38,626 nt of DNA from an uncultured Bacilli bacterium (GTDB lineage: Bacteria > Bacillota_I > Bacilli_A > RF39 > UBA660). The notes beneath the pieces were generated by a model, which was given only the letters and a program-made list of their open reading frames with translations, ran no database searches and had not been told where the DNA came from. The position numbers and the translations under genes are program-made. The stretch lies in NCBI GenBank assembly GCA_944363675.1, contig CALVUT010000040.1, positions 1 to 38,626 of the forward strand, given 5' to 3'. Positions 1-38,626 of the stretch are shown here, in pieces (position 1 is the stretch's first letter; every line of letters starts with the position of its first letter).

Positions 1-2
1 CA

Positions 3-200
3 TTATATAGTGAAATCTCTTTGGCATTAAGTACATTAAGTAGAGATGAATTTACATACTTTTTAGATGTGTTGTATTTAAAAAAATCAGAAAATTATTT
101 GATTGATAAGATTCAGACTACGAGACATCTATTTAAGACTATTAAAGCAAGTTGCATTGTCAAGATGGCAATTGCTTTAAATGTTTCAGCATATAGCTAA
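3..200 (+). CDS. C-terminal end of an unrecognised protein (5' end outside window)
   Basis: This open frame enters from the left edge and ends at TAA (198-200), giving 65 residues that start LYSEISLALS. It is immediately followed by a strong terminator whose left arm overlaps the stop codon, which supports a real gene end. The last part (KASCIVKMAIALN) vaguely recalls the end of ArpU or sigma-70-like phage regulators, but that is a weak resemblance. No function is assigned. It is probably an ICE gene because the left junction of the element has not been reached. Confidence 0.55.
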   Translation, partial: LYSEISLALSTLSRDEFTYFLDVLYLKKSENYLIDKIQTTRHLFKTIKASCIVKMAIALNVSAYS

Positions 201-218
201 CATGTTATATGCTTTTTT
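188..218 (+). terminator. Rho-independent terminator
   Basis: AGCATATA (188-195) pairs with TATATGCT (206-213), and the inner GC/GT can add two pairs. A run of six T follows (213-218). It overlaps the stop codon of the partial gene at the left edge. Confidence 0.85.
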
Positions 219-240
219 ATGTAAAAGTTTAAGAAATATA

Positions 241-269
241 CTGACAAAATTTCAGAAAGATTATACAAT
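241..269 (+). promoter_or_regulatory. Sigma-A type promoter of the gene at 295
   Basis: CTGACA (241-246) and TACAAT (264-269) are separated by 17 bases. This sits between the upstream terminator and the ribosome binding site AAGAGG (281-286), so the gene at 295 probably starts a new transcript. Confidence 0.6.
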
Positions 270-294
270 ATAATCATGAAAAGAGGTTTGAGAT

Positions 295-1089
295 ATGAGC
301 AGAAAAGGTAAAATTATAATTTATGTTTCCATTGCAATTCTAATTGCATTGATTGGAATTGTTATTGGATATTTTTGTGTAAAGAATTTGGGGGATAATG
401 AAAATTCAAATCCAGTTGAATCACCTGTAGAAATAGATGAAGAAATAGAAATTAACGATCCAATCGAATCAAATGATGAAAGCGTACCAAATAATAATGA
501 TGACACTGGAAATGAATTGCTAGAACAAGAATCCTCTCAAAGTAATGAAAAAAATAATAGTGTTTCAAGTTCTAATTCAAATACAAATTCAAGTAATAAT
601 AGTGTTAATAATCAACCTCAAACATCTAATAATTCGAGTGCTAACACTGGTAATACTAATTCGAATAGTAGTAATAACCAAACCACTCAAGAAAATAATT
701 CTACTAGTGAAGAACAATTGATTACATGGGATAGTATTGATTTTTCTGCAGGAGTTTCTAGTTTGTCTTCAGAAGAGAAAAATTTTCTTTTAAGTTATGC
801 AAAACAACAAATATCAGATTTTGAATTAGATTTTTTGACTTTGTCTCAATGTGAAAATGCTGGAAAAGAATGGGAACAATATGGATGGATGTATAGCTGT
901 ATAGTAGTCAATACACCAAATCCAAATATTCAGTTAACATCTCTTACAATTGAAACAAAAGATATATTTTGCGATAATAATTGGACTGGAAGTCATGTAT
1001 ATGATTGGAAAAATGAAAAAATTGGAAATGTTGCTTATTTAAGAAAGATAGGTTATTCATGTACTAATATTTCAAGTGATATTTATTAA
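295..1089 (+). CDS. Membrane-anchored, Asn/Ser-rich surface protein of unknown function
   Basis: This 264-residue protein is not one I recognise. Residues about 6-30 form one hydrophobic segment after a basic MSRKGK start, so it is either a signal anchor or an uncleaved signal peptide. An acidic Glu/Asp/Pro stretch (about 35-80) and a long Ser/Asn/Thr linker (about 80-140) follow. The C-terminal 120 residues look folded and contain four Cys (in SQCEN, YSCIV, IFCDN, YSCTN), possibly two disulfides. The layout suggests an outward-facing domain held away from the membrane by a flexible stalk. The start ATG has AAGAGG eight bases upstream and its own promoter. A terminator follows immediately, before the SpaA gene. 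A role in mating contact or surface display is inference only. Confidence 0.75.
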   Translation: MSRKGKIIIYVSIAILIALIGIVIGYFCVKNLGDNENSNPVESPVEIDEEIEINDPIESNDESVPNNNDDTGNELLEQESSQSNEKNNSVSSSNSNTNSSNNSVNNQPQTSNNSSANTGNTNSNSSNNQTTQENNSTSEEQLITWDSIDFSAGVSSLSSEEKNFLLSYAKQQISDFELDFLTLSQCENAGKEWEQYGWMYSCIVVNTPNPNIQLTSLTIETKDIFCDNNWTGSHVYDWKNEKIGNVAYLRKIGYSCTNISSDIY

Positions 1090-1117
1090 AAGCTATTGAT
1101 TTATAGCTTTTTTATTT
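1089..1117 (+). terminator. Rho-independent terminator between two surface-protein genes
   Basis: AAAGCTAT (1089-1096) pairs with ATAGCTTT (1103-1110) around a six-base loop, followed by TTTTTTATTTT. It sits directly before the ribosome binding site of the adhesin gene (1119-1126). No room is left for a separate promoter between them, so the downstream gene may depend on read-through or on a promoter inside the upstream gene. Confidence 0.8.
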
Positions 1118-1131
1118 TAGGAGGTGAAATA

Positions 1132-4100
1132 ATGAAGAAAAATTTAAAAGGACTATTACTAGTTCTTTTTTTGATGCTGGGAATTAGCATAGAAAGTAAA
1201 GAAATAAATGCTCAAACAGTAACGGATTCCTTTAATAGAACTTTTATCGGGACATATCATTATGTTTTTGATGATGGAAAATTTGGGGATTTTGAATTGT
1301 TTACTAGAAATTCTGATGGAAGTCGAGCATATTGTATTCAGCCAGGCACATCGTTTAAAGGTGGAAATTACATTGGATACACTAATTTAACTAATGATCA
1401 AAAAGCAAGTTATGTTGGTTTAACAAGCAATCAGCTACGAGAAGTTTCACTGATTGCTCAGTTTGGTTATGGATATATTGGGCATAATACAAATGAATGG
1501 TATGTTGCAACGCAAGCACTTATTTGGTCAAAACTTGGAAAAAGTTATCAATTTACCAGTCGTAATTCGGCTGCAAATCCATGGGCTTATGTCATCGCTA
1601 CTCCAACTACAATTCAAGCTAAAATGAATGAGATTGAAAGCCTCGTTGCAAATTATAAAAGGACGCCTGCGTTTAATGCGACTTATGCAACTATAAATGT
1701 AGGCGACAGTTATTCATTTGTGGATTATGCTGGCCTTTTAAGTAATTATCAAGTATCTTCATGTGTTAATTGTAATGCTTCTATATCTGGAAATAACTTA
1801 GTTGTAACTCCTACATCAATTGAAAGTGGGACAATTACATTAGAAAGTAAACGAGGAACATGGACGGAGGAATTTATTGTTTATTCGAGTCCAACAAGTC
1901 AAAATATTATGGTTCCTGGAATAGTAGATCCTCTCAAAGTTAATTTGAGTTTTGATGTTGTAGCTGGAGAATTACAATTAAAAAAATATGATGCAGAAAC
2001 AAAAACTTGCGATAAATATTTAAAAAATACTATATATAAATTATATAAAAATGACGGAACTTATATTCAAGATTTAATTATCGATGAGAATTGTTCTGCT
2101 TCTGCAAAAAATTTAGCTTTGGGAAGTTATTATGTTCAAGAGTATAGCGTTAATGGTAATTTTGAATTGGATTCAACAAAGCATTTTTTTGATATAACCA
2201 AATCACAAACTAAAAAAGAGTTAATTGTTTATGATAGTCCTTTCCTCGGTCAAGTGGAAATATATAAATTTGATTCTATTACAAACTCATGTGTTTCGTC
2301 TGGTTCAGCAAGTTTAAAAGGTACAGTATATGGAATATATAAAAGTGATGGAACTTTAATATCTCAATTAGTTATTGATGAAAATTGTTATGCAAAATCA
2401 GAAAAAAATTTGAGAACAGGAGATTATTATATTCAAGAGATAAAATCTGGAACTGGATATAAAATAGATAATAAAAAATATGATTTCTCTATTACACCAG
2501 AAAATTATAAAAAAGTCTTTACGTTTCAGTTAAAAGATATTCCCTATACGACGTTTCTGACTATAAATAAAACTTATCTCAGCCAGAATGGAGTTCAGGC
2601 AGAAGTGGGTGCAACTTTTGAAGTTTGGAGCACTACCAAAAATAAAAAAGTTGCAACTCTTGTAATAGATAAATCAGCAACGGCAAGTATTCTTTTGCCA
2701 TACGATAAATATATTATTAAACAAGTGTCGGGGAAAGAAGGATATAAGCTTGCAAATGACATTGATTTTTCTGTGAATGAAGAGACAGAACCTGAAACTT
2801 ACATAACTTTGACTAATGAACCTTACAGTGCGAAAATTAAAGTGGAAAAAGTTGATACTAATAATAATAAAATTGCATTGGCAGGAATTAAATTTAAAAT
2901 TTATGATATAGATAATGGAAAATATGTTTGTCAAAACATTACTTATCCTAATGTTGAAGAGATCTGTGTGTTTGAAACTGATATGAACGGGGAATTTATA
3001 ACTCCTGATATTTTATATCCTGGTCATTATCGCCTAGAAGAGGTTGACCAAAGTATATATGGTTATCTTTGGAATCAAAATGGTTTAGAATTTACAATTG
3101 ATGAAAATTCTAATTTTATCGAGGATAAAGATTTAGGTACATTAGTTGTTTTAACTTTTGAAAATCAAGAAGTATTTGGGGAAATTCAAATTCATAAAGT
3201 TGGTGAGGAATTAGTTATTGAAAACAATTCTTATTACTATCAAGAAACTAATCTAGCAGATGTGGTTTTTGAATTATATGATGAAAACGGTAATTTGATT
3301 CAAAAAATTAAAACGGACGAAAATGGTCTTGGAACGTTTAAAAATTTAAAATTAGGAAAATACATTTTAAAGGAAGTGTCAACGAGAGATGGATATGTAT
3401 TGTCAAATGAAGAATATGAAATTGTTTTAGAATATCAGGATCAATATACACCAATTGTTTACAAAACCTTTGAGCTAAAAAACTATTTAAAAAAAGGTAC
3501 ACTAGAATTTACGAAAACTGATTTAGTTGATGATGAACCATTGCCTAACACAACCATTAAAATTTACGATGAAAGTACAAACGTTCTGATTTTTGAAGGA
3601 AAAACTGATAAGGATGGAAAGATTATAATTTCTAATTTGTATGTTGGCAATTTCAGAATTGAAGAAAGTAATGCTCCAGCAGGATATATTTTAAATGATG
3701 AACCCATGTATTTTAGTATCAAAGAAAATGGTAAGATAGAAAAAGTTAATATGACTAACGAAAAAATTAAGGGAATACTAAAACTATTAAAAACTGACGA
3801 ATTAGGTAATCCATTATCAGGAGTAAAAATAAATATATATAAAGAAGATGGCAGTTTATATGGAACATTTATTACAAATGAAGAAGGACTTATAACTATT
3901 GAAAATATAGAATACGGAAATTATGAAATAAAAGAAATCAAAACCTTAGATGGTTACGAAATTAGCTCAGAAAGTCTATATTTTTCAATCGATTCTCAAG
4001 ATGAATTTGTCGAGTTATCATTGGTAAATAAAAAATTACCTCAAACAGGAAAGTATGATTATTCTAAGATTTTAGGTTGTACATTTTTATTTGCAGGAGG

Positions 4101-4152
4101 ATTATTGACTATAGCTTATATTAAGAAGCAAAAAAAGAAGGAGGGAAAATAA
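1132..4152 (+). CDS. LPXTG-anchored SpaA-type adhesin with thioester (TQXA) domain and CnaB repeats
   Basis: Surface adhesin of 1006 residues. The start is ATG 1132, with AGGAGGTG just upstream. Residues 1-27 are a signal peptide (hydrophobic core, likely cleavage after INA). The next domain has Cys68 in AYCIQPG and Gln128 in ATQALIW. This pair fits a thioester domain (TQXA family), whose internal Cys-Gln bond can bind host or partner proteins covalently. Seven CnaB/SpaA-like repeats of about 80-95 residues follow, each starting with a LKK/TKTD-type lysine strand and carrying a YxxxE motif (for example YYVQEY, YIIKQV, YEIKEI), as in isopeptide-forming pilin domains. The C-terminus has LPQTG, a hydrophobic helix and a basic tail, the sorting signal for a sortase; one is encoded at 18075. 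It lies two bases from the ssDNA-binding gene, so it belongs to the ICE operon. Adhesion to recipient or host cells is inferred. Confidence 0.9.
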   Translation: MKKNLKGLLLVLFLMLGISIESKEINAQTVTDSFNRTFIGTYHYVFDDGKFGDFELFTRNSDGSRAYCIQPGTSFKGGNYIGYTNLTNDQKASYVGLTSNQLREVSLIAQFGYGYIGHNTNEWYVATQALIWSKLGKSYQFTSRNSAANPWAYVIATPTTIQAKMNEIESLVANYKRTPAFNATYATINVGDSYSFVDYAGLLSNYQVSSCVNCNASISGNNLVVTPTSIESGTITLESKRGTWTEEFIVYSSPTSQNIMVPGIVDPLKVNLSFDVVAGELQLKKYDAETKTCDKYLKNTIYKLYKNDGTYIQDLIIDENCSASAKNLALGSYYVQEYSVNGNFELDSTKHFFDITKSQTKKELIVYDSPFLGQVEIYKFDSITNSCVSSGSASLKGTVYGIYKSDGTLISQLVIDENCYAKSEKNLRTGDYYIQEIKSGTGYKIDNKKYDFSITPENYKKVFTFQLKDIPYTTFLTINKTYLSQNGVQAEVGATFEVWSTTKNKKVATLVIDKSATASILLPYDKYIIKQVSGKEGYKLANDIDFSVNEETEPETYITLTNEPYSAKIKVEKVDTNNNKIALAGIKFKIYDIDNGKYVCQNITYPNVEEICVFETDMNGEFITPDILYPGHYRLEEVDQSIYGYLWNQNGLEFTIDENSNFIEDKDLGTLVVLTFENQEVFGEIQIHKVGEELVIENNSYYYQETNLADVVFELYDENGNLIQKIKTDENGLGTFKNLKLGKYILKEVSTRDGYVLSNEEYEIVLEYQDQYTPIVYKTFELKNYLKKGTLEFTKTDLVDDEPLPNTTIKIYDESTNVLIFEGKTDKDGKIIISNLYVGNFRIEESNAPAGYILNDEPMYFSIKENGKIEKVNMTNEKIKGILKLLKTDELGNPLSGVKINIYKEDGSLYGTFITNEEGLITIENIEYGNYEIKEIKTLDGYEISSESLYFSIDSQDEFVELSLVNKKLPQTGKYDYSKILGCTFLFAGGLLTIAYIKKQKKKEGK

Positions 4153-4153
4153 T

Positions 4154-4516
4154 ATGGAGCAACAAAACAACTATAAAAATAGTATAGAAATTACAGGAAA
4201 TATTGCTTCTATGTCAGAAGTTAAAGAAAAATCAAATGGTAAAAATTTTATGTATATGAATATTGCTCAAAATAGTCGTGATGGGCGAGCAAGTTTTTAT
4301 CCGATTTATTTAGATGGAAATATTTTAGAAAATGTTTTGAAAGAAGATTTACAAGTTGGAAATAAAATCACTGTTGTTGGAAAATTAGATTCATATCAAA
4401 AAGATGGAAAACAAACTTTGCAAATTCGGCCTTTTGAAATTCAAAAAATCGAAAAACAAATTGTTCAAGAAAATACTAGAGTAATTTCTAGCAATTCAAA
4501 AGAAATGGATATGTAA
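4154..4516 (+). CDS. Single-stranded DNA-binding (OB-fold) protein, ICE-encoded
   Basis: This 120-residue protein resembles SSB or single-stranded DNA-binding proteins of conjugative elements. It has a beta-strand start (IEITGNIASMSEV), a strand rich in aromatic and Met residues (KNFMYMNIAQNS), then VGNKITVVGKLDSYQKDGKQTLQIRPFEI, written here as two strands of an OB fold. It is shorter than housekeeping SSB and lacks the acidic C-terminal tip. It starts two bases after the adhesin stop, with GAAGGAGGG inside the adhesin's last codons, so translation is probably coupled. The likely role is to protect transferred single strands. Confidence 0.75.
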   Translation: MEQQNNYKNSIEITGNIASMSEVKEKSNGKNFMYMNIAQNSRDGRASFYPIYLDGNILENVLKEDLQVGNKITVVGKLDSYQKDGKQTLQIRPFEIQKIEKQIVQENTRVISSNSKEMDM

Positions 4517-4522
4517 GTTCGT

Positions 4523-5011
4523 ATGCTTTATTTTATTACAGAGTACAAAAATCAGGAAGCAAGAGATACTTTGCGTGATTTAGGATTATATTGTTATTCT
4601 TTGCGAAGTTCAGAAGATGATTGGCAAGAAATTTCTACAATTGAAAATTTAGTGTTAGTCAATCGATATGGCAGTATTATAACAAACGAGGAAATCATTT
4701 TAGGGGAGCAATATCCACAAGATTTCCTCGATTTTTCTCTATTTTCTCTTAAAAACACAAAGGTGAATTCTATAAGTGATTTATTAGAAAATCTAGAAGA
4801 ACTAGGGAATTTGGATTTATCGAGTGATGAGAAAATTATGCAAGAATTACAAAACTTCAAAAATGTAGATTTGAAAAAGGTTCAAAGTTTAAATTATAAC
4901 GAAAAATTAAATTTTATTATCGAAAAATATAAAAAAGATTTCAATACGTATTTAATTTCCAACGGCAATCATATTTATCAGCAATTATTTTTTGACAATT
5001 CAATGGTATAA
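4523..5011 (+). CDS. LPD28-like small protein of conjugative elements
   Basis: A 162-residue soluble protein. Its first 70 residues carry the pattern LYCYSLRSSEDDW, then STIENLVLVNRYG and SIITNEE. This matches what I recall of the LPD28 domain (large polyvalent protein associated), common next to T4SS genes in Tn1549-like elements. The rest is Lys/Glu/Leu-rich and probably helical. It begins six bases after the SSB stop without a clear Shine-Dalgarno site, which suggests coupling. The molecular function of this domain is not established to my knowledge. Confidence 0.6.
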   Translation: MLYFITEYKNQEARDTLRDLGLYCYSLRSSEDDWQEISTIENLVLVNRYGSIITNEEIILGEQYPQDFLDFSLFSLKNTKVNSISDLLENLEELGNLDLSSDEKIMQELQNFKNVDLKKVQSLNYNEKLNFIIEKYKKDFNTYLISNGNHIYQQLFFDNSMV

Positions 5012-5108
5012 AAAGGAATAAAAAGGTGTAATACAAATAATTTTAAGAGTGATAATTATGCACCAATAATTTTATGTGATTATTTTTTATCTTAAAGGGG
5101 GGTTGAAG

Positions 5109-5411
5109 ATGAAAAATTTGTTTTTACTAGCAGAAGCTACGCAGCAGAGTGGTATTCAAAAACTTGAAGGTGGAACATACGATATTAACTCTATTATAGA
5201 AGTAATTGGTACACTGACTGATTGGGTTACAAGAATAGGTATTGCTGCTGCAGGCTTGTCTCTAGTTATTGGATTTGTAATGTATTCAGTAGTAGATGTT
5301 GAAAAAAAGGCTCAAGTAAAGCATGGAATTATTTTGACACTACTAGGAATTGCAGGTATTATAACTGCGTTGTCTCTTGTAAATCTAATAATCGAATCGT
5401 TTACAATATAG
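5109..5411 (+). CDS. VirB2/TrbC-like two-helix T4SS protein (Maff2-type)
   Basis: A small 100-residue membrane protein. ATG 5109 is preferred because a G6 ribosome binding site (5097-5102) lies seven bases upstream. The N-terminal half is short and polar. Two hydrophobic helices follow (about residues 40-65 and 75-98), joined by a charged turn (VDVEKKAQVKHG). This is the layout of VirB2 pilins and of the Maff2-type proteins found at this position in Tn1549-like elements. It sits nine bases before the VirB6-like gene. The pilin-like role is inferred from layout and position. Confidence 0.7.
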   Translation: MKNLFLLAEATQQSGIQKLEGGTYDINSIIEVIGTLTDWVTRIGIAAAGLSLVIGFVMYSVVDVEKKAQVKHGIILTLLGIAGIITALSLVNLIIESFTI

Positions 5412-5420
5412 GAGTGGTTT

Positions 5421-6845
5421 ATGATATTAAAAGCGTTAGATTTATTAAGAGAGCTTGGATGGGGATTTATAAGTCTCATATTTAATTTGATAGACGCAAT
5501 TTATGAAATCATCTCAAAAATAAATGAATTAGATATAGTTGGAACTATGGCAAATAATACAATATTTTCAAATTTTTATACTAATATTATTGTAATAGCA
5601 ATAAGTGTATTTGGATTATTTACTATTTGGCAATTTGCTAAAAAAGCAATAGATCCAGAAGAAGGGCCAAATTTTACACAGATTGTAAAAGAAGTAATAA
5701 AATGTGGAATTCTAATATTAGTGTCCACATTTTTATTTGTTCAAGTTTCAACTTTTTCAATTCAGTTATCGGGGTTTGTAGGTACAATGATAAAATCAGA
5801 TAATAACACAACACTTGGAAGTGAACTTCTAATAAATTATATAGATTATTCTAATGGTTATAAATCGAGTGATAAGTTTGAAAATGATGATTATCAAACA
5901 TCGATTAGAAATGGAACTTTTACGGCTTATCAAGGTTATAACGACAAATACGTTGTAAAAGATCGTTGGATTCGTTCTGATGAAAGAGATTACAAATATT
6001 CTATTCAGTGGATTTTAGCTATTTTGTGTGGAGGCTTTTTTCTGTATGCTTTAATATTTTCAGCTGTTATGTTAGCAAAAAGGCAAATAGAATTTTTAGT
6101 TTTATTTGTTATTTCGCCCATAGTGTATGCTACTAGTATTTGTAATAAGCAAAGAAGAAACACATTGATTGAACAGTTAGTTTCTTTAACTTTACAATCA
6201 GCAATGATTATACTAATTATTAACTTAATTGCATTAGTTGCAATTCAAATAAATAGTACTCAGTTTTTTGATAATGACTTTCAAGATATGGCAACACGTT
6301 CCATATTATATCTTGGGTGTGCAATCCTGTTGCTAACAGGAAGTAATAGTATTAGCCAGTTTATTGGAAGTAATATCGGAGCTAGCGCTGGAAGAGAACA
6401 ATTAATGTCCCTTATGGGTTTTGGAAGAATTGCTGGTGGTGCAGGAAAAGCCACTGGAGCCACTGCTTTTGGAACTGGTATGATTTTAGGAGGGGTAGCT
6501 GTAAAAGGTGGAAATTATTTGGCACAGAAAACAGGAGTCGCAGGTAAGGTAGGTAGAGGTGCAAATAATTTATTACAGCAAACAGGTTTAGGGATTGCTA
6601 GCTTTGGAAATAGTTTCGAAAGTAATAATCATAATCCTCTTTCACATGGAGTCCAAAGTGTAGGTAACACGATACGTTCTTATGGATTAAATATAGCATC
6701 ATCAGCTATGAAACGTAATGCAAATAATGAGGGTATTGGTTTAAGCAGAAAAATATCTTCTGGTACTAGTTCAATGATGAAAGGTGGATTAGGTATGATA
6801 AATCCAATTCGTAGAACTCCTACTATTAGATCAAGAAAAAAATAA
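5421..6845 (+). CDS. VirB6/TrbL-like polytopic T4SS channel protein
   Basis: A 474-residue integral membrane protein. There are several hydrophobic segments in the first 320 residues, for example around IIVIAISVFGLFTIW, CGILILVSTFLFVQV, ILAILCGGFFLYALIF and SAMIILIINLIALVAI. A Gly/Ala/Ser-rich basic tail (about 325-474) follows. This is typical of VirB6/TrbL (CD0411-like) proteins of Gram-positive ICEs, which form the inner-membrane part of the DNA channel. A loop of about 65 polar residues (about 125-190) faces one side. AGGAGTG precedes ATG 5421. PrgI and VirB4 follow directly, so the order is the standard one. Confidence 0.8.
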   Translation: MILKALDLLRELGWGFISLIFNLIDAIYEIISKINELDIVGTMANNTIFSNFYTNIIVIAISVFGLFTIWQFAKKAIDPEEGPNFTQIVKEVIKCGILILVSTFLFVQVSTFSIQLSGFVGTMIKSDNNTTLGSELLINYIDYSNGYKSSDKFENDDYQTSIRNGTFTAYQGYNDKYVVKDRWIRSDERDYKYSIQWILAILCGGFFLYALIFSAVMLAKRQIEFLVLFVISPIVYATSICNKQRRNTLIEQLVSLTLQSAMIILIINLIALVAIQINSTQFFDNDFQDMATRSILYLGCAILLLTGSNSISQFIGSNIGASAGREQLMSLMGFGRIAGGAGKATGATAFGTGMILGGVAVKGGNYLAQKTGVAGKVGRGANNLLQQTGLGIASFGNSFESNNHNPLSHGVQSVGNTIRSYGLNIASSAMKRNANNEGIGLSRKISSGTSSMMKGGLGMINPIRRTPTIRSRKK

Positions 6846-6871
6846 AAAAATGAAATAAGGAGTGTGATATT

Positions 6872-7177
6872 ATGTACATTACAGTAGCAAGTATTAAAAA
6901 AAATCTAGGGTTTAAAGGATTAGAAATTAATGATTTAATTATAGGCATTCCTGTTTTATTTTTCTTTTTATTGCTATTTTGTTTTACACCATATAAGTTA
7001 GCCAGTATTGTCTTTGCAATAACGGGGGGATTTCTTCTTATTCCGATCCAAGTAAGTCAAAAAAATCGAATGTATAAAATCTTATTTTTAATCATTAGTT
7101 TTTTAGTCTCAACTAAAGAATTTACTTATTATACAAAAGGTAAGGAAGTGATGATATTTGAAAAAAACAAAAGGTGA
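6872..7177 (+). CDS. PrgI-family T4SS membrane protein
   Basis: A 101-residue protein with two adjacent hydrophobic segments (about 25-43 and 47-63) and a basic C-terminal part. AAGGAG precedes the ATG. PrgI-family proteins sit just before VirB4 in many Gram-positive ICEs and are thought to be part of the mating channel at the membrane. Here the gene's 3' end overlaps the start of the VirB4 gene by 20 bases, so they are probably co-translated. Confidence 0.75.
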   Translation: MYITVASIKKNLGFKGLEINDLIIGIPVLFFFLLLFCFTPYKLASIVFAITGGFLLIPIQVSQKNRMYKILFLIISFLVSTKEFTYYTKGKEVMIFEKNKR

Positions 7178-9617
7178 AAAGGAAAAAAAACTGCTTATAA
7201 AAGTAAAAAGTAAAATAAATAATAATAAAAAAAAGTACTTAACAAAAAGTCAGATGAATAAAAAAATAAAGAATTCTCAATCGTTTATCAATGTCGATTG
7301 TGTATCTGAAAAAGGTATTATTAAATTAAAATCTGGAGAGGTTGCTCAATTACTCTCAGTCCAAGCAATAGATTTATCATTATCCAGTCAAGAACAAAAA
7401 AATTATTTTTATTCTCAATTAAAGTACTTATATCAGATTAAGGATTTAGATTTAAGAATTTATAAATTAAATGAACAATTAAATCTTAATTCTAACAAAG
7501 ATTATATTTTGAAATTAATGGATGAATGTAAAGATAATGAACAACGTTTATTATTTTTGCAAGAAAGGTATGGACTTTTAGAACAATTGGAAAATAATGA
7601 GTTTACTGTTTTTAATTGTTATTTTTTAGTTGTTATAGCAAAAAATGAAAATGCTCTAAAAAAGCAAGTTGAGGAAATAATTCGTATTTGTTATAGTCTT
7701 GTGCCAAGGTTACAACTAGAGGAATTAACTAATAAATATGAAATTTATAAGTTTTTGATTAATTTATATTTTAGTTCTGCTAATCTGGAACAATTATTAT
7801 GGTGTGAATTAACTGAACTGATAACTCCACTTAATATATCTGAGAAAGCTAATTTGTTAAAACTAGAAAATGATGAAGTACAGCTTTTGTCTATTAAAAG
7901 TATTCCGCCTTTTTTAGATGAAGGTTTTGTTGAACAAATATTTAATATGCCAGGTGTCCGTTGTTGTATTCATGTTAAAGATACTGTAGATCCAGATAGT
8001 TTAATAAAAAATTTAGATAGTTCATATCAATTTTTATTGTCTGATAGAATTACTACAAAAAAGCTTTCAGATGCAACAGAACTAGATACTCAAAAAGAAA
8101 ATTTTCAAATTTTAATGGATCAGTTGAAAAATGGAGCAGAAAAAATTAAAGAAGTAAATTTTATTGTTGCAGTCAACGGTGCAAAAAAGAAAAGAGAGGA
8201 TATAATAAAAGAATTAAAGAGATTAGCAGAGTACTATAAAATTCGCTTAGATGTTCCAAGACTTAGACAATATGAAACGTGGCAAAGTTTTGATATTTCT
8301 TCGAGTAGTATTAGTGATTATTCCGTTTATCTTCCTACTTTAACATTAGCTGCTAGTTTTCCTCTTACATCCACTAGTTTTAATGATGAGCAGGGTATTA
8401 TGATGGGATTAGATATTCATACAGCTTTGCCTGTATATTTTGATATGTTTAAACTTACTTCAGATAGAACAAGTCATAATATTTCACTTGTTGCATCTAC
8501 TGGTGGTGGTAAAAGTTTTACTTTAAAAAAATTAATTATAAACGCTATCAATCAAATAGGAGCTAAAGTATTCATTTTTGATTGTGAGAATGAATATAAA
8601 AAGCTGGTTGAACGAAATCACGGTGAATATATTGATTTGTATTCTAAGTCTGGTGGAATTATCAATCCACTACAAATACGTTTTTTACCGGTTGATAATG
8701 GCGAGAATGAAGATGACGTAGCAAATTGTCCTCTTGCTAAACATCTAGGATTCCTAGAAGCTTTTTATAAATGTGCTTTTGAAGAAATTAGTGAAAAGGA
8801 ATTAGTAATTCTGTTAGAAGAAACAGAGAAATTGTATTCTCAATTTGGAATTACTAAAAATTCTACCATATCTATGATAGAAAATATGAAACCAAACGAA
8901 TTTCCACTTTTTTCAGATTTAAAACAATTGATTGTTGAAGAAAAGGAAGTTATCAAAAATAGCGAAAAATTGAAGATTATCGAACAATTAGATATTTTAT
9001 TGGAACGTTTCTTGGTAGGTACAGATGCATTTTTATTTGATGACTATACAAATTTAAATTTAGAAAAAAGTGATTTAATTTGCTTTAATTTGCAAGAATT
9101 ACTTTTTAGTGAAAATAAAAGATTGATTAATACGCAAGTATTAAATGTATTAACTTTTTTAAATAATGCGATAGTAAAGAATAAAATTCTTAATGAAAGT
9201 GTAAAAGACAAAAAACACATTATTGTTGTAGTAGATGAATTTCATCTTTTTATAGATGAAGAAAATCCTGAGCTTCTCAAGAATTTTGGACAAATGGCAA
9301 GAAGACTTAGAAAATATTCTTCTTCATTTGTATGTGCAACACAATCTATTAGAGATTTTATTGGCTCGGCAAATATTTTAAGACATGCAACTGCCATATT
9401 CAACAATTGCCAGTATCAACTGATAGGAATGCTAAAAGAAGATGATCTCTCAGCTTATATAGAACTATTTAAGCAAAATGCTTTAACTGATACCCAAAAA
9501 GAATTTTTGCTACGAGCTAAACAAGGTGAATTTTTATTAAATATTACAAATAAAAAAAGAGTTCGACTATGGGTGCGTGCCACTCAATTAGAACAACAAC
9601 TGATGGGGGAAGATTAA
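7158..9617 (+). CDS. virB4: VirB4-family conjugation ATPase
   Basis: This 819-residue ATPase powers the T4SS. Walker A is ASTGGGKS at residues 446-453. A Walker B-like strand with an acidic pair is IIVVVDEFH near residue 690, followed by MARRLRKYSS and CATQSIRDF, as in VirB4/TraC ATPases. The N-terminal 40 residues are very Lys/Asn-rich. The start is TTG 7158, with AAGGAAG nine bases upstream, and it overlaps the PrgI gene. The first in-frame ATG is at codon 33, so the non-ATG start is likely but not certain. It should associate with the cytoplasmic face of the channel formed by the VirB6-like protein. Confidence 0.9.
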   Translation: MKKTKGEKEKKLLIKVKSKINNNKKKYLTKSQMNKKIKNSQSFINVDCVSEKGIIKLKSGEVAQLLSVQAIDLSLSSQEQKNYFYSQLKYLYQIKDLDLRIYKLNEQLNLNSNKDYILKLMDECKDNEQRLLFLQERYGLLEQLENNEFTVFNCYFLVVIAKNENALKKQVEEIIRICYSLVPRLQLEELTNKYEIYKFLINLYFSSANLEQLLWCELTELITPLNISEKANLLKLENDEVQLLSIKSIPPFLDEGFVEQIFNMPGVRCCIHVKDTVDPDSLIKNLDSSYQFLLSDRITTKKLSDATELDTQKENFQILMDQLKNGAEKIKEVNFIVAVNGAKKKREDIIKELKRLAEYYKIRLDVPRLRQYETWQSFDISSSSISDYSVYLPTLTLAASFPLTSTSFNDEQGIMMGLDIHTALPVYFDMFKLTSDRTSHNISLVASTGGGKSFTLKKLIINAINQIGAKVFIFDCENEYKKLVERNHGEYIDLYSKSGGIINPLQIRFLPVDNGENEDDVANCPLAKHLGFLEAFYKCAFEEISEKELVILLEETEKLYSQFGITKNSTISMIENMKPNEFPLFSDLKQLIVEEKEVIKNSEKLKIIEQLDILLERFLVGTDAFLFDDYTNLNLEKSDLICFNLQELLFSENKRLINTQVLNVLTFLNNAIVKNKILNESVKDKKHIIVVVDEFHLFIDEENPELLKNFGQMARRLRKYSSSFVCATQSIRDFIGSANILRHATAIFNNCQYQLIGMLKEDDLSAYIELFKQNALTDTQKEFLLRAKQGEFLLNITNKKRVRLWVRATQLEQQLMGED

Positions 9618-9845
9618 ATGAGAAAAGATACGAATTATAATGAAATAACACCAGAAAAAGGAAAAATTAAAAAGATTTTTAAAGAAATATATTTTGATGA
9701 TTTCGAAGATCCATGTGAAGAATTTACAGAAGTACTATATGATTTTATTCCAGAAAATCTAGTTGAAAATGAATTAAAGAAACTAAAAGGAATAAAAAGT
9801 AAACATGGAAAATTTTATAGTGTAGAGAAGATTAAGAAAAAGTGA
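9618..9845 (+). CDS. Small hypothetical protein between VirB4 and peptidase
   Basis: A 75-residue charged, soluble protein that I do not recognise. The middle is acidic (FDDFEDPCEEF) and the two ends are Lys-rich. The ATG directly follows the VirB4 TAA, and the stop is one base before the peptidase ATG, so it is part of the transfer operon and translationally coupled. No membrane segment or signal peptide is visible. Confidence 0.6.
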   Translation: MRKDTNYNEITPEKGKIKKIFKEIYFDDFEDPCEEFTEVLYDFIPENLVENELKKLKGIKSKHGKFYSVEKIKKK

Positions 9846-9846
9846 A

Positions 9847-10746
9847 ATGAAAAAGATTTTAATTTTAGTTATTTCTACAATTTTGCCAATATTTGCATTT
9901 TTAATTGCTATCCTAGTTGCCGTGATGCTGGTTTTAGATTTTTTTGGAAGTAGCACGACGGATTGGTATGTAAAAGATAACATAGCTTATGCTTCAGATT
10001 ATAAAAATGCTTTAAATGAAAATATTCAAAATGGTTATGTACCATTAGAGAGAATATTATATTTTTATTTATCCAGAGATGATTTGAATTTTAGTAAAAT
10101 ATATAGTGATAATTTAGATACGAGTCTTAAAAGAATGAAGCCGATTTCTCTTGTTTGCTCACAGGGAGAATATAAAAATTTTGCAATATGTAATGAATTA
10201 GAATTAAAGCATAGTAATCAAATTGATGAATATCAACAAAAAATTTTTAATAAACCAATAGATTTTTCAAAAATTGCTGTTACCTCATTTTTTATGGAGC
10301 AACGATATGTTTTTGGAGAATTTGATGTTCATCAAGCTTGGGATTTTGCTGCAGAGGCACAAACTGAAGTAATGTCCGTTTGTGATGGGGTCGTTGAAAA
10401 AGTTTCTTTTACATATCAAGAAAATGTTCCTGATACTGCAGGGGGTCTTGGAAATTATATTGTAATAAAATGTAATATGAACGAAGAGATATATAAGATT
10501 ACTTATGGCCATTTATATCCTAATAGTAAGAAAGTAAACGTTGGTGATATTGTTTCAGGAGGTCAAGTTATCGGAAGTGTCGGAACAACAGGCTACAGCA
10601 CAGGTAATCATCTTCATTATCAAGTCCAATTAGAAGACAACAGTTATGTTGATGGAATGAGTTTGATAGATTTTTCAGATGGAGCAGAATTGCCACCATA
10701 TCATGAAGATTATTTGCCTGGAACTGGACTAGATCCACTTTTTTAA
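9847..10746 (+). CDS. Membrane-anchored M23 (LytM-type) peptidoglycan endopeptidase of the T4SS
   Basis: A 299-residue protein. It has one N-terminal transmembrane helix (about 4-34), a linker domain, and an M23 metallopeptidase domain (about 150-275). The zinc and catalytic motifs are complete: H162xxxD166 in HQAWD, H222 in YGHLY, and H255-L-H257 in NHLHY. It would cut peptide bridges in the cell wall to let the conjugation channel through, in the position where other ICEs encode a CHAP/NlpC or lysozyme protein. It starts one base after the preceding stop. It is the last gene before the palindromic oriT-like gap. Confidence 0.88.
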   Translation: MKKILILVISTILPIFAFLIAILVAVMLVLDFFGSSTTDWYVKDNIAYASDYKNALNENIQNGYVPLERILYFYLSRDDLNFSKIYSDNLDTSLKRMKPISLVCSQGEYKNFAICNELELKHSNQIDEYQQKIFNKPIDFSKIAVTSFFMEQRYVFGEFDVHQAWDFAAEAQTEVMSVCDGVVEKVSFTYQENVPDTAGGLGNYIVIKCNMNEEIYKITYGHLYPNSKKVNVGDIVSGGQVIGSVGTTGYSTGNHLHYQVQLEDNSYVDGMSLIDFSDGAELPPYHEDYLPGTGLDPLF

Positions 10747-10884
10747 AACATAAGAAATGCTCGTCGTCATTTTTCACATATTCTTTTTCCTCATGTGTCA
10801 TGTTCAATCGTCATGTTAATATGAAACATGTAGATTTTACAAGAGTTTATGAAAGTATGTCGCCAAATTAAATCATAAAATCGT

Positions 10885-10906
10885 CATTTTTGCAAGTGCA
10901 AAAATG
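10885..10906. repeat. Perfect 10-bp hairpin in oriT region
   Basis: CATTTTTGCA, loop AG, TGCAAAAATG. A copy of the TCGTCAT repeat overlaps its left arm. There is no T-run after it, so a terminator is less likely than a relaxase recognition hairpin. Confidence 0.7.
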
Positions 10907-10911
10907 GACAA

Positions 10912-10963
10912 GACACCATGGAAAGCATAGATTTTTCTTGTGAAAAATCGCATTCATGGTGTC
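10912..10963. repeat. Nested inverted repeat in oriT region
   Basis: Outer 9-bp arms GACACCATG/CATGGTGTC enclose an 8-bp hairpin GATTTTTC/GAAAAATC with a four-base loop. It lies five bases after the preceding perfect hairpin. Confidence 0.7.
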
Positions 10964-11060
10964 CAACATCTTATGCTCATTTAAATAAAAGATAGTTTGG
11001 CATATAGTTTTTAAAAAAAATGACGACAAAAAAATCAAAAAATTGATTGGGGGGATATGT

Positions 11061-11249
11061 ATGTATATAAAACGTATTACTTTTAGAATACCAATAGATT
11101 TGTATACAAAAGTAAAGATATTAGCAAATCAAAATTGTATTAGTTTTAACAAACAGCTCATAGAGTTAGTTGCTTTTGGAATACGTGCATTTTTAGAAAA
11201 AGCCCAAGAAACAACTGTATTGAAAGATGAGGGTTTACAAAATGAATGA
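11061..11249 (+). CDS. Ribbon-helix-helix relaxosome accessory protein
   Basis: A 62-residue protein that starts at ATG 11061 after a G6 ribosome binding site (11049-11054). The pattern is a short beta strand (RITFRIP) followed by two helices (DLYTKVKILANQ, FNKQLIELVAFGIRAFL), as in ribbon-helix-helix DNA-binding proteins. It is the first gene after the palindromic region and overlaps the next RHH-like gene by eight bases. Such proteins bind oriT repeats and repress their own promoter. Binding here to the TCGTCAT repeats is inference. Confidence 0.7.
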   Translation: MYIKRITFRIPIDLYTKVKILANQNCISFNKQLIELVAFGIRAFLEKAQETTVLKDEGLQNE

Positions 11250-11613
11250 AGAAAAAATTAGGCGTAGAACGATTCGACTGTCGCCGTTTGTTGATGAAGA
11301 ACTTAATGAAATTGCTAAAAAAAATAAAATGAGTGTAAATAAATTAATTGGGGAATTAATTGTATATCACATAAATGAATTAGATAAAATTAATAATGTG
11401 AGCAATGTAGCAGTTATTTTAAATAATTTAGACAATCTTCAAAAAGAAGTAGTAGATTTACAAAAAAAATGTAATTGGCTAAATATATTAGTAAGACAGA
11501 TATTTGTGAATAGTGGTTTTGCCAGAAATCAAAATTTTAAAGAAGATGAGGTTTATCAAAATTTTGTAAGGAATTATTATAATGAGCGATACGAAAAGAA
11601 ATTCGACTCCTAA
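11242..11613 (+). CDS. MobC-like ribbon-helix-helix mobilization protein
   Basis: A 123-residue protein starting at ATG 11242, with GATGAGGG eight bases upstream. An RHH domain at the N-terminus (RRRTIRLSPFVDEELNEIAK, then MSVNKLIGELI) is followed by a coiled-coil-like helix (NLDNLQKEVVDLQKK). This layout fits MobC-type relaxosome proteins that melt or bend oriT and help the relaxase. It overlaps the preceding RHH gene and the following relaxase gene (32 bases), so all three are probably translated together. Confidence 0.72.
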   Translation: MNEEKIRRRTIRLSPFVDEELNEIAKKNKMSVNKLIGELIVYHINELDKINNVSNVAVILNNLDNLQKEVVDLQKKCNWLNILVRQIFVNSGFARNQNFKEDEVYQNFVRNYYNERYEKKFDS

Positions 11614-12943
11614 AATTATTTTTACTTGTAGATATAGATTGGCTTTAACTAATCCTGATAATAAGGTTAGTAGTTCATTCCATGAAAAAAATATGATAAA
11701 AGACATTAAAAGAATGACTAATTATTATAGAGATCCAAAAAAAGAAATTGTAAGTATGATAGATTATTATAGGGGGAGTAAGCAGGATAAAATAGTGAAT
11801 CTTGTTTTAGAAGACGGACATTATGCTACTGAAAATGAATTACAAAAATTTCAAATTCAAATGTCAAATGCAATTAAGAATTCTAACCTGTATAAGGGAG
11901 TGGTAAGTTTTGATTCAGATTGGCTTATAAAGGCCATTAATATTCGTGAGTTAGAAAAAATAATTGCTAAAGAAGTTATGCCGAAATTTTTGCGAAAATG
12001 TGGTTTTGTAGATATGAAAAAAATGCGTTATTGTTTTTCTTTTCATGGTAATACAAATCACATACATTTACACATGGCTTTTGTAGAAACTGCACCTAAT
12101 CATATCAATAGAGATGGTAAGATATTATATCGTAGAAAAGGAAAAATAACTTCTGATGAAAAGAACTTTTTTAAGAATGAATTGTTAATATCAATAGAAC
12201 GACATAAAGTTATGAGACCATTATTAATGGAAGTAAATCAAGAAATTGATGAGTTCAAAAAATATTTTGACGTTCAGGATAAAAATTTTATTCTTAAAAA
12301 TATTTCTGATATTAAATTAGAAGAGAAAATTGTGAAATTAGGTTTCTTAGTTTCTGAATATCGTAAAGATAATAAATTTAAAAAAGTAAAATATGGTTCT
12401 ATAAAAAACAACGCGATAGGTAAGGAAATAAAAAAAATAACGAAAGAAATCAAAGAAGAGTTATTTAGAAATAAGGATTCAGAATTGTATAAACAGCAAT
12501 TAAATGTGCAAAATTCTTTAAATAAACTTACAGATTACTACAAAATTTTAAATAAGGAAAATCATATTGAAGAGAAAGTGAAAAATAATAAATTAGTGTT
12601 AGATAAACAAAAGTATATAGAAAGTTATGTGCTAAATGCAATTGTTAATCATGCGCTTTTCAGATGTAATCGTCTACAAAATATTGTAAAGACTAAAAAT
12701 ACAAAAGATTGCATTACTTTGGATGATTTGTTGCAAGAGCTTGCTTATGAAAAATCGAGAATATATAAAAACAAAAATTTAAAATTACTAATTTTACAAA
12801 ATTATTTCAATACTTCTGTGAATACAAAAAAAGTATTTTTGAAACAGGAAGTTATTAATGCTGTAAAAAATTTGAACCGAGAAATTGATGAAAGTGCAAA
12901 AGAGTTTCATCAATTATTTGTTAATGATGATTATAAAAGATAA
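11582..12943 (+). CDS. mobL: MobL-type relaxase (HUH endonuclease)
   Basis: A 453-residue relaxase. The three-His metal site is H160-I-H162-L-H164 (NHIHLHMAF), and the N-terminal region MSDTKRNSTPKIIFTCRYR and LVLEDGHYA match the MobL relaxase family as I recall it. Tyr residues that could serve as the nicking residue are in the N-terminal part (for example YY at 48-49 and 62-63), but which one acts is not certain. The C-terminal half is Lys-rich and helical. It would nick oriT, stay attached to the 5' end and be carried by the VirD4 protein into the recipient. Start: ATG 11582, inside the MobC-like gene. Confidence 0.85.
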   Translation: MSDTKRNSTPKIIFTCRYRLALTNPDNKVSSSFHEKNMIKDIKRMTNYYRDPKKEIVSMIDYYRGSKQDKIVNLVLEDGHYATENELQKFQIQMSNAIKNSNLYKGVVSFDSDWLIKAINIRELEKIIAKEVMPKFLRKCGFVDMKKMRYCFSFHGNTNHIHLHMAFVETAPNHINRDGKILYRRKGKITSDEKNFFKNELLISIERHKVMRPLLMEVNQEIDEFKKYFDVQDKNFILKNISDIKLEEKIVKLGFLVSEYRKDNKFKKVKYGSIKNNAIGKEIKKITKEIKEELFRNKDSELYKQQLNVQNSLNKLTDYYKILNKENHIEEKVKNNKLVLDKQKYIESYVLNAIVNHALFRCNRLQNIVKTKNTKDCITLDDLLQELAYEKSRIYKNKNLKLLILQNYFNTSVNTKKVFLKQEVINAVKNLNREIDESAKEFHQLFVNDDYKR

Positions 12944-12964
12944 TAAACGTAAAGGGGGAATATC

Positions 12965-14164
12965 ATGGAAAAAGAAGATTTAATAAGATTTAAAGAGTTA
13001 TCGGATAAGGCAAAAAGTTCATTATTGTATTATCTTGCTTTTAGAACATGTTATGATGTAGATCCAAATATGAGTGATGAATTTGTGTTACATATAAGTA
13101 AGCTAGCATATCAATGCTGGCTTGAAGATGAATATACAAAAAGTGGAATAGATGACTATGCCTCGCTTATTTCTGAGTTTGTATGTTCTAATCAATTAAG
13201 CCTTTCAGATTTAGAAAATATATCTATTTATGATATTGTTGATTGTGTAGTAAATGAAAAGGATTTTGATGAATTACTGCATTTTGATGTTAGTGAAATG
13301 AAATATTGTTTTACAACAAAGAATGATAATAAGGTGTTTCTTGACGAAGCAAAGCAATGTTGCTGTGAAATTGCTCCAAATGGAAAGTTAGTTTTTCGGA
13401 GTGCACCCATGATAAATTTTAGCTCTGATGTTTTTCAGTATTACTTAGCAGAAAATAATTTTAAAATGATTTCTATGTATATGCACTTATACATTAGAAA
13501 AAGGTTAAAAGAAAAAAACTTAAAAGAGTATTATAAGTCTGGAGTAAAGAACTATGAGAAGTATTGCAAGACTCACAATATTCTAAGTAGAGATATCACA
13601 GAAGCAACAGGTACAAACGAAGATATAGATTTGATGAGTGAAGATAAAATATATACTGATGAAAATAAGTTAAAAAAATTACAAAAAGAATTAAAAACAA
13701 CTGATGATATACATGAACACTATTCATACGTAGCCTCATTAAATAATGGAACGGATTATTATTATGATTACGCAAATGAAGAATATGTGGGAATAGATAA
13801 AAATAATGTAACAAAAACTTTTGAAGACGAGCCTCTTTTTTTCTTAGGAGAATTATTGCCAAATAATAAATTTGTTTATGTTAAAAAAGAAGAGCTAGAC
13901 AAATTATGGAATGCTCTAGATGAGGAATACGAAAAGTCCGTTAAGACATTGGATATATCTGATCGATTAGCCAAAGATAATGTGAACAAAATTTTAAGTA
14001 AAGTATTAAATTACATGGATATGAAAGAAATTAAAGAGCCTTTAAATTCGTCTATGGCATTGCATGTAAGAATAATAGATTGTTTAAATACAGAGCACAA
14101 AAAATATTTAATTTCCCAATCAGAACAATACCAAAAGTTAAAAAATATGGAGTTAGAAAAATGA
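12965..14164 (+). CDS. Unrecognised ICE protein, first copy of a tandem paralogue pair
   Basis: A 399-residue soluble protein that I cannot assign. It shares a colinear set of motifs with the protein at 14300: FTTKNDNKVFLD, a YYLAEN..K.ISMYMH segment, SGVKNYEKYCK.HNILSRDI, EDKIY, and YVASLNNGTDYYYDY followed by EYVGIDKN. The fold looks mostly helical in the first two thirds, with a beta-rich part near residues 255-300. An N-terminal acidic region and CCCE (residues about 127-130) are peculiar to this copy. G5 ribosome binding site at 12954-12958. It lies between the relaxase and coupling-protein genes, which suggests a role in DNA processing or transfer, but nothing in the sequence proves that. 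Confidence 0.7.
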   Translation: MEKEDLIRFKELSDKAKSSLLYYLAFRTCYDVDPNMSDEFVLHISKLAYQCWLEDEYTKSGIDDYASLISEFVCSNQLSLSDLENISIYDIVDCVVNEKDFDELLHFDVSEMKYCFTTKNDNKVFLDEAKQCCCEIAPNGKLVFRSAPMINFSSDVFQYYLAENNFKMISMYMHLYIRKRLKEKNLKEYYKSGVKNYEKYCKTHNILSRDITEATGTNEDIDLMSEDKIYTDENKLKKLQKELKTTDDIHEHYSYVASLNNGTDYYYDYANEEYVGIDKNNVTKTFEDEPLFFLGELLPNNKFVYVKKEELDKLWNALDEEYEKSVKTLDISDRLAKDNVNKILSKVLNYMDMKEIKEPLNSSMALHVRIIDCLNTEHKKYLISQSEQYQKLKNMELEK

Positions 14165-14310
14165 TAGAAATTATTTTATCTATTGTGATAATGGTTTTAA
14201 TTTTGTTTCTTTTTTCAGCATTAAAAATATCTTCTATGTGTTCGCATGATGAAGAATTGGACAATATGCAAAAAATACTATTTGAATGGAGTGATAGAAA
14301 TGAGCAATGA
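14161..14310 (+). CDS. 49-residue single-pass membrane protein
   Basis: The ATG overlaps the stop of the preceding gene (ATGA), and the 3' end overlaps the start of the next gene by 11 bases. Residues about 3-22 are a hydrophobic helix (IILSIVIMVLILFLFSAL), followed by a short acidic tail with one Cys. It sits exactly between the two paralogues, so all three are probably translated as one unit. It may anchor a complex at the membrane; this is inference. Confidence 0.6.
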   Translation: MIEIILSIVIMVLILFLFSALKISSMCSHDEELDNMQKILFEWSDRNEQ

Positions 14311-15442
14311 AGATACGAAAGAACAATTATATGATAGTATACGACCTAGAGAACGTTGGATTTTAGATTGCTGTTATTTTTATGATTACTCTATGGATCC
14401 AAAATTAATTCGAGCGATTTTTCTTCAATCTCAAGCTTGTTTTAATATTTCTGGATTATCACATAGCAAACAATTTTATGTGGACTTTATTGCTAGAAAT
14501 GTAGTAAAATATAAAATACCTTTTTTAGAGCTTATGGAAATGGATTCTGAACAAATAGTAGATTGCGCTGTTAAAGGATACAGCTTTGAAGACATACTTG
14601 ATTATGATTCAAATTTAGAATATGCTTTTACTACAAAAGATGATAAACGTGTTTATTTAAATGATGATGGCTTTTTTGTTAAAGATAATAACGGTGAAAT
14701 TATTGAGAAACCAAATGGTATGGTGGATCCTGTTTATGATTTGTTTACATATTATCTAGGGGAAGACATGATAAAATCAATGTCCATGAGAACACATGCT
14801 AATATACGTTCTGTTTTAAAAGAAGAAATTTTTGGGGACGACTTTTTAGAAAAAGAATATGAAAATGGCATAAAAAATTATAGAAAATTTTGCAAAGAAA
14901 GAAATATTCTTAGTTATGATATAAATAAAGCTTTGTTTACGAAAAATGATATGGATATTTTTGAGGAAGATAAAATATACAGTCCTCAAAAGAAAGAGAA
15001 TTTTTTAAAGGGCTTGCTACATGAATTAGGTGAAAATAAAGTAAATAAATATAAATACATAGCTTCGTTTACTAATAATGTAGATTACTATCGTGATTTA
15101 AGCAATGGGAAATATTTAGCTATAGATGCAAATAAAATTATGAAAGAATTTGATAATAATTCACTTTTTTTACTTAAGAATATTGGAAAGAATGAAGATT
15201 TTATTTTTTTAGAAAAAAGTGAAGCTGAAAAAATAGCAGAGGAATTAAGTTTGGAAGTTTTTAAGGAAACTTCTTTTTGTGATACTCATTTAAGTGCCGT
15301 AAAAAGTTTTTTAAAAGCGGTTGATTATAAGGAATTAAAGGTTTTTGACAACATGGCTTATACATTATTAAAAAAAATGTGTTTACTGGAAGAAAATAAA
15401 ATAAAAAAAGATAAAAAATCAACTAAAGAAAAAGAGCTATAA
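14300..15442 (+). CDS. Unrecognised ICE protein, second copy of the tandem paralogue pair
   Basis: A 380-residue protein with start ATG 14300, chosen because GGAGTG lies six bases upstream and it gives the compact overlap with the small membrane protein. The shared motifs with the protein at 12965 are in the same order: FTTKDDKRVYLN, FTYYLGED..K.MSMRTHANIR, NGIKNYRKFCKERNILSYDI, EDKIY, YIASFTNNVDYYRDL and KYLAIDANK. Identity is clearly partial, so the duplication is old. No transmembrane segment or known catalytic motif is visible. The C-terminus is very Lys-rich. Confidence 0.7.
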   Translation: MSNEDTKEQLYDSIRPRERWILDCCYFYDYSMDPKLIRAIFLQSQACFNISGLSHSKQFYVDFIARNVVKYKIPFLELMEMDSEQIVDCAVKGYSFEDILDYDSNLEYAFTTKDDKRVYLNDDGFFVKDNNGEIIEKPNGMVDPVYDLFTYYLGEDMIKSMSMRTHANIRSVLKEEIFGDDFLEKEYENGIKNYRKFCKERNILSYDINKALFTKNDMDIFEEDKIYSPQKKENFLKGLLHELGENKVNKYKYIASFTNNVDYYRDLSNGKYLAIDANKIMKEFDNNSLFLLKNIGKNEDFIFLEKSEAEKIAEELSLEVFKETSFCDTHLSAVKSFLKAVDYKELKVFDNMAYTLLKKMCLLEENKIKKDKKSTKEKEL

Positions 15443-15466
15443 AAAGATCTAGAGGGGGGAAATATA

Positions 15467-15712
15467 ATGGATTTTACTAGACTAAATAATGAATTTTTGA
15501 ATATGCAAAAAAAATTAGAAGATAATGAAATATGTATAAAAAAATTAAAACTTTTTATAAAAAGTATAGATAAAGAAATCATAAAATTGGAAGCTAAAAG
15601 AAAAAATGAAAAAGATGTAGTACAAAATGCGATTTATTGTAGCATTATAGAAATCAAAAAAAATTATAGAAAGGAACTTGAGAAAATTTTGAGTATAGAG
15701 GTTAAAGAATAG
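15467..15712 (+). CDS. Small coiled-coil protein upstream of the coupling protein
   Basis: An 81-residue protein rich in Lys, Glu, Ile and Leu with heptad-like spacing across almost its whole length, so it is probably one long coiled coil. G6 ribosome binding site at 15454-15459. It ends five bases before the VirD4-like gene. It is not recognised; it may be a partner of the coupling protein by position only. Confidence 0.6.
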   Translation: MDFTRLNNEFLNMQKKLEDNEICIKKLKLFIKSIDKEIIKLEAKRKNEKDVVQNAIYCSIIEIKKNYRKELEKILSIEVKE

Positions 15713-15717
15713 AAGGT

Positions 15718-17829
15718 ATGTTTGATAATTTATTAGTAATCATCTTTTTGATTGTCATACTTTTAATTTTAATGTGTTGTGTTGAACCATGGCTTTTTAA
15801 ACAAAAACTGCAAAATAAAAATGAGCATGGATCTGCGAGATGGTCAACAAGAAAAGAGATTAAAAAAAATTTTAGAAAGTCAAATCTTACCAACATAAAA
15901 GAGGTTGGTTTTCCTATTTTTTTTGATAGAAATCTAAAGCATGTATGGTTTGACACAGCAACTCCACATTGGGTGTATTTAGGTTCATCTGGTTCTGGTA
16001 AATCTTCTACAAGTGTAATACCTTTTTGCTCCTTTTTAGCAAATTCAAAGATTAAACGTTCTGCTTTTATTACTGATCCAAAAGCAGAAGTTTTTAATAA
16101 AACCAGTAAAATGTTTTTTGATAAAGGTTATAAAGTTTTAACTATTGATTTTAGGGAGCCAGAAAAATCTCAAAAAATCAATTTACTTGAACCCTGTATA
16201 ATTGAATATGAATCGTATATGGAGCATTTAAAAAAATCAGATAAAATTCAAAATTATATTGAAACTTTAACCAAAAGAAAAAAGGTTCTTATCAAAGAAG
16301 ATGATTATATATCTAAAAATTTTTTAAAACTTTCCTCAGATGAAACAATAAATTTAGAAAGTTATAAAAGAAATCTAAAAAATAATCTTGATTTAATGAA
16401 TTTAGAATTAGAATCTACTAGTAATGAACAAATGAATGAGGAAAATCTTTCTATGTCTCATTATGCAGAATGTAATAGATTGATTGGTTCCATTAGTTCT
16501 ATGATTATGAGTGAAAAAAATGCAAAAGATCCCTTTTGGAATAATAGTGCTAAAAATTTACTTGAAGGAATAATAGGGGTATTTTTAGAAGATTATAAAG
16601 ACGGAAAAATTTCTCGGGAACAAATAACTTTAACTTCTATAAAAAAATTTCAAAATAGTACAATGACGGAAGAAAATTCAGAATATTTTAAACAATATAT
16701 TGAGCAAAAAAAATATGGCTCCAAAAGTAAGGATAGTTTACTTTCAATATTATCGTCATCTGAGAATACATATAAATCAATTACTTCTGTTTTTAATGAA
16801 AAAATGGCGATATTTGATGATATTAATGTTGCTAATATTACCAGCACTAGTGATTTTGATTTTGATATATTAGGAAAAACGCCAGCAGTCCTTTATGTGA
16901 TTATTCCAGATGAGGATGCTACCTATTTTGGATTAGTTACTATGCTTGTTGGTCTAATTTATAAGGAATTGGTAAAATTAGCAAATTCTCAAGACAACAA
17001 AATACTACCAATTCAAATTGATTTTTTATTAGATGAATTTGCAAACTGTCCTCCTTTCCTAGATCCAGGAATCGAAAAAATGGTTAGTGTTGCTAGAAGT
17101 AGAGGAATGAGATTTCATTTATATATTCAGAGTTTTTCACAACTATATAGTGTTTATGGAAGGGATATAGCTCAAGCTACATTAGATAATTGTGGATTGT
17201 GCTATTTGAAAACAAATACTCAGGAAACAGCTGATGAAATTAGTAAGAGATTAGGAAATTATACGACAGAAACAAATTCTATCAATTATTCTTTTAGTAC
17301 AACACATCCAAGTGGTAGCAAAAGTTCTAATTTAATTGGACGTCAATTACTAACAGCTGACGAAGTTAAGCAGTTACATTTTAAGACTATCATTTTTCCT
17401 GTTGTGGGACATCCCATTTTTAGAGATACAGTTTTTTATAAAAAGTTCAAGTGTTATAAATCAGGTACGATTGATAGGCAAAAAACACATTTAAGCCAGT
17501 TAGAAAATACATATTATACTGTAGACGATATTAAATCAAAAAGATTTAAACATTTGAATTCCACAGGAAGAGAAGAATTGGTGCAAAAAAAGGAATTAGA
17601 CAATCTGGTTACAAATATTAAATCAGAATTTGAAATGTTAAAATATAATATTGATTTTGTTGAAAAAGAAAATAATGTAGTTTGCGTGATAGGATTTTAT
17701 AATCCTTTGTCTACCAATAAAATTTTCAATATTACACAGCTCATAGATGAAGAAAAATACGAATGGAAAGTAAAGAGTCATGACATTGAAGAAAAGTTTG
17801 CAACAGAGTTAGAAATTACATTAATATAG
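15718..17829 (+). CDS. virD4: VirD4/TraG-type coupling protein (T4CP)
   Basis: A 703-residue protein with an N-terminal transmembrane helix (about 5-25). Walker A is GSSGSGKS at 89-96 and a Walker B-like segment is IDFLLDEFAN at 434-443. The phrases EHGSARW and IYIQSFSQL are typical of VirD4/TraG proteins. There is a Lys/Glu-rich insertion at about 165-245. It recruits the relaxase-DNA complex and pumps it into the secretion channel. The gene starts five bases after the coiled-coil gene and shares its transcript. Confidence 0.9.
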   Translation: MFDNLLVIIFLIVILLILMCCVEPWLFKQKLQNKNEHGSARWSTRKEIKKNFRKSNLTNIKEVGFPIFFDRNLKHVWFDTATPHWVYLGSSGSGKSSTSVIPFCSFLANSKIKRSAFITDPKAEVFNKTSKMFFDKGYKVLTIDFREPEKSQKINLLEPCIIEYESYMEHLKKSDKIQNYIETLTKRKKVLIKEDDYISKNFLKLSSDETINLESYKRNLKNNLDLMNLELESTSNEQMNEENLSMSHYAECNRLIGSISSMIMSEKNAKDPFWNNSAKNLLEGIIGVFLEDYKDGKISREQITLTSIKKFQNSTMTEENSEYFKQYIEQKKYGSKSKDSLLSILSSSENTYKSITSVFNEKMAIFDDINVANITSTSDFDFDILGKTPAVLYVIIPDEDATYFGLVTMLVGLIYKELVKLANSQDNKILPIQIDFLLDEFANCPPFLDPGIEKMVSVARSRGMRFHLYIQSFSQLYSVYGRDIAQATLDNCGLCYLKTNTQETADEISKRLGNYTTETNSINYSFSTTHPSGSKSSNLIGRQLLTADEVKQLHFKTIIFPVVGHPIFRDTVFYKKFKCYKSGTIDRQKTHLSQLENTYYTVDDIKSKRFKHLNSTGREELVQKKELDNLVTNIKSEFEMLKYNIDFVEKENNVVCVIGFYNPLSTNKIFNITQLIDEEKYEWKVKSHDIEEKFATELEITLI

Positions 17830-17842
17830 GGGGTGATTAGTT

Positions 17843-18070
17843 ATGTATATAAATAATTTAGGAAAAATAATTCGCTCTGAGCGTAGAAGTTGGGGAATGA
17901 GTAAAAGAAAGTTAGCTAAATTATCATATACTGATGTAGAAACGATTGAAGATATAGAATCTGGAAAAGAAAAAAATCCAGATTTTTTTCTTATGCTAAA
18001 AATTTGCGACATATTGGAAATAAGCGTTTTTACTTTATTAAAAGAAAAGAACTTTTTGAAAGGAGAATAG
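17843..18070 (+). CDS. XRE-family helix-turn-helix regulator
   Basis: A 75-residue protein that is almost all HTH domain: LGKIIRSERRSWGMSKRKLAKLS, split here as helices 1-2, then YTDVETIEDIESGKEKNP and a final FLMLKICDILEISVFTLL helix. The order RxxxGxSKRKLAKLS..T...IE.GK is characteristic of the Cro/CI type. G5 ribosome binding site at 17829-17833. It sits between the coupling protein and sortase and probably regulates the element's own operon. A candidate operator, the 13-bp palindrome at 25084-25096, has not been linked to it. Confidence 0.8.
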   Translation: MYINNLGKIIRSERRSWGMSKRKLAKLSYTDVETIEDIESGKEKNPDFFLMLKICDILEISVFTLLKEKNFLKGE

Positions 18071-18074
18071 ATAT

Positions 18075-18665
18075 ATGAGAAAGGCATTAATGTTAGGTGT
18101 TGTATTTTTTTTAATAGGATTTACTATATTAAGTTTTAGCGTTTATCAGGATATACAATATGCACATGAAGATGAAAAAATGTTAGAAGATTTTTTTGCA
18201 TCTGAATATCAATCCGATAATGTAAATATGAGTAAAAATGATTCAAAAACAAATGATTCTGAAAATTATATCAATTCCTATCTTGCAGTAATAGAAATAC
18301 CGAGTTTGAATTTAAAGACTGGAATAGTTATGAGTAATTCTTCTTTCACTACGATGGACCGAAATGTAAGCATATATCCAACTTCAACTATGCCAGATCA
18401 ACACGGAAATTTTATTTTGTTTGCTCATAGCGGGAATAGTCGAACTTCTTATTTTAAAAACATTTGGAATTTGAAAATAGAAGATGAAATCTATATTTAT
18501 TATCATAATGTTAAATATGTTTATAAGGTTTCTAACGTTTCAGAAGTTTCTATGTATAATAACAAACCAATAGAGAATGAAGGCAAAGATAAAATTACAT
18601 TGATTACATGTAATCCGCAAGACAACAGTGTTCGAATAGTTGTACAGGGGGAAAAACATGAATGA
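18075..18665 (+). CDS. Sortase
   Basis: A 196-residue membrane-anchored cysteine transpeptidase. There is an N-terminal transmembrane helix (about 5-24), a linker, then a sortase barrel. The catalytic triad is visible: His118 in FAHSG, Cys179 in TLITCN, and Arg187 in [18 protein letters not shown] is the usual first barrel strand. The class (B, D or another) is not resolved. The only LPXTG substrate in the window is the adhesin at 1132 (LPQTG), so they probably form a pair although they are 14 kb apart. AAGGAGAA precedes the ATG, and the 3' end overlaps the next gene. Confidence 0.85.
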
Positions 18666-21600
18666 TAAGGACACTCTTCTTAAATTTATAAAATTTGCTT
18701 CTCAATTTTACAAAGCAAGTTACTATAGCTATGATAATGTTTTAAATTTGTATAATTTAACTGATGGTAAAGGCAAAAAGTTTGCTACATATGATGATTG
18801 GAATCGTAATGGTAGACGTATAAAAAGAGGAGAACACGGGTATCGTATATTAACAGATAATCAATGGAAAATAGTAGTTTTTGATATATCACAAACTTGG
18901 GGAAGAACTATAAATTTTTCATTATTTAATAAAAGGAAAACACCAGTAATTCTTGAAAATCTGATTAGTGAATATAATTTAGATAATCTTGATAAAAATG
19001 ATGAAGAAGATAAAAATTTTTATAAAACAATTTATGATATTAGTCTTAAAATGATTGATAAAAAGCAATATGGGTTTTCTGATTCAGAAAAGTCATTTGT
19101 ATCATGTGTAACAGCATTATTAGTTTTAAATCGATGTGATTATATTATTGATAACTTAGCAGATGAATATTTATTTTTGAATGGCAATGATAATAATTCC
19201 TATTTATTAGATACAGCATATTATTTTTATAAAAACTTAATGTTTAAAATCAAAGATTTAGAAAAAAAATTAGAACCTTTAGAAAAAAGTCCTATTCAGT
19301 TAAGTGAAGAGAGTAGTGAAGAAATCAATCAAGAACGAGAACCAATAATTGCTTTGCAATCTTCACTTTTTTCTTTAGAGGAGTCAGAAGAAGAGAAAGA
19401 GCTAAAACATTTGTTAAAAAACGGAAATAATTTTTCTAAAGGTGATCAAGTAATTTATCGTATTATAACAACAGTTTCTGATAAAAAAGAAGCAATAAAA
19501 AAATTAAAAGAGTCTTTTGGAACAGGTGGTTATTCTTATACTTATTTAGATGGAGAGAGTGGTTTTGTTGATTATGATTCAAAAGGAATAACTATTTATC
19601 CTAATGATGAATATGAGTTGCCAATGGAATATAATTGGGATAAAGTATATGAATTTTATCAAATTTTAATTGCTAATAGAGAGTTTCCAGAAAAAAATCT
19701 TTTACGAAAATTAGAAAACCTAGAATCGAATAAAAGTAAAATATTAAATAATGTTTATCATATAACCGATTTGGATATGGCTTATCAATTTTTAGATATT
19801 GTGTATGACAAATATCCTTTAGATGAACTGAAAGAGCTAATTGATAAAATAGATAATGATAAAAGATTTATTGAGAATTATTATGAAACTTTGGAAGATA
19901 TAGAGCAAGCTACCAATCTATTAGATAATCTTATAGAAAGCAAAAAAATTAAAAAAGAAGATGTATTTTCGATAAAAACAACACAAGCTGAATATCCCCA
20001 AAAAGAAATTACAATTTCACTTTCTCCATTTTCCAAAATAAAAAGTGTATCTAGTAAAAAAGAGAAAGAACAACAAGTTTTGGATTTATTTGAAAGTGAT
20101 AGTTCCCAAGAAGAAAACTCCATTGATCAACAAGAACCATTTTATCAAGTAGTTGAACAAACAAATACTCCTACAAGCGACGTTGAGCTATCTGACAAAG
20201 AAATAGCTTCTTATGATACTGATAGAAACAAATTAGATAATCATGAAGAAAAAGAAATTTCAAACAGCAATTATTATATTGAAAATAATATTACATATGG
20301 TAGTGAAAAAACAAAGTACAAAAACAATGTTGCAGCAATTAGACTTTTAAAAAAATTGGAAAAAAACAATGAAATGCCCACTAAAGAAGAACAAGATATT
20401 TTAGCAAAATATTCGGGTTGGGGAGGAATAGCAAGTGCATTTTCTTCTACACGTAATGATTGGTCTAATGAATATGAAGAATTAAGAGGATTATTAATTA
20501 ATGGCGAAGATGAAACGGATTATGAAAAGGCACGTGAGTCAACTCTAACATCTTTTTATACTCCAAATAATGTAATTAAAGCAATGTGGAAAATAATTGA
20601 AAAATTTGGTTTTAGAAATGGTAATATTTTAGAACCCTCAATGGGTATTGGAAATTTTTTTGGAAATATTCCTAAACAATTCGAAAAATCAAAACTTTAT
20701 GGTATTGAACTTGATAATATTAGTGGTAGAATCGCTAAAATGTTATATCCTAACGCGAATATAGAGATAAATGGGTATGAAGAAACCAATTTTCAAGATA
20801 ATTTTTTTGATTTAGCGATTAGTAACATTCCATTTGGAAATTTTTCGGTTTTTGATAGAAAATATAAAAATAGTAATTTTTTGATTCATGATTATTATTT
20901 TCAGAAAACTTTAGATAAGCTTCGAGCAGGAGGCATTGTTGCTTTTATAACTTCCACAAGTACTTTAGATAGAGCTGATAACAGCATACGAAAATATATT
21001 GCTGAACGTGCAGAATTAATTGGCGCCTTTCGTTTACCAAATACCACATTTCAAGAAATAGCCAACACTAAAGTATCATCAGATGTGATTTTTCTTAAAA
21101 AAAGAGACAAATTGGATTTGTCTACTAATCCTTCATGGTTAAATGTTAGTCAGAATGAAGATGGAATTCCTATAAATAATTACTACTTAGAACATCCAGA
21201 AATGTTACTCGGAAAAATGGAGTTTGACGCTTCCATGTATGGTAACGAAAAAAATACTTCGTTGCATTCATTTGATGATGTTACGCTTGATGAGTTGTTA
21301 GATAAAGTGGTTGACTCTTTTAAATCAAACATTTATACTCAGGTTGAGTTAGAAGACAAAAATCAGCAAGACATCATTCCAGCACTTCCTAACCTAAAAA
21401 ATAATGCTTATGTATTAATAGAAGACACATTATATCAGAGAAATGATTCAATTATGATTCCACTAAAAAATCAAGAAGGAAAAATAGCCAGTCGTATCAA
21501 AGCTATGATAGGGGTACGTGATAAATTAAAAGAAGTATTTGATGTTCAATTGCGTGATGGAAGTGATGAGGAATTAAGTATAGCTCAAAAGCAGTTAACA

Positions 21601-24600
21601 ATTGAGTATGACTCTTTTGTTGAAAAATATGGTTTTCTTAACAATAAAGCAAATTTACAGGCTTTTTCCGACGATCCAGATTGTTATCTGATTTCTTCTA
21701 TCGAAGATGAATATAAAGAAAATGATATTGTACTTTACAAAAAGGGGGATGTATTTTTTAAGAGAACCGTTAGAAAATCAAAAGACTTATTGCAGGCTGA
21801 AACTCCAATGGAAGCACTAACAATTTCCATTCATGAACGAAATTATGTTGATTTATCATTTATGAAGAGCCTTATTAATATGAGTGAAGATCAAATAATA
21901 GAACAATTAGATGGCATTATTTATAAAGAACCGACAATATCTAAAGAACGTGGTGAAGATTTTTGGGTGGTAGCTGATGAATATTTATCAGGAAATGTCA
22001 GAGAAAAGTTAAAACAAGCAGAATTATTAAATGAGAACGGTTCTTTGGATAAAAATATAGAAGCCTTAAAAGCAGTGCAACCTGAAGAATTGACAGTGGA
22101 TGATATTGATATTTCTTTGGGGGCCGTGTGGATTCCTCCGAGAATCATAAAAAAGTTTTGTATTGATTTATTAGATATTTCATATTACTACCGAGATTAT
22201 TTGTTTGTTGATTACGTACCTGAAACCAATTTATGGGTATTACAAAGATCAGGAGTTCAATTTGATAGTGAGGTAAAAAATACCAAAACTTGGGGAACAA
22301 AAAGAGCAGACGCATTAACACTTATTAAGTGCTCTCTTAATTTAAAAAATATTTCTGTTTACGATAAAACTGATGATGGTGCATCTATCTTTAATCCTAA
22401 AGAAACTGCTATAGCGCGTGAAAAGCAAAATGAAATTAAAGAAGAATTTAACAACTGGATTTTAAAAAATGAATATGTAAAAAATGAACTGGTAGAAATT
22501 TATAATGAAAAATTTAACTCAATTCGTTTGAGAGAATATGATGGATCATACTTAGAATTTAAAGGAATGGCCACAAATATAAATTTAAGAACTCATCAAA
22601 AAAATGCTATTGCTCGTATTTTACTAGGAGGGAATACACTACTGGCTCATAGTGTAGGAGCTGGAAAAACTTTTGAGATGGCTGCAGCATGTATGGAATT
22701 GAAACGCTTAGGAATTGCCAATAAACCAATGATTATAGTTCCCAATCATTTAACAGAACAATGGGGAAAAGAATTTGTAAGATTATATCCTTTTTCTCAC
22801 ATTCTGGTTGCAACCAAAAAAGATTTTCAGAAGATTAATCGCCAAAAATTTATGACTCGTATAGCAACAGGGGAATGGGATGCAGTAATAGTCGGACACA
22901 GTTCCTTTGAAAAAATACCAGTTTCAAAAGAACTACAATTAAACCATATTAATAATGAAATAAAAAATATAGAAATGGCAATCGAACGACTTAAAATGGA
23001 ACATGGCGAAAGATTTAGTGTAAAAAAAATGGAAGCTATGAAAAAAGGTCTAACTAAAAAGTTTCAAAAATTATTGAGTGAAGAAAAAAAAGATGAAACC
23101 ATTAATTTCGAGCAATTAGGTGTGGACTATTTATTTGTTGACGAAGCACATGAATTTAAAAATTTAGCTCTATTTTCTAAAATGACCAATGTGTCTGGTA
23201 TTAGCTCTGTTGCCAGTCAGAAAGCTAGCGATTTATATATGAAAATTAGATATTTGGATTCATTAAAACCAAATAATTGTGTTGTATTCGCTACAGGAAC
23301 ACCAATCTCAAATTCAATTGCAGAACTGTATACTATGCAAAAATATTTGCAATATAACACTTTAAAACAAATGGGACTTGAGTATTTTGACAGTTGGGCT
23401 AGCGTTTTTGGACAAACTATTACAACATTAGAACTATCCCCTGATAATGGTGGATTTAGAAATAAAACTAGATTTGCAAAATTTAATAATGTTCCAGAGT
23501 TATTAAATTTGTTTAAAAATATTGCTGATGTTCAAACAGCTAAAACATTACAGTTGCCAGTTCCAAAGCTGAAATTTAATCGTTATGAAATTATTTCGGC
23601 ACCAAAAAGTAATGAGCTATCACAGTATATTGAAGAATTGGTACGACGTAGTGAGGATATTAAAAATAATGTTGTAGCTCCATATGAAGATAATATGTTA
23701 AAGGTAACGAATGATGGTAGAAAAGCTGCACTAGATTTGCGATTAATAGATGAAAATATGCCTGATTTACCTGATAGCAAAATAAATTTAGCAGTTAATA
23801 ATATAACCCAGATATATAACGATACTAAGAAAGACAATTTAACTCAATTAGTATTTTGTGATTTATCTACACCTAAAGCAGACAAGAGTTTTAATATTTA
23901 TGATGATATTAAAACTAAGCTTATCAAAAATGGAGTAGAGGAAAATGAAATAGCATTTATTCATGATGCTGATACTGAACAAAAGAAAGCTGAATTATTT
24001 GAAGATGTACGGACAGGTAAAATAAGAATACTTCTAGGCTCAACCTTTAAAATGGGTGCTGGAATGAATGTTCAAAACAAATTAATTGCATTGCATCATT
24101 TAGATTGTCCATGGAGACCTAGTGATATAGAGCAGAGAGAAGGTCGGATACTTCGTCAGGGAAATGAAAATGAAGAGGTTCAGATTTTTCGATACGTAAC
24201 GGAAAGTTCATTTGACGGATATTCCTATCAATTAATTGAAACTAAAGCCAACTTTATTAATCAAATTATGACTTCTAATGTTAGTGCTAGAACCATGGAA
24301 GATGTTGATAATAGTGCTTTAAGTTATTCTGAAGTTAAAGCTATTGCAACTGGAAATCCACTCATTATGGAAAAGTTTAAAGTTGAAACTGAATTAAAAC
24401 AAATTACCCTATTAAAAGCCAAATATGATTCATCTAAAAAAGAAATGGAAAATGACGTATTAATAAATTATCCTAAAGAATTGAATGAACATAAACAAAT
24501 TTTAAAATTAATTGAGCAAGACTTGCCATTGGTAGTTGATACATCAGGCGAAAATTTTTGCATAGAAATCATGGGGACGGTATATGATGAACGTTCTAAA

Positions 24601-25032
24601 GCTAGTGAAAAGTTTGCAACATTAAATTCTATCTTAAAATTAGAGGAAAGAGTTCTTGGACACATTAGTGGTTTTGAAATAGTAGGAAGTAAAGACCAAG
24701 TTATGAATTTATCTCACTTTTATTTAAAGGGGGCATACAAATATCCAATAGAAACATCATCTAGTTCTTTAGGAAACATCATTAAAATTGAAAATGTATT
24801 AAAAAATATTGAAAATCGCAAAACTATTGAAATAGAAACGATTGATAAAATTAATAAAAAATTAAGCCAAACGCAAGAAGAGTTAAAAAAACCGTTTAAT
24901 AAAATAGAAGAATTAAAAGAATTATTGTTGAAAAAAAATAAAATATATAAAGAATTAGGAATTGATCAAGACGAAGAACAAATAATGTTTGATAATGAAT
25001 TAAATGCAAAACAATATGAACTAGATTTATAA
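18658..25032 (+). CDS. Giant N6-adenine methylase / SNF2-type helicase fusion protein
   Basis: A 2124-residue protein. Start ATG 18658 overlaps the sortase stop and follows a G5 site; the in-frame upstream codons lack a ribosome binding site. The N-terminal ~110 residues resemble the ArdC-like ssDNA-binding fold ([23 protein letters not shown]). A spacer and an LPD-type segment follow. A class-I methyltransferase domain comes next, with [10 protein letters not shown] near 660 and the catalytic-type motif SNIPFGN near 722. Then a helicase: Walker A SVGAGKT near 1333, DEAH near 1495, TGTPISNS, and [10 protein letters not shown] near 1826. The last 200 residues are coiled coil. Related giants are common in Tn1549-like elements and phages; proposed roles include protecting or remodelling incoming DNA. 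Modification of DNA here is unproven. Confidence 0.88.
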
Positions 25033-25083
25033 AAATATTTTTGCTAAATAGTACTTGATTTTTTTGGGGATTTGAGTGATAAA

Positions 25084-25096
25084 TTGTTTGAAACAA
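25084..25096. promoter_or_regulatory. 13-bp perfect palindrome in intergenic gap
   Basis: TTGTTT G AAACAA lies in the 187-base gap after the giant helicase gene. It could be an operator for a small HTH protein, or chance in AT-rich DNA. No good terminator or promoter is visible in the rest of this gap. Confidence 0.3.
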
Positions 25097-25219
25097 AAAA
25101 GCGTTTTTAGACTGTTTATAAGATTGTGATTTAGAGTAATGCCAGCGTTTTATCTACTGGACGTCATAAAATTAATCAACGTAATACGGGCTTAAAAATG
25201 CTTCTGAAGGAGGAAGATT

Positions 25220-25735
25220 ATGAAAGAAAAAATTAGTGAGCAAACAAAAGATGCAGTAATTCAATTTAGAAAGCTGGAGGATTCTAATAAGCTTTACTTT
25301 ATGAGTGTAATATTAAACCACTTGACGAATGGTTTAATTAATGATGGAAATTATTTAGATAGTGATACTGCTTATGATAATAACAAATTAGTGTTAGACT
25401 CAAACAGTATTAATTTTGATGATCCTATGAAACTTGCAACAGAACTATTAATTTTAGCAGCTAAAAAGGAAAATATAACTTTGGATCCGAATGGTATTGA
25501 TATAGAACCATATGTAAAAAATAAAAAAGCAATAGAACCAGGGCTGTCATCTTTTTACAAACTGAAATTATATGACAAAATAGATTTTTTGATGGAAACG
25601 TTATATGACATATCAGAAATTGATGAAGTAGAAAAAACAGAATTTGATTTTAATGAATTAATTCATGAACTATTAAATTATCAAGAAGAATATTTTGGCT
25701 TTGATGAAGAAAATGAAACAATGTTAGAAACATAG
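25220..25735 (+). CDS. Hypothetical acidic protein
   Basis: A 171-residue soluble acidic protein that I do not recognise. AAGGAGG (25206-25212) lies seven bases before the ATG. It is mostly helical by composition, with Asp/Asn-rich loops (NDGNYLDSDTAYDNN). The C-terminus is strongly acidic. It stands alone between a 187-base gap and the palindromic gap upstream of the recombinase, so it may have its own promoter. DNA mimicry is possible for such a charge pattern but is speculation. Confidence 0.65.
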   Translation: MKEKISEQTKDAVIQFRKLEDSNKLYFMSVILNHLTNGLINDGNYLDSDTAYDNNKLVLDSNSINFDDPMKLATELLILAAKKENITLDPNGIDIEPYVKNKKAIEPGLSSFYKLKLYDKIDFLMETLYDISEIDEVEKTEFDFNELIHELLNYQEEYFGFDEENETMLET

Positions 25736-25763
25736 TGAAATGTATGATTTATGCCGAGAAAAT

Positions 25764-25873
25764 CCATTGACAATAGGCATTTAAAATTTGTCATGCTAAA
25801 AGCAAAAGCAACATGTTTTTTGTTGCTTTTGTCGTAATTAACAGAATTTTAAATGGGTTCCTGTTGTCAATGG
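25764..25873. repeat. 110-bp nested palindrome upstream of the recombinase
   Basis: CCATTGACAATAGG (25764-25777) pairs with CCTGTTGTCAATGG (25860-25873) over 14 bp with one G-T wobble. After a four-base bulge, CATTTAAAATT (25778-25788) pairs with AATTTTAAATG (25845-25855). A separate 12-bp hairpin stands inside (25802-25832). The whole could fold as a cruciform or a structured RNA. Candidates: a MITE-like insertion, a binding or replication site of the element, or a regulatory RNA. No clear target-site duplication is visible. Confidence 0.8.
25802..25832. terminator. Possible bidirectional terminator inside the palindrome
   Basis: GCAAAAGCAACA (25802-25813) pairs with TGTTGCTTTTGT (25821-25832), and the loop is TGTTTTT. 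T-rich ends occur on both strands, as in bidirectional rho-independent terminators. Confidence 0.5.
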
Positions 25874-25968
25874 AGGAATTGGAATAAATGGATTATAAAA
25901 ATTTAAAAAAGTTGTTATGAAGATTTGATATGGGTATGTAATACTGGCTGTTGAGGGGGGTTGGTATT

Positions 25969-26181
25969 ATGAATTACGGAGAAAGAAGTGATAAATATAA
26001 GGAAATAATTGAGGAATACGTTTATATGAAAACTATGCTATCACAAATTAGCATGGTAATAAGTGAAGAAGAATATAAAAGAATAAAAAAATTAATCGAC
26101 GAAAATTATTTAAAAAAAATAGCATTATATATCCCGTATCAAGACTTTATATCATCTAAAAAAATTTTAGTGAGTGTTTGA
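25969..26181 (+). CDS. Small hypothetical protein next to the recombinase, candidate directionality factor
   Basis: A 70-residue protein with start ATG 25969 after a G6 ribosome binding site (25955-25960). It is charged and helical (DKYKEIIEEYVYMKTML, SEEEYKRIKKLIDENYL), without a membrane segment. It lies directly upstream of the serine recombinase, 30 bases from it. The element has no other visible excisionase, so position alone makes it a candidate recombination directionality factor. There is no sequence proof. Confidence 0.6.
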   Translation: MNYGERSDKYKEIIEEYVYMKTMLSQISMVISEEEYKRIKKLIDENYLKKIALYIPYQDFISSKKILVSV

Positions 26182-26211
26182 TTTCAATATTATAGAAAGG
26201 TTATGAATAAT

Positions 26212-27999
26212 ATGGAAGATAAAACACTTAAAACAAAAGAAATTAATTTTGATGAATTAAAAGAAGGTAAAAATGTAATAACTAAAGAATTTGCACAATC
26301 TTATACGAAAATGCGTTTAAAGGTAGCTGCATATGTTAGAGTAAGTACTGATTTTGAAGAGCAACAAACAAGTTTTCATTCTCAATATGTATATTATGAT
26401 GGATTAATTAAGCAAAATCCAAACTGGGAATTTGCAGGAATATATGCTGATGAGGGTCTTTCTGGTACACAAACCAAAAATCGCGATTCTTTTAATAAAA
26501 TGATAAAAGATGCGCTTAATGAGAAAATCGACATGATTATTACAAAGTCTATTTCAAGATTTGCTAGAAATACTGTAGATACACTAAATATTGTAAGGTT
26601 GCTGAAATCACATAATGTTGATGTATTTTTTGAAAAAGAAAATATACATACTTTTTCTGTTACTAATGAGCTCTTTTTAACATTGTATAGTGCGTTTGCT
26701 CAAGCAGAAAGTGAATCTATTTCGGAAAATATGAAGTCTGGATTGCAAATGAAAATGAAACGTGGAGAATATGTTGGATGTCCTGAGTGTTATGGCTATG
26801 ATTGGAATAAAGAAGCAAAAACTTTGGAGATTAATACTGAAAAAGCTAAAATCGTTAAAAGGATTTTTGAAGAATATGCTCGAGGATATGGTTCTGGCAG
26901 GATTTGTAAAGGATTAAATAATGACAAAATACTTAGTCCAACTGGAAAAAGATGGAGTCCATCTACCATTCGAAGATTACTATTTAACGAAAAATATTTA
27001 GGTGATCTTTGTACTGGAAAAACCTTTGTTGAAAGCCCTGTAACTCATAGAAAGAAAATGAATCAAGGTCAATCTAAACAATGGTATACGGAAAACAAAC
27101 ATGAAGCAATTATCTCAAAGGAGTTGTGGATGAAAGCACATGAAATGTATAAAAAAAGAAGCGATAAATCTAAAAATCATCGTGATAAATATAGTAGAAG
27201 ATACGCTTTTAGCAGCAAGATTTATTGCGGATTTTGTGGAGAACGATTTGTAAGAAGATCTTATATAAAAAATAAAAAAGATATGAACAGTGAAAGAGTA
27301 ATATTTTGGGGATGTAGAAGTCAATTTCATGAAATCTCTTGTGAGAATAAAATTAAATATAAAGATGAAGAGCTAAAAAAAATGTTTGTGTTTTTATTTA
27401 ATCAATTATATAGTGATAAAGATAAATATGTAAAACAGTTTTTACATTATGTAGATACAGTATTGAATAAAGATAACATAGAAAAAGAAATTTATTCATT
27501 AGAAAAAGAACGTGATATGATTGTACAAAAACAATCAAAACTATTGGATTTAGCCCTAGACAATAAAATATCTAAACAAGTTTTAGATAGTAAAATGGCT
27601 GAATTAGATATAAAACACGAAGAAATAAAAGAGGCTTTAGAAAAATTACATCAACATTCTCAATTGAAAAGTGAAAAAATTGCACAAATGAATAAGATAA
27701 TTAGTATAATTGAAGAAAAACGCGAATTAAAAGAATTTGACGATGACATATTTGAAGCTTTAGTAGATAGGATTGTGATTGGAAAAAAATTAGATGATGG
27801 TACTTTTGATTACAAAAGCATACAATTCATTTTAAAAACATCTGAAATAATTACGAATGAAGATATAAAAGGCTTGATTTCAGAGAAAATAAATGATAAA
27901 TTTAGTACGTATAATGAATCCTTGCGCGTAACGAGCGAGGATAAAAAAACTGGCTTGACTGCATATAGGTGCGCCAAGCGATTATGGTTACGCAACTGA
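26212..27999 (+). CDS. Large serine recombinase (ICE integrase)
   Basis: A 595-residue protein. ATG 26212 is preferred because AGAAAGG (26194-26200) is only two bases from the upstream ATG at 26203. Resolvase domain: AAYVRVSTDFEEQ with catalytic Ser45, then ADEGLSGTQTKNRDSF and ITKSISRFARN. A recombinase domain follows (CYGYDWN, then KRIFEEYARGYGSGRI), then a zinc ribbon (YCGFCGERF, WGCRSQ, SCENK) and a coiled coil. It would integrate and excise the element by serine-type exchange at short att sites. The final ~13 residues (TAYRCAKRLWLRN) appear to be read from the chromosomal target gene in another frame, so the natural C-terminus in the circular form may differ. Confidence 0.92.
   Translation: MEDKTLKTKEINFDELKEGKNVITKEFAQSYTKMRLKVAAYVRVSTDFEEQQTSFHSQYVYYDGLIKQNPNWEFAGIYADEGLSGTQTKNRDSFNKMIKDALNEKIDMIITKSISRFARNTVDTLNIVRLLKSHNVDVFFEKENIHTFSVTNELFLTLYSAFAQAESESISENMKSGLQMKMKRGEYVGCPECYGYDWNKEAKTLEINTEKAKIVKRIFEEYARGYGSGRICKGLNNDKILSPTGKRWSPSTIRRLLFNEKYLGDLCTGKTFVESPVTHRKKMNQGQSKQWYTENKHEAIISKELWMKAHEMYKKRSDKSKNHRDKYSRRYAFSSKIYCGFCGERFVRRSYIKNKKDMNSERVIFWGCRSQFHEISCENKIKYKDEELKKMFVFLFNQLYSDKDKYVKQFLHYVDTVLNKDNIEKEIYSLEKERDMIVQKQSKLLDLALDNKISKQVLDSKMAELDIKHEEIKEALEKLHQHSQLKSEKIAQMNKIISIIEEKRELKEFDDDIFEALVDRIVIGKKLDDGTFDYKSIQFILKTSEIITNEDIKGLISEKINDKFSTYNESLRVTSEDKKTGLTAYRCAKRLWLRN
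27941..27975. other. attR region (right ICE/chromosome junction)
   Basis: The recombinase frame and the surface-protein frame overlap here. The target-gene frame is open only from 27959, after a TGA at 27956, and resumes typical family sequence at IGAPSDYGYAT (27965 on). The crossover therefore lies close to 27950-27968. The core dinucleotide cannot be chosen without attL or an empty site. Confidence 0.6.
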
Positions 28000-28309
28000 T
28001 GGCAGTAGTCTAGATAATATGACTATACAAGAATGCTGGGAATTTCCTTTGGCTAATTGGGATGGATTGTGTTCGGCTCATTGGATGCCTTATTCGACTT
28101 GGACTATCACTCCTTCGTCAAGCAATTCGACTGCTGTTTTTTCCAGTGGGGACAGTGGCCAATTGGACTCTATGAGGGTGAACTATTCTTCCATTTTTGG
28201 CTTTGGAGGCGGTATTGGGGCAACTCCTGTAGTTTATCTTTCTGCTAATGTAAGAATTGTTTCTGGAACAGGAACTGAAGATGATCCGTACATTTTATCT
28301 ATTGGGTAG
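27959..28309 (+). pseudogene. 3' remnant of a surface-protein gene split by the ICE
   Basis: The open frame from 27959 to TAG 28307-28309 encodes about 116 residues beginning LHIGAPSDYGYATDG. The SDYGYAT segment, the Cys/Trp-rich part (ECWEFPLANWDGLC, STWTITPSS) and the end VVYLSANVRIVSGTGTEDDPYIL match the C-terminal half of a surface-protein family common in RF39-like bacteria, as I recall it. The same PV(I/V)xLxA and GTxxxPY ending occurs in the protein downstream. The first ATG (28019) has no ribosome binding site, so expression is unlikely. The 5' half should be found beyond the left end of the ICE. Confidence 0.8.
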
Positions 28310-28394
28310 GATCATTAATTACAAAGTATCAAGACAAGCAACCTGTATTTCAATGAATAGAATGAAGTGACATAGGAGGAAAAAGAAAAAGCAA

Positions 28395-29122
28395 ATGAAA
28401 ATAAAATATTTTTAGGTATCTCTATTTTAATGATTTTAGGAAGTATTATAGCTATAGGAAATAGACCAGTTCATAATTTTATTGAATATGATGAGAATAC
28501 TACCTTAGCTTTATTTGATGAAAATGGCGAGAAGATTGACAAAGTTCCTTCTAAAGATAGTGGATACACATTAGATACGGAAAGATCTGGTTGTTCGAAT
28601 GGAAGCATTTCTTGGGATGCTGAATTCTGGAGTCCTATTGTTACTGTAAATAGTGAAGTAAATGGCAGAGTAAGTTGTATTCTATATTTTAAAGAGATAA
28701 CTGCTTATGATAAGTGTATTATGGAATATGGGAGTGATTCGGCGCAATGTAATATTTTAGCTGATTTAGATGAAGAAGTTTGTCCAACAGTAGATGAGAA
28801 TGGCAACGTTTTAGTAAGTTCTGCTGAAAGTGAAAATGGTTATTTATGTAGTGTGCCAGATGATTATGGCACAAGTTATTATTACCGAGGAAATGTTACA
28901 AATACTAAATACTATCTATATACAGGATATAATTACTGGGCTATGACACCAGCTAGTTATGTAAATGGTAATGCGATTGCTCGTTACATTGATGCTAGCG
29001 GTTTTGGAAGTAACTATGATGAAGTCTATGAATCATATGGTATTAAACCTGTCATAAATCTAAAAGCAAATAGTCTAAAATCTGGCGATGGAACAATGGA
29101 AAATCCATACAGTATACTTTAG
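28395..29122 (+). pseudogene. Frameshifted, shortened surface protein of the same family
   Basis: AGGAGG (28374-28379) precedes ATG 28395, which opens MKIKYF and then hits TAG at 28413. One more T in the T5 run at 28409-28413 would join it to the long frame FLGISILMILGSIIAIGN, a good membrane anchor. The long frame has no ATG/GTG/TTG until 28430. Family motifs follow: SKDSGYTLDT, CSNGSISWD, CILYFKE, DDYGTSYYYRGNVTN, YWAMTPASY, KPVINLKA, and GDGTMENPYSIL. The stretch usually found between RGNVTN and the YYLYTG region seems missing, so the protein is also internally shortened. It could be a true pseudogene, a slippage-controlled gene, or carry a sequencing error. A terminator follows. Confidence 0.7.
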
Positions 29123-29127
29123 TTAAT

Positions 29128-29158
29128 AGGTGAGTAATTCGAATATGCTTACCTTTTT
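29128..29158 (+). terminator. Rho-independent terminator after the surface-protein locus
   Basis: AGGTGAGTA (29128-29136) pairs with TGCTTACCT (29146-29154) with two G-T wobbles. TTTTTCTTTT follows. It isolates the surface locus from dnaE. Confidence 0.75.
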
Positions 29159-29202
29159 CTTTTGAAAAATAAGTTTGTTCGCTAGTAATTTGCCCTGATT
29201 GA

Positions 29203-29211
29203 TGATATACT
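29203..29211 (+). promoter_or_regulatory. Extended -10 promoter of dnaE
   Basis: TGATATACT is an extended -10 element (TGnTATACT). No good -35 box lies 17 bases upstream, which is tolerated with extended -10 promoters. It is 25 bases before the dnaE start. Confidence 0.5.
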
Positions 29212-29235
29212 TAAGTAGCAAGGTGGGTGATGAAC

Positions 29236-32151
29236 ATGTTTGTACCAATTAAGGTTATGACCGATTATTCTATGTTACAAAGCATGATCACTATCCCTAA
29301 ACTTATACTTTTTCTCAAAAAATATCATATTCAAACTTGTGGTATCTGCGATAAAAATTTATTTGGCCTCATGGAGTTTTACACAAGTATGAAAAATGAA
29401 AACATTAAACCTTTGCTTGGGTTTGAAATTGTCGTAGACTCTATTCCGCTATACCTTTATGCCCGAAATTATAAAGGCTACCAAGCCTTACTTAAAATAA
29501 ATACCTTAAACCAATCCGATGAACTTCATTTAGGCACTTTAGAGCAATTTGAGCAAAATTTAAATATCATTTTACCTTATTTATTTTTAAATCATTATAA
29601 AGATTTAAAAGAAAAATTTACGCATCTTTATATAGGCTATACAACCGAATACGAAAAGAACAACGCTAATGTCGTTACCGAAAACATTATTTTTTGTCCA
29701 AATATCAAAGCCTTTTCTATAAAAGACAGCGAATACTTAAATCTTTTGAAAGCTATTGATCTAGGAGAATCTCTAAAAGTAATGCTCAAAGAAAATTATG
29801 AAAAAAACACCTTTGAATATTATTTGAATGAAAAAATGGAAGACGATAAAACAAGCGAATTTATAGAATCTTGTACTGTGGAATTTCCTCAAAATATCCA
29901 TTACATTCCCAAGTTTCAAGAAAACGTAGATTCAAACAGCTACCTTATTGCGTTAGCCAAAAAAGGTTTAGCTAAAAGATGTCAAAATAAAGTGCCAGAA
30001 GAATATAGTAGTCGTTTAAAATATGAATTATCGGTGATTCAAAAAATGGGCTTTGCTGACTATTTTTTAATTGTCTATGACTATGTAAAATATGCCAAAA
30101 CCCATAATGTGTTAGTCGGTGTTGGTCGTGGTAGTGCGGTTGGTTCATTAGTGAGTTATTCTTTAGGTATAACCGATGTCGATCCTTTAAAATACCATTT
30201 ACTTTTCGAACGATTCTTAAATCCGGATCGTATTACGATGCCAGATATTGATATTGACTTTGAAGAAAGTGGTCGTGAAAAAGTCGTGGCTTATGTAAAG
30301 TCACGTTATGGTGAAAATTGTGTAGCCAATATCATTACCTTTGGAACACTAAAAAGTAAACTCGTCTTAAGAAGTGTCGGGAAAGCTTTAGAAGTAAATC
30401 CTGTTGTTATCGATTCCTTCGTCAATAAAATGGATGCTAAACTAACATTAAAAGAAAACCTCATGAACAAAGATCTGGCATATTATGTAACCCAAAATCA
30501 AGAAATCAAAAGAATGGTTCAAGCTGCCTTACAAATCGAAGGATTAAAAAAACACTCTTCGACACATGCCGCCGGTGTTGTAATATCCAGTGTTCCTTTA
30601 GATGAAGTCATCCCGACTTTTTATAACGGAACAGATCTATTAACAGGGTTTACTATGAACTATTTAGAAGACATGGGCCTTTTAAAAATGGACTTCTTAG
30701 TAATTACAAACTTGACCATTATGAAAAATGTGTTAGAATTGATCTACCAAAACACAGGCCAAAAATTAGATTTAAAAAACATTAATTTAAATGATCCTAA
30801 AGTTTTAGAAACATTTGCCAAAGCAGATACCATAGGTATTTTTCAATTTGAAAGTGAAGGAATGAAAAATTTCTTGCGTAAACTAAAACCAAATAAATTC
30901 TTAGATATTGTCTCTGCAATTGCTTTATTTAGACCAGGACCTATGGAAAATATTGATACTTATATTCGTCGTAAAGAAGGTAAAGAAAAAATCACCTATC
31001 TTCATGAAGACTTAAAAGATATTCTAAGTGAAACATATGGAATTATCGTTTATCAAGAACAAATTATGCAAATTTTAAGTCGCATCGGAGGTTTTAGCTT
31101 TGCCGAAGCCGATACCGTGCGAAGAGCAATGAGCAAAAAGAAAAAAGAATTAATTGAAAGCTTTGAAGCAAAATTTCTTGCCACAGCTATCCAAAAAGGA
31201 TATACAGAACAATTAGCAAAAGAAATTTACGCTTTGATCTTGAAATTTGCAAATTATGGATTTAATAAATCCCATTCAGTTGCCTATGCTATGATTGGAT
31301 ATCAAATGGCTTATTTAAAATGCTATTATCCTTTGTATTTCATTGCCAATTTATTAAATATGAACATTGACTCAGTGACGAAAACAAAAGAATACTTAGC
31401 TTTAGCTAAACAATCAGGAATAATGATATTGCCTCCAGATATCAATTTGAGTTCTTTAACTTATGTAACAAAAGAAAATACGTTGAGACTTCCGTTTGGC
31501 ATAATCAAAAACCTAGGTGTGGAAATGTCAAAAGCCATCGTTTCCAACCGTGGATCCATTGCCTATAGTGATTTTTTTGATTTCGTAAAAAGAAACTATA
31601 AAAATGCCGTTCATCGCAACACCATTGAAGCCTTAATTAAAGCTGGAGCCTTTGATTCTTTCGGATACAATCACAACACACTAACATATAATATAGACTC
31701 AGCTTTAAACTACGCCATGTTATCGAGTGATTTAGCTGATGACTACGTCATGAAACCAACTATGGAACTACAGCCACAAGAACCAGAAGAGACTTCGCGT
31801 CAAGATGAACTGGAAACCTTTGGGTTTTATTTAAGTAATCACCCAGCCAGCAAATACATGGATAAGACTATAATGAAATTAGAAAGAATAGATAAAAATT
31901 ACGATAATCGAGTCCGTTTAGTCGTGTTAATAGATCGTATTAAATCCATTTTGACCAAAAAAGGCGAGAAAATGGCTTTTGTGACAGCAAGTGACGAAAC
32001 CGCTTCTGGAAACTTTGTTTTCTTCGCACCTTTAATGAAAGAATTAGAAAAAGTGAAAGTCGGGGATTTAGTGTGTATAGAAGGGCGCGTGGCCAGACGT
32101 TTTGCCGACTATCAAGTGAATGTGAATAAAGTGACAAAAATCGGTGAATAA
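29236..32151 (+). CDS. dnaE: DNA polymerase III subunit alpha, DnaE type
   Basis: A 971-residue C-family replicative polymerase. ATG 29236 is preferred over GTG 29227 and ATG 29230: the ribosome binding site AGGTGG (29221-29226) is nine bases upstream, and MFVPIKVMTDYSML aligns with the usual DnaE N-terminus. The active-site motif PDIDIDF is at 336-342, GVGRGSAVGSLVSY precedes it, and FNKSHSVAYAMIGYQMAYLK is present near 677 onward. A C-terminal OB fold ends the protein. The N-terminal PHP domain has lost its metal ligands: HxH is replaced by VMTDYS and the usual TDHGNLFG by CDKNLFG. It is short for DnaE. It works beside PolC in lagging-strand primer extension in Bacillus; the same division of labour is likely here. 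Confidence 0.93.
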   Translation: MFVPIKVMTDYSMLQSMITIPKLILFLKKYHIQTCGICDKNLFGLMEFYTSMKNENIKPLLGFEIVVDSIPLYLYARNYKGYQALLKINTLNQSDELHLGTLEQFEQNLNIILPYLFLNHYKDLKEKFTHLYIGYTTEYEKNNANVVTENIIFCPNIKAFSIKDSEYLNLLKAIDLGESLKVMLKENYEKNTFEYYLNEKMEDDKTSEFIESCTVEFPQNIHYIPKFQENVDSNSYLIALAKKGLAKRCQNKVPEEYSSRLKYELSVIQKMGFADYFLIVYDYVKYAKTHNVLVGVGRGSAVGSLVSYSLGITDVDPLKYHLLFERFLNPDRITMPDIDIDFEESGREKVVAYVKSRYGENCVANIITFGTLKSKLVLRSVGKALEVNPVVIDSFVNKMDAKLTLKENLMNKDLAYYVTQNQEIKRMVQAALQIEGLKKHSSTHAAGVVISSVPLDEVIPTFYNGTDLLTGFTMNYLEDMGLLKMDFLVITNLTIMKNVLELIYQNTGQKLDLKNINLNDPKVLETFAKADTIGIFQFESEGMKNFLRKLKPNKFLDIVSAIALFRPGPMENIDTYIRRKEGKEKITYLHEDLKDILSETYGIIVYQEQIMQILSRIGGFSFAEADTVRRAMSKKKKELIESFEAKFLATAIQKGYTEQLAKEIYALILKFANYGFNKSHSVAYAMIGYQMAYLKCYYPLYFIANLLNMNIDSVTKTKEYLALAKQSGIMILPPDINLSSLTYVTKENTLRLPFGIIKNLGVEMSKAIVSNRGSIAYSDFFDFVKRNYKNAVHRNTIEALIKAGAFDSFGYNHNTLTYNIDSALNYAMLSSDLADDYVMKPTMELQPQEPEETSRQDELETFGFYLSNHPASKYMDKTIMKLERIDKNYDNRVRLVVLIDRIKSILTKKGEKMAFVTASDETASGNFVFFAPLMKELEKVKVGDLVCIEGRVARRFADYQVNVNKVTKIGE

Positions 32152-32201
32152 GAATAGACAAAAAAGATAAATCGTGTTATAAGAAGGAAGGAGAGTGTAT
32201 T

Positions 32202-35200
32202 ATGCAGGATGATGTAGTAAGGTTTTTAGATAGCATTTCTTATGAAAAAGATCGGAAAAGTCTAAAAGATATAGAAATAGAAAAAGTATATTTAAATAAA
32301 GCAAAAAAATTATTTGATGTAGTCATGCGATGCAAAAGACCACTGCCGTATGAAACAGCCAGTGAACTCATACTAGCAAGTAAAAATGGTATTCATCATA
32401 AAGAAAATTGCGTAATCACATTTAAATATGATGAAATTAAAGAAGAAGATATTCTCGTTTATATGACAGAATTATTGAAAATATATAAAATGAAAAAGCC
32501 TTCTTTAGGGGGAATACTAAGTAATTTACCAACAATAGAAAATCATACGATTTCCTTTGAAGTTGGAAATAAAGCTGAAGAAGAAGATCTCAAAAGAGAG
32601 TTTTATTTTATGGAAAGTGAAATGAGTACGTTTGGATTTAATGACCTTTCTTTTACAACCGTGATGAACGAAGAACTTCAAAAAAGTATCAAAGAAGAAA
32701 TTGAACGGGAGAAAAAGGAAACGACGATCAAAGAAGAAAAGCCTAAAATCGAGGGTAACCTTCTTTTAGGAAAAGAAATCCATGGCGAACCAACGGCCAT
32801 TAATAATATCATGGGCGAGTCGAAAGGAATTATTTTAGAAGCTTATATTTTTGGAATAGATACTTTAGAACGTGAAACAATTAATATCATAACATTAAAA
32901 ATTAGTGATAAAACAAACTCTTTACTTGCTAAAATATTCAAAAAAGACAAAAAAGAATACCAGGCAATATTGGGTTCTTTAAAAGAAGGAAACTGGTATC
33001 GCTTTCAAGGAAACGTTGAATACGACAACTTTGCCAAAGACTTTGTTTTGGGAATTCGCAATCTAGAAAAAATAGATAGCAAAGACGCAGCCAATATAGA
33101 TGATGCCGAGACTCCACGAGTGGAATTACATGCCCATACTATGATGAGTGCTATGGATGGGGTCATCGATGCAACTAAACTTGTAAATTACGTTGCTAAG
33201 CTAGGGCAAAAAGCAATTGCAGTCACAGATCATAACTGTGTGCAAGCCTTCCCAGATCTTTTCCATGCAGTTGAAAAAATAAATAAAGGTAAAGAAGGTA
33301 AAGATCGCTTTAAAGTTTTGTATGGAGCTGAGATGAATATTGTTAATGATGATGTCGATTTTATCTTTAATCCTCGTGAATATCATCTTTTAGATTCAAC
33401 TTTTGTTGTTTTCGATACCGAAACCACAGGTTTTTATGCCGGATCAGACCAAATGATTGAAATAGGTGCTGTTAAAATTCAAAATGGGAAAATCTTAGAT
33501 CGTTTTGATGAACTGATTGATCCTCATCGTCCTTTACCAAAGAAAATTACCGAACTAACCTTTATTACGGATGAAATGCTGGCTGGTAAAGACACAGAAG
33601 AAAACGTAACCAAAAGATTTTTAGACTGGGCAGGCGATTTGCCAATGGTTGCTCACAATGCGAAGTTTGATATTTCTTTTATGAAAGCTGCTTGTACCAA
33701 ATATGGTTTTAAAGAATTTGATGCTACTGTTTTAGATACGATGAGTTTGGCAAGAATGTTGCATCCTGAGTGGCCAAATCATAAACTTCAAACTTTAACC
33801 AAACGTCTTGATGTACCTTGGGATGAAGAAAAACACCACCGAGCCGACTATGATGCTGAAGGAACAGCCTTATGCTTTTATAAGATGTGTGAAGTATTAA
33901 GTAGCCGTAATATTGAAACAACAACAGATTTATTGGAAGAAGTCGATATGGATGCTTTAGTACGGTTCTCCTATCCTTTCCATGCTACTCTTATTGCCAA
34001 AGATCGAGTAGGTCTAAAAAATCTATTCAAAATCATCTCCATTGCCAACACAAAATATTTATATAAAAATGAACAGCCAAAAATTCCAAGGCGAGAAGTT
34101 GAAAAGTTAAGAGAAGGTCTTTTAATTGGCTCAGGTTGTGTAAATGGCGAGATCTTTGATAAAGCAGGCAGCAAAGAAGATGAAGAACTAGTAAACATGA
34201 TGAGCTTTTATGATTATATAGAGGTTCAACCTGTCAGTGTCTTTACGCATTTAATTGGCCCAGAAAGAAAGTTTAGCAATACATATGAAGCTGAAGAATA
34301 TTTAAAAAGAATTATCCGGATAGCCAAAGAAGCTGGTAAACCAGTTGTCGCAACTGGAGATGTTCATAATTTAACCAAAGAAGATAAAATCTATCGAGAA
34401 ATTATCGTCAATCAAAAATTCAATGGTAAACTTCATCCTTTAAACAGAAGGGGAATGGAAGTGCCGAATATGTATTTAAAAACAACTGCCGAAATGTTGG
34501 AAGAGTTTTCCTTCTTAAGTGCTGAAGAAGCCTATGAAATTGTTGTTGAAAACACCAATAAAATTGCCGATGAAGTAAGTGAAGTTGAAGTCATTATTGA
34601 TACGAAGGGAATTCCTTTCGCACCCAAAATTGATAATTCGCAAATGATCGTTACCGATATGGTTTATGCTAAAGCTAAAGAATGGTATGGCGAACCTTTG
34701 CCTTATCACATTGAAGAACGAATTGCTCTAGAACTTTACGGGGCTCCTTTTATCGAAGCTGTAAAGAAAAATGCCGAATCAGAAGAAGACAGCATCATTT
34801 ATAAAAGACTTCATGACATCGTTACAAAAGGACCGGATGCTGTGCAAAAAGAAATCGCATTAAGCTTACAAAAAGAAAATACTGAATGGACAGAAGAAGA
34901 TGCCTTAAAAGAAGCCAAAGGGAAAATGACCGCGATTATTGGAGCAAACTTTGACGTCATCTATTTAATTGCTCAAAAGCTCGTTAAACACTCAAATGAC
35001 GAAGGATTCTTAGTAGGTTCCCGTGGTTCTGTTGGTTCCTCTTTTGTTGCCAATCTCATGGGAATTACGGAAGTAAACTCTCTTGCTCCGCATTATCGTT
35101 GCCCAAACTGTAAATTTAGTGAATTTAACGATGAAAATGGTGAGCCATTAGGTAACAATTACAAATGTGGTTTTGATCTTCCGGATTATAAATGCCCAAA

Positions 35201-36731
35201 ATGTGGGACTTTAATGCATAAAGATGGGCATGATATTCCATTCCAAACCTTCTTAGGATTCAATGCCGATAAAGTTCCGGATATTGACCTTAACTTTTCG
35301 GATTTAAATCAAGCTAGTGCTCACGAATATACGAAAGTGTTGTTTGGTGTCGACAATGTTTATCGTGCCGGAACAATTGGCACTGTGGCCGAAAAAACCG
35401 CCTATGGTTATGTAAAAGGTTATTGTGAAAACAAAAATATTATCATGCGTAATATTGAAATTGAACGTCTAGCCATAGGATGTACAGGTTGCAAAAGAAC
35501 GACAGGTCAACATCCAGGGGGAATTGTTGTTATTCCGGGATATATGGAAGTCTTTGATTTCACGCCTTTCCAATATCCTGCTGAAGACCCAACCAGTGCT
35601 TGGCGCACAACTCATTTTGATTACCATGCTATCGATCAAGATGTTTTAAAACTAGATATATTAGGCCACACAGATCCAACACAATTAAGAATGATTCAAG
35701 ATCTAACCGGAGACGATATTACCAAAGTACCATTAGACGATAAAGCGACAATGTCTATTTTTACGAGTACTAAAGCTTTAGGAGTAACCAAAGAACAAAT
35801 TATGTGTGACACCGGAACACTTGGTGTTCCTGAATTCGGTACGCCATTTACCATTCAACTTGTTAAAGATACCAAACCAACAACTTTTGCTGAGCTAGTA
35901 AAAATCTCTGGTTTAGCGCATGGTACCGATGTATGGCTAAACAATGCTCAAGAACTCATTCAAAAAAATGTCGTTCCATTTAGTAAAGTTATCGGTTGTC
36001 GTGACGATATCATGGTTGAACTGATGTATCAAGGCCTAGAACCATACAAAGCATTTAAAATCATGGAATTTGTTCGTAAAGGTAAAGCCAGTAAAGACCC
36101 TGAAACATGGGCAGGCTATGTCGATACAATGAAAAAAGCTAACATTCCAGAATGGTTTATCAATTCTTGTGCGAAGATTAAATACATGTTTCCCAAAGCG
36201 CATGCCGCAGCTTACGTTACCAGTGCCTTTCGAATTGCTTGGTATAAAGTACATAAACCTTTAGTTTACTATGCTACGTATTTTTCAACACGCTTCCAGG
36301 ATTTTGATATCGAAGCTATGGTCAAAGGCTATGATGCTATTCGCGCCAAAATGCTTGAAATTCAAAGTAAAGGTTACGATGCAACAAATAAAGAATCTTC
36401 TTTATTAGAAACGTTAAAACTTGCGTTAGAAGCTACAGCCCGAGGAATAAAATTTAAAAACATTGATATCGAAAAGAGTGATGGAGCAAACTTTATCATG
36501 GACGAAAGTGATAATAGCTTGATCATGCCATTTAGAAGTTTAGATGGATTAGGCGATGCTGTTGCTAATAAGATCATCGAAGAACGCAATCAAAAAGCTT
36601 TTTATAGTATTGAAGACTTCCAAAACCGCGGTAAAGTAAATCAGACGACGGTAGATAAAATGCGTGTTATGGGGGTATTTGGCAACATGCCTGAAACTAG
36701 TCAATTAAGCCTATTTGACGGAGTATTGTAG
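32202..36731 (+). CDS. polC: DNA polymerase III PolC
   Basis: A 1509-residue Gram-positive replicative polymerase. Order: N-terminal domain, OB fold (about 180-290), PHP with intact H310-A-H312 and VTDHN, a DEDD proofreading exonuclease inserted in the PHP domain (D405TETTG, HNAKFDISF, HHRADYDAEGTA), then the palm. GSRGSVGSSFVANLMG and VPDIDLNFSD (1025 on) form the active site. A zinc site CPNCKFSEF/CGFDLPDYKCPKCG lies between them. LAHGTDVW, KGKASKDPE and FPKAHAAAYV are typical PolC motifs. AAGGAAGGAG precedes ATG 32202. It follows dnaE by 50 bases, so the two replicative polymerases are probably co-transcribed. Confidence 0.97.
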   Translation: MQDDVVRFLDSISYEKDRKSLKDIEIEKVYLNKAKKLFDVVMRCKRPLPYETASELILASKNGIHHKENCVITFKYDEIKEEDILVYMTELLKIYKMKKPSLGGILSNLPTIENHTISFEVGNKAEEEDLKREFYFMESEMSTFGFNDLSFTTVMNEELQKSIKEEIEREKKETTIKEEKPKIEGNLLLGKEIHGEPTAINNIMGESKGIILEAYIFGIDTLERETINIITLKISDKTNSLLAKIFKKDKKEYQAILGSLKEGNWYRFQGNVEYDNFAKDFVLGIRNLEKIDSKDAANIDDAETPRVELHAHTMMSAMDGVIDATKLVNYVAKLGQKAIAVTDHNCVQAFPDLFHAVEKINKGKEGKDRFKVLYGAEMNIVNDDVDFIFNPREYHLLDSTFVVFDTETTGFYAGSDQMIEIGAVKIQNGKILDRFDELIDPHRPLPKKITELTFITDEMLAGKDTEENVTKRFLDWAGDLPMVAHNAKFDISFMKAACTKYGFKEFDATVLDTMSLARMLHPEWPNHKLQTLTKRLDVPWDEEKHHRADYDAEGTALCFYKMCEVLSSRNIETTTDLLEEVDMDALVRFSYPFHATLIAKDRVGLKNLFKIISIANTKYLYKNEQPKIPRREVEKLREGLLIGSGCVNGEIFDKAGSKEDEELVNMMSFYDYIEVQPVSVFTHLIGPERKFSNTYEAEEYLKRIIRIAKEAGKPVVATGDVHNLTKEDKIYREIIVNQKFNGKLHPLNRRGMEVPNMYLKTTAEMLEEFSFLSAEEAYEIVVENTNKIADEVSEVEVIIDTKGIPFAPKIDNSQMIVTDMVYAKAKEWYGEPLPYHIEERIALELYGAPFIEAVKKNAESEEDSIIYKRLHDIVTKGPDAVQKEIALSLQKENTEWTEEDALKEAKGKMTAIIGANFDVIYLIAQKLVKHSNDEGFLVGSRGSVGSSFVANLMGITEVNSLAPHYRCPNCKFSEFNDENGEPLGNNYKCGFDLPDYKCPKCGTLMHKDGHDIPFQTFLGFNADKVPDIDLNFSDLNQASAHEYTKVLFGVDNVYRAGTIGTVAEKTAYGYVKGYCENKNIIMRNIEIERLAIGCTGCKRTTGQHPGGIVVIPGYMEVFDFTPFQYPAEDPTSAWRTTHFDYHAIDQDVLKLDILGHTDPTQLRMIQDLTGDDITKVPLDDKATMSIFTSTKALGVTKEQIMCDTGTLGVPEFGTPFTIQLVKDTKPTTFAELVKISGLAHGTDVWLNNAQELIQKNVVPFSKVIGCRDDIMVELMYQGLEPYKAFKIMEFVRKGKASKDPETWAGYVDTMKKANIPEWFINSCAKIKYMFPKAHAAAYVTSAFRIAWYKVHKPLVYYATYFSTRFQDFDIEAMVKGYDAIRAKMLEIQSKGYDATNKESSLLETLKLALEATARGIKFKNIDIEKSDGANFIMDESDNSLIMPFRSLDGLGDAVANKIIEERNQKAFYSIEDFQNRGKVNQTTVDKMRVMGVFGNMPETSQLSLFDGVL

Positions 36732-36746
36732 AAAGTGAGTAAAATA

Positions 36747-37187
36747 ATGGAAAAAGAAAATTTGAACGAATACGTTATTCGTGTGATTACCGTAAATCAT
36801 GAAGGAAAATTTGAGGTCGTAGATTTGCCATACATAGATCATTTTAATGACTTAAACCGAAGCTGCATTATGGATTTTGCCTCAGGAACAAGAGCGGAAA
36901 TGAATAAACATCTGTTCTTTCCTGACCGCATCAACCTTATTCATGAAGAACATCAATTAGAAGGAGGCTTAACAGCCAGATTTGATCAACACTATCAAAT
37001 GCGGACCTTAAAAGAAGTAGAAGAAAATTTAGATGAAAAACAACCATTATTTCAGATTCAACCTGAATTCTGTTATGGTGAGAATCTGGTAATGTTTGAC
37101 TCAAAAGAAGATCAAGAAGAATTTCTAAGATTATACGAAACAGAAAGTGATACTTTAAAAAGAACAAAGAAGCCACCCGTTTTATAG
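36747..37187 (+). CDS. Conserved-looking small protein after polC, function unknown
   Basis: A 146-residue protein starting at ATG 36747 (GAAAGTGAG seven bases upstream; GTG 36735 is less likely). It is soluble, acidic and mixed alpha/beta in composition, with Phe/Asp/Arg-rich segments (FASGTRAEMNKHLFFPDRIN, then GGLTARFDQHYQMRTL). I do not recognise it. It starts 15 bases after polC and is probably co-transcribed with it. Codon use matches dnaE and polC, so it looks native. Confidence 0.65.
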   Translation: MEKENLNEYVIRVITVNHEGKFEVVDLPYIDHFNDLNRSCIMDFASGTRAEMNKHLFFPDRINLIHEEHQLEGGLTARFDQHYQMRTLKEVEENLDEKQPLFQIQPEFCYGENLVMFDSKEDQEEFLRLYETESDTLKRTKKPPVL

Positions 37188-37197
37188 GCAGTTTTGC

Positions 37198-37226
37198 TTG
37201 AACTTAGAGTTTAACTATGCTAAAAT
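37198..37226 (+). promoter_or_regulatory. Promoter of rpmG-efp
   Basis: TTGAAC (37198-37203) and TAAAAT (37221-37226) are 17 apart, and TGC before the -10 makes it an extended type. It starts 11 bases after the stop of the upstream gene. Confidence 0.75.
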
Positions 37227-37257
37227 ACATATAGTTTGATGTGAGGAGGTAATATTT

Positions 37258-37431
37258 ATGGCTAAAAATGAAAACAGACAATTTATTGGATTGAAGTGTT
37301 CTCGTTGTGGTAAACAAATTAGACCAACAACTAAAAATAAGAAAAACACACCAGATAAATTAGAAATTAAAAAGTATTGTTCTACTTGTCATCAAGTAAC
37401 AGTGTTTAAAGAAACAAAAATTGGAAAATAG
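37258..37431 (+). CDS. rpmG: 50S ribosomal protein L33, zinc-binding form
   Basis: A 57-residue protein. FIGLKCSRCGKQ, TTKNKKNTPDKLEIKKYC and STCHQVTVFKETK are the L33 pattern. Both CxxC pairs are present (CSRC, CSTC), so this is the zinc-binding (C+) form. GAGGAGGT is seven bases before the ATG. It lies 15 bases upstream of efp. Confidence 0.93.
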   Translation: MAKNENRQFIGLKCSRCGKQIRPTTKNKKNTPDKLEIKKYCSTCHQVTVFKETKIGK

Positions 37432-37446
37432 TGAGGAGAGTTAGGT

Positions 37447-38007
37447 ATGAATATCAATATAAATGATATCAAAAACGGGATGACCATTATTATAGATGGC
37501 AATCTTTGTCAAATTCTAGAATTCCAACATGTTAAACCAGGAAAAGGTAGTGCGTTTGTTCGAATTAAACTAAAAAATCTACGAACTGGCGCAGTCGTTG
37601 AAAATTCTTATAATACGAATATTAAAATTGAAAGAGCTAGAGTAGAACATAATCCTATGCAATTTTTATATGCAGATGGCAATAATTATGTCTTCATGAA
37701 TACCGAAACTTATGATCAAGTAGAAGTTCCTGCTGAGAAGTTAGAAAATGAAAAACGTTTCTTAAAAGAAGGTCTTGAAATTAAATTGGATTATTATGAA
37801 GGCGAATTATTAGGCGTAACTTTGCCAGAAAAAATTGAATTTGAAGTAATTGAAACAGAACCTGCTGTCAAAGGAAATACAACCAATAATGCAATGAAAG
37901 ATGCTACGATTGAAACAGGTTATACGGTAAAAGTTCCATTATTCATTAATCAAGGAGAAAAAATTATTATCTCGACAAGTGATGGAAAATATTCTAGCAG
38001 AGCTTAG
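37447..38007 (+). CDS. efp: Translation elongation factor P
   Basis: A 186-residue EF-P. The exposed loop HVKPGKGSAFVR carries Lys33, the conserved residue that is modified in many bacteria. The first domain is KOW-like, and the following two OB domains end with GYTVKVPLFINQGEKI and DGKYSSRA, the standard finish. EF-P relieves ribosome stalling at consecutive prolines. The ribosome binding site GTGAGGAG follows rpmG, so it shares that transcript. A terminator follows at once. Whether a lysine-modifying enzyme exists is not shown here. Confidence 0.95.
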   Translation: MNININDIKNGMTIIIDGNLCQILEFQHVKPGKGSAFVRIKLKNLRTGAVVENSYNTNIKIERARVEHNPMQFLYADGNNYVFMNTETYDQVEVPAEKLENEKRFLKEGLEIKLDYYEGELLGVTLPEKIEFEVIETEPAVKGNTTNNAMKDATIETGYTVKVPLFINQGEKIIISTSDGKYSSRA

Positions 38008-38011
38008 GAAA

Positions 38012-38036
38012 ACAGATAAAAAATATCTGTTTTTTT
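38012..38036 (+). terminator. Rho-independent terminator after efp
   Basis: ACAGATA (38012-38018), loop AAAAA, TATCTGT (38024-38030), then TTTTTT. Confidence 0.9.
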
Positions 38037-38045
38037 ATCCAAAAA

Positions 38046-38077
38046 TTGACAACGGGGGGGGGGTATCCATGTATAAT
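38046..38077 (+). promoter_or_regulatory. Promoter with G10 tract in the spacer, likely phase-variable
   Basis: A consensus -35 TTGACA (38046-38051) and a consensus -10 TATAAT (38072-38077) are 20 bases apart. The spacer contains ten consecutive G (38054-38063). Removing three G would give the optimal spacing of 17. The terminator just upstream means that this is the only obvious promoter for the surface protein at 38109. Confidence 0.75.
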
Positions 38078-38108
38078 TATTATAGGAATATTGAAGGAGT
38101 AAAATAAG

Positions 38109-38626
38109 ATGAATGAATTTGGAAAACGCAAAACAATTTTAATAATAATAGCAAGTTTAATTGTTATAGTATTCTTTTTAGGCGTGTCTTATGCTTTGTG
38201 GGTAGCTAATTTTAGTCAAACGAATGAAAATTTAGTTTCAGCTTCATGTTTCCAAATTGAGTTTAGAGAAGATACCCAAAGTATTTCTTTACAAAATACT
38301 TTTCCTATAACTGATGAAGATGGAAAAAAATTGACGCCTTATACGTTTACGATCACTAACACTTGTGAAGCGTATGCTTCGTACCAAGTGAATCTGGAAG
38401 TATTAAACACATCTACTTTAACTCATTATGAATATGTTAAGGTTGCTTTAGAAGATGATATTTCTTTACTATCCGATAATGATACTATTAAAACAACTTT
38501 AGATAATGCCTCAACATCTTTTAAACTTACAACTGGTTACCTAGATCACAATGAAAGTGTGACCTATAACTTAAGGTTATGGATTGATGAAAATGTTACT
38601 TTAGAAAGTGAAGGTATATTAAATAC
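38109..38626 (+). CDS. Anchored or secreted surface protein, N-terminal part (runs off window)
   Basis: 172 residues are visible. GAAGGAGT (38093-38100) precedes ATG 38109. A basic start and hydrophobic segment (ILIIIASLIVIVFFLGVSYALW) are followed by SQTNENLVSASCFQIEF. The FxxTNxN-like pattern after the helix recalls SipW-dependent signal peptides of the TasA/camelysin type, but this is a loose match. The rest looks like a beta-sandwich with TPYTFTITNTCEAYASYQVNLEVL. It has its own promoter with a G10 spacer, so expression may switch. Function unknown; surface exposure is inferred. Confidence 0.8.
   Translation, partial: MNEFGKRKTILIIIASLIVIVFFLGVSYALWVANFSQTNENLVSASCFQIEFREDTQSISLQNTFPITDEDGKKLTPYTFTITNTCEAYASYQVNLEVLNTSTLTHYEYVKVALEDDISLLSDNDTIKTTLDNASTSFKLTTGYLDHNESVTYNLRLWIDENVTLESEGILN

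Follow-up and report, generated by a model that had tools for sequence, protein, structure and literature searches.

What is a run of ten guanines doing between the -35 and -10 boxes of a promoter, in a stretch of DNA with a G content of 17.6%? The window analysed here, 38,626 nucleotides that form one contig (C40) of the 1.34-Mb, 102-contig genome of an uncultured Bacilli bacterium of the RF39 lineage (G000 in the following), carries such a promoter close to its end, and the initial annotation had read it as a phase-variable switch of a surface-protein gene. The question is therefore whether the tract alters expression by changing its length, or whether it is a constant part of the promoter.

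The promoter and its surroundings

Read directly from the sequence, the promoter spans positions 38046-38077 and has the form TTGACA-AC-G10-TATCCATG-TATAAT with a spacer of 20 bases, which confirms the boxes and the spacing as annotated. It is preceded by the efp gene (37447-38007), and the terminator that had been placed just before the promoter probably corresponds to a hairpin followed by Ts; it is missing from the consensus terminator scan because that scan requires at least three G-C pairs. The expected transcription start lies 3' of the G tract, which would thus remain outside the transcript, and the start codon at 38109 is 45 bp from the end of the tract. The features discussed below are as follows:

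28430-29122, + strand: paralogous gene remnant with a disrupted 5' end, 80% nucleotide identity to locus L039 of the sister species CALVQE
38008-38036, + strand: probable intrinsic terminator of efp, 11-bp AT-rich stem and then a T run, RNA fold -9.4 kcal/mol
38046-38051, + strand: -35 hexamer TTGACA, consensus, identical at 7 other copies in the genome
38052-38053, + strand: AC between the -35 hexamer and the G tract
38054-38063, + strand: G10 tract within the promoter spacer; every run of at least eight Gs in the genome is G10 in the same context
38064-38071, + strand: TATCCATG between G10 and the -10 hexamer
38072-38077, + strand: -10 hexamer TATAAT, consensus, at spacer 20
38084, + strand: expected transcription start, 7 nt past the -10 hexamer, inferred from the position of the latter
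38094-38099, + strand: Shine-Dalgarno sequence AAGGAG
38109-38624, + strand: surface-protein gene, 172 aa seen, truncated by the contig end, with an N-terminal signal or transmembrane segment ending SYALW

Copies in the genome and across the family

In the whole of G000, all eight runs of at least eight Gs are exactly G10 and lie 2 bp past TTGACA, while a reversed-pattern control gave 0 matches. The G-tract promoter element is real and specific, and the earlier judgement that G10 is unlikely by chance at such a G content holds. TATAAT follows at spacing 20 in seven of the eight, so that the same promoter, for which the initial annotation had suggested looking, stands before paralogues elsewhere in the genome (seven complete copies including that of the window), the genes being scattered over many contigs. 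The eighth copy (C64:119-128; loci L026 and L232) reads TTGACAAC-G10 and has no -10 box; the sequence 3' of its tract is unlike that of every other copy, perhaps as the result of an insertion at the tract.

Relatives were sampled with one genome per species, as draft MAGs. The pattern TTGACA-N0-6 followed by at least eight Gs occurs in 44 of 291 genomes of the same family, across which the reversed pattern is nearly absent (control near 0), and in eight family genomes a TTGAC hexamer precedes 132 of the 154 runs of at least eight Gs. Copy-rich genomes hold 8-40 G-tract copies each, with 34 in G015 (of the window's genus, counted at a minimum of seven Gs) and 40 in G118. The flanks are genus-specific, for example TTGACAACTCTC-G10-TGT-TACAAT, TTGACGT-G9-TAGTTT-TATAAT and TTGACA-G8-TCATATTA-TATAAT. 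The sister species, about 18% diverged from that of the window (CALVQE01, an uncultured Bacilli MAG), has six promoters with exactly this G10 form according to a contig scan whose query was exactly G10, other tract lengths being detectable there just near fetched loci. In other families of the class a strict match was obtained in five of about 300 genomes. Isolated G9-G11 tracts that touch TATAAT or lie close to it were also seen in families f21 and f16 of this class (L241-L243, L245), before lipoprotein-like genes in some cases and before regulators in others, and could possibly have arisen independently. A phage origin of the element was rejected, as a scan of viral contigs gave just 5 matches with mixed downstream genes. 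In the literature searched, phase variation is not reported for RF39 or similar gut Bacilli.

Most copies of G000 and CALVQE and some of G015 carry a dyad, CATCATAG-N4/5-CTATGGTG, just past the -10 box and spanning the expected start (L001, L003, L004, L006, L007, L039, L043, L045); this dyad is possibly an operator. It was also considered as a hairpin sequestering the ribosome-binding site and rejected in that role: it folds well just if wholly transcribed, 4 bp being left from the expected start, and the window copy is without it. At one CALVQE locus (L038:4741-4869, CALVQE010000011.1) the sequence that follows a G10 promoter opens, at the start codon, with GTGTGCC and resembles a group II intron 5' end, as if such an intron had been inserted into the ATG.

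Genes behind the G-tract promoters

The N-terminus of the window protein is 39-48% identical to those of G-tract genes of CALVQE, G015, G114 and G066, and the 172 aa seen gave no Pfam match. The product had been described as an anchored surface protein; the N-terminal hydrophobic segment is indeed present, but nothing beyond it speaks for anchoring, and since the gene is truncated by the contig end the word "anchored" can refer to this segment only. The seven genes after complete G000 promoters all encode a signal or membrane segment at the N-terminus, and there are several clear paralogues among them; several paralogues share promoter, 5'UTR and N-terminus. In the CALVQE genome and 18 family genomes, an N-terminal hydrophobic segment is encoded by 158 of the 173 genes downstream of a G-tract promoter, compared to 6/25 genes of the window and 23/54 other ORFs of the fetched loci. 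Among the named matches, signals of the SipW type occur most often (TIGR04088 in 19 of 150), BsaA and TasA models were also matched, and one G015 protein has DUF285 repeats. The best explanation of these predicted features is that the G-tract promoters drive paralogous, putatively exported surface proteins.

No TTGACA or G tract was found upstream of the remnant at 28430-29122. It has an apparent internal deletion and adjoins a C-terminal fragment of another gene (28019-28309), and both look like decayed members of one surface-protein family.

Spacing between the boxes

Ordinary TTGACA/TATAAT promoters have a spacing of 17-18 in 38 of 60 cases (18/29 in G000, 20/31 in G118), and the spacing of 20 therefore lies off the optimum of G000's own promoters, as the initial annotation implied. 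The 183 G-tract promoters have their modes at 16 (52 promoters) and 19-20 (70), with 32 at 17-18, the parsed spacing depending on which -10 is chosen. This distribution differs from the background (Fisher 1e-10, a value inflated by shared ancestry because paralogues are not independent), and a test per genome places the mode at 17-18 in one of 13 genomes (p 5e-5). Intact tracts of the genus group are at spacer 20 in 27 of 33 cases. Paralogues in G000 and G015 with a broken or absent tract have spacers of 18-19 in 6/6 cases and of 20 in 0/6, where two of the six (C99) may never have carried a tract and one of the spacings was confirmed separately. These spacings suggest a strong state at 17-19 with the intact tracts just outside it, and the data fit promoters set next to the optimum whose strength would change with slips of the tract. 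For G7 at spacing 17 as the ON state, which had been proposed initially, we find no specific support, the promoters with broken or absent tracts lying at 18-19.

In the parsed promoters the tract is offset by 0-7 bp from the -35 box and by 0-13 bp from the -10 box, with offsets from the -35 box of 0, 2 and 4 within G015; it slides within the promoter and thus behaves as spacer rather than as a fixed site. G015 has three flank types (0+10, 2+8 and 4+6), each with G10 and all with a total of 20, and this constant total is the best argument for 20 itself being selected. A TGn motif precedes the -10 box in 44 of 88 long-spacer promoters versus 3 of 80 short ones, clustered by genome, and would give long-spacer promoters basal activity. 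A-form compression of the G tract, considered as an account of spacer 20 that would apply generally, was dropped, as other genera sit at 16.

Variation in tract length

In relatives, promoters of the same genome with an identical non-G spacer differ in the number of Gs alone in 38 of 124 pairs. Three tandem copies in G135 have G9, G10 and G11, an orthologous locus differs between two species of genus g153 (G9 and G10), and the 20 fetched G015 tracts include three of G9 and one of G11. The parsed promoters have tracts of 7 to 13 Gs, and G305 provides the extremes with 22 (C4:117, L152) and 18 (C151:104, L154); both of these follow TTGACAAAT near contig ends and greatly exceed the tracts elsewhere. 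The differences between relatives' paralogues are of a kind that fits slippage. In the window species and the sister species, on the other hand, every tract is G10 (8/8 and 6/6, 14/14 in total), including both members of two orthologous pairs (L002/L042, 3059 bp at 82% identity, and L006/L037), and at a locus common to G074 and G208 G8 is kept at 94% identity. Such retention at orthologous loci argues for a set point. Differences in tract length are thus seen among copies in relatives and not in the window species or its sister; an invariant G10 in relatives, named in the initial annotation as evidence against switching, was found in this pair of species but not across the family.

MutS is present above the cut-off in 28 of 30 family genomes including G000. 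Defective mismatch repair was therefore rejected as an explanation of the variation, and in a lineage that is not repair-deficient the tracts may slip slowly. An unusual share of the G-tract loci is located within a few hundred bases of a contig end (G015, G208, G272 and others), and the end of contig C47 of G015 falls inside a tract. These ends are probably caused by the repeated promoter and signal sequences, length or structural polymorphism being a possible cause as well. Since N-terminal repeats shared between the genes account for the contig breaks, these were no longer taken to prove that tract length is polymorphic.

Proposed mechanism and alternatives

The explanation that we consider probable, with clear reservations, is a poly-G rheostat of spacer length of the porA/tp0126 type, set off the optimum and operating at the scale of a regulon. 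In a single multi-copy promoter type, the G tract makes up some of the spacer that separates the consensus -35 and -10 boxes, and slippage would shift spacer length by single bases. The common setting lies just off the 17-18 optimum, at G10 and spacer 20 in the window's genus and at G8-9 and about 16 in others, and is for this reason proposed to give low or basal transcription, with the extended -10 (TGn) helping in part of the long-spacer promoters. Rare contractions in the long class or expansions in the short class would then raise transcription, with low output expected at spacing 20 and higher output at 17-19, and tract length would probably tune the expression of each gene. Slippage together with the off-optimum setting would make these rheostat-like candidate phase-variable promoters, used as a set; we infer that such slippage takes place in living populations, with heterogeneity of the cell surface as the likely benefit.

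The uniform G10 of two species weighs against the rheostat, since freely switching tracts should differ more, as does the total of 20 held within the genus across three flank types, which would be odd were 20 merely OFF; moreover, one half of the long-spacer promoters carry TGn, which could keep them active independently of the -35 box, though it is clustered by genome. The same observations, along with the two orthologous pairs and the recurrence of G10 at spacer 20 in G066 and G275, at related members of the gene family, favour a promoter class of fixed length, possible if on balance unlikely, in which G10 and spacer 20 would be the working setting of the window's genus and under selection. 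The tract would here provide a special spacer geometry (or an activator would correct the spacing), the extended -10 would complete the promoter, and length changes in other genera would be drift. However, these genera sit at 16 and hence on the opposite side of 17-18, so that no common geometry applies, the relatives with broken or absent tracts are at 18-19, G9 and G11 occur among the G015 tracts, and the tract slides within the spacer. We regard as rather unlikely a non-switching architecture in which selection keeps the spacer at 20 while the tract moves within it, and in which tract geometry, combined with either an activator or an extended -10, turns a nearly dead spacing into the working state of a whole surface-protein regulon.

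That one tract type is common to many promoters of one functional class, at 8-40 copies per genome, could also be understood if it were the putative binding site of a dedicated regulator of a surface-protein regulon, with incidental length variation. This is very unlikely, as the distances of the tract to the -35 and -10 boxes are unconserved even inside one genome, the flanks are wholly different between genera, and lengths vary over the range given above. Least probable of all is a relic of cassette duplication (promoter plus signal sequence) with no regulatory role: the shared promoter, 5'UTR and N-terminus of several G000 paralogues and the clustering of contig ends near the loci would agree with it, but independent flank types are found in at least 15 genera with the tract always between both boxes, G000 has no run of at least eight Gs elsewhere, and poly-G is mutable, so that a useless tract would decay.

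If switching is real, these promoters would form one of the larger sets of contingency loci known at the promoter level, with as many as about 40 in a 1-Mb genome, and their carriers would be a large family of uncultured Bacilli not known as pathogens. If the length is fixed, these promoters would work with a spacer that exceeds the norm by three bases, and the standard rule on spacing would come into question.

Comparison with known systems

The vlp genes of Mycoplasma hyorhinis, to which the locus had been compared initially, are reportedly a few clustered paralogous surface-protein genes with a poly-A tract in the promoter spacer. The promoters described here are similar in that paralogous surface-protein genes have a homopolymer in this position, whereas the tract is poly-G and the genes lie on many contigs, unlike the clustered lipoprotein genes of vlp; the poly-G systems porA and tp0126 are thus the more apt comparison. 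Two features of these systems, a homopolymer between the boxes and a predicted exported product (from the hydrophobic N-termini counted above), are found here. In Neisseria meningitidis porA, a poly-G tract lies between the -35 and -10 boxes, as in our promoters, and one base strongly changes transcription (PMC3899988; also PMC7864442), but porA is one gene, without a fixed off-optimum setting across paralogues, where we find dozens. In Treponema pallidum, tp0126 has poly-G between the boxes and is expressed best at spacing 17, and together with tprE/G/J/L it exemplifies poly-G promoters at several surface-protein genes of one genome (PMC7864442). The tprL tract, which adjoins the start site, ranges in vivo from 7 to 11 Gs, and a reporter gave higher expression with G8 than with G10 (PMC7864442). 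The likeness to tp0126 lies in the poly-G spacer and in the several surface-protein promoters of one genome; T. pallidum belongs to another phylum, its proteins are unrelated and its copies far fewer, and the window species differs in that all its tracts are G10 and its complete promoters have spacer 20. What sets the present promoters apart from porA and tp0126 is their scale, their lineage, the use of one promoter form for many scattered paralogues and the uniform off-optimum setting.
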